From: Methanobacteriota archaeon
GTDB lineage: Archaea > Thermoplasmatota > DTKX01 > VGTL01
Direction of reading: 5' to 3'
Length of the DNA: 52,492 bases
Assembly: GCA_016874675.1 (NCBI GenBank)
Contig: VGTL01000012.1
Location: forward strand, 1 to 52,492
Positions 1 through 52,492 of this stretch are shown piece after piece. A program made the translations under genes and the position numbers. The stretch's first letter is position 1. Every line of letters starts with the position of its first letter. A model generated the notes under the pieces. The model had not been told where the DNA came from. It searched no databases and saw only the letters and a program-made list of their open reading frames with translations.

Positions 1-1
1 C

Positions 2-94
2 GCCCCGTCGGCCCAGAACCCTTACCCGGCCCAGCAGTACCAGGCCCCGCCCGCCCCGTCGGCCCAGAACCCTTACCCGGCCCAACAGTACCAG
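2..94 (+). repeat. Two 42-bp tandem copies inside the Pro/Gln/Tyr-rich tail
   Basis: Bases 2-43 and 53-94 are the same 42-bp sequence apart from one third-position change, separated by 9 bases. Because both the unit and the spacer are multiples of three, the repeat is in frame and encodes duplicated 14-residue peptides. More copies may lie upstream of the window. Confidence 0.85.
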
Positions 95-133
95 GGTCCC
101 CCGCAGTACCCGGGCTGGCCGCCGCAGCCGTGA
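2..133 (+). CDS. C-terminal end of a Pro/Gln/Tyr-rich protein (partial)
   Basis: An open frame enters from the left edge and stops at TGA 131-133. The visible 43 residues are low complexity, rich in proline, glutamine, tyrosine and alanine, with two nearly identical 14-residue repeats (APSAQNPYPAQQYQ) and an ending of PGWPPQP. Such tails are common as flexible C-termini of membrane or surface proteins, but the folded part lies outside the window and no function can be given. About 250 bases follow before the next gene. Confidence 0.6.
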   Translation, partial: APSAQNPYPAQQYQAPPAPSAQNPYPAQQYQGPPQYPGWPPQP

Positions 134-330
134 TGCGCCGGGGTCCGGCCATCGCCGGCCTCCGCGGCCAGTTCCAGGCGCGGCCTGCCGGAGACTATCC
201 TTGATTCCATCCGGCAAGGCATCGATGACGGGCAGCCCGGGCCACGTCCCGGCACAAACTGGCGGCCGGTCCCAAACGGCCTGATGACGGGTCGCACGAT
301 TGGTCGACGGTCGCGCCACATATCGAAACG

Positions 331-341
331 GCACCATAAAA
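331..341 (+). promoter_or_regulatory. TATA-like promoter of the QueG-like gene
   Basis: An A/T-rich box (ccataaaaagc) lies about 45 bases before ATG 381 in otherwise GC-rich DNA. This allows a transcript with a short leader. Inferred from position and composition only. Confidence 0.4.
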
Positions 342-380
342 AGCAAATACCGACACCGACATTTGTGACCCGATCTTGAC

Positions 381-1091
381 ATGAAGGATCCCGCTCGTAT
401 CAAAAGTGCCGTCCTGTCCTCGGGCGCGGACATCTGCGGCATCGCCCCCGCCGTCCGGTTCATCGACGCCCCGGACGGTTTCAGGCCCAAGGATGTCTAC
501 CCCGGGTGCAACTCGGTCATGGTCTTCGGGAGGAAGGTCCCGTCCTCCATACTGGAGGCGGCATCCTGCGCCGCCTACACTCACGCCTCCCACCTCGTCG
601 CGCGCGAGGTGGACCGCATAACCCTGGAGGCGTGCCGCAGGCTGGAGTCAGAGGGCCTCGTGTCGGTCCCCGTCCCGACGGACGACCCCTACGAGTACTG
701 GGACGCGGAGAAGATGCGGGGGATGGGGATACTCTCGCTGCGCCACGCCGGGTTCCTGGCGGGGCTGGGCGTCATCGGGCGCAACACCCTCCTCGTGAAC
801 CGGCGGCTCGGCAACATGATGCAGCTCGGGGCCATCCTCGTGGACGCCGAGCTTCAGGGGGACCCGGTGATCCACGAGAGCTACTGCCCCCGGGAATGCC
901 GCATTTGCATCGAGGAGTGCCCCCAGAAGGCGCTGGACGGACGGACCGTGGACCAGAGGCTCTGCCGGCCGCTTTCGAACTTCCGCAACCCGAAGGGGTA
1001 TACCCTGAAAAAATGCAACCTCTGCCGCAAGGTGTGCCCGAACCGGTTCGGGGTGGCGGAGGCGCGGGCCGGGAAGAAACGGACACGGTGA
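381..1091 (+). CDS. QueG-like double [4Fe-4S] cluster protein
   Basis: A 236-residue soluble protein resembling the epoxyqueuosine-reductase/COG1600 group of iron-sulfur proteins. The middle holds the family-like segment GLGVIGRNTLLVN (about residues 131-143). The C-terminal ferredoxin-like part has two cysteine clusters: C169, C173, C176, C180 and, after C195, C212, C215, C219, enough for two [4Fe-4S] clusters. True QueG reduces epoxyqueuosine in tRNA using a cobalamin cofactor. Many archaeal relatives are shorter, as here, and their substrate is not known, so I do not assign queG. It stands alone, with its own TATA-like box and the remains of a transposon downstream. Confidence 0.75.
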   Translation: MKDPARIKSAVLSSGADICGIAPAVRFIDAPDGFRPKDVYPGCNSVMVFGRKVPSSILEAASCAAYTHASHLVAREVDRITLEACRRLESEGLVSVPVPTDDPYEYWDAEKMRGMGILSLRHAGFLAGLGVIGRNTLLVNRRLGNMMQLGAILVDAELQGDPVIHESYCPRECRICIEECPQKALDGRTVDQRLCRPLSNFRNPKGYTLKKCNLCRKVCPNRFGVAEARAGKKRTR

Positions 1092-1301
1092 CGGACGCTT
1101 ACAAATCATATTACATGCCTCTTTTCTAGATCTGGGGGCAAAAATCCGTAGTTAGGGTGGTTTGGGGGGAAAGCGCCTCGAATGGAACCTCTGCACGCTT
1201 GAAATGTGGATGCACGGGGGGGTCCAATCGTTATTTACACTAGGCGGCCGAAGGAACTGAGCTGGGCCAGCGACTGAGGGAGCCGTGAAGGTGCATCCAA
1301 T

Positions 1302-2529
1302 TCAACGGGAACCTATAGCAGACTTCAGAATGCCACATGCCTGAAATAGCTTGAGCTTGAAATAATCCAGGTCGGCGAAACCATATGCCCGCCGTTTAAT
1401 GATAGTGATCTTCGTGTTGAAACCTTCGCTGCCGGCATTCGTCAATCGGTGCCTGAAGCAATTGACGATTCCGTAGTGATATTTCCTGATGGTCTCCATG
1501 ACATCGATGAATGGTTCAAGCCCCGCGGTCTTCACATTGCGGAACCAGAATCCCAGCCCTATCAGGGCGCTTTGGATGTTTTCCCTGTCGAAAATATCGC
1601 TGACCTGCTCTTTCAGCAGGTAAGCCATGTAAAGTGGCTCGTTTCTCTTCATCAGCTCAATCATGGGTTTCCAGTTCTTCATGGTCAAGCCTTTTCCGCC
1701 GTTTGAGCATGAGGAATCGCTTGTGTTTCATGAGCTTGCGCTCGTCGTCATCGGCGTCGGCGAACTCGGTTTTTCGGACCTTGTCCAGGGCACCGGTGAT
1801 TTTCTTGATGACGTGGAATTCATCAAAGACCATTTCCGCCTTCGGGCAATTGATTCTCACCGATAGGATATACGGGTCCCACATGTCCATGACGACGATC
1901 TCCATCAACGCTGATTTCTCGGACCCCAGATCTTCAAAGAACATGTCGAGTGTGGCGCTCTTGCGGTCCAGCCCGACCCAGATGGCTTTCCCAAGGTCGA
2001 TATCGCGCACGACGGTCAGATAATGATGGCCTTTCTCGTAGGCAATCTCGTCCACACCGATTCGTTTTGGAGAGATGTTCCTGAGGTCCTCGATTCTTTT
2101 CTGTGTATGTATATCTATATTCTTGGCAGCTTTCCAGTCGATGCCAGCTATTTCACAAACGGATTTCAACGGCAAATTCAAGCAGAGCCGATAGACATAC
2201 TCTTCGAAACGAATCGTGGCCCGTGAATATTGCTCCGCGAAATCGAGTCTTTCATAACCCCGGTACCCGCAATGGCGGTCGGGTTTGTCCTTATAATGGG
2301 AGAGATAGGCTTGTTTGGGGCCGATATCAAGGTCCCGGATAATACGGGGGTATGACTCTTTGGATGCCCTTATCCTCCGGCCGCAGGTCGGACACCTGGT
2401 TGTCTTGTGGGTCTTACGAAGGGAGACAACGATATGGTCCCCGTAGTCCATGACCCCCGACAGCATATAACCGAGGAATATATATATACTGCGGAACACC
2501 TGACTGTATTCGTACCGCCTTGCTTGCAT
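1302..2529 (-). mobile_element. ISL3-type transposase, broken by a frameshift
   Basis: Two overlapping minus-strand frames (2529-1657, 290 residues; 1688-1302, 128 residues) together give a full-length ISL3-family DDE transposase. The first part has an N-terminal zinc-finger-like CPTCGRR and the first two catalytic aspartates (IGVDEIAYEKG and VVMDMWDPY). The second carries the glutamate region (TNAGSEGFNTKI). The reading shifts by one base at the T run 1692-1695 (AAAA on the coding strand); removing one A restores a continuous protein. This is a decaying copy, a sequencing error, or frameshift expression. DNA here is clearly A/T-richer than its neighbours, which fits import. I could not identify terminal inverted repeats or a target duplication, so the element's outer ends are not defined. 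Confidence 0.85.
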
Positions 2530-2629
2530 CTGTCATACCCAATACCAGGTGGGCAAGGCTGTGCACCTATCCACCCGAATTGGGAGAAGAACCATTAAAG
2601 TATCGCGGCCCCATTTCTCTCGCTTCCAT

Positions 2630-2912
2630 TCACAGGCGGGGTTTTGTCGTTTTGTTGCCACTGCGGTTCCTGGGATGCTTCTCGATTTGGAGCGCGGCCC
2701 ATCGATAGACCCTCCCGGACAGGTCGAGGGCCTCGGGATATTCATCCCTCATCACCACCTCCGAGACGCCCGGATAGCGGCTTTCGACGGCAAAGTGGGT
2801 GAGAGCGGCGGCCTCCTTCACCGGTGAGCCGCCGGTATAGCTTCTGTGCGGTCCTCCTCCGGTGGGCCACTTTTGCGATAACCAGGATGTCTATATCGCT
2901 CTCCGGGCCGGG
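2630..2912 (-). pseudogene. Remnant joining an MNT nucleotidyltransferase to a HEPN tail
   Basis: Read on the minus strand, bases near 2910 to 2830 encode GPESDIDILVIAKV followed by RRRTAQKLYRRL, the active-site strand of the minimal nucleotidyltransferase (MNT) family. In another frame, 2821 to 2630 encodes THFAVESRYPG and EALDLSGRVYRWAALQIEKH, the C-terminal end of a HEPN-domain protein. MNT and HEPN genes usually sit side by side as a toxin-antitoxin pair. Here most of both has been lost and the two ends meet within a few bases, out of frame. Neither product can be functional. It lies just upstream of the transposase. Confidence 0.7.
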
Positions 2913-3732
2913 AGAAGCCCATCGCGGTCTAGGACACAGCCTCGCCCACCTGGGGGAATACGAAGCCGCGGCGCGGGAGATGGCGCTGGCGGACGCGGCG
3001 GAGCCTGGGACGGCGGTCCACCTCGCCGACATGGTATGGGTGGAGGCCCTCCGGGGGAACATTCAGGAAGCGAAGGCCCTGCTGAAAAAGGCGCTTGCGC
3101 TTGACAGGGCGCGGGAATCGCCGCGCCGGGAGCTCAAGAGGAACCTGGAGGCGATGGAGCGGGAGGGGGGCCCGAAGGACTGGAGGGCTTTCCTGCTCCG
3201 GGGACCGGACGCCGGGGCCATCCTGGAGCTGGAGGACAGCGATGACCCCGAGAAGCGGTACGGTCTGATAGTGGCGCACAACGCCCGCCTCCGCCTAGCG
3301 TTCCGGATGGACCCGGCTCGCAGCAAAGACCTCGCGCCGGCCAGGAAGTTCTACCTGGCAGTTTGCCTCGATGATTTCATGGAAAGCGCCGAGAGGGAGG
3401 GGTGGCCCCCGTTCCTGCGCGATGTCGCGGCGGTGCGCCGGGAATTCCCGCATATAATGGACCTCATGACCGTGACGCTGTCCGATTTCGACCGGGAGGC
3501 GCTTGACGGTACCTGCTCGGCCGTGCTCGGTCTCTACCAGCTGCTCGCCCGCGAGGGCGCGGTGCCAAAGGCCCAGTTCCGGCACCTGAAGAAGAGAATC
3601 ATAAGGCTCCGGCCGTCGATCCTGGACCGGGTGGCAGGATACAACAGGGTGAGGCGGGACCCCATGATGACATACGAGGACAGGGAGCGCGCCCGGGACG
3701 AGATATTCGGCCCGCGGGTCGGGTTCCGCTGA
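2824..3732 (+). CDS. TPR-repeat protein lacking its own 5' end
   Basis: From about base 2911 the frame encodes helical TPR-like repeats (GLGHSLAHLGEYEAAAREM, then GNIQEAKALLKKALALD), followed by about 180 residues of unrecognised helical sequence ending GPRVGFR. The first 29 residues of the open frame (ATG 2824) are read from the antisense of the MNT remnant and do not look like protein. The repeat begins abruptly in mid-helix. I infer that a deletion removed the original start and upstream repeats, leaving a chance upstream ATG. Whether anything is expressed is unclear. Possible function: protein-protein scaffold. Confidence 0.5.
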   Translation: MSRRYSFCAVLLRWATFAITRMSISLSGPGEAHRGLGHSLAHLGEYEAAAREMALADAAEPGTAVHLADMVWVEALRGNIQEAKALLKKALALDRARESPRRELKRNLEAMEREGGPKDWRAFLLRGPDAGAILELEDSDDPEKRYGLIVAHNARLRLAFRMDPARSKDLAPARKFYLAVCLDDFMESAEREGWPPFLRDVAAVRREFPHIMDLMTVTLSDFDREALDGTCSAVLGLYQLLAREGAVPKAQFRHLKKRIIRLRPSILDRVAGYNRVRRDPMMTYEDRERARDEIFGPRVGFR

Positions 3733-3814
3733 GCGGGGTGCGCTTTTGGCAAACCGGGCCCGCGGGCAGTGGGCCTTCGAGCCGCTCCTGCCGGCCTCCG
3801 GGGAGGCTCTGCCG

Positions 3815-4372
3815 TTACCGGCCGCCCCAGCCGCGGCCGGGCCGGGGCATGCAGCACCTCTTGTATTTCTTCCCGGAACCGCAGGGGCAGGGGTCGTTGC
3901 GGCCCGGCTTGGGCGTCCTTGCCGGCCCGGTCATCGCCGGGCCCCCGAATTTCCCTCCGCCGGAGCAGCGTTCCCTGAACTTGGCGGCCAGGCGCCTTCC
4001 GACCTCCTTCATCTCGACGCGCCGGGCCTCGATGGCCTCCAGCGCCTCGGGGTCGCTCTCCCGCCACCGCCGGAACACCCTCCCGGCCTCATAGGGCGTG
4101 CACACCGGGCCGTGCTCGAACCTCGGATTGGCGCCCGGCGCGAGGGCGACGTCGAAGACCTGCGTGAGCCTTCCGGCCCCCTCGTCGTGCTCGAAGAAGG
4201 CCAGCACGACCTCCTTGCATTTGCAGCGGGGATTCACGCAGTAGAGGTCGTCTATGAGGTACCGCTTGCCGCCGGAGTCGACGCGGAATGTGCTGCCGCG
4301 CCCGCCAGGTCCCGGTGGTGGATGGAGGCGACCCCAGCGAACGTACCGACCTCGACCATCGGACACCGCCAA
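3815..4372 (-). CDS. SEC-C motif zinc-binding protein
   Basis: The C-terminus carries a perfect SEC-C metal-binding motif, GRNDPCPCGSGKKYKRCC, a short zinc-binding element found at the end of SecA and of many stand-alone proteins. The middle has a second cysteine group (YCVNPRCKCKEVVLAF), typical of the SEC-C proteins of prokaryotes. The region between is helical and charged. Start is uncertain: TTG 4372 or GTG 4366 are the options, and the first 25 residues are Gly/Pro-rich and atypical, so the 5' end may be altered. It follows vapC by about 30 bases on the same strand and may be co-transcribed. Function unknown. Confidence 0.65.
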   Translation of the reverse strand: MAVSDGRGRYVRWGRLHPPPGPGGRGSTFRVDSGGKRYLIDDLYCVNPRCKCKEVVLAFFEHDEGAGRLTQVFDVALAPGANPRFEHGPVCTPYEAGRVFRRWRESDPEALEAIEARRVEMKEVGRRLAAKFRERCSGGGKFGGPAMTGPARTPKPGRNDPCPCGSGKKYKRCCMPRPGRGWGGR

Positions 4373-4404
4373 CGTCCGGCGTGCAAATGAATCTTTTGGA
4401 AGCT

Positions 4405-4803
4405 TCAGTAGGCCACGATCCGCAGGCCCTTGATTCGCGAGAAATGCCTGCCGTTCCTTGTCACGACCGTCTCGTTGAGGTGGAGCGCCGTCGCCCCGAT
4501 GATGACATCCGCCGGGCCGATGGATGAGCCGCGGACGGCAAGGTCCCCATCCAGCCTTCCGGCGAGCGCGGCTATGTCGTGGGTGAGCGCGTGCACGGTC
4601 GCCCCTTTCAGGGCGCGCTCGACCCTCTCCGCTTCCTTCTCCCGGAGCCTTGCCCGGGCGATGCCATGGTGGAGCTGCATGACCGTTATGGCGCTCACGG
4701 CCACGGGTTCGTATCCTTCGGTCATCCTCTTCATGTAGGACACGGCCCCGCCATCACCCCTCATGAGGTCGATGAGGAAATCCGTGTCCAGGATGACCAT
4801 CAT
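4405..4803 (-). CDS. vapC: VapC-type PIN-domain toxin
   Basis: A 132-residue PIN-domain protein, the normal size for VapC ribonuclease toxins, which cleave RNA with a metal site built from acidic residues. The first acidic motif is present (ILDTDFLID, D6 and D8), as is the third (GPADVIIGATAL) and the end motif VVTRNGRHFSRI. At the position usually held by a conserved glutamate after the second strand the sequence is ITVMQLHHG, with Q43. That may weaken metal binding. The start ATG overlaps the antitoxin stop by 4 bases, the usual translational coupling of this module. Confidence 0.85.
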   Translation of the reverse strand: MMVILDTDFLIDLMRGDGGAVSYMKRMTEGYEPVAVSAITVMQLHHGIARARLREKEAERVERALKGATVHALTHDIAALAGRLDGDLAVRGSSIGPADVIIGATALHLNETVVTRNGRHFSRIKGLRIVAY

Positions 4804-5033
4804 GCCATCCCCGACGCGGCCGTCCGAAGGCCCCGGCGAAGCCGCCGGTCCATATCCCGTTTGGCCTTTCTCAGACGTTCGGCGGACCCCTTGTCCAGTA
4901 TCCCCGCCAGTTCCAGGAGGAGAAACTTGCCCGTAATCCGGTTCACGACATCGCTGAAGCTCTCGTTCCCTCTCTTGAGGCTCCGGAGCCGGGCGTAGGA
5001 TTCCTCGGAGAGGTTGATGGTCCTGGTCGCCAT
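4800..5033 (-). CDS. vapB: VapB-type antitoxin
   Basis: A 77-residue protein beginning MATRTINLSEESYARLRSL and continuing ESFSDVVNRIT, a pattern typical of the archaeal DUF217/VapB family: a short DNA-binding N-terminus followed by a helical segment that wraps the PIN toxin. The basic C-terminus (RRLRRGLRTAASG) would contact VapC. It is the first gene of the vapBC operon. A TATA box 26-32 bases before the ATG leaves essentially no leader, so the complex probably represses at or near the start. Confidence 0.8.
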   Translation of the reverse strand: MATRTINLSEESYARLRSLKRGNESFSDVVNRITGKFLLLELAGILDKGSAERLRKAKRDMDRRLRRGLRTAASGMA

Positions 5034-5057
5034 GATGTGTGTATATGTGTGTGCGGG

Positions 5058-5068
5058 CTATTTAACGG
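5058..5068 (-). promoter_or_regulatory. TATA box of vapBC
   Basis: On the minus strand the sequence cgttaaatagc lies about 26-32 bases upstream of the vapB ATG (5033), matching archaeal TATA spacing for a leaderless transcript. Confidence 0.6.
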
Positions 5069-5210
5069 TTTTCTTCCGTCGATTGGCAGGCCGGACGGCC
5101 CCGTTCTGCGAGGGAGGGTCAATTGAAGGCCACCCGGGGAACGGGGGGAACGGCCGGCGCCTCTCCTCGAAACGCTCCGATGTCCTTAAATAACAGTTCA
5201 AACCGTTCCA

Positions 5211-5222
5211 ATCGCTTTATAT
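5211..5222 (+). promoter_or_regulatory. TATA box of the kelch protein gene
   Basis: The box cgctttatatca ends about 55 bases before ATG 5277. Start of transcription would fall near 5240-5245, giving a leader containing the ribosome-binding site ggagaggg (5261-5268). The 235-base gap between vapB and this gene holds no other recognisable feature. Confidence 0.6.
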
Positions 5223-5276
5223 CAAAACGGGCCGCTTAACCGTCAGCAAGCAGAAAGCGCGGAGAGGGTGAACAGT

Positions 5277-8200
5277 ATGGTGGAAGGGATAAGGAAGTGG
5301 CTTGCGGTCGTGATGGTGGGGATGATGGTCGTACCTGTCGGATTAGCCGCAGGTGCGGAAGATGCCGATGTTGGAAAAAACGACATGGCCAGAGGTGGAG
5401 GGAGGGATGCCTCTAGCACGAAAGAAACGTCACAATGGGTCCGGTTAGCTTCTCCCAATCTGAATGTGTCATATGGGGGGTTTGCACTTGACCCCAAGGG
5501 GAATCAACTAGTTTACGCTTGTGGTCAGCGAGATGGATCGGTCAAATCGAATGAAACTATTATCTATGATATCGCGAGCAACAGTTGGCGCAAATCAACC
5601 CCCGGCCCTTTCACTCCCCGTTCAGAGTGTACTGGAGTGTGGGATACGCGCCATAATCAACTATTGATCCACAGTGGTGCTGCGACACCACCTTTGTTGG
5701 AAGTATGGGCATTTGACGGAAAGTCTGAGAAATGGACACAGAAGAACAATGCCCCGATAGGGAGATATTGGGATATGACCGCATGGAGGGATGACACGGC
5801 TGAGTTCTACCTTTTCGGAGGCGAGAACTGGGATGTCGGTGGTGGCCCATTCTGGGGCGACCTATGGCTTTACAATTCCACAATAGATTCATGGGCAAGA
5901 AAGGCAATGACTGGCCCCCAGCCATCAGCCCGCTCGAAATATTGTATGGTCTGGGATTCCGATAACAAATTGCTGGTTCTCATCGGAGGATGGGCCAGTG
6001 GGTGGATCAATGACACTTGGATATATTCCCCGGCCACGGATACGTGGACGAAGATGGGAAGCGGATTCATTCCGAAACCTATCATAGGAACCTATGATAC
6101 GTTGCATCATCGCGTACTTTTCTATTCCCAGTCAAACCAGCTTTGGGCATACTCCCCGGTCAATGACACCTATTGGATGCTTGAAGATAAATTCCCGGGG
6201 GATACCATAGATGTTGGGAAACTCGTTTGGGATTCCAACGCGAATGCCTTGTACCTGTTGGGCAACAATCCCATGGCGATCCAGCTTTGGAAACAAATCT
6301 ATTCATTGCCGGAAAAACGGCTCATACTCTCACCAGACCGTTCTAGCTATTCTCCAGGTGACGAAGTGACGCTGAACGCGAGCATAGTGGAGGTCCAATG
6401 GACATGGGCGCAGCTATCTAGTACTGTTGCACCGAGGATGGATCATTCAGCAGTGTGGGACAACAAATACAATGAAATGCTAATATTCGGCGGGAATAGC
6501 GGATCCTTTATAAATGATACATGGGCATTCAATCCCGCCACAGGGGCGTGGAGTCAAAAAGCGAGCGGGCCGGCTCCACGATGGGGTCACAGTGCGGTCT
6601 GGGACGATCAGAGCGACCGAATGATAGTTTTTGGTGGTTGGAACAATGACGGATATTTCAATGATACCTGGATTTATACTCCAGATACCAACACTTGGAT
6701 CCAGACGGCAAGTGGCGCAACTCCTCGCAGAGGTCATTCGGCGGTCTGGGATTTACATAATAATGGGATGATACTATTTGGAGGATACGATGGAAATGCT
6801 CTTTCTGACACCTGGTTATATTTCCCTTCAAATGATACCTGGATTAGAAGGACAGATGGAACCAGTGCCCTTTATCATCATTCTTCGGTCTGGGACAGCA
6901 CAGATAATCAAATGCTCGTTTTTGGCGGTGGCACATTGGGTGGCGATGTAAATAATCTCTGGTCGTACGATCCTTCAACAGACAATTGGAAATCATTGGG
7001 TGCTGGTAGCACCCCGCGGCATGGGCACTCTGCTGTATTTGCCCCACTGACCGGACAGATGATAGTTTTTGGCGGGGACGACGGTTCTGGAATGCGGCTC
7101 AATGATATTTGGAAGTATGTTCCATCCAATAATGTTTGGATAAATAGCGGGAAAGGTAGTTCCAAGAGAGATGCCCATAGTGCGATATGGACTGAATCTG
7201 GCAAGCAAATGGTACTTTTCGGAGGATATGATGGTCTGAAACCATTGAACGATACCTGGGTCTATCAATTCAAAAGAATAGAACCCGATATTCAGTCCCT
7301 GGGCCTCAACTGGATGGCCGAGCCCGGTGTCCGGCTCCAAAGCGGATTGCCCGGTAGTGACGATTCCAATGGCGCCGGTTCTCCGTTCGTCTGGACCCTG
7401 CCGAACGGTACATACAGGATGTATTATGGAGGCTCGGACGGAACTTATACCTATATTCTAAGTGCGTGGTCGTCTGATGGCATTATCTGGTCTCGTGAGC
7501 CGGGTCGTCGCGTGTCCCCGCCCTCGCCGGTCGGCAATTATGAAATAAGCGACCCGTTCGTGGTGCAATTGCCCAACGGGACATTCCGGATGTATTTCGA
7601 AGGAAGTGATGGGAACCACAGAAAGATATGCTCCGCGTGGTCATTGGATTCCATAAATTGGGTCCAAGAAAACGGAATAAGGATAGATGTAGACTCCGGG
7701 AATTTCGGCTCCCTCGTCCGGGATCCAGAGGTTGTCCTGATCTCAAATGGCTGGAGGATGTATTATTCTTCAACAGAACAGATGGGGGGAACCTGGACAA
7801 TTCGCTCCGCGACTTCACAAGATGGCCTGTTATGGGTCAAAGAAGGTGTCAGGCTTTCCCCATCAGTTTCCGGATACGATGACAAGAATGTAGTTCTTGG
7901 AGCGATTCATAGAATGGAAAATGGAACGCTGCGAATGTACTATAGTGGCAACACAAAGGCCGACAATGAATGCCGAGTACTGTTTGCAGATTCTGTCGAT
8001 GGATTGAATTGGATAAAAAATGGGACTGTCCTTCTTGCGCCTTCTACATATGGGGGAATTGGGGAACTCTATCCAGGAACCATAATAAAACTGGAGAACG
8101 GGTCGCTCCGCATGTACCTTCAGGGAAGCAATCCCGGCACAAAGATATTGTCCGCCATTTCACAAGCTCCATTCGGGATCTCCAAGAGAGTATCTTTCGA

Positions 8201-9053
8201 AGTCGATGATCCGTTCAACCAGCCATTTTTTATTATGACCAACAAGACCAACACCACGGGTAACGCCACCGTCTCCTTCACCCTCCCGATGGACGCCCCC
8301 GAAGGCACCTACAACTGCTCTGCCACCGCCAATGTCTCGGGCGAGGTTCTCTCCGCCACCACATTGTTCGAGGTCATCTGGCCCTGGTCGCCGGTGTTCA
8401 ATTCGAACTCGGACATAGTTCCCACGAGAATCTACTTCCCGGGCGACCCCATCGGCCTCACCGCCGATGCCAGCTACGAATACCTACCGGCCGCGGCCAC
8501 CAAACCCGCCCCGGGGTTCAATCTTTCCGCCGAGGTGTTCTACCCCAACGGGACTCTCCTGATGAACGTCACTAGACAGACGGACCCGACCGGCCGGGCT
8601 GCCCTCGGCTTCACCGTTCCCGAAATCGACGTCTGCGGCACATATACAATACGCGTCAGCGGTTTCATGGGCCTTGGCAGTTCCTCCCAGTTCCAGGCCG
8701 GCCCCCGCGAGCTACCTTTATTCTTCGGAATCGTCAACGTGATATTCCCCTCCAAGAACATCAACCGCGGCGGCACGGTGACCGTCGGCGTCATCATCAA
8801 CAACTCCCTCAAGATCGCCCAACCCTGCAAACTGGTGGTCCAGCGCCTCGACAGCAACAACGTGCCGGTGCGGCCGATCATCCAGGACATCATCGTGCCG
8901 GTCAACCCTGCCCACCTGGTCAACGTGCAGTTAACGATCAATGCCGGCGCCCCCATCGGGAAATACACGATCCAGTTCCAGCTGCTCACCGACCTTCCGA
9001 AGAGGGGCGGGTATGCACTGAGCTTCTGGAACGATGATTTCACCGTGAACTGA
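5277..9053 (+). CDS. Giant secreted kelch-propeller protein with Ig-like domains
   Basis: About 1,258 residues. I prefer ATG 5277, about 8-10 bases after ggagaggg, over GTG 5268, which touches it. A signal peptide (KWLAVVMVGMMVVPVGLAAGA) leads into: a first set of six kelch-like blades (residues about 60-345); the first half of an Ig-like domain (ILSPDRSSYSPGDEVTLNAS, about 350-370); six clear kelch blades (HSAVWD...FGG...NDTW pattern, about 380-670); a five-blade glycosidase-like repeat region with WSSDGIIW/MYYGGSDG motifs (about 675-965); and then the second half of the Ig-like domain plus further Ig-like domains. Bases up to about 8,250 are A/T-richer with different codon use from the GC-rich end. 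Many N-x-S/T sites suggest surface glycosylation. No C-terminal anchor or sorting motif is visible. Confidence 0.8.
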   Translation: MVEGIRKWLAVVMVGMMVVPVGLAAGAEDADVGKNDMARGGGRDASSTKETSQWVRLASPNLNVSYGGFALDPKGNQLVYACGQRDGSVKSNETIIYDIASNSWRKSTPGPFTPRSECTGVWDTRHNQLLIHSGAATPPLLEVWAFDGKSEKWTQKNNAPIGRYWDMTAWRDDTAEFYLFGGENWDVGGGPFWGDLWLYNSTIDSWARKAMTGPQPSARSKYCMVWDSDNKLLVLIGGWASGWINDTWIYSPATDTWTKMGSGFIPKPIIGTYDTLHHRVLFYSQSNQLWAYSPVNDTYWMLEDKFPGDTIDVGKLVWDSNANALYLLGNNPMAIQLWKQIYSLPEKRLILSPDRSSYSPGDEVTLNASIVEVQWTWAQLSSTVAPRMDHSAVWDNKYNEMLIFGGNSGSFINDTWAFNPATGAWSQKASGPAPRWGHSAVWDDQSDRMIVFGGWNNDGYFNDTWIYTPDTNTWIQTASGATPRRGHSAVWDLHNNGMILFGGYDGNALSDTWLYFPSNDTWIRRTDGTSALYHHSSVWDSTDNQMLVFGGGTLGGDVNNLWSYDPSTDNWKSLGAGSTPRHGHSAVFAPLTGQMIVFGGDDGSGMRLNDIWKYVPSNNVWINSGKGSSKRDAHSAIWTESGKQMVLFGGYDGLKPLNDTWVYQFKRIEPDIQSLGLNWMAEPGVRLQSGLPGSDDSNGAGSPFVWTLPNGTYRMYYGGSDGTYTYILSAWSSDGIIWSREPGRRVSPPSPVGNYEISDPFVVQLPNGTFRMYFEGSDGNHRKICSAWSLDSINWVQENGIRIDVDSGNFGSLVRDPEVVLISNGWRMYYSSTEQMGGTWTIRSATSQDGLLWVKEGVRLSPSVSGYDDKNVVLGAIHRMENGTLRMYYSGNTKADNECRVLFADSVDGLNWIKNGTVLLAPSTYGGIGELYPGTIIKLENGSLRMYLQGSNPGTKILSAISQAPFGISKRVSFEVDDPFNQPFFIMTNKTNTTGNATVSFTLPMDAPEGTYNCSATANVSGEVLSATTLFEVIWPWSPVFNSNSDIVPTRIYFPGDPIGLTADASYEYLPAAATKPAPGFNLSAEVFYPNGTLLMNVTRQTDPTGRAALGFTVPEIDVCGTYTIRVSGFMGLGSSSQFQAGPRELPLFFGIVNVIFPSKNINRGGTVTVGVIINNSLKIAQPCKLVVQRLDSNNVPVRPIIQDIIVPVNPAHLVNVQLTINAGAPIGKYTIQFQLLTDLPKRGGYALSFWNDDFTVN

Positions 9054-9056
9054 GGG

Positions 9057-10994
9057 GTGGGGCCTTTGCCGAAAACGAAGACCCCCCGCCTCCTCGGGGC
9101 GGCCACGGTCCTGGCCGCCCTCCTCGCGCTGGCCCTGGCGCCGCCGCCGGTTGCGGCCGACGGCGACCTGCTCCTCAAGCTCCAGACCGACAAGGAGTCG
9201 TACAAGGCCGGCGAACAGATGGTCATCACCGCCAACCTGACTAAGGACAACCAGCCGGTCTTCGCCAATATCACTTTCCAGGTCGATGACCCCGCCGGGA
9301 CTCCGAGATTGATATTGACCAAACCTACGAACAACGGCACTGCCCAGATAATTATTGTCATTGACTTTGTTCCAAAGAAGGACACCTACCAGGTCTACGG
9401 GAGCGCCAGGGTGGAGAACCTAAGCGTGACCTCCAACCTGGCCCGGACGTTTGAACCGAAGTCCATTGTAAAGAAAGAGCCCGACCTCACCTGGCTCTGG
9501 ATCTCACTCCTGCTTATCCTACTGACCGTCGGCATCGCCGCGGCCTATTCCATGGGCCGCACCAGGGGCGGCGTGGCCGCCAAGACCGAAGAGGAGAAGG
9601 CCGCCTACGAGGAGCGGGGCCGTGAAATCGACAGGAGAGGTGACGACGGCGATGGGGCCAGACCCGCTGCGACGCCGGTGGAGGTGCGCGCGCCACTGCC
9701 TCCTCCGGAAGCAGCTCCGGAAACGAACGGCGCAAGGACAAATATCACGGTTGCGCCGTTCCTTGTCGACGAGGCCTTCCTTGTATACAGGGACGGCCGC
9801 CTCATCGCCCACGAGACGCGGCGCCTGTCCCCCAAGGACGCCGAGGTCATGACCGGCATGTTCACCGCGGTCTCGCAGTTCGTGAAGGAGTCCTTCGCAG
9901 AGGAGGCCGAGCTGGGCAGCCTCGAGATCGGCGAGCACGAGGTGCTGCTCGAGCGCGGCCGGCACGTCTTCCTGGCGGTCGTGGTGAAGGGCGGAACCCC
10001 CAAAGACTACCGCGAGACGATGAAGGGCACGGTCCGGGACATAGAGGCGCAGTATTCGGCAATAATACAGTCCTGGGACGGTGTCATGGGCGCGTTCGCC
10101 GGCGTGAAGAAGATGCTGCTCCCGCTCTTCGACGCCGCCTCCGAGGGCCCCGCCGAGCGCAAGGCCGGGGTCGAGGCGCATTCCGCGGTCGAGTTCTTCC
10201 AAGGCTACATCCGGATGAAGGTGGCGGTCAGGAACGCCTCCCGCTCGGTCGTCACGGGCGTCGAGTTGGAGCCGCTGTACGACGAGGATGTGTTCAAGCT
10301 GGTGAAGCTCGAGCCCGACTACCCCCTGCGAAGGGGCAAGATAGACTTCGGCGTCATCAATCCCGGCATCCGGAAGACGGTGGCGCTCTTCCTCGAGCCG
10401 ATGATATGCACGGAGTGCTACATCGAGGGCACCTTGCGCTTCAAGGACTCCGAAGGCGAGCTCCACTCCGAGGTACTCAGGAAGAAGAAGGTCGAGGTGG
10501 TCTGCCCGATATTCTACACAGACGAGAACATAAACACCGCCATGCTCCGGCGGCTCATCTCGGAGGAGCTGACCCAGCAGGACAGCCGTATTTACTATAT
10601 CGAGGGCACGGACCGTTCCTATGCCATCGCCAGGGAGGTCGTGCGGGGCCGCCAGGTCCGGCTCGTCCGGGAGCTCTCCGATGACGACGGCACTTCCTGG
10701 GAGTCGTGGTTCTACGGTCTCACGCAGGACCGGAAGAGCAAGATAGTCATCAAGGTCTCCATCAGGAAGCCCGAGAAGATGCTCGAGGTGTTCGTGGCCA
10801 CCCCCGGAAAGCTCATGCTGACGGGGTGCCTTGCGGAAATCGGCCGGGAGATATCGGACCGGCTGGGAAAGGAGGGCCTGGTCACGCGCCAGCTTTTGGA
10901 CATGGCAAAGAAGGAGCAGGCCCTGCGCGAGACCCTTTCCCTGATAGAGAAGTACTCCGAGGCGGAGATGGATGCGGGCGAGACGGACCAGTAG
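9057..10994 (+). CDS. Ig-like ectodomain, TM helix, roadblock-like cytoplasmic sensor
   Basis: 645 residues. Order: signal peptide (LLGAATVLAALLALALA, about 14-30); one Ig-like domain of the same type as in the upstream gene (LQTDKESYKAGEQMVITANL onward, about 40-130); a transmembrane helix (WLWISLLLILLTVGIAAAYSMG, about 144-166); a charged linker; then a cytoplasmic domain resembling the archaeal roadblock/LC7-like sensor family (FLVDEAFLVYRDGRLIAHET...SWDGVMGAF, about 235-345); and a beta-rich C-terminal half of unknown fold ending in helices. It starts 4 bases after the kelch gene stop. GTG 9057 abuts the ribosome-binding site, so TTG 9066, 5 bases after gaggggtgg, is an equally good start. 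Probably co-transcribed with both neighbours as an envelope signalling set. Confidence 0.7.
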   Translation: MGPLPKTKTPRLLGAATVLAALLALALAPPPVAADGDLLLKLQTDKESYKAGEQMVITANLTKDNQPVFANITFQVDDPAGTPRLILTKPTNNGTAQIIIVIDFVPKKDTYQVYGSARVENLSVTSNLARTFEPKSIVKKEPDLTWLWISLLLILLTVGIAAAYSMGRTRGGVAAKTEEEKAAYEERGREIDRRGDDGDGARPAATPVEVRAPLPPPEAAPETNGARTNITVAPFLVDEAFLVYRDGRLIAHETRRLSPKDAEVMTGMFTAVSQFVKESFAEEAELGSLEIGEHEVLLERGRHVFLAVVVKGGTPKDYRETMKGTVRDIEAQYSAIIQSWDGVMGAFAGVKKMLLPLFDAASEGPAERKAGVEAHSAVEFFQGYIRMKVAVRNASRSVVTGVELEPLYDEDVFKLVKLEPDYPLRRGKIDFGVINPGIRKTVALFLEPMICTECYIEGTLRFKDSEGELHSEVLRKKKVEVVCPIFYTDENINTAMLRRLISEELTQQDSRIYYIEGTDRSYAIAREVVRGRQVRLVRELSDDDGTSWESWFYGLTQDRKSKIVIKVSIRKPEKMLEVFVATPGKLMLTGCLAEIGREISDRLGKEGLVTRQLLDMAKKEQALRETLSLIEKYSEAEMDAGETDQ

Positions 10995-11940
10995 GGCGCT
11001 GATACCGCTTGCCGCGACCCTGGTGCTGGTCGCGCTCAGCCTGTGCGCCCTGTCGGACGACACCGCCAAGCTCACCATCACCTGCGACCGGGACAAGTAC
11101 AGGGCCGGGGACCCCGTCGCGGTCGAGGCCAGGCTGAAGGCCCCGGAAGCGGCTTTGGCGAATGTCACGCTCGAGGTGGATTATCCGGACGGGAGCGTCC
11201 TCCTGCTCCTCACGAACGTCACGGGCGGAAACGGCGTGGCCCTGTTCCGGTTCCGGCTCCCCGCTGACGCCCCGGACGGTTCGTACAACCTCTCGGCGAC
11301 CTGCGACCACAATTCGACGAGGCTGGGTGCCCAGTCCCGGTTCATTATCGGCAAGGGGGGCGGTGGAGGCGGCCGAGAGGAGCTCGCCATGCCGTTGGTC
11401 CCCGTCGTCGCCACGGCCGCCATCGGGTTGATGGGCCTCGGCCTTGCCGTCGGCGCCACCGAGCCCGGGAAGTACGGCTTCTTCGCGCTCTTCGCGGCGC
11501 TCTTCACCCGCCTCAACCGGGACGAGGCCCTGGACCACAGGGTCCGCCACCAGATACTGGGCTACCTGACCGAGAACCCGGGCCAGCACTACAACGGCCT
11601 CAAGAAGGCGCTCAACATCACGAACGGCGGGATGGTGTACCATCTCCTGGTGCTCGAGCGGGAGGGCTTCATACGGTCCCAGCGCGACGGGATCCTCAAA
11701 CGGTTCTACCCGGCCAACGTGAAGGCCCCGGAGAAGCGCCAGAGGACGCCGGAGGAGCTCGTCTCGGAGATACTCGAGGCGGTCGGAAAACGCCCCGGGA
11801 TAACCCAGCGGGAGCTGGTGGAGCGCCTCGTGGTAAACGACGAGGTCGTCGGGTACCACCTGCGCAAGCTCGTGCGGGAGGCCCGGATAATCAGCTGGAA
11901 GAAGGGGAAGACCAGGGTCTATTTCCCGCTCAAGAAATGA
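10972..11940 (+). CDS. Membrane-anchored regulator: Ig-like domain plus two winged helices
   Basis: 322 residues. A signal/anchor helix (ALIPLAATLVLVALSLCAL) precedes an extracellular Ig-like domain (CDRDKYRAGDPVAVEARL onward) of the same type as in the two upstream genes. A transmembrane helix follows (PLVPVVATAAIGLMGLGLAVG), then two tandem winged-helix DNA-binding domains (HQILGYLTENPGQHYNGLKK, and VSEILEAVGKRPGITQREL ... YFPLKK). This topology puts the sensor outside and the DNA-binding part inside, a one-component membrane-bound transcription regulator known from several archaeal groups. The gene overlaps the previous one by 23 bases, indicating coupled translation. Target genes are not evident. 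Confidence 0.75.
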   Translation: MRARRTSRALIPLAATLVLVALSLCALSDDTAKLTITCDRDKYRAGDPVAVEARLKAPEAALANVTLEVDYPDGSVLLLLTNVTGGNGVALFRFRLPADAPDGSYNLSATCDHNSTRLGAQSRFIIGKGGGGGGREELAMPLVPVVATAAIGLMGLGLAVGATEPGKYGFFALFAALFTRLNRDEALDHRVRHQILGYLTENPGQHYNGLKKALNITNGGMVYHLLVLEREGFIRSQRDGILKRFYPANVKAPEKRQRTPEELVSEILEAVGKRPGITQRELVERLVVNDEVVGYHLRKLVREARIISWKKGKTRVYFPLKK

Positions 11941-12024
11941 GGACGGAGCGCCGGACCCGTTGCGTGGCCCACTCTGGCCATCCGGATTCGGCCCGGGGCC
12001 CGGAATGCGCCGGAGGGAACGGCA

Positions 12025-12032
12025 GATATATC
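12025..12032 (+). promoter_or_regulatory. TATA box of the TIGR04076 gene
   Basis: gatatatc lies 45-52 bases before ATG 12077, which would place transcription start near 12055 and leave a leader containing aagggtggt. Confidence 0.55.
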
Positions 12033-12076
12033 ACCCGGACAATGTCATCGCCCTTCACGGCAAGGGTGGTCGCAAC

Positions 12077-12391
12077 ATGCCCAAGTGCAAGATAACCGTC
12101 CTGAAAAAGACGATGAACCGTGATCTGGCCCAAAAATACATCAAGAACAAGGTCGGGCCGTGCAGCAAATTCAAGGTGGGCGATGAGTTCATCACTACCC
12201 TTGAAAAACCGAAGGGCTTCTGCGAATGGGCCTGGGCCGAGCTGTTCCCCTACATCATGACCCTGCTTGCCGGCGGGAACTTCTCCAAGGGCATGTTCGA
12301 GGGCTGGATGAAGTCCGACAACGCGTTGATAATCTGCTGCACGGACGGAATCAGGCCGGTGATATTCAAGATAGAGCGGGTCGATGACTAG
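12077..12391 (+). CDS. TIGR04076 family protein
   Basis: A 104-residue protein starting MPKCKITVLKKTMNRDLAQ and ending with CCTDGIRPVIFKIERVDD, both hallmarks of the TIGR04076 family, found in archaea and anaerobic bacteria. Conserved cysteines sit at residue 4, in GPCSKFK, in GFCEWAW and in IICCTDG. A metal- or cofactor-related role is conceivable, but the family's function is not established to my knowledge. I chose ATG 12077 because the family motif starts there and a ribosome-binding stretch (aagggtggt) precedes it. The open frame upstream has no family similarity. Single-gene unit. Confidence 0.8.
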   Translation: MPKCKITVLKKTMNRDLAQKYIKNKVGPCSKFKVGDEFITTLEKPKGFCEWAWAELFPYIMTLLAGGNFSKGMFEGWMKSDNALIICCTDGIRPVIFKIERVDD

Positions 12392-12440
12392 GTTGTTCCT
12401 GCCGCGCCGGCCGGGACATGCACCATAAACCTAGCCGGAA

Positions 12441-12450
12441 ACCTTTATGC
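12441..12450 (+). promoter_or_regulatory. TATA-like box before the duplicated membrane protein
   Basis: acctttatgc lies 26-35 bases before GTG 12476, the spacing of a leaderless archaeal promoter, and supports this GTG as the start. Confidence 0.5.
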
Positions 12451-12475
12451 GGAATAAGGGCCTTGGACGTCCAGC

Positions 12476-13126
12476 GTGGGGACCGCACTGAGTCAATATA
12501 CTCGCTCTTTCCATATTGCGGGAATACTCCTGATGGCCATGGGCGCCGCCGGCGCTGCCCTCTCTCTCCTCTGGGACGTGATATACAGAGGAAGGCCCTT
12601 CAGCCTCCAGTCCATCGGACCGGTCAAGATAGTCGGGATGGTCGCCGGCCTGGCCATCGTGAACGTCGGCATCTGGGCGGGCTTTGCCCTTGCCCGGCGG
12701 AAGCGCCCCGTTGCGGGCGGAATATTCGGCCAGGAGCCCCCGGCCGGCCATCCCGGGCTCCTTTTTTCGGGGGCCCTCCTGGCGCTCTCCGGCCTGGGCG
12801 GCATGCTCGTGTCGCTTCTTTGGGACCTCATCGCCCGGGGGCGGGACTTCAGCGCGGACGCCATCGGCCCGGGCAAGGTCGCCGGCATGCTGTCGGGGCT
12901 GGCCCTTCTCGCCGTCGGCGCCGCGCTGCTCGCCCTCTGTCTCCGAAGAACGGGCGCGGCGGCGAAAAAGGCGGAAAGGCCGGTCCCGGCCGCTCCGGCG
13001 GAGCCGGTGGAGGTTCCGTACGCCCTGCCGGTGGAGCGGGCCCGGCCGCCGGCGGCCGGGATGCAGCCGCCGGAGGCAATCCCGGTCGAGGAATCGACGC
13101 AGGGGGCCGAAGACCCGGGATATTGA
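12476..13126 (+). CDS. Four-TM protein with internal duplication
   Basis: 216 residues with four predicted membrane helices in two similar halves. Unit one (GILLMAMGAAGAALSLLWDVIYRG ... IGPVKIVGMVAGLAI) matches unit two (GALLALSGLGGMLVSLLWDLIARG ... IGPGKVAGMLSGLAL) through helix, SLLWD(V/L)I-RGR-FS loop and IGP-K-GM turn. This points to an in-gene tandem duplication of a two-helix hairpin. The C-terminal 60 residues are proline/alanine-rich and probably cytoplasmic. A TATA box 26-35 bases upstream fits a leaderless GTG start. I do not recognise the family. Confidence 0.65.
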   Translation: MGTALSQYTRSFHIAGILLMAMGAAGAALSLLWDVIYRGRPFSLQSIGPVKIVGMVAGLAIVNVGIWAGFALARRKRPVAGGIFGQEPPAGHPGLLFSGALLALSGLGGMLVSLLWDLIARGRDFSADAIGPGKVAGMLSGLALLAVGAALLALCLRRTGAAAKKAERPVPAAPAEPVEVPYALPVERARPPAAGMQPPEAIPVEESTQGAEDPGY

Positions 13127-13211
13127 TTCCAATGCCAGCAAGGCGGGGCCCAAAAACGGCATAATGAAATATTATCAAAGCGTTATTGGTAGCTGGAGTG
13201 GGAAGAAGAAA

Positions 13212-13760
13212 ATGGACCAAACTGCAGGCGACCAGCCTCCAGCCCCTGGAATGCCCGACCCGGCCTCAACCTCCCCGCCTCCGCCGACGAGCGCCGGACC
13301 CCAACCCGCGCCGCCGGGCATCGGCCCCCAGCCCCCGCCTCCGCCCTGCGGCCCGAGCCCCTCCCTGGAGCAGGAGCTGGGCCAGACCATCGACATGGTG
13401 AAGCGCGAGGTCCCGACATCGATAGAGGGGATTAGCCGCCTGCCCGCCCACCTCATGCTGATTCTCCTGGGCGCCGGGCTGGCGATGTTTTTGGGGGTGC
13501 TGTTCTTCTTCCTCAATCTTCTCGTCTGGCACCCCCTGGGCGCATTCGTCCACCTCGTCCTGTGCTTCCTCTTCGGGGCCCTCCTGGTCTATGCCTTCAT
13601 AGTATCCAAGGGGCGGCCGGTCCTGGGGGCCGTCCTGGCGGGCGCCTTCGGTCTCGTACTCGTTATCGCCGGCGGGACCGGCGGCTTGATCGGGGGCGTT
13701 CTCGCCCTCATCGGGGCCGGCATAGTGTTCCTCAGGGAGTTCGGGTTACTGGACAAATAA
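13212..13760 (+). CDS. Small membrane protein with proline-rich N-terminus
   Basis: 182 residues. The first 60 are proline-rich (PPPPTSAGPQPAPPGIGPQP), followed by a short amphipathic stretch (LGQTIDMVKREV) and three or four hydrophobic helices (LMLILLGAGLAMFLGVLFFF; FVHLVLCFLFGALLVYAFIV; VLGAVLAGAFGLVLVIAGG; IGGVLALIGAGIVFL). I chose ATG 13212, which follows ggagtgggaag and a TATA-like gaaatattatc near 13166. The longer upstream frame is GC-bias open sequence overlapping the preceding gene. Function unknown. Confidence 0.6.
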   Translation: MDQTAGDQPPAPGMPDPASTSPPPPTSAGPQPAPPGIGPQPPPPPCGPSPSLEQELGQTIDMVKREVPTSIEGISRLPAHLMLILLGAGLAMFLGVLFFFLNLLVWHPLGAFVHLVLCFLFGALLVYAFIVSKGRPVLGAVLAGAFGLVLVIAGGTGGLIGGVLALIGAGIVFLREFGLLDK

Positions 13761-13797
13761 CGGGGCGCGTGGCGGGAGGCCGTTCGGGGGGGAAAAC

Positions 13798-14160
13798 ATG
13801 GCCGGTGGCGGCCGGGAGACAGTCCTCGAATCGAAAAGGGTCGTCCTCCGCCCGCCCCGCCCGTCCGACATCCCGCACCTGGTCAGGTGGTTCTCCGACC
13901 CCGAGATTCTCCGGCTTACGGCCGAGACCGAGCCGATGACCGCCAGGAGCGCCCGGGCCTTCCTGCGGAAAGTGAAAAAAGACCCGGACCGCCTCTGGTT
14001 CATCATCCAGGACAAGCGAACCGGCAAGCCCGTCGGCGAGTGCGGCCTTTTGCGGATCTTCCGAACCTGGAGGACCGCCGACCTGACGATGATAATCGGC
14101 AAGAAGGATTACTGGGACACGGGCATCCGGCGGGTGGACATCCGGCTGGAACCAGCAAAG
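13798..14160 (+). pseudogene. GNAT acetyltransferase with internal deletion and no stop
   Basis: Residues 1-103 read like the N-terminal half of a RimJ/RimL-type GNAT (ESKRVVLRPPRPSDIPHLVR, LWFIIQDKRTGKPVGECGL, TADLTMIIGKKDYWDTG). In an intact enzyme the last phrase is followed by the acetyl-CoA-binding loop and helix and then a strand like RRVDIRLEPAN. Here YWDTG is joined directly to IRRVDIRLEPAKPPG, so about 25-30 residues including the CoA-binding loop are missing, and the C-terminal strands are gone too. No stop codon follows: the frame runs on through the promoter of the next gene into its lipoprotein. An enzyme without the CoA loop should be inactive. Confidence 0.65.
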
Positions 14161-14177
14161 CCTCCGGGCGATAACAC

Positions 14178-14183
14178 TATATA
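14178..14183 (+). promoter_or_regulatory. TATA box of the PKD lipoprotein gene
   Basis: tatata within cactatatacg lies about 41-46 bases before TTG 14224 and is followed by the ribosome-binding site ggagg at 14212-14216. Together they mark a separate gene start inside the long open frame. Confidence 0.6.
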
Positions 14184-14223
14184 CGCTCACGGTAATGCGT
14201 TCCCGATATCCGGAGGCCCGACC

Positions 14224-15708
14224 TTGAGAAAGCCCCTGGCCGTACTTGCCGTCTGCGTCCTGGCCGCGGGATTGCTCGGCTGCACCGGCTCTCCGGCCGC
14301 CGACCGCGCCAAGAACTTCCCGCTTGCCGTTCTCGATTCGGCGTACGTCCCCGGCATACTGCTGTCCAGCGGCCGCGACATCGCCGCCCCGGGCAACGCC
14401 TTCCTGGCCCTCAAGGTCCGGGCCGAGAACCGGGGCTCCTCCGCCGCCTCCCTGCCCGCCTCCGGGCTCAGGGTGGTCATCGACAACGAGAGGTACGCCT
14501 GCGACATGCTCAAGCGCACCGAGAACGACCCCCGGTTCCCCGGCCAGGACTTCGGGGCCGCGACCGTCCAGGGAAAGTCCTACACCGAGGGCTGGGCGGT
14601 CTTCGAGGTGCCGCTCTCGACCCGGAGCGTGAACAACGGCGAGCTCCGGTTCTACGACAGCGCGCTCCTGGGCGACGGCGCCTACTCCAGGGCCGTGTTC
14701 TCGCCCGCCAGCGCCAAAAGGCACGAGAACCTGACCGACCGGTTCACGGTCGAGGCGAAATCGATGCTCGTCACCTACAAGTACGGGAGCGGGGACGGAA
14801 CGGTCCAGACCCCCACGGAGGGGTACCTCTTCGCCGCCTGCGACCTCGCCATCACGAACAACGGCCGCAACAGCGTGCTTCTCACCCTGACGGCTGACAA
14901 CATCGTCTTCGTGAGCTCCGACCGGACCGAGTACACCCGCGGGAGCTGGACCAGCTCGCCGGACAAGACCAACCCCCTGGAGAGCCAGGAGATCCGGCCC
15001 GGGGGAACCGCCAGGGGATCGGTCATATACGAGCTCCCGGCCGACGACGCCTACATAAACAAGGTGCTGCTCAGGTTCTCCCCGACGGAGACCTACTCCT
15101 ACTCCATCCCGAAGGCCAGAATCGAGGCCGAGGAGAACGGCGCTCCGGTGGCCGCCATCACGTCGGAGGACTCGGGCTTCATCGACACCGACTTCCGCTT
15201 CGACGCCAACGCGTCCAAGGACCCCGACAATGACGCGCTGACCTTCCTTTGGGACTTCGGGGACAAGGCCTCCTCCTCGGACACCTCGACCGAGCCCCGG
15301 ACGTGGTACAAGTATCCCGAGCCGGGCACCTACACCGTGACGCTCAAGGTGAGGGACATCGGGGGACTGGAGGCCACGGCGACCAAAAACGTCAAGGTGG
15401 CGCACTATTTCTCCCTCATGGAGACGGGGCACGGCCGGGAGACCGACCCGGCGACCTCCCACGCCGGGGACTTCTACGTGAACGTCACCCTGGCCAACAT
15501 GGCCAACAAGACCTGGGCGGTGCCCTCGTCGCTCTTCAAGGTCAAGACCTCCGACGGGGCGCTCTTCGACTGGGCCGGCGACGACGGGAAGGACCCGCCC
15601 TCGCTTGCGGCCGGCGCCTCGGCGTCCTGGAGGGTCTACTTCGCCGTCCCGGAGGGGAAGCAGCCGGTGTCCGTCACGTTCGACGGCAGCCTGACCGTGC
15701 TCTTCTGA
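14224..15708 (+). CDS. Secreted lipoprotein with PKD domain
   Basis: 494 residues from TTG 14224, chosen because ggagg lies 7 bases upstream, a TATA box lies 41 bases upstream, and the protein then opens with a clean lipoprotein signal peptide (RKPLAVLAVCVLAAGLLGC) whose lipobox cysteine is followed by TGSPAAD. After cleavage the protein would be anchored outside the cell by a lipid. It contains two beta-rich DUF4352-like regions (about residues 35-150 and 180-300), one PKD domain (WDFGDKASSSDTS ... YKYPEPGTYTVTLKV, about 320-400), and a third beta-rich stretch at the end. PKD domains mediate adhesion or polymer binding. The frame is also open upstream into the broken GNAT. Confidence 0.7.
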   Translation: MRKPLAVLAVCVLAAGLLGCTGSPAADRAKNFPLAVLDSAYVPGILLSSGRDIAAPGNAFLALKVRAENRGSSAASLPASGLRVVIDNERYACDMLKRTENDPRFPGQDFGAATVQGKSYTEGWAVFEVPLSTRSVNNGELRFYDSALLGDGAYSRAVFSPASAKRHENLTDRFTVEAKSMLVTYKYGSGDGTVQTPTEGYLFAACDLAITNNGRNSVLLTLTADNIVFVSSDRTEYTRGSWTSSPDKTNPLESQEIRPGGTARGSVIYELPADDAYINKVLLRFSPTETYSYSIPKARIEAEENGAPVAAITSEDSGFIDTDFRFDANASKDPDNDALTFLWDFGDKASSSDTSTEPRTWYKYPEPGTYTVTLKVRDIGGLEATATKNVKVAHYFSLMETGHGRETDPATSHAGDFYVNVTLANMANKTWAVPSSLFKVKTSDGALFDWAGDDGKDPPSLAAGASASWRVYFAVPEGKQPVSVTFDGSLTVLF

Positions 15709-15824
15709 GAGAGAGACCGGCATGGCGTACATGAATTGAATACCCGGAAGATGCATGGCTGCAATGGGGCGGGGCCGGGAGAGAACCGCCCGACGGCGCT
15801 TTAATGGACGACCCGGCGACCGTC

Positions 15825-15900
15825 ATGGCCCAGCAGCAGCAGCCCCCCTGCTACCCGCCGCAGTACCCGCCCGGCAGCCACCGTATCCGCCGCAAGTCTG
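15825..15900 (+). pseudogene. Possible 5' fragment of a Gln/Pro-rich protein
   Basis: A TATA-like gctttaat (15798) stands about 25 bases before ATG 15825, which begins MAQQQQPPCYPPQYPPG and then turns into unstructured GC-bias sequence. It looks like the start of a proline/glutamine-rich membrane-protein gene cut off after about 17 codons and joined to unrelated DNA. Evidence is weak. The 283-base gap between the lipoprotein and the next gene otherwise holds only the promoter of the latter. Confidence 0.3.
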
Positions 15901-15956
15901 AGCGCGGCGGCGTCCCCCGGGCGCCCGGGCCTGAAGGAACCGTGGGCGCTCCAATA

Positions 15957-15966
15957 CATATTTATC
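15957..15966 (+). promoter_or_regulatory. TATA box of the small two-TM protein
   Basis: acatatttatc-like box 26-35 bases before ATG 15992, consistent with a leaderless transcript. Confidence 0.55.
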
Positions 15967-15991
15967 GAGGGGCCGGCATCGGCACGATGAC

Positions 15992-16261
15992 ATGCCCGGT
16001 GGATGGAGGAAATGGACAGGCATCGGCCTCATCGGCCTTTCGGGCGTATGGTTCGCCCTGATGCTCTCGGTGCCCTTCTGGCCCTTCTCCTTCGAGGTCA
16101 AGGCCCTCCTGGCCATCCTTTTCCTGGTCCTCATGGAGGTCTCGTTCTGGCTGGGGGCCGCCATCGTGGGCAAGCAGGCCCTGTCCCGGTTCTGGGCCGC
16201 GCGCAGGAGTAAGCGGGAGGGGCCGGCCGAAGGGCCCGGTGACGGTCCCGGCCAGACCTGA
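15992..16261 (+). CDS. Small two-TM protein, transporter-suffix-like
   Basis: 89 residues with two hydrophobic helices (IGLIGLSGVWFALMLSVPFW and VKALLAILFLVLMEVSFWLG) followed by a basic tail (KQALSRFWAARRSKREG). The layout, with a Trp/Lys start, two helices and a final FWLGAAIVGK motif, resembles the small transporter-suffix domain proteins. That resemblance is from memory and weak. ATG 15992 sits at the expected transcription start of the TATA box upstream. No partner gene is adjacent. Confidence 0.5.
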   Translation: MPGGWRKWTGIGLIGLSGVWFALMLSVPFWPFSFEVKALLAILFLVLMEVSFWLGAAIVGKQALSRFWAARRSKREGPAEGPGDGPGQT

Positions 16262-16346
16262 TAGTATTGACCCGGCGAGCCCCATCGCCGCGCCGATGAT
16301 GACCGACGCCCAGACAGCCTCCATCTACACCCGAGGGCCGTGCGCC

Positions 16347-16472
16347 GGGGGGCTCTTCATGTACCTGCGGGAGGAGCAGGTCCGCTCTCTCGTTTTGGAG
16401 CTAGCCGAGGTCTTCCCCGGCTCGGAGCTCGTCTGCGAGGTGGCGGGCAGGTTCGCGGCGGACATGATGAGG
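16347..16472 (+). pseudogene. Fragment of a COG3315-type O-methyltransferase
   Basis: About 42 residues, GGLFMYLREEQVRSLVLEL then FPGSELVCEV and GRFAADMM, match the segment of SAM-dependent methyltransferases of the TcmP/COG3315 group that follows the SAM-binding core (typically EGVFMYL.EE.V..LL..LA..FPGAEL). The SAM-binding region before it and the C-terminal part after it are absent, and flanking residues bear no similarity. It is therefore a short gene scrap lying between the two-TM protein and the PLP enzyme. Confidence 0.55.
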
Positions 16473-16533
16473 ACCCGCTGGGCGGTGCGCCACCTTCATA
16501 AGCCCCCAGGCGGTTCCCGTCACCGGTGCTCCC

Positions 16534-17754
16534 ATGGCGACGCACGGAAGGCGCAGGACCCGGCTTGACCCCGGAAGCCGGAGGAAGGCCGGCCCGGGCA
16601 CGCGCGCCGTCCACGCCGGGGAGCCGGCCCGCGCCGGGGAGCCCCTGACCGTGCCGATCTACCAGTCGTCGGCCTTCCTGCTCGACCGGCCGGCCTACGA
16701 CGACATCGCCGCCGGCCGGCACCAGGCGCGCTGGGTGTACACCCGCTGGGGCAACCCCACGGCCGCGGCGCTGGAGGCCAAGGTGGCCGCGCTCGAGGGC
16801 TGCCCCGCCGCCGTGGCGGTCTCGTCGGGCATGGCGGCCATCTCGGCGACCGTGCTGGGCCTGCTGGGACGGGGCGACCGGGTGCTCGCCTCCCGCGACC
16901 TCTACGGCGGCACGCTGGGGTTCCTGAGAGGGCTCGGGGCCCGGGGCATCGCCGCCGACCTCGCCGACCAGGCGGACGCGGCCGCGATGGGGCGGGCGAT
17001 GAGGAAGGGGACCCGGCTCGTGTTCCTGGAGTCGATCACCAACCCCCTGCTGCGCCTGCCCGAGCTCGACGGGATCGCGGCCCTGGCGGCCGAGCGCGGG
17101 ATACCCGTTGCGGTGGACAACACCTTCGCCACGCCCGTCAACCTGAGGCCGTTTTGTCACGGCTCGTCGCTGGTCATCCACAGCGCCACCAAGTACCTGG
17201 GGGGCCACAGCGACCTGGTGGCGGGAGTGGTCGCCGGCGCCGATGCCCCGCTCGCCCGGGTGCGCGCGGCCAACGAGGAGCTGGGAGGGACGCCGGACCC
17301 CCACACCGCTTTCCTTGTGTCCCGGGGCATCAAGACGCTCCAGCTGCGGATGCAGCGGCACAACGAGAACGGGCTGGCCGTCGCCCGGCTCCTCGAGGGG
17401 CACCCGCGGGTGGCGCGCGTCATGTATCCCGGCCTAGAGAGCCACCCCCAGCACGCTCTGGCGCGCCGGCTCCTGGACGGCTTCGGGGGAATGGTCTCGT
17501 TCGAGATACGCGGCGGGCTCCCGGCCGCGATGCGCTTTCTGCGCTCGCTGCGGCTCTTCCTTCAGGCGGCGACCCTGGGCGGCGTGGAGAGCCTGGCGAC
17601 GGTGCCCGCCCTCACCTCGCACGCCCACCTCCCGCCGGCGGAGCGCCGCAGGATGGGGATATCCGACGGCCTGGTGCGGCTCTCGGTCGGAATCGAGGAC
17701 ATCGGGGACCTGGTCGAGGACCTGGAGCGGGGGCTCCGGGGCTCCCGGGGCTAG
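16534..17754 (+). CDS. Cys/Met-metabolism PLP-dependent enzyme
   Basis: 406 residues, full length for the trans-sulfuration family (cystathionine gamma-synthase, cystathionine lyase, methionine gamma-lyase, O-acetylhomoserine sulfhydrylase). Visible motifs: TRAVHAGEP at the N-terminus; YTRWGNPT substrate loop; AVSSGMAAISATVLGLL cofactor-phosphate region; ESITNPLLRLPE; AVDNTFATP with the PLP-ring aspartate; the Schiff-base lysine K220 in HSATKYLGGHSD; and LRLFLQAATLGGVESLA near the end. All catalytic residues are present, so it should be active in the cytoplasm. The exact reaction cannot be set from sequence. A weak TATA-like ttcataagcc lies about 35 bases upstream. Single gene. Confidence 0.85.
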   Translation: MATHGRRRTRLDPGSRRKAGPGTRAVHAGEPARAGEPLTVPIYQSSAFLLDRPAYDDIAAGRHQARWVYTRWGNPTAAALEAKVAALEGCPAAVAVSSGMAAISATVLGLLGRGDRVLASRDLYGGTLGFLRGLGARGIAADLADQADAAAMGRAMRKGTRLVFLESITNPLLRLPELDGIAALAAERGIPVAVDNTFATPVNLRPFCHGSSLVIHSATKYLGGHSDLVAGVVAGADAPLARVRAANEELGGTPDPHTAFLVSRGIKTLQLRMQRHNENGLAVARLLEGHPRVARVMYPGLESHPQHALARRLLDGFGGMVSFEIRGGLPAAMRFLRSLRLFLQAATLGGVESLATVPALTSHAHLPPAERRRMGISDGLVRLSVGIEDIGDLVEDLERGLRGSRG

Positions 17755-17822
17755 GACGGAACGGGCGAAGACTGAATTGATATTGAAAGACTGATAAATC
17801 CGCTGTCGACGTCTCGGCCGGC

Positions 17823-18213
17823 ATGAAGGCCCCCGAGAGAGCGTCACCGGAAAGGCCCGGGAAGGCCGAAGCCGTGGACCGGTACATCGCCGCCCTCCCG
17901 CCGGACAGGCGCGCCGCCATCGGCCGGCTCCGCCGGACTATCAGGGCGGCGGCCCCCCTGGCATCCGGTAAGATGGGCTGCTACATGCCGAATCCACTTC
18001 ACGCCTGAGAGGCCTCTCCCCGTGACGCTCGTGAGGCGGCTCGTGCGCGAGCGCGTCCGGGAGAACGAGGAGCGCGAGCGCCGGCGCAAGAATGCCCGCA
18101 GGAAAAAACGCCCCGCGGGACGGAGCCGGGGCAGGCGCGCGCCAGGAGCTATCAAGGCGCGGTGGACAGAAACCGATATTAGACCCCTCGCGCATACCAA
18201 CCAGCAACAGTGA
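17823..18213 (+). pseudogene. DUF1801 (YdhG-like) gene with out-of-frame internal deletion
   Basis: From ATG 17823 the frame encodes the start of a DUF1801/YdhG protein (VDRYIAALPPDRRAAIGRL, then IRAAAPLASGKMGCYMP) and stops at 18008. In the +1 frame, starting around 17998, the expected C-terminus appears: FTPERPLPVTLVRRLVRERV followed by RENEERERRRK. The central 40-60 residues are missing and the join, near 17990-17998, is out of frame. Neither piece would fold. The two ends are cleanly recognisable, which suggests a single recent deletion rather than gradual decay. Confidence 0.65.
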
Positions 18214-18217
18214 TTCG

Positions 18218-18436
18218 ATGCCCGGCCGCGGGGACGTCGCAACCGCCCGTGAATACGAAAGGAGGATAAGGAATCTTTTGGGCTATTCCAGCGAGGAGGC
18301 CAGGTCATTGGCCGAAAGGCTCCTTCAGGAGGCCGGCCGGAGCCGCAAGGTCTCGATAAGGCAGTTCAAGCACCTCGAGGGCCTCTTCGGGCCCGAGAGG
18401 CCCCCGGAATGGTACCGGCGGGAAAAAAAGGAATGA
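18218..18436 (+). CDS. Small helical hypothetical protein
   Basis: 72 residues, charged and mainly helical: ATAREYERRIRNLLGYSSEE, ARSLAERLLQEAGRSRK, IRQFKHLEGLFGPERPPEWY. No cysteines, signal or membrane segment. ATG 18218 lies about 40 bases after a TATA-like gatattaga (18174-18182). A run of five T follows the stop (18437-18441) and could end the transcript. No family recognised. Codon use is GC-rich like the surrounding chromosome, which supports it as a real gene. Confidence 0.5.
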   Translation: MPGRGDVATAREYERRIRNLLGYSSEEARSLAERLLQEAGRSRKVSIRQFKHLEGLFGPERPPEWYRREKKE

Positions 18437-18477
18437 TTTTTCGCAAAATGGGCGGGTCACGTGCTCACCTATGCAAA

Positions 18478-18489
18478 GCTATATTATCC
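18478..18489 (+). promoter_or_regulatory. TATA box of the small hypothetical gene
   Basis: gctatattatcc, A/T-rich in GC-rich DNA, about 60 bases before ATG 18547 with a ggtgga ribosome-binding site between. Confidence 0.5.
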
Positions 18490-18546
18490 ATCCAGCGATA
18501 TCGTAGCATCGGTCCGTGAAGGTTCCCGGCACGGACGGTGGATGGC

Positions 18547-18744
18547 ATGCGCAGCGGAATACTCGTGAGGCCCAGACCGGATTACAGCAAGATAGTCTAC
18601 CTGCTCAAGCCCCGCATACACCTCTCGGTGGACGGGGAGAACCTCTACCTGTCCAGCGACGACGTCCAGTGGCTTTTGAAACTGGACCGCCGGCTGGCCT
18701 CGGAGCTCGCCAAGAAGATACTGGAACTGGAGACTGGTGGCTGA
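18547..18744 (+). CDS. Small hypothetical protein
   Basis: 65 residues, MRSGILVRPRPDYSKIVYLL then KPRIHLSVDGENLYLSSDD and an amphipathic helix (VQWLLKLDRRLASELAKKIL). ATG 18547 follows ggtgga by 5 bases, and gctatattatcc (18478-18489) is a good TATA box. GTG 18538 is an alternative start. It converges with the archaeosortase gene 55 bases downstream. No family recognised. Confidence 0.5.
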   Translation: MRSGILVRPRPDYSKIVYLLKPRIHLSVDGENLYLSSDDVQWLLKLDRRLASELAKKILELETGG

Positions 18745-18798
18745 GAGACCGCCGACCGGCGCGCCGGGGGGCCCGTCCGGGCCGGCCGGGCGGCGGAA

Positions 18799-20043
18799 TC
18801 ACGAGAAGGGGTTCCCGCAAGAGGGGCATTTCTCGGGGATATCGTCGGGATCGATTCTGTGGCCGCAACCGTCGCAATACAGGGAGCGGTCGAACTTCTG
18901 GCCGCACTCGGGGCATTTCTCCGGGATGTCGCCGGGGTCGACGGCCGCGCCGCAGCCGGCGCAGCTCAGGGCGTCGGCGTCCGGTCGCTGCGACGGTCCT
19001 GCGCCGGCCTCACCAGCCGCGCGAGGCCGGCGCAGTATGAACCGGTACATCAGGTACCAGAAAACGGCGATCCAGCCCAGGAATATGAGCGTCCCGGCGT
19101 TCTCGTGCACGGCCATCATTGCGTCGTGGCCCCAGTACACCCCCGCCTCGACGATGACGACCATCCGCAGCAGGTTGGCGAAGTAGGCCGTGATGATCCC
19201 GAGGACCAGCGCCGCGCCCATCCGGCGGTCCATCCGGGCGTTCTCGACCAGAACGAAGGCGACGAACCCCGAGATGAACAGGAAAAGCGAATCCAGCCCG
19301 GCGCAGCCGGTGGATATGCCCAGGGTCCCGAACTGGCCGTTGCTCATCTGGTAGTCGATGTAGATTCCGTGGGCGGAGGCCCAGGCGCCGGTAAGGTTGA
19401 CGATGGCCGCGACCGGCACGCCGAGCAACCAGTGCACGAACCCGCCCGGCAGCTCGACCGTGCCCGTCGCCAGGCGGTACAGGCCCAGGGGCAGCACCAT
19501 CGTGGCGCTGTAGAGGAATATCAGGATGAGCGAGAAATCGCGCTCCTTGCCGTAGGCGCGCGGCACGAAGTTGTAGATGATGAGCACCGCCCCCAGGGCC
19601 CACATCGTCCAGTCCTGCGAGAGGAACTCGGTGGAGCGCGCGATGCCCAGGTTCCAGCCCAGGTCGATGAGGATGGCGACCAGGCCGATTATCGGGAGCC
19701 AGGGCCGGAGCCGGCCCCCGAGCGTGAGGTGGTGGATGAACCGGTCGGCGAGGTCCACCCGGCGGACGGGCTTTTGGGCAGGGGCCGCCCGCTCGATGAA
19801 CCGGACCCAGTAGATGGCCTTGGCCATGCCGACGATTATGAGCCCGAGGCCGAACCACCGGACGGGCACTATGTGCGTCAGGAGCTGGAGGTTGACCCCG
19901 ACGAAAGCCATTATCAGACCGACGGCCAGCCACCATCTGGGCGCCAAACCCAGGTGCCTTTGCGGCTTGCCCCCGGCGTCCTCCCTGCCCGTGTTCCCCC
20001 CTCCGGCCTTCCCGCCGCCCTTCCCCTTCCTTTTCCCGCCCAT
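18799..20043 (-). CDS. Archaeosortase/exosortase family protein with C-terminal zinc ribbons
   Basis: About 414 residues from ATG 20043. A basic N-terminus (GGKRKGKGGGKAGGG) is followed by roughly nine membrane helices. The family's active-site residues are visible: cysteine C247 in STGCAGLDSLFL, arginine in ANLLRMVVIV and histidine in VHENAGTLIF. These enzymes cleave C-terminal sorting signals of surface proteins and attach the product to the envelope. Unusually, after the last helix come repeated CxxC zinc-ribbon knuckles with DPGDIPEKCPECG/DPDDIPEKCPSCG motifs, a cytoplasmic appendage. No sorting-signal substrate is seen in this window. A longer start (ATG 20154) is possible, but that stretch contains an intergenic-type hairpin and is not protein-like. 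Confidence 0.8.
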   Translation of the reverse strand: MGGKRKGKGGGKAGGGNTGREDAGGKPQRHLGLAPRWWLAVGLIMAFVGVNLQLLTHIVPVRWFGLGLIIVGMAKAIYWVRFIERAAPAQKPVRRVDLADRFIHHLTLGGRLRPWLPIIGLVAILIDLGWNLGIARSTEFLSQDWTMWALGAVLIIYNFVPRAYGKERDFSLILIFLYSATMVLPLGLYRLATGTVELPGGFVHWLLGVPVAAIVNLTGAWASAHGIYIDYQMSNGQFGTLGISTGCAGLDSLFLFISGFVAFVLVENARMDRRMGAALVLGIITAYFANLLRMVVIVEAGVYWGHDAMMAVHENAGTLIFLGWIAVFWYLMYRFILRRPRAAGEAGAGPSQRPDADALSCAGCGAAVDPGDIPEKCPECGQKFDRSLYCDGCGHRIDPDDIPEKCPSCGNPFS

Positions 20044-20115
20044 CTCCCCTTGCCCCTTGCCCGAACCCCCCGGACTGGGGTCCGGGGTTCCTATGCTTCG
20101 CAAACGGACCCTCCT

Positions 20116-20129
20116 CGGGCTAAAGCCCG
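20116..20129. repeat. Small perfect hairpin in the archaeosortase leader
   Basis: cgggct-aa-agcccg forms a 6-bp perfect stem with a 2-base loop, extendable by two more pairs. It lies between the likely promoter (TATA on the minus strand near 20181-20192) and ATG 20043, so it would be in the 5' leader. Hairpins of this form occur as intergenic repeats in many genomes. Only one copy was seen here. Confidence 0.5.
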
Positions 20130-20180
20130 GGGCATCCCCAGCGCCATGCGCCATGCGCCTTCCATTGATATCGCCGCTCG

Positions 20181-20192
20181 CTTTTATATACG
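20181..20192 (-). promoter_or_regulatory. TATA box upstream of the archaeosortase
   Basis: On the minus strand cgtatataaaag preceded by A-rich acaaag (BRE-like). Transcription would start near 20155, about 110 bases before ATG 20043. The plus-strand reading (ttttatata) could also serve the divergent direction. Confidence 0.5.
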
Positions 20193-20442
20193 CTTTGTGA
20201 GAAAAGGGACCAGAGAGGCCTCCCCGGGAGGGGGTCGAATGAATTTGCGGGTTTTTTGGGATTATTGGGCTATTTTCCGAGGTGCTGGCGTGGCCCAAAA
20301 GTCACTGAAGGTCCGGTTGGGAAGAACGGTTATGGATGGGGTAGGAAACGCCCCCTTTGCCCCCATTTTGCAAGAATTTGGCGAAAACCATATTAACCCC
20401 TCCAGTGAATATGATGGTGCAACCGGTTATCAGCGAGGTTAC

Positions 20443-21093
20443 ATGGTCCAGGGCAAAGGGGAAAATGGAGCACGGACGGAAAGGACTGCGCAAGAGACCG
20501 GACCGGCACCGGAGAACGAGGGCGTCCAGGCAGCGCCGGTGGTACCAAAGCGGCCCCGGGGCCGCCCCCGCAAGCACCCCCTTCCGGGCGGAACCCCACC
20601 GGTCCCTCAGGAGAGCCGGTCCGTTCCGGAGGTTTCCCGCGTTGAAGGAGGCACGACCACCCCCCTGACACAGGTCGCGGCCAGGCGCCCCCGGGGCAGG
20701 CCGCGCAAGGCCACAGCCCATGACGGCACCCCGGGTTCTCCGGACGGGGGCGGTGGCAACGCTCCCGGCATGTCGGGCGGCCCCAGGGCGCCCTCGTCGC
20801 AGGCGGCCAACGGTGCCCCCGGGCCGCGCCGGAGAGGGCGCCGGAAGAAGGCCGCGCCGTCCATCCTCAATCCTTTCTGCCCGGACTGCGGGACCTACCT
20901 TCGCATGTTCCGGCCCCCGAGGGGCCGCTGGCGCAAGGTGTGCCCCCGCTGCGAGCCGGAGCGCATGATAATCAAGCGCGACTACCGCGACTACATCGAC
21001 AAGACCGGCATGCCCTGCAAGGACCGCGGGAAGTGCCGGCCGGAGCGCTGCGTCAAGGCGCTGGACTGCGAGGAGATGGCCCGGTTCCGCTGA
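20443..21093 (+). CDS. AT-hook and zinc-ribbon DNA-binding protein
   Basis: 216 residues. Three basic AT-hook-like motifs are spaced along a disordered Pro/Gly-rich N-terminal part: KRPRGRPRKHP, RRPRGRPRKAT and PRRRGRRKKAA. The C-terminal 65 residues hold a zinc ribbon (FCPDCGTYLRMFRPP ... KVCPRC) and further cysteines (MPCKDRGKCRPERCVKALDCEE). AT-hooks bind the minor groove of A/T DNA, so this is a likely chromatin or architectural DNA-binding protein; its target is unknown. ATG 20443 has cagcgagg just upstream and a TATA-like catatta near 20387. The frame is open back to ATG 20239, but codon use there is A/T-ending and unlike this genome's genes. Confidence 0.65.
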   Translation: MVQGKGENGARTERTAQETGPAPENEGVQAAPVVPKRPRGRPRKHPLPGGTPPVPQESRSVPEVSRVEGGTTTPLTQVAARRPRGRPRKATAHDGTPGSPDGGGGNAPGMSGGPRAPSSQAANGAPGPRRRGRRKKAAPSILNPFCPDCGTYLRMFRPPRGRWRKVCPRCEPERMIIKRDYRDYIDKTGMPCKDRGKCRPERCVKALDCEEMARFR

Positions 21094-21114
21094 GCCATTG
21101 CGCCCTGCGCCTCG

Positions 21115-21120
21115 TTTTTT
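21115..21120 (+). terminator. Poly-T terminator after the AT-hook gene
   Basis: Six consecutive T on the coding strand, 21 bases after the stop codon. Archaeal RNA polymerase commonly ends transcripts at such T runs. Confidence 0.5.
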
Positions 21121-21148
21121 CAAAAGCGGGCTGCAGCGGGGCCTGGGC

Positions 21149-21412
21149 CTATTTCCCGAAAAGTGGAAAGACCACCGACATGGTGAGGAGCGCACGGGCG
21201 CCGAAGCTGGTCCGGTCCCGGACCGGAGGCGACCCCTTGGCCGGCGCCTTCTCCTTGCGGCCCCGGGAAAGCTCGCTCCCGGTCGGCGGGGCGAGGCCGG
21301 CCACAAGACCCCTATGCCCCCCCATCCGCGGAAGGAGCGAGGCGCGCCGCGCACGTGTCGGGCAGCGGTAGGACTCGGAACGGAGCGACCTACAACCGGT
21401 GCTGCCAGACAT
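21149..21412 (-). CDS. Doubtful 87-residue open frame with a promoter
   Basis: The 400 bases between the AT-hook gene and the PRC-barrel gene contain no recognised gene. The best candidate is this minus-strand frame: MSGSTGCRSLRSESYRCPTR, a Gly/Arg-rich middle and an end in ARALLTMSVVFPLFGK. An A/T-rich box (agataaatattataatc on the minus strand, 21436-21452) lies 25-40 bases before its ATG, as in the leaderless genes nearby. The protein itself has no recognisable domain and may be fortuitous, or the promoter may serve an untranslated RNA. Confidence 0.25.
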   Translation of the reverse strand: MSGSTGCRSLRSESYRCPTRARRASLLPRMGGHRGLVAGLAPPTGSELSRGRKEKAPAKGSPPVRDRTSFGARALLTMSVVFPLFGK

Positions 21413-21493
21413 GTCGCGCTCCGGATTTGCCGTTCTGATTATAATATTTATCTCTCAGCTTGCGAGAGTTGCGGCCCGGTGTGACAACGGTCC

Positions 21494-21739
21494 TCAGTGG
21501 TTGAGCGGGCTGTACTCGGCCAGCCAGTCCCGGGTGGAGCGGCGCAGGATGAGCTTCTCGCCCTCGAGCGTGAGGTCCTGCAGGAGCGCCAGGAGAAGGT
21601 TCTCGCGGTTCCCGATGAGTACCTTCCCGTCGAAAAGATTGGTCTCCTTCCAGGAGATGGCCCGGATGGCGCCTAGGCAGCAACCGTCGGTGCCGAACAC
21701 CTCCCGGCCTAGGAGGTCGTTGGGCGACATCTTCGCCAT
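21494..21739 (-). CDS. PRC-barrel domain protein
   Basis: 81 residues with the PRC-barrel pattern: LLGREVFGTDGCCLGAIRAI at the start, a middle strand KVLIGNRENLLLALL and an end RSTRDWLAEYSPLNH. Stand-alone PRC-barrel proteins are common in archaea and are thought to be adaptor or RNA-metabolism-related folds; their role is not settled. A TATA box (gttaaata on the minus strand, 21764-21770) lies 25-31 bases before the ATG, giving a leaderless transcript. It is a paralogue of the protein encoded at 21954-22172, and the two are separated by a G-rich hairpin repeat. Confidence 0.7.
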   Translation of the reverse strand: MAKMSPNDLLGREVFGTDGCCLGAIRAISWKETNLFDGKVLIGNRENLLLALLQDLTLEGEKLILRRSTRDWLAEYSPLNH

Positions 21740-21763
21740 GATTTAGTATATGCCTGCGTTCGG

Positions 21764-21770
21764 TATTTAA
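21764..21770 (-). promoter_or_regulatory. TATA box of the first PRC-barrel gene
   Basis: ttaaata on the minus strand, 25-31 bases before ATG 21739. Confidence 0.55.
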
Positions 21771-21808
21771 CGGATTTTTCTCGGAATTTGAGACAGGGAA
21801 AGAAAATT

Positions 21809-21935
21809 GGGCAGCGGGGGGCGGGCAGCGGGGAGCAATGGACGACGGAGGGGCAGCGGGGGGCGGGCAGCGGGGAGCGGTGGCGAGACGGAGCCCGTCG
21901 TCCCCCGCTGCCCCACTGCCGCCCGCTGCCCCTCG
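21809..21935. repeat. G-rich word hairpin between the two PRC-barrel genes
   Basis: The left arm contains gggcagcggggggcgggcag twice (starting 21809 and 21851), each followed by cggggagc. After a short loop (gcgagacggagcccgtcgt), the right arm reads the complement, cccccgctgccccactgccg and cccgctgcccc. The whole is an imperfect inverted repeat of about 125 bases. It lies downstream of one PRC gene and upstream of the promoter of the other. Confidence 0.8.
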
Positions 21936-21953
21936 ACAATAGAAAAGAACCGT

Positions 21954-22172
21954 CTATCCCGTGTGGAACCCGTTGGCGAGCACGAACTGCCCGCCCGAGG
22001 GCCGAAGCTCGTCTATGCGGGCGAAGATGATGCCCTTCCCGTTCTCGATGGTGACCTCCTCGAACTCGCCCCGCATGCTGAGCTGGTGGATCCCCTTGAT
22101 GAAACCGAGGGGGACGCCGTTGTCGTCGAGGACTCGCTTTCCCAGAAGCTCCTTCGGGCCCATATTCTGCAT
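21954..22172 (-). CDS. PRC-barrel domain protein
   Basis: 72 residues: MGPKELLGKRVLDDNGVPLG, a middle FEEVTIENGKGIIFARIDEL, and an end QFVLANGFHTG. This is the compact PRC-barrel fold with an N-terminal strand pair carrying (L/V)G-V-D-G--LG. It resembles the neighbouring 81-residue protein in fold and size but is clearly diverged. ATG 22172 is 25-32 bases after a TATA box, again leaderless. The 500 bases upstream of the promoter are filled by a long repeat hairpin rather than genes. Confidence 0.7.
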   Translation of the reverse strand: MQNMGPKELLGKRVLDDNGVPLGFIKGIHQLSMRGEFEEVTIENGKGIIFARIDELRPSGGQFVLANGFHTG

Positions 22173-22196
22173 CGTGGCGTGACAGCCCGCCGAGCG

Positions 22197-22204
22197 TATT
22201 TAAT
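22197..22204 (-). promoter_or_regulatory. TATA box of the second PRC-barrel gene
   Basis: attaaata on the minus strand, 25-32 bases before ATG 22172. Confidence 0.55.
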
Positions 22205-22227
22205 CCTTTTCTCTCGGACGTCGAGAG

Positions 22228-22636
22228 GGCAGGGTGCAGGATGCAGGGTGCAGGATGGCAGGAATGGAGGAAGGCAGAAAGGCAGAAAGGCAGAAAGGCA
22301 GAAAGGCAGCAAGGGAAGGCAGCAAGGCAGAAAGGCAGCAAGGCAGCAAGGGAAGGCGGGAAGGCGGGAAGGCAGCAAGGGAAGGCAGCAAGGCAGAAAG
22401 GCAGAAAGGCAGCAAGGGAAGGCGGGAAGGCGGGAAGGCAGCAAGGGAAGGCAGCAAGGCAGAAAGGCAGAAAGGCAGCAGGGGGTATGGAACGAACCGT
22501 CGTCCCCTTGCTGCCTTGCTGCCTTGCTGCCCGGCTGCCATCCCTTGCTGCCCTGCTGCCTTGCTGCCCGGCTGCCATCCCTTGCTGCCCTGCTGCCTTG
22601 CTGCCTTGCTGCCTTCCTGCCCCCTGCCCCCTGCAA
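22228..22636. repeat. Long degenerate-word hairpin (about 400 bp)
   Basis: The left arm (about 22231-22483) begins with gggtgcagga-type words and continues as 8-mers ggcagaaa, ggcagcaa and ggcgggaa in changing order, with a block of about 74 bases duplicated. A loop of about 25 bases (gtatggaacgaaccgtcgtc) follows. The right arm (about 22503-22633) is made of ccttgctg, ccctgctg and cccggctg words, also with an internal duplication. Right-arm words are the reverse complement of left-arm words. No plausible gene lies within. It separates the PRC gene from rfcL. Confidence 0.9.
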
Positions 22637-22640
22637 CAAC

Positions 22641-22647
22641 ATTATAG
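22641..22647 (+). promoter_or_regulatory. TATA box of rfcL
   Basis: attatag lies 25-31 bases before GTG 22672 and directly abuts the right arm of the long hairpin repeat. Confidence 0.55.
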
Positions 22648-22671
22648 CGTCCCATTCCCATTCCGACGTCC

Positions 22672-24435
22672 GTGGCCCGCAGGAATGCAGAGAGGGCGGA
22701 GGAGAGGTCCGAGGGCGCGGCCGGGCGGGAGGGGCCCGGTGCCGCCGCCGCCGGCGGGAGGCCCGGGGCGGCCCCCGTCCGGCCCGCGCCATCCGGGACG
22801 CCCCCGGGCGCCTGGACCGAGAAGTACCGGCCCCGGTCCCTGGAAGGCATTGTGGGCAACGCGCGGGCGGTCGCGGAGATGCGCAAGTGGGCCACGGACT
22901 GGGAGCACGGCCACGCCCGGAAGAAGGGCCTGATACTGGCCGGGGCCCCCGGCACCGGCAAGACCAGCGCCGCCCACGCCCTCGCCGCGGACATGGGCTG
23001 GGGGGTGCTCGAGCTCAACGCCTCGGACGCCCGGAACTACACCGCGATCAAGCGCGTGGCCTTCTCCGGGGCGGTCCACGACACCTTCTCGGACACGGGC
23101 GAGTTCATCTCCTCCCGCCAGGGCGGCCGCAAGCTCATCATCCTGGACGAGGCGGACCACCTCCACGAGTCCACGGAGAGGTCCGCAGACGGCCGCGACC
23201 TCGGCGACCGCGGCGGAAAGCGCGCCATCGTGGAGACCGTCCAGAGGACCCGCCAGCCGGTGGTGCTCATCGTCAACGACCGCTACGCCCTCACGCGCGA
23301 CGGCGGGGAGGCGCTCAAGGAGCTCTGCCAGATGGTCCGGTTCGACCGGCTGCGCAAGGACGCCATCCGGGCGGCCCTGCGGCGCATCTGCGAATCCGAG
23401 GGCGTGCGCTGGACCCCCGAGGCCCTGGACGAGCTCGGCGCCCGGGCGGGGGGCGACCTGCGCGCCGCGGTCAACGACCTGCAGTCGCTCACGGCCGGCA
23501 CGGGGGCCCTCAGGCTCGAGTCCCTGGCAGCCCTCGGCTCGCGGGACGAGCGCGCCCAGATATTCGACGTGGTGGTGGACATCCTCAAGGGCACCTCGGC
23601 CGACCGGGCCCGCTCGGCGATGCGCCGGCTGGACGAGACCCCGGAGTTCGTCATGCTCTGGCTGGACGAGAACCTGCCGCTCGAGTACAAGCACCCCGAG
23701 GACCTCGCCCGGGCGTTCGGCTCGCTCTCGCGCGCCGACGTCTTCCTGGGCCGCGTCTCCCGGCGCCAGCAGTACGGCCTCTGGGGCTACGCCTCCGACC
23801 TCATCAGCGCCGGCGTGTCCCTGGCCAAGCGGCGCCGGTACCCGGATTTCATACGCTACCGCTTCCCGCTGTGGCTGGTCAAGCGCGCCCGCCTTCGCGG
23901 CGGGGGCCGGGCCCAGAGGGAGACCCTGGCCAGGATAGGCGCCTACACCCACCTTTCGACCTACTCGGCCCGGCACGACATGCTGCCCCTGGTGCGCCAG
24001 CTTTTCGATTCGGACCACAACTTCGCCGTCCGGTTCGTCCGGGAGCTCAAGCTGGAGCCGGAGCACATCGCCTACCTCTTGGACGTCGAGAGCGTCTCGC
24101 CGCGGGTGAGGAGCCTCGTCGGGGCGGCGTACGGCGCTGACGATGAGGGCGGGGTCTCCACGGGAATGAAAGAGTTCGCCTCCGAGCGCGAGGAGGGGGC
24201 GGGCGACGGGACCGCCGGCGGGGCTGGCGGCAGGGGCGGATCCGCCGGTGCCGGCAAGGGCCGGCGGGGGGCGAAGAAGGCCGCCCGCGAGGTCAGGCTT
24301 GGCGGCGGGGACTGGGAGGCGGAAAAGGCGGAGGAGGAGGCCGGCGATGCAGGGAAAGAGGACGGCCGGGGAAATGAGGGGGACGGCGAGGGCGAAGGCG
24401 GGGACCGGAACCAGAAGAGCCTCCTCGACTTCTGA
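22672..24435 (+). CDS. rfcL: Replication factor C large subunit
   Basis: 587 residues. RfcL with the small subunits forms the clamp loader that opens the PCNA ring on DNA. After an Ala/Gly-rich N-terminal extension of about 45 residues, the AAA+ core starts at WTEKYRPRSLEGIVGN. Walker A is GAPGTGKT (91-98); Walker B is LIILDEADHL (about 155-164); sensor 1 is IVNDRYAL. The clamp-loader collar follows (about 290-490). The C-terminal 90 residues are a long acidic/basic low-complexity tail ending in QKSLLDF, a PIP box that binds PCNA. GTG 22672 sits at the expected transcription start of the TATA box; the low-complexity N-terminus could also start later. A Nudix remnant follows directly. Confidence 0.9.
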   Translation: MARRNAERAEERSEGAAGREGPGAAAAGGRPGAAPVRPAPSGTPPGAWTEKYRPRSLEGIVGNARAVAEMRKWATDWEHGHARKKGLILAGAPGTGKTSAAHALAADMGWGVLELNASDARNYTAIKRVAFSGAVHDTFSDTGEFISSRQGGRKLIILDEADHLHESTERSADGRDLGDRGGKRAIVETVQRTRQPVVLIVNDRYALTRDGGEALKELCQMVRFDRLRKDAIRAALRRICESEGVRWTPEALDELGARAGGDLRAAVNDLQSLTAGTGALRLESLAALGSRDERAQIFDVVVDILKGTSADRARSAMRRLDETPEFVMLWLDENLPLEYKHPEDLARAFGSLSRADVFLGRVSRRQQYGLWGYASDLISAGVSLAKRRRYPDFIRYRFPLWLVKRARLRGGGRAQRETLARIGAYTHLSTYSARHDMLPLVRQLFDSDHNFAVRFVRELKLEPEHIAYLLDVESVSPRVRSLVGAAYGADDEGGVSTGMKEFASEREEGAGDGTAGGAGGRGGSAGAGKGRRGAKKAAREVRLGGGDWEAEKAEEEAGDAGKEDGRGNEGDGEGEGGDRNQKSLLDF

Positions 24436-24439
24436 AAGG

Positions 24440-24655
24440 CGACCCCCAACCCCGGTCCCTGTCGGAACAAAGGTGGGCGTGGGCGCCGTCGTCCTGGACG
24501 ACCGATGCCGCGTCCTGCTGGACTTCGGGGAGGGCCTGGAGGCGGGCGACGACGTCGGAACCGCCCGATGGTTCGCCCGGGATGAGCTGGAGGCGCCGGG
24601 GGAAGAGCTGCATGAGGACACCCGGGCCCTTCTGGAGCGCGCCGGTATATTATAA
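24440..24655 (+). pseudogene. Nudix hydrolase remnant lacking the Nudix box
   Basis: The frame gives GVGAVVLDDRCRVLL, the first strands of a Nudix domain, joined directly to DFGEGLEAGDDVGTARWF and ARDELEAPGEELHEDTRALL, which match the last third of the domain. The catalytic Nudix box (GX5EX7REUXEEXGU), normally between them, is absent, so an internal deletion of roughly 50-60 residues is inferred, here keeping the frame. Without the metal-binding glutamates it cannot hydrolyse nucleoside diphosphates. It begins just after the rfcL stop, and its own 5' end is unclear. Confidence 0.65.
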
Positions 24656-24689
24656 TAAAATATCGTTAAAATTTCCTAGTTATTATCCA

Positions 24690-24717
24690 AAGAATATAAA
24701 TAAGATTATCGTAATCT
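24690..24717 (+). promoter_or_regulatory. Promoter and operator-like palindrome of the Hdr array
   Basis: In an A/T-rich island (24,650-24,720), gaatataaataag is a good TATA box. It overlaps or directly precedes a perfect 15-base palindrome, agatta-tcg-taatct (24703-24717), the size and position of a repressor site. The first gene downstream encodes a winged-helix protein that could bind here. Transcription would start near 24725-24730. Confidence 0.55.
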
Positions 24718-24747
24718 CGGGGGCGCGGTACACATTATCTCTGCGGT

Positions 24748-25173
24748 GTGAGGGGAATGGGGGGGAATGACAGGTCATCCGAGGGGGACACCGAGCCGGC
24801 CGGCCGGCCGACGGGCCAAAAGAGGCTCGAGGCGGCCGAGCGCGTGCTTCGGGGGGAACGCCTGCGCTGGCTTCTCGGCAAGAAGCGCGAGCTCGTCCAG
24901 ACGGGCAACGTGTTCGGCAAGACCATGACCGATGCCCGCTACGAGCGGATGCTTTCCGAGGTCTCGCACACGGAGCTGGAGCGCGAGCTCGTGCTCATGG
25001 AGCTCGAGAAGGGGCCCCGGGGCGTCCCGGAGGTGGCCGCCGCAACCGGCCTGCCCGGACCGGTGGTGTTCCGCCACCTGGTCATGCTCATGAAGGCCCG
25101 GAGGGTGGAGGTCAGGGGCGAGCGCGACGGCGTCGAGCTCTTCGGGCCGGTGGAGACGGGAGGCGGGAAATGA
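24748..25173 (+). CDS. Winged-helix protein heading the Hdr array
   Basis: 141 residues from GTG 24748; ATG 24757 is also possible. After a polar N-terminus there is a helical region (QKRLEAAERVLRGERLRWLL), then a winged-helix domain (LMELEKGPRGVPEVAAATG, GPVVFRHLVMLMKARRVEV, ERDGVELFGPV). About 85 residues align by eye with the C-terminal extension of the MvhD protein at 47905-48678: shared GK, G-V-(F/Y)-G, VP, RHL and M-K positions. It could be a DNA-binding regulator of the operon or a structural subunit. Its stop overlaps the start of hdrA by 4 bases. Confidence 0.6.
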   Translation: MRGMGGNDRSSEGDTEPAGRPTGQKRLEAAERVLRGERLRWLLGKKRELVQTGNVFGKTMTDARYERMLSEVSHTELERELVLMELEKGPRGVPEVAAATGLPGPVVFRHLVMLMKARRVEVRGERDGVELFGPVETGGGK

Positions 25174-27245
25174 GCGAAAACCAGGGTGCCGGGTGCAGGG
25201 TGCAGGGTGCGGGGGACGACGGGACGCCCGGCACCCGGCACCCGGCACCCGGCACCCGGCGCGTCGGCGTGTTCGTCTGCCACTGCGGCAGCAACATCGG
25301 CGGCGTGGTGGACTGCCCGGCCGTGGCCGAGTACGCCTCCGGCCTCAGGGACGTCGCCGTGGCGAAGGCCAACATGTACACCTGCTCGACGGTCGGCCAG
25401 GAGGAGATAAAAAAGCAGGTCAAGGAGCACGGACTGGACCGGATACTGGTCGCCTCGTGCACGCCGCGGCTGCACGAACCGACCTTCCGCCGGGTGGCCG
25501 AGGAGGCCGGAGTGAACCCCTACCTCGTGCACATGGTCAACCTCCGGGAGCAGTGCTCCTGGGTCCACGCCGCCGACCACGCCACCGCCACCGAGAAGGC
25601 GAAGGACCTGGTGCGCATGGGCGTGGCGCGCATCCGGCGGCTGGAGCCGCTCAGCGCCCGCGAGCTGGGCGTGGAGAGGCGCGTGCTGGTCATCGGCGGC
25701 GGCATCGCCGGCATCCAGGCCTCGCTGGACCTGGCGGCGCAGGGCATCGGGGTGGTGCTGGTGGAGCGCACCCCTTCCATAGGCGGCCGGATGGCCCAGC
25801 TCGACAAGACCTTCCCGACCGGGGACTGCGCCATCTGCGTGCTGGCGCCCAAGATGGTGGAGGTGCTCCACACGCCGGGAATACGGCTCCTGACCTACAC
25901 CGAGGTCAGGGAGGTTTCGGGATTCGCCGGGAACTTCGACGTCCGGCTGGAGCGCAAATCCCGGTACGTCGACGAGGACAAGTGCGTCGGGTGCGGCGCC
26001 TGCTCGGAGAAGTGCCCGGTGAGCGTGCCCAACGAGTTCGACGAGTCGATGGGCAAGCGGAAGGCCATCTACGTGCCTTTCCCGCAGGCCGCGCCGCTCA
26101 AGTACACGCTGGATTCGAAAAACTGCATCCACTTCAAGACCGGCAAGTGCGGGCTGTGCAAGAAGGTCTGCCCCGTGGGGGCGGTGGACTTCGACATGAA
26201 GCCCGAGGAGGTCCGGCTGAGGGTCGGCGCGGTGATCGTCGCCACCGGCTTCGACCCGTACGTGCCCCACATCCGCGGCTACTACGGCTACAAGGAGTAC
26301 CCCAACGTGATAACCGCGCTGGAGCTCGAGCGCCTGATCAACGCCTCCGGGCCGACGCGGGGCGAGGTCCTGCGGCCGTCCGACGGCAAGACGCCGCGCC
26401 GCATAGCGTTCGCCCAGTGCGTCGGGTCGCGCAACTGGAAGAGCACATCGAACAAGTACTGCTCGAAGGTCTGCTGCATGTACACCATGAAGCTTGCCCA
26501 GCTCCTCAAGGAGCACTACAGCGACATGAGCGTCTCGGTCTACTACATAGACATCCGGGCCGCCGGGAAGGGCTTCGAGGAGTTCTACCACAAGGTGCGC
26601 TCCGTGGGCGGCGTCGAGTACATCCGGGGCCGGCCGGCCCGGGTGCTGGAGGACCCCGCGACGCACAACCTGACCATACGCGCCGAGGAGACGCTCCTCA
26701 ACAAGATCACGGAGCGCGAGTACGACCTGCTCGTCCTGTCCATCGGCATGGACCCGCCGGAGGGTATCGAGAACCTCCAGCGCCTACTGGGGATATCGCG
26801 CAGCCCCGACGGGTTCTTCCAGGAGGTCCACCCCAAGCTCCGGCCGGTGGACACCGCCCGCGACGGGATATTCATCGCCGGGTGCGCCCAGGGCCCCAAG
26901 GACATCCCGGACACGGTCGCCCAGGCCAAGGCCGCCGCCTCCTCCGCCGCGGCGATGCTCGTTCGCGGCAAGGTCACCGTCGAGCCCCTGACGGCCTTCG
27001 TGGACGAGGCCCTCTGCGAGGGCTGCGGGCTGTGCGTCACGGTCTGCCCGTACGGGGCGCCCCGCATCGTCGACACGAAGGAGGGCAAGCGCTCCCGCGT
27101 CGAGGAGGCGCTCTGCCACGGCTGCGGCACCTGCGCCGCCTCCTGCCCCCGGCTGGCCATAGCGTGCCGGGGATTTTCGGACGAACAGCTGGCCTCCGAG
27201 GCGGCTGAGGCGTTCGGCGGCGGGGCCGATGAGGAGGCGCGATGA
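25170..27245 (+). CDS. hdrA: HdrA, full-length flavin/iron-sulfur subunit
   Basis: 691 residues. In HdrABC complexes, HdrA carries FAD and bifurcates electrons between ferredoxin and the HdrBC disulfide site. Order: residues 4-31 are low complexity and encoded by a repeat hairpin; N-terminal Cys domain (RVGVFVCHCGSNIGG, LVASCTPRLHEPTF); FAD domain with VLVIGGGIAGIQASL (172 on) and the Cys motif GDCAICVLAPKM (C220, C223); inserted ferredoxin (CVGCGACSEKCPVSVP from C272, then CGLCKKVCPVGAV); second nucleotide-binding part; C-terminal two-cluster ferredoxin (CEGCGLCVTVCPYGAP from about C616, CHGCGTCAASCP from about C650). This is the only HdrA in the window with every part in one chain. Soluble. 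Overlaps hdrC by 4 bases. Confidence 0.9.
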   Translation: MSENQGAGCRVQGAGDDGTPGTRHPAPGTRRVGVFVCHCGSNIGGVVDCPAVAEYASGLRDVAVAKANMYTCSTVGQEEIKKQVKEHGLDRILVASCTPRLHEPTFRRVAEEAGVNPYLVHMVNLREQCSWVHAADHATATEKAKDLVRMGVARIRRLEPLSARELGVERRVLVIGGGIAGIQASLDLAAQGIGVVLVERTPSIGGRMAQLDKTFPTGDCAICVLAPKMVEVLHTPGIRLLTYTEVREVSGFAGNFDVRLERKSRYVDEDKCVGCGACSEKCPVSVPNEFDESMGKRKAIYVPFPQAAPLKYTLDSKNCIHFKTGKCGLCKKVCPVGAVDFDMKPEEVRLRVGAVIVATGFDPYVPHIRGYYGYKEYPNVITALELERLINASGPTRGEVLRPSDGKTPRRIAFAQCVGSRNWKSTSNKYCSKVCCMYTMKLAQLLKEHYSDMSVSVYYIDIRAAGKGFEEFYHKVRSVGGVEYIRGRPARVLEDPATHNLTIRAEETLLNKITEREYDLLVLSIGMDPPEGIENLQRLLGISRSPDGFFQEVHPKLRPVDTARDGIFIAGCAQGPKDIPDTVAQAKAAASSAAAMLVRGKVTVEPLTAFVDEALCEGCGLCVTVCPYGAPRIVDTKEGKRSRVEEALCHGCGTCAASCPRLAIACRGFSDEQLASEAAEAFGGGADEEAR
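25181..25262. repeat. In-frame word hairpin at the 5' end of hdrA
   Basis: Left arm ggtgccgggtgcagggtgca followed by gggtgcgggg; loop gacgacggga; right arm cgcccggcacccggcacccg followed by gcacccggcg. The arms are complementary 7-mer words (gggtgcc/ggcaccc). It is translated as NQGAGCRVQGAG...PGTRHPAPGTR between the start codon and the conserved HdrA domain. Confidence 0.9.
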
Positions 27246-27910
27246 CCCCGGGAGGCGCCCCCGAGGCGCAGAAGAAGCGGTCCACCGAGAACGGCTCGTC
27301 CGACGCCAAGAGCGCCGAGGGGGGGCCCCTGATCGTGGAGGACAGCGTGTTCACGGGCGCGGAGCACGACCCCGACTTCGTCAAGCAGATAATACGCTAC
27401 GGCGGCAAGGACGTCCAGACCTGCCTGCAGTGCGGCAACTGCACCGGCGTGTGCCCGGTCAGCCTGAAGACGCCCTACAAGACCCGCAACCTAATAAAGC
27501 TCTGCCAGTACGGCTACAAGCGCATATTCTTCACTATCCCCTGGATCTGCGCCGGCTGCCACCGCTGCCACGAGCACTGCCCGGCGGACATCAACCCGGC
27601 CGAGGTGTTCGTGGCCATCCGCCACATCGAGGTGCGCGAGAAGGGCGTCCCGAGGTTCATCCGTGACAGCACCGCGCTCATCCTGCGCCACGGCTTCGGG
27701 GCCATCCCGAGCGACGACATCAAGCGCTACAGGGAGAAGGAGGGGATGCCCCCCCTGCCCAACACGCTGCCCGGGTACCGGAAGGTGCTCTCGGAGCTCG
27801 AGGCGCTCTTCCGCAAGACGCGGTTCACCGAGCTCATCGGGCTCGAGACCGGAGAGGGGGCCGCCGGGGAGAGGAAGGCCCGGGAGAGGGGCGGGGAGGC
27901 CTCCAAATGA
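27242..27910 (+). CDS. hdrC: HdrC, [4Fe-4S] electron-wire subunit
   Basis: 222 residues. HdrC passes electrons from HdrA to HdrB through two [4Fe-4S] clusters. Both ferredoxin motifs are complete: C61-LQ-C64-GN-C67-TGV-C71-P and C103-AG-C106-HR-C109-HEH-C113-P. The first 40 residues are a polar extension, and the last 30 are charged and disordered. Otherwise length and spacing are typical. The gene overlaps hdrA upstream and hdrB downstream by 4 bases each, the expected order A-C-B. Confidence 0.9.
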   Translation: MTPGGAPEAQKKRSTENGSSDAKSAEGGPLIVEDSVFTGAEHDPDFVKQIIRYGGKDVQTCLQCGNCTGVCPVSLKTPYKTRNLIKLCQYGYKRIFFTIPWICAGCHRCHEHCPADINPAEVFVAIRHIEVREKGVPRFIRDSTALILRHGFGAIPSDDIKRYREKEGMPPLPNTLPGYRKVLSELEALFRKTRFTELIGLETGEGAAGERKARERGGEASK

Positions 27911-28830
27911 GGTACTCGCTCTTCGTGGGGTGCACGATACCCAACCGCTTCCCCGGGGTGGAGAACTCCACGCGGGTCATATTGGGCCCGGACCACCTCG
28001 GGGCCGAGCTCGTCGAGATAAACGAGTTCACCTGCTGCCCGGCGCTGCCCACGTTCTACTCAACGGACCGCGTCACCTGGTTGGTCACCGCGGCCCGCAA
28101 CCTGGTCCTGGTGCAGGACAAGAACGCCGACCTGGTGACGATGTGCAACGGGTGCTTCTCGTCGCTCCTGAAGGCCACGGAGGAGCTCGAGAACGTCAAC
28201 AAGTGCAACTTCGTGAACGCCGCGCTGGCCTCGGTGGGCAAGCAGTACCGCGGCCGGCTGGTCCGACGGGAGGGCAACCGCTCCATCTACGAGCCGGTCA
28301 GGGTGCGCCACATAATCGAGGCCCTCTACACCGATTTCGGCCGGGAGGGCATCGCCGACCGGGTCCGGCACCCGCTCTCGGGGCTGCGCATCGCGGTGCA
28401 CAACGGCTGCCACTTCCTGCGGCCGACGACGAGGACCAGCGTGGACGACCCCGCAAAGCCGGTCATGCTCGACACGATGGTGGAGGCCGCCGGGGCGACC
28501 TCGGTGGATTTCCCCGACAAGCAGGCCTGCTGCGGGGCGGGCGGGGGCATACGCCTCCAGGTTCCCAAGCTCGCCAACGCCATCACGAAGGACAAGTACG
28601 AGTGCATCCACGCCGCCGGCACCGACGCCATAGTCACGGGATGCCCCTACTGCCTCTACCAGTTCGACCACGCCCAGAAGGACCTCAAGGTCCACCCGAT
28701 ACCGGTGCTTCACATCTCGCAGCTCCTGGCCCTGGCGTTCGGGGTGGACGCCGAGCACCTGGGCTTCGAGTGGCACTTCGTGGCGGTGCGGCCGTTCCTG
28801 AAGAAGGTGGACGCGGTGGGGGTGGTGTGA
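27907..28830 (+). CDS. hdrB: HdrB, disulfide-reducing subunit with two CCG domains
   Basis: 307 residues. HdrB holds two non-cubane [4Fe-4S] clusters that cleave the heterodisulfide in methanogens; in non-methanogens the substrate is often unknown. Both cysteine-rich CCG motifs are intact. Domain 1 has C9 (GCTIP), C43-C44 (TCCPALP) and C80/C83 (MCNGC). Domain 2 has HNGCHFLRP, C208-C209 (QACCGAGGG) and GCPYCLYQ (about 246-249). Soluble and cytoplasmic. It is followed after 57 bases, containing a half-repeat, by the CBS genes. Confidence 0.9.
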   Translation: MRYSLFVGCTIPNRFPGVENSTRVILGPDHLGAELVEINEFTCCPALPTFYSTDRVTWLVTAARNLVLVQDKNADLVTMCNGCFSSLLKATEELENVNKCNFVNAALASVGKQYRGRLVRREGNRSIYEPVRVRHIIEALYTDFGREGIADRVRHPLSGLRIAVHNGCHFLRPTTRTSVDDPAKPVMLDTMVEAAGATSVDFPDKQACCGAGGGIRLQVPKLANAITKDKYECIHAAGTDAIVTGCPYCLYQFDHAQKDLKVHPIPVLHISQLLALAFGVDAEHLGFEWHFVAVRPFLKKVDAVGVV

Positions 28831-28837
28831 TGGACGG

Positions 28838-28876
28838 GGTGCAGCGGACAGCGTGCAGGGTGCAGGGGGAAGGATG
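28838..28876 (+). repeat. Single arm of the word repeat between hdrB and the CBS genes
   Basis: ggggtgcagcggacagcgtg then cagggtgcaggggg: the gggtgca word type without a matching right arm. It occupies nearly the whole gap between hdrB and the next gene and also supplies the purine-rich stretch just before ATG 28888. Confidence 0.6.
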
Positions 28877-28887
28877 GAGGTGAAAGG

Positions 28888-29313
28888 ATGCTCGTGAAGG
28901 ACCTGGAGCTGGCCCAGAAGTACCGGAGGATACCGGCCACGGCGACCGCGGCCGAGGCCATCGCGCTCATGGCCGAGTACCACATCCCGGTGATACTCGT
29001 CGAGAAGGGGTCGGAGGGCGACACCTACGGCGTCCTCACGCGGCGGGACATGATATCCAAGGTCATCGCCGAGGGCCTCGACCCGACCAAGGTGACCGTG
29101 ACGGAGCTCGCCTCCAAGCCCCTGATGGTCCTCAACAACAACGAGGTCGATGTCATCTGGGTCGCCCGTTTCATGGCCCGCGAGAACGTCTCCACGCTGG
29201 CGCTCTTCGACGGCGGGGAGTTCAAGGGCTTCGTGACCGACGCCGATGTCCTGAGGGCCCTGGCGGCGCCGCTCAGGGCGGAGTTCGGCCACCACGGGGG
29301 GCACCGGAGATGA
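28888..29313 (+). CDS. CBS-domain pair protein
   Basis: 141 residues forming one Bateman module: CBS 1 (KYRRIPATATAAEAIALMAEY, IPVILVEKGSEGDTYGVLT, RRDMISKVIAEG) and CBS 2 (LASKPLMVLNNNEVDVIWVA, VSTLALFDGGEFKGFVTDAD). CBS pairs usually bind adenine nucleotides and act as energy sensors for a partner protein. A ggaggtgaaagg ribosome-binding site lies just before ATG 28888. It overlaps the second CBS gene by 4 bases. Its place inside the Hdr operon suggests control of, or assembly with, an Hdr complex. Confidence 0.8.
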   Translation: MLVKDLELAQKYRRIPATATAAEAIALMAEYHIPVILVEKGSEGDTYGVLTRRDMISKVIAEGLDPTKVTVTELASKPLMVLNNNEVDVIWVARFMARENVSTLALFDGGEFKGFVTDADVLRALAAPLRAEFGHHGGHRR

Positions 29314-29744
29314 TACCGCTCCAGAACGCCGTGAAGAAGTTCAAGCTCAACACCGTGGAGCCGGAGGCCACCGCGGCCGAGGCGCTCGTCCGGCTTGTGG
29401 AGCACGACTTCATACCGCTGCTGGTACCCCGCAAGGACCGGACGGACGCCTACGGTATCGTGACCAAGCACGACATCCTGAGCAAGGTCGTGGCCGAGGG
29501 CCGGGACCCGAGGAAGGTCAAGGTCTCGGAGATAATGGCCAAGCCCCTGATAATCGTCAACGACCTGTCGATGGACCTGCGGTGGGCCTCGAGGATGATG
29601 CACCGCTGCGGCATCGCGGCGCTGGCGGTGCTCGACAAGGGCGAGTTCTACGGCTTCATAACCGACAGGTGCATCATCGAGGAGTACTTCGACGAGCTGC
29701 GCCGGGACAAGCTCGACAGGAGCGGGGAGATGCTGTCGTGCTGA
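29310..29744 (+). CDS. Second CBS-domain pair protein
   Basis: 144 residues with the same layout as the preceding gene: CBS 1 (TVEPEATAAEALVRLVEHDF, YGIVTKHDILSKVVAEGRDP) and CBS 2 (IMAKPLIIVNDLSMDLRWAS, GIAALAVLDKGEFYGFITDR). The two proteins share the (R/K)(R/H)D(M/I)(I/L)SKV(I/V)AEG(L/R)DP segment, so they are tandem paralogues and could form a heterodimeric Bateman disc. Translationally coupled by a 4-base overlap. Ligand not predictable. Confidence 0.8.
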   Translation: MIPLQNAVKKFKLNTVEPEATAAEALVRLVEHDFIPLLVPRKDRTDAYGIVTKHDILSKVVAEGRDPRKVKVSEIMAKPLIIVNDLSMDLRWASRMMHRCGIAALAVLDKGEFYGFITDRCIIEEYFDELRRDKLDRSGEMLSC

Positions 29745-29797
29745 GGGCGCTGGGGCGTTGCCGGGGGGGATGAGGCCTGGAAAAGGACGGTGGCTCG

Positions 29798-31588
29798 GTG
29801 GGCAAGGGGCGCGTCGGGGTGTACCTTTGCACCTGCCGCGGCGAGATAGCCAAGCACATCGACCTCGACCGGCTGGCCGCCGGGCTCTCGGAGGACCCGG
29901 CCGTGGCGTTCGTCAGGGTGGACCAGGAGCTCTGCGGCCCGGCGGGCCAGGACGTGCTGCGCGCAAGCCACGGGGAGGGCCGCTCCGACCGGGTGGTGGC
30001 CGGCGCCTGCACGCCCAACATACAGGGGCTCATCATGCGCGCCGCCCTGGAGGGCGCCGGGCTCAACAAGTACCTCTACGAGCAGGTGAACATCCGGGAG
30101 CTCTGCGCCTGGGTGCACGACGACCGGGAGGCGGCCACCGACAAGGCGCTCCGCCTCATGCGCGCCGCGATAGCCCGCGCCCTGATGCTCGAGGCGCTCG
30201 ACGACATCGAGCTCAAGGTGGTGCCCGAATCGCTCGTGATAGGCGGCGGCGTGGCCGGCATGCAGGCGGCGCTGGAGATAGCCACCCGGGGCTTCCTTGC
30301 CCATATAGTGGAGCGCACCGGGGCGCTGGGCGGCCGGGCGTACAGGCTGAGCGTCACGTTCCCGACCCACAACTGCGGCATCTGCTGCATGCAGTACTGC
30401 CGGGAGTGCGTGCTCACGCCGAAGATCGAGGACGTGATGCAGAACCCGAAAATCAAGGTCCACCTCAACACCCGGATAGAGAAAATAGATGGAGGGTTCG
30501 GCGACCGGCTGGTGACGCTCGAGGGCCCCGGCGGCAGGGAGGAGCTCCGGGTCGGCACGATAGTGGTCGCCACCGGCTCCGACGTGTTCGACGCCCGGCG
30601 CATCCCGGAGTACGGCTTCGGCGTCTTCAGGGACGTCGTCACCACGATGGATCTCGAGCGCATGCTCGAGCAGGAGCGCGAGATAGGCGGCAGGTTCGTC
30701 CGGCCCTCAGACGGGAGGACGATGCCAAGGACCGTGAACTTCATCCAGTGCGTGGGCTCCCGCGACCGCGTCAAGGGGAACCTGCACTGCTCTCTCGTGT
30801 GCTGCACCTACGCCATCGGCCAGGCGCGCGAGATAAAGAAGCTCCACCCGGAGGTCGAGGTGTACATCCACTACATCGATCTTCGGGGCCCCTACCGCGG
30901 CTTCGAGGAGCACTGCGAGCAGGCCAAGGCCGAGGGCGTGGTGTTCGTGCGCGGCCGGGTCGCCGAGGTCTCAGAGAAGAAGGGCCGGGTCCGCATCCGC
31001 TTCGAGGACACCGACCTGGGCAAGCAGATAGACATGGCCACGGACCTCGTGGTGCTCGCGGTCGGACAGGAGCCGGCCGCAGAGTCCGAGCGCATAGCGA
31101 AGCTTTTGCACCTCCAGCTGGACGAGGACAGGTTCATCAAGGACCTCAATCCCAACTTCCCCTCGGAGTACCGCCGGGGGGTGTTCGTGGCGGGCTGCGC
31201 CGAGGGCCCCAAGGGCATAAGGTACTCCATCGAGGACGCCAAGTCGGCCGCCGCCGCGGCCGCCGATCTCATGGCCGCCGGCAAGATCCACAAGACGCGT
31301 GCGATTGCGGTGGTGGACGAGACGCGCTGCCGCGGCTGCGGCCGGTGCGAGGAGGCCTGCGAGTACCACGCCGCCAGGGTGGTGGAGAAGGACGGGCGCC
31401 TGGTCTCGGTGCGCGACGAGGCGCGCTGCGAGGGCTGCGGCGTCTGCGCGGCCCAGTGCTGCAACCGCGCCATCACCATCAAGCACCACACCCGGCCCCA
31501 GATGGAGGCGCTGATGAGGAGGGTGCTGGGAACGAAGGGGCGGGGGGCAGGGGGCAAGGGGCAAGGGGCGCAAGGGGAGGTGGGCTGA
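29798..31588 (+). CDS. HdrA-like flavoprotein with altered cysteine motif
   Basis: 596 residues. It has the N-terminal Cys domain in a variant form (GVYLCTCRGEIAKHI, GACTPNIQGLI), the FAD motif SLVIGGGVAGMQAALEI and a C-terminal two-cluster ferredoxin region (CRGCGRCEEACEYHA, CEGCGVCAAQCCNRAI), but no inserted ferredoxin. Where other HdrA proteins read DCxxCxxAPK, this one reads NCGICCMQYCRECVLTPK, with C193, C196, C197, C201 and C204. The two prolines that normally follow the ferredoxin cysteines are Glu and Cys. The last 20 residues (GTKGRGAGGKGQGAQGEVG) come from a repeat arm. The start is GTG 29798. Probably partners the MvhD and HdrCB proteins downstream. Confidence 0.8.
   Translation: MGKGRVGVYLCTCRGEIAKHIDLDRLAAGLSEDPAVAFVRVDQELCGPAGQDVLRASHGEGRSDRVVAGACTPNIQGLIMRAALEGAGLNKYLYEQVNIRELCAWVHDDREAATDKALRLMRAAIARALMLEALDDIELKVVPESLVIGGGVAGMQAALEIATRGFLAHIVERTGALGGRAYRLSVTFPTHNCGICCMQYCRECVLTPKIEDVMQNPKIKVHLNTRIEKIDGGFGDRLVTLEGPGGREELRVGTIVVATGSDVFDARRIPEYGFGVFRDVVTTMDLERMLEQEREIGGRFVRPSDGRTMPRTVNFIQCVGSRDRVKGNLHCSLVCCTYAIGQAREIKKLHPEVEVYIHYIDLRGPYRGFEEHCEQAKAEGVVFVRGRVAEVSEKKGRVRIRFEDTDLGKQIDMATDLVVLAVGQEPAAESERIAKLLHLQLDEDRFIKDLNPNFPSEYRRGVFVAGCAEGPKGIRYSIEDAKSAAAAAADLMAAGKIHKTRAIAVVDETRCRGCGRCEEACEYHAARVVEKDGRLVSVRDEARCEGCGVCAAQCCNRAITIKHHTRPQMEALMRRVLGTKGRGAGGKGQGAQGEVG
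31533..31582 (+). repeat. Single repeat arm forming the 3' end of the HdrA-like gene
   Basis: acgaaggggcggggggcagg then gggcaaggggcaaggggcgc: G-rich words of the ggggcaa/ggcgcaa type, without a right arm. It encodes the low-complexity C-terminal tail of the HdrA-like protein. Confidence 0.6.
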
Positions 31589-32086
31589 GTGGGCCAGACG
31601 GGTTCGCCCGGGGATGATGGCGGAAGGGGGCCGGGCCCGGGGCCCGGCCCCTTCGAGCCCTCCATCATCGCCTTCACCTGCGCCTGGTGCGGGTACCCGT
31701 CGGCGGTGCTCGCCGGCGTGAACCGGATAGAGTACCCCCCGGGCGTGAACATAGTGCGCGTCATGTGCACCGGCATGATAGAGCCGGCGTACGTCATGCG
31801 CGCGCTGGAGTACGGCGCCGACGGGGTGATAATCGTCGGGTGCCTCATGGAGAACTGCCACTACATGGTCGGCAACAAGCGCGCCCAGGAGCGGGCGGAC
31901 ATGCTCCGGCCCCTCCTGGACATGATGGGCCTTCGCGCCGCCCGTCTGCGGACGGAGTGGATAAACGCCTCCGAGCGGGTGAGGTTCGCCGCCGCGATGA
32001 GGGACTTCTCGGCGGCGCTCAGGGAGCTTGGGCCCAACCCGCTGGGCCGCTGCGGGGAGGGCGACGGCGGGGAGGCGGGGCCGTGA
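31589..32086 (+). CDS. mvhD: MvhD-type [2Fe-2S] subunit (variant)
   Basis: 165 residues. MvhD passes electrons into HdrA; its four cysteines bind a [2Fe-2S] cluster. Here they are C31/C34 (CAWC), the cysteine of MCTGM (about 63) and GCLMENCHY (about 92 and 97). Other copies read GCHxGDCHY at the last site, so this is the most divergent copy. A Gly/Pro linker (GPGPGPGPFEPS) follows the start and is encoded by a perfect 12-1-12 GC inverted repeat (31627-31651). GTG 31589 directly follows the previous stop. Overlaps the next gene by 4 bases. Confidence 0.85.
   Translation: MGQTGSPGDDGGRGPGPGPGPFEPSIIAFTCAWCGYPSAVLAGVNRIEYPPGVNIVRVMCTGMIEPAYVMRALEYGADGVIIVGCLMENCHYMVGNKRAQERADMLRPLLDMMGLRAARLRTEWINASERVRFAAAMRDFSAALRELGPNPLGRCGEGDGGEAGP
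31627..31651. repeat. Perfect 12-1-12 GC inverted repeat in mvhD
   Basis: ggggccgggccc-g-gggcccggcccc. It encodes part of the Gly/Pro linker of MvhD near its start codon and could form a very stable hairpin in the mRNA. Confidence 0.8.
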
Positions 32087-33255
32087 GCGAGAAGGTCATC
32101 AGGCGCATCATCCAGGACACCCACGCCTTCGACTGCGTGGAGTGCGGCAAATGCACCTCGGTGTGCCCGATGACCCGCCACAAGAAGGACTTCGCCCCGC
32201 GGCTCATCGTGGTCAAGTCGATGGATTCCCCGTCGGTGGAGAAGCTGGCCCGCGAGCGCGATCTTTGGGCCTGCACCACCTGCGGCCAGTGCGCCTCGAT
32301 GTGCCCCTACAAGGTCGACTACACCGAGTTCATCCGGGCGCTGCGGGCGGAGGGGGCGATGCTGGACGTCACGCCGGACTGCTCCCAGGGCGGCCTGCTC
32401 CACTCGATGATGCGCGTGATGGCCAAGGGCGACCTGGAGCAGGACCGGCTGGGCTGGGCGAAGCCGCCCCTCGAGGTGGCCGAGAAGGGCGACATCTACC
32501 ATTTCACCGGGTGCTCCCGGCACATGGCCCAGGTGTTCGTCGGGCGGCAGGGCATCGACATCGGCTCGGTGCCGGAGAGCGCCGTGCGGATAATGAACGC
32601 CGCGGGCGTGGTGCCGGCCGTCAGCAAAAGCGAGGTCTGCTGCGGCCACGACCTCAACTGGGTGGGCGACGAGGACAACTTCGCCCGCCTGGTGGACAGG
32701 AACGTGGCCGCGATATCGGCCACGGGCGCCAGGACGGTGGTCTTCACCTGCCCCGAGGGGCTGCGCACCTTCTCGAAGGACTACCCGCTGGTCGCCGAGG
32801 GGGAGCTGCCGTTCAAGGCCGTCCACATTTCGGAGCTGATGGTCCAGTGGATAAAGGAGGGCAAGCTCCGGTTCAGGGAAACCACGGGGAAGGTGACCTA
32901 CCACGACGCCTGCCGGCTGGGCCGCCACATGGGCGTGTACGACCCGCCCCGCGAGGTCCTCAAGGCCATCCCCGGCCTGGAGCTTGCCGAGATGGAGAAC
33001 ATCCGGGAAAAATGCCTCTGCTGCGGGGTGTCGGGCTGGATATCGTGCGACGCCGACACGAAGCTCCTGCAGATGGACAAGCTCATGGAGGCCAAGCGCA
33101 CGGGGGCCGACACGATGCTCACGTTCTGCCCCAAGTGCCAGCTGCATCTCCACTGCGCCCAGGCCGACAAGGTTCCCGTCGACAGGGCGCTGATCGACAT
33201 CCCGGTGAACGACTTCACCGTGTTCGTAGCCAACCGCCTGGAGGAGAAGGGGTGA
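32083..33255 (+). CDS. HdrC-HdrB fusion (HdrD-like) with one CCG ligand missing
   Basis: 390 residues. The N-terminal HdrC part has C18-VE-C21-GK-C24-TSV-C28-P and C64-TT-C67-GQ-C70-ASM-C74-P. The HdrB part has two CCG domains. Domain 2 is complete (DACRLGRH, CLCCGVSGW, FCPKCQLH). Domain 1 has GCSRHM and VCCGHDLNW, but its last motif reads TCPEGLRTF (C223, G226), where the two sister fusions have CPEC and CAEC. One cluster ligand is therefore lost. No membrane helix, so a soluble complex. GTG 32083 overlaps the previous stop. Confidence 0.85.
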   Translation: MSEKVIRRIIQDTHAFDCVECGKCTSVCPMTRHKKDFAPRLIVVKSMDSPSVEKLARERDLWACTTCGQCASMCPYKVDYTEFIRALRAEGAMLDVTPDCSQGGLLHSMMRVMAKGDLEQDRLGWAKPPLEVAEKGDIYHFTGCSRHMAQVFVGRQGIDIGSVPESAVRIMNAAGVVPAVSKSEVCCGHDLNWVGDEDNFARLVDRNVAAISATGARTVVFTCPEGLRTFSKDYPLVAEGELPFKAVHISELMVQWIKEGKLRFRETTGKVTYHDACRLGRHMGVYDPPREVLKAIPGLELAEMENIREKCLCCGVSGWISCDADTKLLQMDKLMEAKRTGADTMLTFCPKCQLHLHCAQADKVPVDRALIDIPVNDFTVFVANRLEEKG

Positions 33256-33689
33256 CTGAGTTCCAGCCGAAGATCCTGGCCTACTGCTGCAACTGGTGCG
33301 CCTACGCCGGCGCGGACCTCGCGGGGACGTCGCGCATCCAGTACCCGCCGAACGTGAGGATAGTCAAGGTCATGTGCTCGGGCCGCGTGGACCCGGCCGT
33401 GGTGATGGCGGCGTTCCGCCGGGGCATGGACGGCGTGCTGGTCGCCGGGTGCCACCCGGGCGACTGCCACTACATCAGCGGCAACGAGCAGGCCGCGGTC
33501 CGGATGGCCTTCCTGCGCGGCTTCCTCGACGAGGTGGGCATCGAACGGGAGCGGTTCCGGTTCGAGTGGATAGCGGGCTCGGAGGGAGGGAAGTTCGCCC
33601 GGGTGATCCAGGACATGGTCGACAACGTGCGCAGGCTCGGGCCGTTCAGGCCGGAGTCGCTCGTCGCGGCCGGGGGTGGGGCGAGATGA
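33252..33689 (+). CDS. mvhD: MvhD-type [2Fe-2S] subunit
   Basis: 145 residues from GTG 33252. Canonical four-cysteine pattern: CCNWCAYAGADLAGTSRIQY near the start, VMCSGRVDP, and GCHPGDCHYISGN. Length is that of methanogen MvhD. It lies between an HdrC-HdrB fusion and a double HdrA, with 4-base overlaps on both sides, so it probably links the two in one complex. In methanogens the electrons come from a hydrogenase or formate dehydrogenase; neither is encoded nearby. Confidence 0.88.
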   Translation: MTEFQPKILAYCCNWCAYAGADLAGTSRIQYPPNVRIVKVMCSGRVDPAVVMAAFRRGMDGVLVAGCHPGDCHYISGNEQAAVRMAFLRGFLDEVGIERERFRFEWIAGSEGGKFARVIQDMVDNVRRLGPFRPESLVAAGGGAR

Positions 33690-36600
33690 CGCAGGATTCT
33701 GCGGCCGAACCGGCCGGAGGGATGGGGCAGGCGCCCGGGAACGCGGCGGCATCACCGGTCCCGGGCGGCAAGGTGGGCGCGGTGGTGGTCGTGGGCGGCG
33801 GGGTGGCGGGCATCCAGGCCTCCCTGGACATCGCCGATAGCGGGTTCAAGGTCTACATGGTCGAGAAGACGCCCAGCATCGGGGGCGTGATGGCCCAGCT
33901 CGACAAGACCTTCCCGACCAACGACTGCGCGATGTGCATACTGGCCCCCAAGCTCGTGGAGACCGGGCGCCACCCGGACATCGAGATAATCGCCGGCGCC
34001 GAGGTGGAGAAGGTGGAGGGGGAGGCGGGCAACTTCCGCGTCACGGTCCGAAAGCGCGTGGCGTCCATAGACCCGCGCAAGTGCACCGCCTGCGGGCGGT
34101 GCTCCGAGGTCTGCCCCATCGAGACGACCTCCTCGTTCGACGAGGGGCTCTGCGAGCGCAAGGCGGTGTACCTTCCCTTCCCGCAGGCGATACCGCTGTC
34201 GTACACGGTGGACCGCAAAAGCTGCGTGGGCTGCGGCCGGTGCGCCGCGGTCTGCCCGGCCAACGCCGTGCTGTTCGGGCCGGAGGAGACCGAGGTCCGG
34301 ACGCTCGAGGCGGGCTCGATAGTGCTGGCGCCGGGGTTCGAGAAGTTCGATCCCACCGGGCTCAAGGAGTTCGGCTACGGCACCTACCCCAACGTCATAA
34401 CCAGCATCGAGCTCGAGCGGATGCTCAACGCCTCCGGGCCGACGAAGGGCCACGTGCTCCGGCCCTCCGACGGCCGCGTACCGAGGAAGGCGGCCTTCAT
34501 CCAGTGCGTGGGCTCCCGCGTGGGCAAGCAGAAGGAGCGCTACTGCTCGGCGGTCTGCTGCATGCTGAGCGTCAAGGAGGCGCTCATCGCCCAGGAGCAC
34601 ACGCCGGGCCTCCGGACGACCATTTTCTTCATGGACCTGCGGGCGTTCGGCAAGGACTTCGACGAGTACTACAAGCGCGCCGAGAGCGAGTACGGGGTCC
34701 GCTTCGTGATGTGGCGGCCCTCGCACCTGTCGGAGGACCCGGCCACCGGGAACCTGCGGATGGTCTACGAGACCAGGGACGGCAAGCTCGCCAGGGAGGA
34801 CTTCGACCTCGTGATACTCGCCGCCGGCATAAGGCCCCCGGCCGAGGCGCGCCGGCTCGCCCAGGTGATGGGCATCGAGCTCAACAGCTACGGCTTCTGC
34901 CGCACCGGCCTCTTCGGCCCGACGGAGACGACGCGCAAGGGCGTCTACGTCGCCGGGGCGTTCGCGGTGCCGCAGGACGTTCCCGATTCGGTCGCCCAGT
35001 CCAGCGCCGCGGCGGCCAAGGCCACCGCCGGGATCTCCGAATCGAGGGGCACGCTGAAGGTGAAGCTGGACCGCCCCGCCGAGCGCGACATCGGGGGCGA
35101 GCAGCCGCGCATCGGCGTGTTCGTGTGCCGCTGCGGCATAAACATCGCCGGGACGGTGGACGTCTCGGCCGTCGTGGAGGCCATCCGCAACGAGCCCGAC
35201 GTCGCCTACGCCGAGGAGAACGTGTACACCTGCGCCCAGGACTCGCTTCGCAAGATACAAGACAAGATCAAGGAGCACAGGCTCAACCGCGTGATCGTCG
35301 CCTCCTGCACGCCGCGCACGCACGCGCCCCTCTTCCAGAAGACCATCCAGGGCGCCGGCCTCAACGCCTACCTCTTCGACATGGCCAACCTGCGCGAGCA
35401 GTGCTCCTGGGTGCACATGAGGGAGAAGGACGCCGCCACGGAGAAGGCGAAGGTGCTGGTCCGGATGGCGGTGGCCAAGGCGCGCCTTCTGGAGCCGCTC
35501 CACCGTCAACGGATAGGCATAAACCGCTCCGCCCTCGTCATCGGGGGCGGGATATCCGGCATGACGGCGGCGCTGGAGATGGCCGCCCAGGGCTTCCCGG
35601 TCACGCTCGTCGAGAGGGAGACGCGGCTTGGGGGGCTCGGCAACCGCATCCACCACACGCTGGAGGGCGAGGACCTCCAGGGCCATCTAAAGAATCTCGA
35701 GGAGCGCCTGCTCGCCGACAAGCGCATCACGGTGCTGACGGGAGCCGAGATAAGGAGCATCGACGGGTTCGTGGGCAATTTCAAGACGGTGGTCGAAATA
35801 CGGGGTGCCGGGTGCCGGGTGCCGGGTGCAGGGACGGAAGGGCCCGGCACCCCGCACCCTGCACCCGGCACCCTGACCATCGAGCACGGCGTGATAATCG
35901 TCGCCACCGGCGGCCGGGAGTACGTTCCGGACGGCTACCTCTACGGGAAGGACCCGCGCGTCATGACCCAGCTCCAGTTCGAGGAGCAGTACGCCGCCGG
36001 GACGCTCCCGCCCTACAAGACCGTGGTGATGGTCCAGTGCGTGGGGAGCCGCAGCCCGCAGAGGACCTACTGCAGCCGCGTCTGCTGCACCGAGACCGTC
36101 AAGAACGCCCTCCTCGTGAAGACGGAGCACCCGGACGCCCAGGTGTTCATACTCTACCGCGACATGAGGACCTACGGCTTCCGGGAGGAGCGCTTCCGGG
36201 AGGCGCGCGATTTGGGCGTCAACTTCATCCGCTACGAGGACGACGAGCCGCCGGTGCTCGACGAGAAGGGCGGGAAGCTGGTGCTCACCGTGCGAGACCC
36301 CGTTCTCGACCGGAAGGTGCGCATCCACCCCGACCTCGTCACGCTGGCGGTGGCGACCCTGCCGGCGGCCGGGACGCCGGAGCTCGCCCAGCTCCTCAAG
36401 GTGCCCCTCAACCGCAACGGGTTCTTCCTCGAGGCGCACTCCAAGCTCCGGCCGCTCGATTTCTCGACGGAGGGCATATTCTTCTGCGGCCTCGCCCACT
36501 CGCCCAAGTTCCTCGAGGAGTGCATCTACCAGGCGCAGGGCGCGGTCGCCCGCGCCTGCACCCTGCTCGCCCAGGAGGCGCTCGAGACCGAGGCGGCCGT

Positions 36601-36880
36601 CTCGGTGGTGGACGAGGCCCGCTGCCGCGCCTGCGGCCGGTGCGAGGAGGGCTGCGACTTCAAGGCGCCCCTGGTGAAGGTCTGGGAGGACGGCCGGCTC
36701 CACGCGCGCATAAACCCGGCGCTGTGCAAGGGCTGCGGCAAGTGCGCCAACCGCTGCTGCTCGGGCGCCATAACCGTGAAGCATTTCACCGGAAGGCAGA
36801 TAGAGAAGATGGTGGAGGCGGCGCTCTCGGATTTCTGCGCCGGCCCCGCCAACGGGGGGGTGAGACAGGATGGAGGCTGA
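33686..36880 (+). CDS. Double HdrA: A1 half fused to A2 half
   Basis: 1,064 residues with two flavin units. A1 (about 30-455): VVVVGGGVAGIQASLDI, Cys motif NDCAMCILAPKL, inserted ferredoxin with two full clusters (CTACGRCSEVCPIETT, CVGCGRCAAVCPANAV). A2 starts near 475 with the N-terminal Cys domain (RIGVFVCRCGINIAG, ASCTPRTHAP), then ALVIGGGISGMTAAL, without the Cys motif or inserted ferredoxin, and ends in a C-terminal ferredoxin (CRACGRCEEGCDFKAP, CKGCGKCANRCCSGAI). A repeat hairpin adds about 24 residues (707-730) in A2. Compared with Qmo proteins, A1 resembles QmoA and A2 the HdrA part of QmoB. ATG 33686 overlaps mvhD. MvhD follows. Confidence 0.88.
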   Translation: MTQDSAAEPAGGMGQAPGNAAASPVPGGKVGAVVVVGGGVAGIQASLDIADSGFKVYMVEKTPSIGGVMAQLDKTFPTNDCAMCILAPKLVETGRHPDIEIIAGAEVEKVEGEAGNFRVTVRKRVASIDPRKCTACGRCSEVCPIETTSSFDEGLCERKAVYLPFPQAIPLSYTVDRKSCVGCGRCAAVCPANAVLFGPEETEVRTLEAGSIVLAPGFEKFDPTGLKEFGYGTYPNVITSIELERMLNASGPTKGHVLRPSDGRVPRKAAFIQCVGSRVGKQKERYCSAVCCMLSVKEALIAQEHTPGLRTTIFFMDLRAFGKDFDEYYKRAESEYGVRFVMWRPSHLSEDPATGNLRMVYETRDGKLAREDFDLVILAAGIRPPAEARRLAQVMGIELNSYGFCRTGLFGPTETTRKGVYVAGAFAVPQDVPDSVAQSSAAAAKATAGISESRGTLKVKLDRPAERDIGGEQPRIGVFVCRCGINIAGTVDVSAVVEAIRNEPDVAYAEENVYTCAQDSLRKIQDKIKEHRLNRVIVASCTPRTHAPLFQKTIQGAGLNAYLFDMANLREQCSWVHMREKDAATEKAKVLVRMAVAKARLLEPLHRQRIGINRSALVIGGGISGMTAALEMAAQGFPVTLVERETRLGGLGNRIHHTLEGEDLQGHLKNLEERLLADKRITVLTGAEIRSIDGFVGNFKTVVEIRGAGCRVPGAGTEGPGTPHPAPGTLTIEHGVIIVATGGREYVPDGYLYGKDPRVMTQLQFEEQYAAGTLPPYKTVVMVQCVGSRSPQRTYCSRVCCTETVKNALLVKTEHPDAQVFILYRDMRTYGFREERFREARDLGVNFIRYEDDEPPVLDEKGGKLVLTVRDPVLDRKVRIHPDLVTLAVATLPAAGTPELAQLLKVPLNRNGFFLEAHSKLRPLDFSTEGIFFCGLAHSPKFLEECIYQAQGAVARACTLLAQEALETEAAVSVVDEARCRACGRCEEGCDFKAPLVKVWEDGRLHARINPALCKGCGKCANRCCSGAITVKHFTGRQIEKMVEAALSDFCAGPANGGVRQDGG
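35802..35877. repeat. In-frame word hairpin inside the double hdrA
   Basis: Left arm ggggtgccgggtgccgggtg then ccgggtgcaggg, loop acggaa, right arm gggcccggcaccccgcaccc then tgcacccggcaccc. It keeps the reading frame and is translated as GAGCRVPGAG...PGTPHPAPGT. It lies in a surface-loop-like position between two beta strands (FKTVVEIR and LTIEHGVIIVATGG) of the FAD domain. Confidence 0.9.
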
Positions 36881-37322
36881 AAGTCCAAGCGGGGTGGCCG
36901 GGAAGGCGGCGCCCGGGTTCGAGCCGAAGATAGTGGCCTTTTGCTGCAACTGGTGCAGCTACGCCGGCGCCGACCTCACGGGTGTGTCGAGGATGCAGTA
37001 CTCGCCGAACATACGCATCATACGCGTCATGTGCTCCGGCCGCATAGAGCCCAACTTCGTGCTGCGGGCGCTGGAGCTGGGGGCCGACGGGGTGCTGGTC
37101 GCGGGCTGCCACATCGGGGACTGCCACTACATCTCCGGCAACAAGGAGGCGGAAAAGCAAATCGCCCGCACCGCCCGCCTGCTTGAGATTCTCGGCGTCG
37201 ACAAGCGGCGGCTGCGGCTGGAGTGGATATCTGCCTCCGAGGGCCAGAAGTTCGCCAACACCGTGAACGCCTTCACCAAGGAAGTCCGGGAGCTCGGCCC
37301 GGCGGGTTACGGGAGAAAATGA
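36870..37322 (+). CDS. mvhD: MvhD-type [2Fe-2S] subunit
   Basis: 150 residues. Cysteines: CCNWCSYAGADLTG, VMCSGRIEP and GCHIGDCHYISGN, all canonical. It overlaps the double hdrA by 11 bases and the next HdrC-HdrB fusion by 4. Following directly after an A1-A2 fusion mirrors QmoB, in which an HdrA half and an MvhD domain form one protein. Confidence 0.88.
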   Translation: MEAESPSGVAGKAAPGFEPKIVAFCCNWCSYAGADLTGVSRMQYSPNIRIIRVMCSGRIEPNFVLRALELGADGVLVAGCHIGDCHYISGNKEAEKQIARTARLLEILGVDKRRLRLEWISASEGQKFANTVNAFTKEVRELGPAGYGRK

Positions 37323-38461
37323 GCGCGGAGAAGGAGGCCGCGGTGAAATCGACCAAGGCCTACTACTGCGTCGAGTGCGGGAAATGCACCGGCATCTGCC
37401 CGGTCTCGCGCGGATTGGAGTACTCGCCCCGCCGGATGGTCAAGCGGGCCCTCGAGGACCCCGAGCTCGAGTTCGTCCGGGACAGCCAGATATGGAACTG
37501 CCTGACCTGCAAGCTCTGCTCGGGCGTGTGCCCGTCGGGCGTGGACTACATAGACTTCATCCGGATAGTGAGATCGCGGGCGCACGCCCAGGGCCTGAGC
37601 GGCTCCTGCAGCCAGGGCGGCCAGCTCAGCACGATGGCGCGGATGATGGCCTCCGACAGGCTGGCCCAGGGCCGGAACTTCTGGACGGAGGGCCTGGAGG
37701 TCGCCGAGAAGGGCGAGCTGATGTACTTCGTTGGGTGCCTGCCCTACTTCGACACCGTCTTCGAGGACCTCAGGCCGGACACGCTTGACATAGCCCGGAG
37801 CACGGTCAAGGTCCTCAACGCCGCCGGCATAAGACCGGTGGTCTCGCCGGCCGAGAGGTGCTGCGGCCACGACCTGCTCTGGAGCGGGGACGTCGAGTCC
37901 TACCGGGCGCTGGCCCGCCAGAACATCCGGGAGATGAAGCGCCTCGGGGTGAAGACCGTCGTCACCTCCTGCGCCGAGTGCTACCGGACGCTGTCGAGGG
38001 ACTACAAGGAGATGGGCGCCGACCTCGAGGTCAAGCACATATCGCAGCTGGCCGGGGAGCTCCTCGACCAGGGCAAGTTGAAGGTCAAATCCTCCGGCAA
38101 GAAGGTGACGCTCCACGACGCCTGCCGGCTGGGCCGGCACACGGGCGTTTACGACCCGCCCCGCGAGGTCCTGCGCAAGGTGGCGGAGCTCGTGGAGATG
38201 CCCCGGAGCGGCCCCGCCGCCTCCTGCTGCGGCGTGGGGGCGTTCCTCACCTGCGGCGCCCACTCGAAGAGGATCCAGGTGGAGCGCCTCATCGAGGCCG
38301 GGGCCGCCGCGCCGGTGCTGGTGACCGAGTGCCCCAAGTGCCAGATACACTTCAAGTGCGCCCTCAGGGACAAGCCGGTCCCCGGGGCGAAGCTGCCGGA
38401 GCTCGAGATAATCGACCTTTCCTCTTTCCTGGCGAGGAACCTGGAGGCCGGGAAGCCATGA
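37319..38461 (+). CDS. HdrC-HdrB fusion (HdrD-like)
   Basis: 380 residues. HdrC part: CVECGKCTGICPVSR and CLTCKLCSGVCPSG, two [4Fe-4S] clusters. HdrB part: first CCG domain GCLPYF, RCCGHDLLW, SCAECYRTL; second DACRLGRH, SCCGVGAFLT, ECPKCQIHFKC. All ligands are present, unlike the sister fusion at 32083. Conserved segments DPPREVL and CGHD-W are shared by all three fusions here. No membrane segment. ATG 37319 overlaps mvhD; the stop overlaps the next hdrA half. Confidence 0.88.
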   Translation: MSAEKEAAVKSTKAYYCVECGKCTGICPVSRGLEYSPRRMVKRALEDPELEFVRDSQIWNCLTCKLCSGVCPSGVDYIDFIRIVRSRAHAQGLSGSCSQGGQLSTMARMMASDRLAQGRNFWTEGLEVAEKGELMYFVGCLPYFDTVFEDLRPDTLDIARSTVKVLNAAGIRPVVSPAERCCGHDLLWSGDVESYRALARQNIREMKRLGVKTVVTSCAECYRTLSRDYKEMGADLEVKHISQLAGELLDQGKLKVKSSGKKVTLHDACRLGRHTGVYDPPREVLRKVAELVEMPRSGPAASCCGVGAFLTCGAHSKRIQVERLIEAGAAAPVLVTECPKCQIHFKCALRDKPVPGAKLPELEIIDLSSFLARNLEAGKP

Positions 38462-39783
38462 AGGACGTCTTGGTGATCGGGGGAGGAGTGGCGGGGATAC
38501 AGGCGGCGCTGGACCTGGCCGAGAAGGGCGTGAAGGTCCACCTGGTCGAGAGGACGCCTTCGATCGGCGGCAGGATGGCCCAGCTCGACAAGACCTTCCC
38601 GACCATGGACTGCTCGATATGCATCCTGGCGCCCAAGATGGCCGACTGCGCCGACCACCCGAACATAATAATGCACACCTGCTCGGAGGTCGCGGGCCTT
38701 CAGGGCGAGGCGGGGGACTTCCGGGCCACCGTGCTCAAGCACGCCCGGCACGTCGACGCCTCCAAGTGCACCGGGTGCGGCAAGTGCGCCGAGGTTTGCC
38801 GGTTGAAGGGCCGCATACCCAACGAGTTCGACTTCGGCCTGCGCAAGCGCGGGGCCATCTACCTGCCCTTCCTGCAGGCGGTGCCGCGCGTCATGAACAT
38901 CGATTCGAAGAAATGCATCTTCCTGACAAAGGGCAAGTGCGGCGAGAAGCAGCTTTGCAAGGAGGCCTGCGAGCGGGGCGCCATAGACTTCGACCAGAAG
39001 GACGAGACGGTCACCCTCGACGTCGGCGCCGTCATCGTGGCCACCGGGTTCGACCTCTTCGACCCGTCGGGGATGTTCGAGTACGGCTACGGCCGGTTCC
39101 AAAACGTCCGCACGGCGATGGAGTACGAGCGCCTGATATGCGCCTCCGGGCCGACCGGCGGCCACCTCGAGGTGGAGCCGACCAAGGAGCACCCCGGGAG
39201 CATGGCGTTCATCCAGTGCGTCGGCGCCCGCGACCTGCGCCTGAGCCCCTTCTGCTGCAGCGTGTGCTGCATGTACGCCACGAAGGAGGCGGTGCTGGTC
39301 AAGGAGCACTACCCGGACACCGACTGCACGATATTCAACGTGGACATGCGCGCGCTGGGCAAGGGCTTCGAGGAGTTCGTCGAGCGCGCCCGGGACGAGT
39401 ACGGCGTGCGCTTCCTCCGGGCCCGGCCGGGCCAGGTGACCGAGGACCCGGCGACGAAGAGGCTGACCGTGTGGTACGAGGACCCGGCGTCGGGGAAGGT
39501 GACCTCGATGGAGGCGGACATGGTCGTGCTGGCGACGGCGCTGGTGCCCGGCGCCGGGGTCGCGCAGCTGGCGAAGGCACTGGGGATAGAGCTCGACGAG
39601 TCCGCCTTCTTCAAGGTGAGGGACCCGCTGATGTCGCCGGTGGAGTCGACGCGCCCGGGGGTGTTCATCGCCGGCTACTGCGAGACCCCCAAGGACATCC
39701 CGGAGAGCGTCGCCCAGGCCTCGGGGGCGGCCGCGCGGGCATTCGAGGTACTGAAGCGGAAGGGAGGTGCCGCGCATGCCTGA
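38458..39783 (+). CDS. HdrA, A1 half (QmoA-like)
   Basis: 441 residues. It begins directly with the FAD motif VLVIGGGVAGIQAALDL, has the Cys motif MDCSICILAPKM, then an inserted ferredoxin with CTGCGKCAEVCRLKGRIP and a second, unusual set (CGEKQLCKEACERGAI). It ends after the FAD domain (SVAQASGAAARAFEV) without a C-terminal ferredoxin. It thus lacks both ends of a complete HdrA, and the next gene supplies them. ATG 38458 overlaps the previous stop by 4 bases, and the next gene starts inside its 3' end. Comparable in size to QmoA. Confidence 0.86.
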   Translation: MKDVLVIGGGVAGIQAALDLAEKGVKVHLVERTPSIGGRMAQLDKTFPTMDCSICILAPKMADCADHPNIIMHTCSEVAGLQGEAGDFRATVLKHARHVDASKCTGCGKCAEVCRLKGRIPNEFDFGLRKRGAIYLPFLQAVPRVMNIDSKKCIFLTKGKCGEKQLCKEACERGAIDFDQKDETVTLDVGAVIVATGFDLFDPSGMFEYGYGRFQNVRTAMEYERLICASGPTGGHLEVEPTKEHPGSMAFIQCVGARDLRLSPFCCSVCCMYATKEAVLVKEHYPDTDCTIFNVDMRALGKGFEEFVERARDEYGVRFLRARPGQVTEDPATKRLTVWYEDPASGKVTSMEADMVVLATALVPGAGVAQLAKALGIELDESAFFKVRDPLMSPVESTRPGVFIAGYCETPKDIPESVAQASGAAARAFEVLKRKGGAAHA

Positions 39784-41620
39784 GGAGAAGGCGCAGGGCG
39801 CAGGGCGCGAGGCGCAAGGGAAGGAGGAAGGCGCAAGGGACAAGGGAGTGGGGAAGGATGGCGGGGAGAATCCCGTTCCGCTTTCTGCCTCGCCCCTTGA
39901 GCCCTCCTCCCTTGCGCCTTGCGCCTTGCGCCCTGCGCCTTGCAGGATCGGCGTGTTCATCTGCCACTGCGGCTCAAACATCGGCGGCATCGTCGACGTC
40001 CCGGCCGTGGTGGAGTACGCCTCGAGGCTCAAGGACGTGGTGCACGCCGAGCGGAACCTGTACACCTGCGCCGACGACGGGCTGACGGCCATAAAGACCG
40101 CGATATCGAAGCACGGCCTCAACCGGGTGCTGGTCGCCTCCTGCACGCCCCGCACGCACGCGCCGCTTTTCCGAAGGACATGCGAGGCCGCCGGGCTCAA
40201 CCAGTACCTCTTCGAGTTCGTCAATCTGCGCGAGCACTGCTCCTGGGTGCACATGAGGGAGCCCGCCCGGGCCACGGAGAAGGCGAAGGCGCTCGTGAAG
40301 ATGGGCGTCGCCCGCGCCCGCCTGCTGGAGAGGCAGGAGGAGCCGGTGCTCGACATAGAGCCCGCCGCGATGGTGCTCGGCGGCGGGGTGGCGGGCCTGA
40401 GCGCCGCCCTCTCCATCGCCAACCAGGGCTTCCCGGTCCACCTGGTCGAGAGGGAGCCCGAGCTCGGGGGCATGGCCGCCCGGCTCCACCGGATATCGCC
40501 CACCTACCGCAACGCGCGCGAGGTGGTGGGCCCGGTCGCGGAGGCGGTCTCGGCCCACCCCGACATCAGGCTCCACATGCCGGCGACCATGACGGACCTG
40601 TCCGGCTACATCGGGAACTTCGAGGTCACCCTGTCGACGGGCGAGAAGTTCCGCGTCGGCAGCATAGTGGTGGCCACCGGGGCCGACGAGCTGCGGCCGG
40701 ACGGCCTCTACGGCTGGGGCCAGCTGAAGAACGTGGTCACCCAGATGGAGCTTGAGCGCCTGATGGCGGCGGGCCCGTTCACGCGGCCGAAGAGCGTCGT
40801 CATGATACAGTGCGCCGGCTCCCGGGGCCAGAAGGTCTCCTACTGCTCCAAGCGCTGCTGCTTCACGGCGATAAAGAACGCGATACTGCTCAAGGAGGAA
40901 TCGCCCGACACGGAGGTGCACATCCTCCACAACGAGATCCACGTATACGGAGTGGCGTTCGAGAAGGAGTACCGGAGGGCCCAGGAGCTCGGGGTGAGGT
41001 TCAGCCGCTACTCGCCCGAGAAGCCCTCCGTCTCCGAGCAAAACGGGCGCCTGAACGTGAACTTCTACGACGAGGGGCTCCGCCGCGAGCGCGACCTCCC
41101 GGCGGACCTCGTGGTGCTCTCCACGCCTCTCGTGGCCCGGCCCGAGGCCGAGGAGCTCTCCAAGATGCTGAAGGTCCCGCTGGGCCAGGACCGGTTCTTC
41201 TTCGAGGCGCACGTGAAGCTTCGGCCGGTGGACTTCGCCACCGACGGGATATTCATCTGCGGCACCGCCAAGGGGCCCACGAACATAGGCGAGTGCGTGG
41301 AGCAGGCGCTGGGCGCCGCCTCCCGGGCGGCCATACCTCTCGCCAAGGGCCGGGTGCGGGTGGAGGCCATAACCTCCCGGGTGAACACGGACACCTGCCG
41401 GGGGTGCGGGCGCTGCGAATCCGAGTGCGACTACCACGCCATATCCCTCGTGCCGGTGAACGACGCGTTCGGGAACCGGCTGGTGGCCCGCGTCAACGAG
41501 GGCCTGTGCAAGGGCTGCGGGAAGTGCTCCTCGATATGCTGCAACCGCTCGATATCGCTGCGCCACTTCACCACGCCGCAGATAATGGCGATGGTGGAGG
41601 CGGCCCTGGAGGAGGGGTGA
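39776..41620 (+). CDS. HdrA, A2 half with repeat-encoded N-terminus
   Basis: 614 residues. Residues 5-57 are low complexity and encoded by a repeat hairpin. The protein proper begins RIGVFICHCGSNIGGIVDVP (about residue 57), followed by ASCTPRTHAPLF, the FAD motif AMVLGGGVAGLSAAL without the Cys motif, and a C-terminal ferredoxin (CRGCGRCESECDYHAI, CKGCGKCSSICCNRSI). It complements the A1 half upstream. I chose ATG 39776 because gggaggtg lies 6 bases before it and it overlaps the A1 stop by 8 bases; GTG 39767 lies within that ribosome-binding site. Confidence 0.86.
   Translation: MPEEKAQGAGREAQGKEEGARDKGVGKDGGENPVPLSASPLEPSSLAPCALRPAPCRIGVFICHCGSNIGGIVDVPAVVEYASRLKDVVHAERNLYTCADDGLTAIKTAISKHGLNRVLVASCTPRTHAPLFRRTCEAAGLNQYLFEFVNLREHCSWVHMREPARATEKAKALVKMGVARARLLERQEEPVLDIEPAAMVLGGGVAGLSAALSIANQGFPVHLVEREPELGGMAARLHRISPTYRNAREVVGPVAEAVSAHPDIRLHMPATMTDLSGYIGNFEVTLSTGEKFRVGSIVVATGADELRPDGLYGWGQLKNVVTQMELERLMAAGPFTRPKSVVMIQCAGSRGQKVSYCSKRCCFTAIKNAILLKEESPDTEVHILHNEIHVYGVAFEKEYRRAQELGVRFSRYSPEKPSVSEQNGRLNVNFYDEGLRRERDLPADLVVLSTPLVARPEAEELSKMLKVPLGQDRFFFEAHVKLRPVDFATDGIFICGTAKGPTNIGECVEQALGAASRAAIPLAKGRVRVEAITSRVNTDTCRGCGRCESECDYHAISLVPVNDAFGNRLVARVNEGLCKGCGKCSSICCNRSISLRHFTTPQIMAMVEAALEEG
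39787..39947. repeat. In-frame word hairpin at the 5' end of the A2-half gene
   Basis: Left arm aaggcgcagggcgcagggcg, cgaggcgcaagggaaggagg, aaggcgcaagggacaaggg; loop of about 50 bases; right arm cccttgagccctcctccctt, gcgccttgcgccttgcgccc, tgcgccttgcag. The words are ggcgcaa/ggcgcag and complements. The hairpin keeps the frame and encodes about 53 residues before the conserved domain. Confidence 0.9.
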
Positions 41621-41621
41621 G

Positions 41622-42788
41622 ATGGCTGCCGACGAAGCGAAGCAGAAGCTGGATGGCCTCATAAAGAAGACCGGCGCGTTCGACTGCGTGGAGTGCGGCA
41701 AGTGCACGTCGCTGTGCCCGATCACGAAGGAGGACCCCAATTTCGCCCCGCGCCTCATAGTCGTCAAGGCGCTGGAGGGGATGGCCGAGCAGGTGGCCGG
41801 CGCCCGCGACATCTGGGTGTGCCTGACCTGCGCCCGCTGCAGCGCCAAGTGCCCCTACAAGGTGAACTACACCGAGTTCATCCGCGGGATGCGCGAGACC
41901 GCCCGCAAGGGCGGCGTCGCCCCCGCCTGCTCGGAGGGGGGGCTCATGAACTCGCTGGCCGGCCTCATGACCAAGCCGGATCTTGGGCAGAACCGCCTGG
42001 GCTGGCTGGAGGAGGGGATGAAGGTGGCCGAGAAGGGCCAATACCTCCTGTTCACCGGGTGCACGCCCTACCTCAACGTGATATTCGGCGAGAAGGACGA
42101 CCGGGTGCTCGAGGGGACCAAGGCGGCGGTGCGCATACTGAACAAGCTGGGCATCACGCCCGTCGTGAGCGCCGACGAGAGGTGCTGCGGCCACGACCAG
42201 TACTGGGCCGGCGACAGGGAGACGTTCGAGAAGCTCGCGAGGCTCAACATCGAGTGGATAAAGTCAACAGGGGCAAAGACGGTGCTCGCCACCTGCCCGG
42301 AGTGCTTCCGGGCCCTGACCAAGGACTACCAGAAGGTGGACCCGGACTTCGACATCGAGGTGCTCCACATCTCCGAGTTCCTTTGCGACCAGCTCGAGGA
42401 CGGCAAGCTCAAGCTCACGAAGGAAGTGCCGGAGACGGTCACCTACCACGACGGCTGCCGGCTGGCGCGCCACATCGGGGTGGTGGACGAGCCGCGGATG
42501 CTTTTGGAGAAGGTCCCCGGGCTCAAGATGGCGGAGATGGAGAGCGCCGGCGATGAGAGCGCCTGCTGCGGCGTCAGCGCCCTGATGAACTGCGACAACA
42601 CCTCGAAGAGCATCCAGCTCAGGCGCCTGAAGGAGGCCAAGGCCACCGGGGCGTCGCGCATGCTGGCGTTCTGCCCCAAGTGCCGCATCCACTTCAAGTG
42701 CGCGCGGACGGGCAACCTGCCCTTCCCCAAGGAGGAGGTGGACATCGACGTGGTCGACTTCCTCACTGTGCTGGACAGGGCGATCTGA
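41622..42788 (+). CDS. HdrC-HdrB fusion (HdrD-like)
   Basis: 388 residues. HdrC part: CVECGKCTSLCPITK and CLTCARCSAKCPYK. HdrB part: first CCG domain GCTPYLNV, RCCGHDQYW, TCPECFRAL; second DGCRLARH, ACCGVSALMN, FCPKCRIHFKC. All cluster ligands are present. It is closest by eye to the fusion at 32083 (shared FAPRLIVVK segment). ATG 41622 overlaps the end of the A2-half stop region (tgagatg). This is the last gene before the promoter at 42,890, so it probably ends the first transcription unit. Confidence 0.88.
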   Translation: MAADEAKQKLDGLIKKTGAFDCVECGKCTSLCPITKEDPNFAPRLIVVKALEGMAEQVAGARDIWVCLTCARCSAKCPYKVNYTEFIRGMRETARKGGVAPACSEGGLMNSLAGLMTKPDLGQNRLGWLEEGMKVAEKGQYLLFTGCTPYLNVIFGEKDDRVLEGTKAAVRILNKLGITPVVSADERCCGHDQYWAGDRETFEKLARLNIEWIKSTGAKTVLATCPECFRALTKDYQKVDPDFDIEVLHISEFLCDQLEDGKLKLTKEVPETVTYHDGCRLARHIGVVDEPRMLLEKVPGLKMAEMESAGDESACCGVSALMNCDNTSKSIQLRRLKEAKATGASRMLAFCPKCRIHFKCARTGNLPFPKEEVDIDVVDFLTVLDRAI

Positions 42789-42880
42789 AGGGTGGTGGCG
42801 GGTGTCCGGAAGGGGCATTTCCAATGGTGCGGCGGGCGTCGCCGGCGGGCCGGCGGAGGGCATCCGGGAGGGCGCCGCCC

Positions 42881-42899
42881 GATATGATTATATAATATC
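42881..42899 (+). promoter_or_regulatory. Promoter of the second Hdr transcription unit
   Basis: gatatgattatataatatc: a strong TATA box (ttatataata) that is itself part of nested inverted repeats, namely the palindrome attatataat (42887-42896) within gatat...atatc. Transcription would start near 42,920, and ggagggtg/ggaagg ribosome-binding stretches precede ATG 42952. Confidence 0.65.
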
Positions 42900-42951
42900 A
42901 AGCTATTCAACGGCCGGGGTAGAATAGAGGGAAATCGGAGGGTGTGGAAGG

Positions 42952-43173
42952 ATGGTTAAAATCATCGAGAAGGTGCCGGGCACGCCCGACAAGCGCCAGG
43001 TGCTCATCGAGCTCTCCTGCGCCAGCGAGAGCTGCGACCCGTGCACCTATCCGAACTGCCAGAGGTACGTGCGGGAGCAGTCCAAGAGCAAGAAGCCGGT
43101 GATCCGGCGCATCCGGGAGCTTTCGGCGGAGGAGTTCCGCAAGATGACCAAGACGCCGCGCTCGAAGGAGTAG
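42952..43173 (+). CDS. Small cysteine-rich protein leading the second Hdr unit
   Basis: 73 residues: a strand-rich start (KIIEKVPGTPDKRQVLIEL), then a compact five-cysteine patch, SCASESCDPCTYPNCQRYV, and a basic tail (QSKSKKPVIRRIREL). Four or five closely spaced cysteines suggest a zinc or iron-sulfur site, though the spacing is not that of a ferredoxin. It has its own promoter and is separated from the next hdrA half by 46 bases, so it is probably co-transcribed. No family recognised. A regulatory or assembly role is a guess. Confidence 0.65.
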   Translation: MVKIIEKVPGTPDKRQVLIELSCASESCDPCTYPNCQRYVREQSKSKKPVIRRIRELSAEEFRKMTKTPRSKE

Positions 43174-43219
43174 GCGGGGCGCGGGAGCGAGGGTACAGGT
43201 CAATGGAGAGTGGGGTACG

Positions 43220-44611
43220 ATGTCGACCGAGGAAGTGAAGCCAAAGGGCCCCGGCGCCGCGGTGGCGGAGGGCCGGGTTCTGGTGATAGGCGGTGGCGTG
43301 GCGGGCATCCAGGCCTCGTTGGACCTGGCCGACGCCGGCGCGCAGGTCTACCTGGTCGAGAAGTCGCCAAGCATCGGCGGCTGGATGGCCTTCCTGGACA
43401 AGACCTTCCCGACCAACGACTGCTCGATATGCATCCTGGCGCCCAAGATGGCCGACTGCTTCGGCCACCCCAACATCAACGTGCTCACGAGCTCCAAGGT
43501 CATCGGGGTGAAGGGCGAGGCCGGGAAGTTCACGGTGACCATACTGCGCAAGTCCCGCTTCATCGACGAGGAGAAGTGCACCGGGTGCCTGGAGTGCGTC
43601 GAGAAGTGCCCGACGAAGGTGCCCAACGAGTTCGAGTTCGGGCTGGGAATCCGCAAGGCCATCTACATCCCGTTCATGCAGGCGGTGCCGCGCGTCGTCA
43701 GCATCGACCGGGAGCACTGCATCAAGCTCACCAAGGACAAGTGCGGCGTCTGCGAGAAGACCTGCAAGCGGGGCGCGGTGGACTACGAGATGAAGGACCA
43801 GGAGGCCGAGATAAAGGTCCAGGCGATCATCGTCGCCATTGGATTCGAACCGTGGGACCCGACCACCTCCCGCGAGTACGGCTACGGCCGCTACCCGAAC
43901 GTCTATACGGCCATCGAGTTCGAGCGCATAATCAACGCCTCCGGGCCGACCGGGGGCCACATCCAGCGACGCAGCGACGGCCAGAGGCCCCGCAAGATAG
44001 CGTACATCCAGTGCGTCGGCTCGCGGAACCCGGCCGTGGGCCACCCCTACTGCTGCTCGGTCTGCTGCATGCACTCGACCAAGGAGGCGATGCTCGCCCG
44101 CGAGCACCACGACGACATGGAGAGCACGATATTCTACAAGGACATGCGCACCTTCGGCAAGGGATTCAACGAGTACATGGAGCGGGCCAAGAGGGACTAC
44201 GGCGTGCGCTATGTCAACTCCGACGCCACGGTCGAGGAGAACAAGGACAACCACAACCCCATCGTGGTCTACGACGTGGCGGGCAAGAGCGAGCGCGAGG
44301 AGTTCGACATGGTGGTGCTCGCCAACACGCTGATACCGCGGGCGAGCTCGCAGGAGCTGGCGCAGGTGCTGGGCATCCCGCTGACGGAGTTCAGCTTCTT
44401 CAAGTCCAAGGACCGGATCCTTCACCCGACCGACACCTCCCGCGACGGGATATTCCTGGCCGGATACTGCGCCGGTCCGGCGGACATACCCGAGTGCGTC
44501 GCCCAGGGCTCGGCGGCGGCGTCGCGGGCGATGGACATCATCACGCACCATTCGGCCAAGGGGGCCCACGCGGCCAAGGAGACGCACGCGACCAAGGAGG
44601 CCTCCGCATGA
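43220..44611 (+). CDS. HdrA, A1 half (QmoA-like)
   Basis: 463 residues. VLVIGGGVAGIQASLDL, Cys motif NDCSICILAPKM, inserted ferredoxin with CTGCLECVEKCPTKVP and CGVCEKTCKRGAV, then the second half of the FAD domain ending SAAASRAMDI and a short His/Lys/Ala tail (KGAHAAKETHATKEASA). No N-terminal Cys domain and no C-terminal ferredoxin. It is most like the A1 half at 38458. The tail replaces the linker seen in the fused versions. Its stop overlaps the A2 start by 4 bases. Confidence 0.86.
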   Translation: MSTEEVKPKGPGAAVAEGRVLVIGGGVAGIQASLDLADAGAQVYLVEKSPSIGGWMAFLDKTFPTNDCSICILAPKMADCFGHPNINVLTSSKVIGVKGEAGKFTVTILRKSRFIDEEKCTGCLECVEKCPTKVPNEFEFGLGIRKAIYIPFMQAVPRVVSIDREHCIKLTKDKCGVCEKTCKRGAVDYEMKDQEAEIKVQAIIVAIGFEPWDPTTSREYGYGRYPNVYTAIEFERIINASGPTGGHIQRRSDGQRPRKIAYIQCVGSRNPAVGHPYCCSVCCMHSTKEAMLAREHHDDMESTIFYKDMRTFGKGFNEYMERAKRDYGVRYVNSDATVEENKDNHNPIVVYDVAGKSEREEFDMVVLANTLIPRASSQELAQVLGIPLTEFSFFKSKDRILHPTDTSRDGIFLAGYCAGPADIPECVAQGSAAASRAMDIITHHSAKGAHAAKETHATKEASA

Positions 44612-46470
44612 GCGAGGATATCAGGATAGGCGTCTTCATCTGCCACTGCGGGCACAACATAGGCGGCTTCGTGGACGTGCCGGCGGTCACCGAGTACGCC
44701 AAGACGCTCCCCGGCGTGGTGTTCGCCACGCACAACCTGTACACCTGCGCCGACGACGGCCTGCGGTGCATAAAGGACAACATCAAGGAGCACAACCTCA
44801 ACCGCGTGATAGTGGCGTCCTGCACGCCCCGCACCCACGCCCCGCTGTTCCAGGGGGCCTGCCAGGAGGCCGGGCTCAACAAGTACCTGTTCACCTTCGT
44901 CAACATCCGGGAGCACTGCTCCTGGGTCCACATGAAGGAGAAGGAGAACGCCACGAAGAAGGCGAAGGACCTCGTCAAGATGGGCGTGGCCCGCGCGGCG
45001 CTTCTTGCGCCCCAGCAGGAATCCCGCGTGCCGGTGGAGCCGTCGAGCCTCGTCATCGGGGGCGGCGTGGCGGGCATGACCGCGGCGGTCTCGCTGGCCG
45101 ACAAGGGCTTCCAGGTCACGCTCGTGGAGAAGGAGAATGAGCTGGGGGGCATGGTGCTCATCCTGTACAACCTCTACGACGGGGGCGGCGACCCCATGGC
45201 CATGCTCAAGCCGCTGGTGGAGAAAGTCCAGTCCCACCCCAATATCAGGGTCATGCTGAAAAGCCGGATGACGGCGCTGGACGGCTACGTCGGCAACTTC
45301 CGGGCCACGGTCCAGAGGACGGACGGCAGCCAGGAGTTGCAGCTGACGGTCGGCACGATCATCGTCGCCACCGGGGCCATCGACCTCATGCCCGAGGGGC
45401 TCTACGGCTACGACCTGTACGACAACGTGCTGAACCTCACCGAGTTCGAGCTCCTCTGCAAGAAGAAGGAGCTGCCCAAGCTCAAGAGCGTGGCGTTCAT
45501 CCAGTGCGCCGGCTCCCGGGGCCAGAAGGTCTCCTACTGCTCCCGGATATGCTGCACCGTCGCCCTCAAGGGCGCGATGAAGATAATCGACAACCACGAG
45601 GAGCTCATGGGCCGCCAGGTGGTGGACGGGAAGGAGCAGGTGGTCGAGAAGATACGCGTCGAGGAGAAGGCCGCCGAGGACATCGCCGACCGCCGCCGGC
45701 GGCGCCGGCGGATGGACGAGGAGCGCGAGGAGCGCCCGGCCGCGGCCGCCGCGCCGGCCGACGGCGGCGTTGAGGTCACCGTGTTCAACCGCGGCATCAC
45801 CACCTACGGCGTGGACCACGAGCTGTACTACAACAAGGCCCGCGAGAAGCGCGTCCGGTTCGTCCGGTTCACGCCCGAGCGCATCCCCGTGGTCGGCCGG
45901 GAGGGGGACAAGCTCACGGTCACCTACTGGCACGAGACGCTCAAGACCGAGCGGAAGCTCCAGGTGGACATGGTCGTGCTCAGCACGCCCCAGATGGCCC
46001 AGCCCGACTCCCGGGAGCTCTCCCAGATGCTCAAGGTGCCCCTCGGCCAGGAGGGCTTCTTCCTCGAGGCCCACGTGAAACTTAGGCCGGTGGACTTCGC
46101 CACCGACGGGATATTCGTGTGCGGCACGGCCCACGGCCCCGCCGACATAACAGAGTCCGTGGAGCAGGCGGAGGCGGCGGCCTCCCGGGCCTCGATACCG
46201 ATGATGCGCGGGTACGTCCAGGCCGAGGCGCTCACCTCGACGGTGAACTCGGACCTGTGCACCGGGTGCCGGACCTGCGAGTTCACCTGCCCGTACTCGG
46301 CGATAGCGGTGGACCCCAAGACCCAGAAGGCGGTGGTGACCGACGTCCTGTGCAAGGGCTGCGGCACCTGCGCCGCCGGGTGCCCGCGCGGCGCCATCAC
46401 GATGAGGCACTATACTTCCCAGCAGATCGAGGCGGAGATAAAGGCTTTTGCGGAATGCAGGGAGGCTTGA
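44608..46470 (+). CDS. HdrA, A2 half with a charged insertion
   Basis: 620 residues. N-terminal Cys domain RIGVFICHCGHNIGGFVDVP and ASCTPRTHAP; FAD motif SLVIGGGVAGMTAAVSL; C-terminal ferredoxin CTGCRTCEFTCPYSAI and CKGCGTCAAGCPRGAI, both complete with their prolines. A segment of about 55 residues, mostly Glu/Arg/Ala (EEKAAEDIADRRRRRRRMDE then EREERPAAAAAP), is inserted after the CCTVALKGAMKII strand and is absent from the other A2 halves. It looks like a coiled or disordered loop. ATG 44608 overlaps the A1 stop. Confidence 0.86.
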   Translation: MSEDIRIGVFICHCGHNIGGFVDVPAVTEYAKTLPGVVFATHNLYTCADDGLRCIKDNIKEHNLNRVIVASCTPRTHAPLFQGACQEAGLNKYLFTFVNIREHCSWVHMKEKENATKKAKDLVKMGVARAALLAPQQESRVPVEPSSLVIGGGVAGMTAAVSLADKGFQVTLVEKENELGGMVLILYNLYDGGGDPMAMLKPLVEKVQSHPNIRVMLKSRMTALDGYVGNFRATVQRTDGSQELQLTVGTIIVATGAIDLMPEGLYGYDLYDNVLNLTEFELLCKKKELPKLKSVAFIQCAGSRGQKVSYCSRICCTVALKGAMKIIDNHEELMGRQVVDGKEQVVEKIRVEEKAAEDIADRRRRRRRMDEEREERPAAAAAPADGGVEVTVFNRGITTYGVDHELYYNKAREKRVRFVRFTPERIPVVGREGDKLTVTYWHETLKTERKLQVDMVVLSTPQMAQPDSRELSQMLKVPLGQEGFFLEAHVKLRPVDFATDGIFVCGTAHGPADITESVEQAEAAASRASIPMMRGYVQAEALTSTVNSDLCTGCRTCEFTCPYSAIAVDPKTQKAVVTDVLCKGCGTCAAGCPRGAITMRHYTSQQIEAEIKAFAECREA

Positions 46471-46474
46471 AAAT

Positions 46475-47020
46475 ATGGCCGACGACGTCATAGACGCGGA
46501 CGAGCTCGACCCCGGCTTCAAGTACGAGATATCGAAGCAGCCCGGGGGGGAGAACCTGAAGCTGTGCTTCCAGTGCGGGACGTGCAGCGGCACCTGCCCG
46601 GTGAGGGCCATCAACGACAAGTACAATCCCCGCCGGATAATCCGCATGGCCCTTCTCGGCATGCGCAAGGAGGTGCTGTGCTCCGACTTCATCTGGCTGT
46701 GCTCGACCTGCTACGCCTGCCACGAGCGATGCCCCCAGAACGTCCGCATCCCCGAGCTCATGTTCGCCATACGCAACATCGCCCTGCGCGAGGGCAACAT
46801 CCACCCGGTGTACAAAGGCTACGTCGACGCGCTCGACGGCCACGGCCGGCTCCTAGAGGTGGGCGAGTTCGAGAACGAAAAGAGGGTCAAGTACGGCCTG
46901 CCGCCCATCGCCGAGGAGAAGGAGCGCGTGAGGAAGATATTCCACCACACCCGGATAAAGGACCGGACGGACGGCAAGCTCAAGGGCGGGGAGGCCTGCG
47001 CCACGGAGGGGAGCAAATGA
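46475..47020 (+). CDS. hdrC: HdrC, [4Fe-4S] electron-wire subunit
   Basis: 181 residues from ATG 46475, which follows ggagg (46461-46465) and the previous stop. Two complete clusters: CFQCGTCSGTCPVR and CSTCYACHERCPQN. It resembles the hdrC at 27242 but lacks the long N-terminal extension. It overlaps hdrB by 4 bases, the usual C-B order. Confidence 0.9.
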   Translation: MADDVIDADELDPGFKYEISKQPGGENLKLCFQCGTCSGTCPVRAINDKYNPRRIIRMALLGMRKEVLCSDFIWLCSTCYACHERCPQNVRIPELMFAIRNIALREGNIHPVYKGYVDALDGHGRLLEVGEFENEKRVKYGLPPIAEEKERVRKIFHHTRIKDRTDGKLKGGEACATEGSK

Positions 47021-47895
47021 AGTCCTACGCGCTGTTCTTGGGCTGCACCGTCCCGGTGCGCGGCATGCACTACGAGGCCTCGGCCCGGCTCATCTCCGAC
47101 AAGCTCGGGTTCCACCTCGTGGACGTGCCGGAGTTCGGGTGCTGCGGCTTCCCGCTCGAGGGCGCCGACCACCTGACCTCCTACGTGATGGCGGCGATGA
47201 GCCTGGCCGCCGCCGAGCGCAAGGACCTCGACATCGTGACGCTCTGCTCGGCCTGCACCGCCACGCTCACGAAGGCCAACAAGAAGCTCAAGGAGGACCG
47301 GGCATTGCGCGAGGAGGTCAACAAGGTGCTCGCCGAGACGGGCGCCGAGTTCAAGGGCAAGACCAACATCAAGCACTTCGCCCGCGTCCTCGTCGAGGAG
47401 GTCGGCTACGACAAGATAAAGGCGGCGGTCACCAACCCGCTCACCGGCCTCAAGGTGGCGGCCCACTACGGCTGCCACTACCTCAAGCCCTCCGAGATCT
47501 ACGAGGGCTTCGACAGCTCCGAGAGGCCCGTCACGCTCGACAAGCTCATCGAGGCCATCGGTGCGACGCACATCGAGTACGAGGACAAGCTCCAGTGCTG
47601 CGGGGGCGGCATACTCGGCTTCGACGAGCTCAGCGCCCTCAAGATGACGCAATCCAAGCTCCAGCACATAAAGGAGGCCGGGGCGGACGCCATGACATTC
47701 ATCTGCCCGTTCTGCGCGGTCATGTACGATGCCAACCAGAAGACCGCCGAGATGAAGGTGGGGGGCAAGTTCGCCCTCCCGGGCCTGTACTTCCCGCAGC
47801 TTTTGGGCCTCGCGATGGGGTACACTCCCAAACAGGTGGCGCTGGACCTCAACCGCGTGAAGGTGAATCTCAAGTTCCCGGAGGCCAAGGCGTAG
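47017..47895 (+). CDS. hdrB: HdrB, disulfide-reducing subunit
   Basis: 292 residues. First CCG domain: LGCTVPVRG, FGCCGFPL, LCSACTATL; second: YGCHYLKP, QCCGGGILG, ICPFCAVMY. All ligands for two non-cubane [4Fe-4S] clusters are present. It is closer to the classical methanogen HdrB pattern (CCGFPL, CPFC) than the HdrB at 27907. Separated by 9 bases from the MvhD fusion gene downstream. Confidence 0.9.
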   Translation: MKSYALFLGCTVPVRGMHYEASARLISDKLGFHLVDVPEFGCCGFPLEGADHLTSYVMAAMSLAAAERKDLDIVTLCSACTATLTKANKKLKEDRALREEVNKVLAETGAEFKGKTNIKHFARVLVEEVGYDKIKAAVTNPLTGLKVAAHYGCHYLKPSEIYEGFDSSERPVTLDKLIEAIGATHIEYEDKLQCCGGGILGFDELSALKMTQSKLQHIKEAGADAMTFICPFCAVMYDANQKTAEMKVGGKFALPGLYFPQLLGLAMGYTPKQVALDLNRVKVNLKFPEAKA

Positions 47896-47904
47896 GTGAT
47901 CAGC

Positions 47905-48678
47905 ATGGCGGACTTCGAGCCGAGGATACTGGGCTTCCTTTGCAACTGGTGCAGCTATGCCGGCGCCGACCTCGCCGGCGTCAGCCGCATGCAGTACCCG
48001 ACCAACCTCCGCGTGGTCCGGGTGATGTGCTCCGGGCGCGTGGACCCGGTCGTGGTGGCGGACACGCTGCTCAAGGGGCTTGACGGCGTCATCGTCACGG
48101 GCTGCCACATTAACGACTGCCACTACATCAGCGGCAACTTCCACACCCAAAAGCGGATGCAGCTCCTCATCGAGCTCATCGACCAGACGCCGATGCGCGG
48201 CCGCGTCCGGCTCGAGTGGGTGTCGGCGTCCGAGGGCACCCGCTTCGCCGCCGTCATGAAGGACTTCACCGACACGATCAGGGCGCTGGGGCCGACGCCG
48301 CTGGGGACGGACCAGGCGGCCCGGACCGCCCTGCTTGCCGTGCGCGACACCTTCTCCAGCCCGCACCTGCGCAACGTGATGGGCAAGTACTTCCACCTGA
48401 CCGAGAGGGGCACCGTGTACGGCTGGAAGCTCGAGCCGGCGCGCATGGAGAAGGCGCTGCGCGAGGTTCTGCGCGCCGAGCACGCCCGGGCGCTCATCAT
48501 CCACAACGCCGGCACCGCGCCGGTGACCGTGCCCCGGCTGGCCGAGCTCACCCGGATACCGGCCGCCGAGATAGTGCGGCACCTGTCGGTCATGATGAAG
48601 CAGTCGAAGGTCTCGCTGGCCGGCCACGACGGGGCGGACCCGCTGTTCCAGGTGGCCCCGGGCGCGGGGGTGGGCTGA
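47905..48678 (+). CDS. MvhD fused to a winged-helix domain
   Basis: 257 residues. Residues 1-140 are a canonical MvhD (CNWCSYAGADLAGVSRM, VMCSGRVDP, GCHINDCHYISGN). The remaining 110 residues form a helical/winged-helix extension: HLRNVMGKYFHLTERGTVYG, a helix ending REVLRAEHARALIIH, then the helix-turn-helix-like VPRLAELTRIPAAEIVRHLS and VMMKQSKVSL. The extension aligns by eye with the stand-alone winged-helix protein at the head of the array (24748). ATG 47905 is preceded by ggtgat at the right distance. It could be a protein-binding rather than DNA-binding wing. Its stop overlaps the next start. Confidence 0.8.
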   Translation: MADFEPRILGFLCNWCSYAGADLAGVSRMQYPTNLRVVRVMCSGRVDPVVVADTLLKGLDGVIVTGCHINDCHYISGNFHTQKRMQLLIELIDQTPMRGRVRLEWVSASEGTRFAAVMKDFTDTIRALGPTPLGTDQAARTALLAVRDTFSSPHLRNVMGKYFHLTERGTVYGWKLEPARMEKALREVLRAEHARALIIHNAGTAPVTVPRLAELTRIPAAEIVRHLSVMMKQSKVSLAGHDGADPLFQVAPGAGVG

Positions 48679-51600
48679 TGGCGGCAGCGGACAAGGTGGG
48701 CGCCGTCCTCATAATAGGCGGCGGGATATCCGGGATGCAGGCCTCGCTCGATCTGGCGGACTCCGGCTTCAAGGTGTACCTGCTCGACAACAAGCCCTCG
48801 ATAGGCGGCGTAATGGCCTCTCTGGACAAGACGTTCCCCACGAACGACTGCTCGATGTGCATAATGGCGCCCAAGCTCGTCGGGGTGGGCCGCCACCACA
48901 ACATTACGATACTGTCCTACTCGTACATCGTCGATGTCGAGGGGACCGCCGGCAACTTCAGGGTCGGGGTGGCCCGCCAGCCCCGCAGGGTCGACCCGGC
49001 CAGGTGCACCGGCTGCGGCACCTGCGCCCAGGAGTGCCCTGTGGAGGCCATAGACGAGTACAACGAGGGCCTGACCGAGCGCAAGGCCATCTCCGTGCGC
49101 TATCCCCAGTCGGTGCCCCTCCTCTACTCGATAGACCCGAACAAGTGCATCGGCTGCGGCAGCTGCGAGAACGCCTGCAAGGCCCACGCCGTGGTGTACG
49201 AACAGAAGGAGCTGGAGCAGGTTGTCGACGTCGGCTCGATAATCATGGCCTCGGGCTTCGAGCCCTACATGCCACCGCCGAACAACGAGTACGGCTACGG
49301 CGTGTACAAGAACGTGGTCACCAGCATGGAGTTCGAGCGCATCCTGAGCGCCACGGGGCCGTTCGCCGGCCACGTCCTGCGGCCTTCCGACGGCAAGATA
49401 CCGAGGAAGGTGGCGTTCATCCAGTGCGTCGGCAGCCGGGACCAGCGCTCGAACGTGTTCTGCTGCTCCGTGGGCTGCATGTACTCCACCAAGGAGGCGA
49501 TAATCGCCCAGGAGCACGCCCCCGGCCTGAAGGCCACGATATTCTTCATGGACATGCGGGCCTTCGGCAAGGAGTTCGACTACTACTACAAGCGGGCGCA
49601 GGAGGAGTACGGCATCACCTACATCCGCTCCCGCGTCCCGACGGTGACGGAGCTGCCGGACACCGGGCTTAGGATAAAATACGAGTCCGAGACCGGGGAG
49701 ATGAAGTCCGAGGACTTCGACCTCGTGGTGCTGGCGGTGGGCCTGTCCCCGTCCAAGGAGGTGTACCTCTTGGCCAAGAAGCTCGGGGTGAAGCTCAACG
49801 AGCACGGCTTCGCCGCCTCGTCCCCGTTCACGCCGCTCCAGACCAACGTGCCCGGGATATTCGTGAGCGGCGCGGTGGTGTCCCCCAAGGACATCCCCGA
49901 CACAGTGGCGCAGGGGAGCGGCGCCGCGGCATTGGCGGCGTCCACCGTCGCCTCGGTCCGGGGGACGCTCGCCCAGCCCAAGCAGTACCCGCCCGAGATG
50001 GACGTTGCGGGCCAGGAGCCGCGCATCGGCGTGTTCGTGTGCCACTGCGGCATCAACATCGGCGGCGTGGTCAGCGTCCCGGAGGTCATGGAGTACGCCA
50101 AGACCCTGCCCAACGTCGTGTTCGCCGACCAGAACCTCTACACCTGCTCCGACGACACCCAGAAGAGGATACGCGAGAAGATCAAGGAGCACAACCTCAA
50201 CCGCGTCATCGTGGCCTCCTGCACGCCCCGCACGCACGAGCCCCTCTTCATGGACACCTGCCGCGAGGCCGGGCTGAACCCCTATCTGTTCGAGATGGCC
50301 AACATCCGGGACCAGTGCTCCTGGGTGCACATGCAGATACCCAAGAAGGCGACGAAGAAGGCAAAGGACCTCGTGCGCATGGCGGTCGCAAAGGCCCGCG
50401 CCCACGAGCCGCTGCAGAAGGGCTCGCTCCCGATGAAGCAGTCCGCCGTCGTGATAGGCGGCGGGGTGGCGGGCATGACCGCGGCGCTCAATTTGGCCGA
50501 GCAGGGCTTCCCGGTGGACCTGGTCGAGCGGGAGGCGGAGCTCGGGGGCAACCTGAGGCACATACACTACCTGTTCAGCGACCGGGACGACCCGCAATCG
50601 ACCCTGCGCTCCCTGGTGGAGAATGTGAAGGGCCAAAAGAAGATCAAGGTGCACCTGAAGTCGGATTTGAAGTCCATCGAGGGCTTCATCGGGAACTACA
50701 AGTCGGTCATCGTCCCCGCCGCCGACCTCGCCAAGGAGGGCGCCGCGGGATCGACCGTCGAGCACGGCGTGGTGGTCGTGGCGACCGGCGCCAACGAGTA
50801 CATCCCCGAGGAGTACTCCTACGGGAAGCACGCGGGCATCATGACCCAGAGGCAGCTCGAGGAGAAGCTCGCCTCCGGCAAGTTCTCGGCCAAGAACGTG
50901 GTCATGATACAGTGCGTGGGCTCGCGGGACGAAAAGACCCCCACCTGCTGCCGCATAGGCTGCGGCCAGGCGGTCAAGAACGCGCTGCGCCTGAAGGAGC
51001 TTGCGCCCGCGACCAACGTCTACGTGCTTTACAAGGACATCCGGACCTACGGCCTCAACGAGGAGGTCTACCGCAAGGCCGGGGCGGCGGGCGTGGTGTT
51101 TTTGCGCTGGGACGACGCGCGCAAGCCCGAGGTGGCGGTGGACAAGGGCATCCGCGTCAGAGTGAAGGACTTCCTGCTGGGCAAGGACGTGGACATCCCG
51201 GCGGACGCCCTGGTCCTGACGGCCGGCGTGCGGCCCCAGCCGGACAACGGCCGCCTGTCGGAGCTTCTCAAGGTGCCCCTCAACCGGGACAAGTTCTTTT
51301 TGGAGGCACACATGAAGCTTCGGCCGGTGGACTTCGCCACCGAGGGGGTCTACCTCGCCGGCATGGCCCACAGCCCCAAGTTCCTGGACGAATCGATATC
51401 GCAGGCCTACGGCGCGGCCGCCCGCGCCTCCACCGTGCTCTCCAAGGACACGCTGGACATAGAGCCCATGATCTCCAAGGTCATCGACGAGAACTGCGAC
51501 GGCTGCGCCTACTGCATCGACCCGTGCCCGTACAAGGCCATAACGCTCGTCGAGTACCAAAAGGACGGCCAGACGAAAAAGACGGTCAAGGTGAACGAGG

Positions 51601-51728
51601 CGCTGTGCAAGGGCTGCGGCTGCTGCATGGCCACCTGCCCCAAGAAGGGCATCTACATAAAGAGGTTCAAGCTGGAGCAGCTGGGGGCCATGGTGGACGC
51701 CGCCCTCGAGTCACCGGAGGTGGAATAG
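48678..51728 (+). CDS. Double HdrA: A1 half fused to A2 half
   Basis: 1,016 residues, the second fused copy. A1: VLIIGGGISGMQASLDL, Cys motif NDCSMCIMAPKL, inserted ferredoxin CTGCGTCAQECPVEAI and CIGCGSCENACKAHAV. A2 begins near residue 450 (RIGVFVCHCGINIGGVV), with AVVIGGGVAGMTAALNL and a C-terminal ferredoxin CDGCAYCIDPCPYKAI and CKGCGCCMATCPKKGI. It carries no repeat hairpin, so compared with the copy at 33686 it shows the uninterrupted form of the A2 domain (there IVPAADLAKEG fills the loop). ATG 48678 overlaps the previous stop (tgatg). MvhD follows immediately. Confidence 0.88.
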   Translation: MAAADKVGAVLIIGGGISGMQASLDLADSGFKVYLLDNKPSIGGVMASLDKTFPTNDCSMCIMAPKLVGVGRHHNITILSYSYIVDVEGTAGNFRVGVARQPRRVDPARCTGCGTCAQECPVEAIDEYNEGLTERKAISVRYPQSVPLLYSIDPNKCIGCGSCENACKAHAVVYEQKELEQVVDVGSIIMASGFEPYMPPPNNEYGYGVYKNVVTSMEFERILSATGPFAGHVLRPSDGKIPRKVAFIQCVGSRDQRSNVFCCSVGCMYSTKEAIIAQEHAPGLKATIFFMDMRAFGKEFDYYYKRAQEEYGITYIRSRVPTVTELPDTGLRIKYESETGEMKSEDFDLVVLAVGLSPSKEVYLLAKKLGVKLNEHGFAASSPFTPLQTNVPGIFVSGAVVSPKDIPDTVAQGSGAAALAASTVASVRGTLAQPKQYPPEMDVAGQEPRIGVFVCHCGINIGGVVSVPEVMEYAKTLPNVVFADQNLYTCSDDTQKRIREKIKEHNLNRVIVASCTPRTHEPLFMDTCREAGLNPYLFEMANIRDQCSWVHMQIPKKATKKAKDLVRMAVAKARAHEPLQKGSLPMKQSAVVIGGGVAGMTAALNLAEQGFPVDLVEREAELGGNLRHIHYLFSDRDDPQSTLRSLVENVKGQKKIKVHLKSDLKSIEGFIGNYKSVIVPAADLAKEGAAGSTVEHGVVVVATGANEYIPEEYSYGKHAGIMTQRQLEEKLASGKFSAKNVVMIQCVGSRDEKTPTCCRIGCGQAVKNALRLKELAPATNVYVLYKDIRTYGLNEEVYRKAGAAGVVFLRWDDARKPEVAVDKGIRVRVKDFLLGKDVDIPADALVLTAGVRPQPDNGRLSELLKVPLNRDKFFLEAHMKLRPVDFATEGVYLAGMAHSPKFLDESISQAYGAAARASTVLSKDTLDIEPMISKVIDENCDGCAYCIDPCPYKAITLVEYQKDGQTKKTVKVNEALCKGCGCCMATCPKKGIYIKRFKLEQLGAMVDAALESPEVE

Positions 51729-52175
51729 ATGGGAGAATCCGCCGATGCGGGCCCGGCGGAGCCGGGCCCCTTCGAGCCGCTGATAATCAACTTCTGCTGC
51801 AACTGGTGCTCGTACACCGGGGCGGACCTCGCCGGCACTTCCAGGATCCAGTACCCGCCCAATATACGGATAATCCGGGTGATGTGCTCGGGCATGGTCC
51901 ACCCCAATTTGGTCATAGACGCCCTGACCAAGGGCGCCGACGGGGTGCTCATCTGCGGCTGCCACATCGGCGACTGCCACTACATCGACGGGAATAAAAA
52001 GGCAGAAAGCCGCGCCGAGGCCATCAAGCTGATGCTCACGGACCTCGGGATCGAGGAGGACCGGTTCCGTCTGGAGTGGGTGTCCGCCTCCGAGGGGGCC
52101 CGCTTCGGCGAGGTAATCAGGGAGTTCACCGAGAAGGTCCGGGCGTTGGGGCCGAGCCCGTACAGGACGCATTGA
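51729..52175 (+). CDS. mvhD: MvhD-type [2Fe-2S] subunit
   Basis: 148 residues: CCNWCSYTGADLAGTSRIQY, VMCSGMVHP, GCHIGDCHYIDGN, all canonical. The linker before the domain (AGPAEPGPFEP) is encoded by a perfect 9-3-9 GC inverted repeat (51749-51769). ATG 51729 directly follows the stop of the double hdrA. It is the last gene visible, and a repeat hairpin starts right after its stop. Confidence 0.88.
   Translation: MGESADAGPAEPGPFEPLIINFCCNWCSYTGADLAGTSRIQYPPNIRIIRVMCSGMVHPNLVIDALTKGADGVLICGCHIGDCHYIDGNKKAESRAEAIKLMLTDLGIEEDRFRLEWVSASEGARFGEVIREFTEKVRALGPSPYRTH
51749..51769. repeat. Perfect 9-3-9 GC inverted repeat in mvhD
   Basis: gggcccggc-gga-gccgggccc, near the start codon of mvhD and encoding its Gly/Pro linker, the same relative place as the 12-1-12 repeat in the mvhD at 31589. 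Confidence 0.75.
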
Positions 52176-52492
52176 ACAAGGCGCAAGGCGCGGGGCGCAA
52201 GGCACGAGGGAAGAAGGCGCAGGGCGCAAGGGCGAAAGGAGGAAAGGCAGAAGGGCAGCTAGGCAGCAAGGCAGAAAGGCAGCAAGGGAGCAAGGGAGCA
52301 AGGGAGCAAGGGAGCAAGGGAGCAAGGGAGCAAGGGAGCAAGGGAGCAAGGGAGCAAGGGAGCAAGGGAGCAAGGGAGCAAGGGACGACGGGTGTCCCCA
52401 TCCTCCATTCCCGCCCCCTTGCTGCCTTGTTGCCTTGCTGCCTTGCTGCCCCCCTTGCTGCCTTGTTGCCTTGCTGCCTTGCTGCCCCCCTT
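52176..52492. repeat. Long word hairpin running off the right edge
   Basis: The left arm starts a few bases after the mvhD stop with ggcgcaaggcgcggggcgca, passes through ggcagcaa/ggcagaaa words, and continues as about fourteen near-perfect copies of the 8-mer agggagca (52282-52385). A short loop (cgacgggtgtccccatcctc) follows, then a right arm of ccttgctg and ccttgttg words to the end of the window. Three word types occur in a single arm. No gene is visible in this 317-base stretch. Confidence 0.9.

Follow-up and report, generated by a model that had tools for sequence, protein, structure and literature searches.

Introduction

The HdrA subunits of the HdrABC-MvhAGD complexes from Methanothermococcus (PDB 5odc) and Methanospirillum hungatei (7bkb) represent the closest described systems for the protein analysed here, with which they have the fold, an N-terminal domain, and an FAD domain in common. 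Both types also possess a proximal C-x12-C-x3-CC motif, a C-terminal domain with two [4Fe-4S] clusters, and an MvhD partner. Where they have CxxC, the present protein has a five-cysteine loop; it also lacks the inserted ferredoxin, has glycine at the position of Lys409, and is paired with an HdrD-type partner in place of HdrB and HdrC. Lys409 lies 3.4 Å from N5 of the FAD (PMC10734219) and is conserved among HdrA homologues (PMC6405883). Together with E356, it has been proposed to tell bifurcating from non-bifurcating HdrA (PMC12054007). The gap between the flavin and the arm of HdrA exceeds 30 Å in the crystal (PMC6019823) and measures 20–25 Å by cryo-EM (PMC12350162), and neither report settles how electrons cross these 20–30 Å separating MvhD from the HdrA flavin (PMC6019823, PMC12350162).

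Further HdrA paralogues are found in ANME archaea and Syntrophoarchaeum, in MetFV-HdrA-MvhD clusters of the kind in which some members of the present subfamily sit. This cluster type has already been noted, with no mention of a five-cysteine loop or a lysine-to-glycine change in the part of the source considered (PMC9012536). The same source describes HdrA5/12 classes with an N-terminal domain and no cysteines at all in the Cys197 loop. The copies of HdrA5/12 type examined here resemble the present protein in having the N-terminal domain and C-terminal ferredoxin and in lacking the inserted ferredoxin, but unlike it they keep Lys409. The sHdrA of Hyphomicrobium (6tjr) has the thioredoxin-reductase-like FAD core in common, but is devoid of the N- and C-terminal domains.

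The HdrA-like protein and its domains

The window, i.e. the whole stretch of 52,492 nucleotides analysed here, is contig VGTL01000012.1 of a Methanobacteriota archaeon (Thermoplasmatota in GTDB). The product of the gene at 29798-31588 is HdrA-like according to its matches to NCBIfam HdrA2 (522 bits) and PDB 5odc_A (E=1.6e-117), and carries a thioredoxin-reductase-like FAD domain at residues 146-291 (Pfam Pyr_redox_2, E=7e-13). It falls short of the curated NCBIfam cut-offs for HdrA2 (1100 bits) as well as HdrA (399 of 1400 bits). Its sequence places it in a monophyletic HdrA subfamily, named HdrA-5C here. Its features are as follows.

29798..31588, + strand: HdrA-like flavoprotein of the five-cysteine subfamily, 596 aa, GTG start
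29828..30010, + strand: cysteines of the N-terminal domain cluster, C11, C13, C46, and C71, all present in the window copy (alignment; role from PMC9012536)
30239..30259, + strand: FAD-binding GGGVAGM (GxGxxG) of the thioredoxin-reductase-like domain (Pfam Pyr_redox_2)
30374..30409, + strand: five-cysteine loop CGICCMQYCREC, C193/C196/C197/C201/C204, replacing the canonical CxxC with Cys197 (alignment)
30749..30805, + strand: intact flavin-proximal [4Fe-4S] motif C-x12-C-x3-CC, C318, C331, C335, and C336 (alignment)
30818..30820, + strand: Gly341 at the position of Lys409, the flavin N5 lysine of M. thermolithotrophicus HdrA (alignment; PMC10734219, PMC6405883)
31328..31459, + strand: C-terminal ferredoxin domain with two [4Fe-4S], C511-C554, prolines changed to E522 and C555 (Pfam, alignment)

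A preliminary description of this DNA had reported that CGICCMQYCREC stands in place of the usual DCxxCxxAPK cysteine motif. This is borne out by the translation of the 596-aa reading frame, where it occupies residues 193-204, and by the paralogues: among the ten HdrA flavin modules of the window, five have a canonical loop (DCAICVLAPK, DCAMCILAPK, DCSICILAPK twice, and DCSMCIMAPK), four have no loop cysteine, and one has the five-cysteine loop. The same description held that the inserted ferredoxin was missing, and the span from GxGxxG to CVGSR agrees with this, being 161-173 aa in five-cysteine proteins versus 237-247 aa in CxxC copies. The window copy thus lacks the inserted ferredoxin with its two [4Fe-4S] clusters, its span being shorter by about 75 aa; this domain is also absent from other types of HdrA. 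Moreover, both prolines of the terminal ferredoxin are indeed changed (CxxCxxCxxxC-E and CxxCxxCxxxC-C instead of CP). As a signal, this change was discarded and is ordinary variation, since position 555 is Cys in 30 of 46 members and Pro in the other 16, and an ordinary HdrA paralogue of the window also reads CC. In three members (L060, L090, L041), C547 of the C-terminal ferredoxin is replaced by Asp, which suggests an altered or lost second cluster.

Distribution and conservation of the five-cysteine loop

The DNA pattern C-G-[hydrophobic]-C-C-x3-C-x2-C-x-[hydrophobic]-x-P was searched in the genomes of 84,980 species and matched 35 stretches. Thirty of them come from HdrA genes whose motif is in register with that of the window copy, the hosts being Thermoplasmatota, Methanophagales, MAGs labelled Methanosarcinales, and Candidatus Syntrophoarchaeum; the other five (L038, L043, L051, L055, L056) are unrelated and not HdrA. 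The proportion of true HdrA genes, together with conservation, rules out a chance motif or a frame error. Additionally, protein searches independent of the motif were run on 390 sampled genomes of the phylum to which the window belongs, 11 of which have members, and on 295 from the phylum with the Methanophagales record, where 5 do. All of these bear the five-cysteine loop or its four-cysteine counterpart CG[IF]PCRHDCP[DE]C, the latter in a tandem second copy. The window's genome itself encodes a second five-cysteine HdrA on another contig (CKPDGCCMHYCREC, 47% identity to the window copy), and yields 36 matches to the 29798-31588 query, mostly HdrA-like. The family search proposed in the preliminary description therefore recovered a subfamily signature across several archaeal groups. 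Tandem pairs of a 5C and a 4C (Cys-to-Pro) HdrA are a feature of ANME-1-like archaea and Syntrophoarchaeum (L054, L065, L066, L118).

The loop amounts to the Cys197 loop plus 8-10 residues (8 in the window copy, 10 in the CKPDGCC variant), giving C1-x(2,4)-C2-C3-x3-C4-x2-C5. The spacing C3-x3-C4-x2-C5 is that of the radical-SAM CX3CX2C cluster motif. In the alignment of 49 members, C193, C197, C201, and C204 are invariant (49/49) and position 196 is a cysteine in 44 sequences and a proline in 5, leaving four strictly conserved, ligand-capable loop cysteines in the arrangement C-x(3,5)-C-x3-C-x2-C. Some of the 49 were gathered by the pattern demanding all five cysteines and were thus preselected, so that the weight rests on the roughly 20 pattern-free members, in which the same four are invariant. 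A functionless loop, arising from neutral lineage-specific expansion or from assembly artefact, might be suspected from the small number of genomes, most of them MAGs. Such a reading has next to no probability, as the cysteines are invariant in proteins that share only 38-75% identity with the window copy and recur in many independent assemblies of Thermoplasmatota, ANME-1-like archaea, and Syntrophoarchaeum. The preliminary description had also considered that the motif might prove common and bind the same cluster as in HdrA. It is uncommon, and a literature search, mostly of papers open without subscription, returned no description of it. The five-cysteine HdrA proteins are apparently a conserved and undescribed branch.

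Which site is altered

In methanogen HdrA, we take the flavin-proximal cluster to be bound by C386-x12-C399-x3-C403-C404 (numbering from the 5odc alignment). The corresponding motif C318/C331/C335/C336 is kept in 49/49 HdrA-5C members. The second cysteine of the canonical DCSIC aligns with residue 197 of 5odc, and Cys197 of one HdrA serves as a ligand to the cluster in the N-terminal domain of its dimer partner (PMC9012536). Hence, the altered motif is an inter-subunit loop and not the proximal cluster, and the Cys197 loop, providing a ligand in trans, does not make up an intrinsic cluster-binding motif of its own. The preliminary description had placed a different cluster type or ligand set next to the flavin. 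What stands of this proposal is a conserved, distinctive change and a flavin environment that differs (Gly for Lys409); what falls is replacement of the proximal cluster, which was rejected in view of the intact C-x12-C-x3-CC. A swap of the usual flavin-adjacent cluster for another type or ligand set could draw on the changed flavin environment, but with its motif intact in every member and the alteration sitting in the Cys197 trans-ligand loop (PMC9012536), it is very improbable.

C204 aligns with Cys197 through a shared [IV]L.PK context, in an alignment that is ambiguous around the insertion, and it is likely the equivalent of Cys197. The insertion is absent from all solved HdrA chains among the alignments listed; in one chain, 9sfi, the residue aligned with Cys197 is non-standard (X). 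An AlphaFold2 model of the 29798-31588 protein, built from 56 sequences, reached a pLDDT of 89.7 overall and below 50 at residues 194-198. HdrA structures occupy all the top places in a Foldseek search with it (5odc_A, E=2.3e-63, TM 0.81; 7bkb_A, TM 0.87). A canonical paralogue used as control was equally low at residues 184-194, so the model permits no conclusion on cluster geometry in the loop.

The alignment of C204 lends itself to a sparing explanation, in which C204 alone serves as trans ligand like Cys197 and the extra cysteines are structural, whether they bind Zn, form a disulfide, or hold a [2Fe-2S] or [3Fe-4S] cluster of minor redox role. Most members retain the cysteines of the N-terminal cluster, as this explanation would have it. 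However, five members (L028, L064, L071, L074, L075) have lost C13, C46, and C71 together and retain the whole five-cysteine loop; the joint loss itself fits these three as ligands of the N-terminal cluster besides Cys197. Furthermore, a two-gene form exists in which a 360-aa 5C protein (L109), devoid of N- or C-terminal domain, retains the loop and the glycine and adjoins a protein (L100) with both terminal domains. These five members and the split form argue that the loop does more than supply a ligand in trans within a homodimer. The spacing also suits an Fe-S cluster better than a Zn ribbon, and the replacement of lysine by Gly at the flavin, in concert with the loop, points to a redox role, leaving C204 as sole functional ligand a quite unlikely option. 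That the five-cysteine loop holds a metal cluster of some kind is a good deal more probable than not. We propose that C1, C3, C4, and C5 would ligate an extra [4Fe-4S] cluster, with C2 auxiliary, and that this cluster would be sited at the interface of the flavin and the partner subunit.

The flavin site

The residue at the Lys409 position, Gly341, is glycine in 49/49 members and Lys in 7/7 non-members of the same alignment. Among 63 HdrA modules scanned, all 30 motif-bearing ones have Gly; of the other 33, 32 have Lys and one has Asn. The glycine, which the preliminary description does not mention, is the best evidence, at sequence level, of an altered flavin site. The novel feature as read from the alignments is the coupled change of loop and lysine, not a replaced proximal cluster. 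E356, near the flavin, is kept in the 29798-31588 protein, its LERM aligning with LERM of 5odc, and no experiment in the literature searched shows HdrA ceasing to bifurcate when Lys409 is lost.

Since presence of the loop coincides with loss of Lys409, the flavin is probably no longer a standard bifurcating site and is perhaps non-bifurcating. The full account, in which a loop with an extra [4Fe-4S] cluster combines with a flavin that has ceased to be the standard bifurcating one, has in our estimate a probability of roughly 0.5. Alternatively, the putative loop [4Fe-4S] might replace the inserted ferredoxin as the low-potential exit to free ferredoxin or a partner, with bifurcation continuing and another residue acting for Lys409. 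The kept E356 speaks for this, as do the loss of the inserted ferredoxin in all members that gained loop cysteines and a low-potential path of HdrA that runs via the Cys197-ligated cluster (PMC9012536). It is nevertheless rather unlikely, because Lys409 is replaced by Gly in 49/49 members, HdrA types with neither the inserted ferredoxin nor the loop retain the lysine, and no gene for a ferredoxin partner is conserved beside HdrA-5C in the neighbourhoods compared.

Evolution of the loop and the lysine

A tree of the flavin domain was built with residue 341 and the motif columns excluded. It unites the 5C/4C proteins in a single clade with support of 100/100, in which two proteins with Lys and no loop (L100, L101) are nested (97/92 and 99/96). 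Grouping the loop-bearing proteins without L100 and L101 is mildly rejected (AU p=0.028). The loop and residue 341 change together both times that they change on the tree (2/2; sign test p=0.5), so the coupling rests on two evolutionary events, a number with which significance is impossible. The two nested proteins have companions of the same clade: in genome G397, the short 360-aa five-cysteine HdrA (L109) lies beside the loop-less HdrA with Lys409 (L100), and G395 holds a comparable pair (L101, L108) at separate places.

Gene neighbourhood and possible role

The genes flanking that of the HdrA-like protein are listed below.

28888..29313, + strand: CBS-domain protein a, conserved upstream neighbour (Pfam CBS)
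29310..29744, + strand: CBS-domain protein b, conserved upstream neighbour (Pfam CBS)
31589..32086, + strand: MvhD-like [2Fe-2S] protein, directly downstream (Pfam FlpD, 150 bits)
32080..33255, + strand: HdrD-like protein with two [4Fe-4S] and two CCG domains (Pfam CCG), fused to MvhD in many relatives

The commonest order in Thermoplasmatota is CBS-CBS-HdrA5C-MvhD::HdrD, and several of these genomes have no other hdr genes within the stretch examined. The window encodes MvhD and HdrD unfused, each by its own gene, within a run of hdr genes extending to the contig end. This run (25170-52175) comprises the ten HdrA flavin modules, two fused double HdrA being included in this number, and several MvhD, HdrD, and HdrB/C genes. 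ANME-1-like archaea and Syntrophoarchaeum have the order MetV-MetF-HdrA-(FrhB-like)-5C-4C-MvhD-HdrA-MvhD, with L118 and L119 holding the 5C/4C pair inside the MetVF-HdrA-MvhD cluster. MCR alpha (McrA) was searched in the window's genome, which is 94% complete, and was not detected. The physiological disulfide substrate is thus unlikely to be linked to methanogenesis.

With these partners, the HdrA-5C complex may act as a more direct electron conduit from MvhD, or from an F420-dependent module, to HdrD, and the loop cluster may shorten the flavin-to-arm gap of HdrA. A tentative extension, which we hold well short of even odds, is that the loop site over the flavin would be an additional type of iron-sulfur site for HdrA and would hard-wire the 20–30 Å gap between the mobile MvhD or terminal arm and the flavin, turning a bifurcating HdrA into a non-bifurcating or differently bifurcating one that is used by Thermoplasmatota without MCR as well as by ANME-1-like archaea. 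A natural subfamily with a likely cluster at the gap and no lysine at flavin N5 offers a direct test of what determines bifurcation by HdrA. Moreover, an HdrA annotation in uncultured archaea cannot simply be read as bifurcation.

Some further variation was observed around these genes. The HdrD-like partner at 32080-33255 has CPEG for CPEC in its first CCG domain and thereby lost one cysteine; CPEG is common to the L116, L120, and L122 copies and not to most fused MvhD-HdrD relatives. In two MAG chromosomes (L114, L115), a divergent CoA-binding/CoA-ligase gene adjoins the CBS-CBS-HdrA5C operon. Additionally, both halves of the fused HdrA at 48216-51728 carry CCxxGC (FCCSVGC and TCCRIGC) instead of CSxxCC, so that the two neighbouring cysteines sit at a different place in the flavin-proximal motif.
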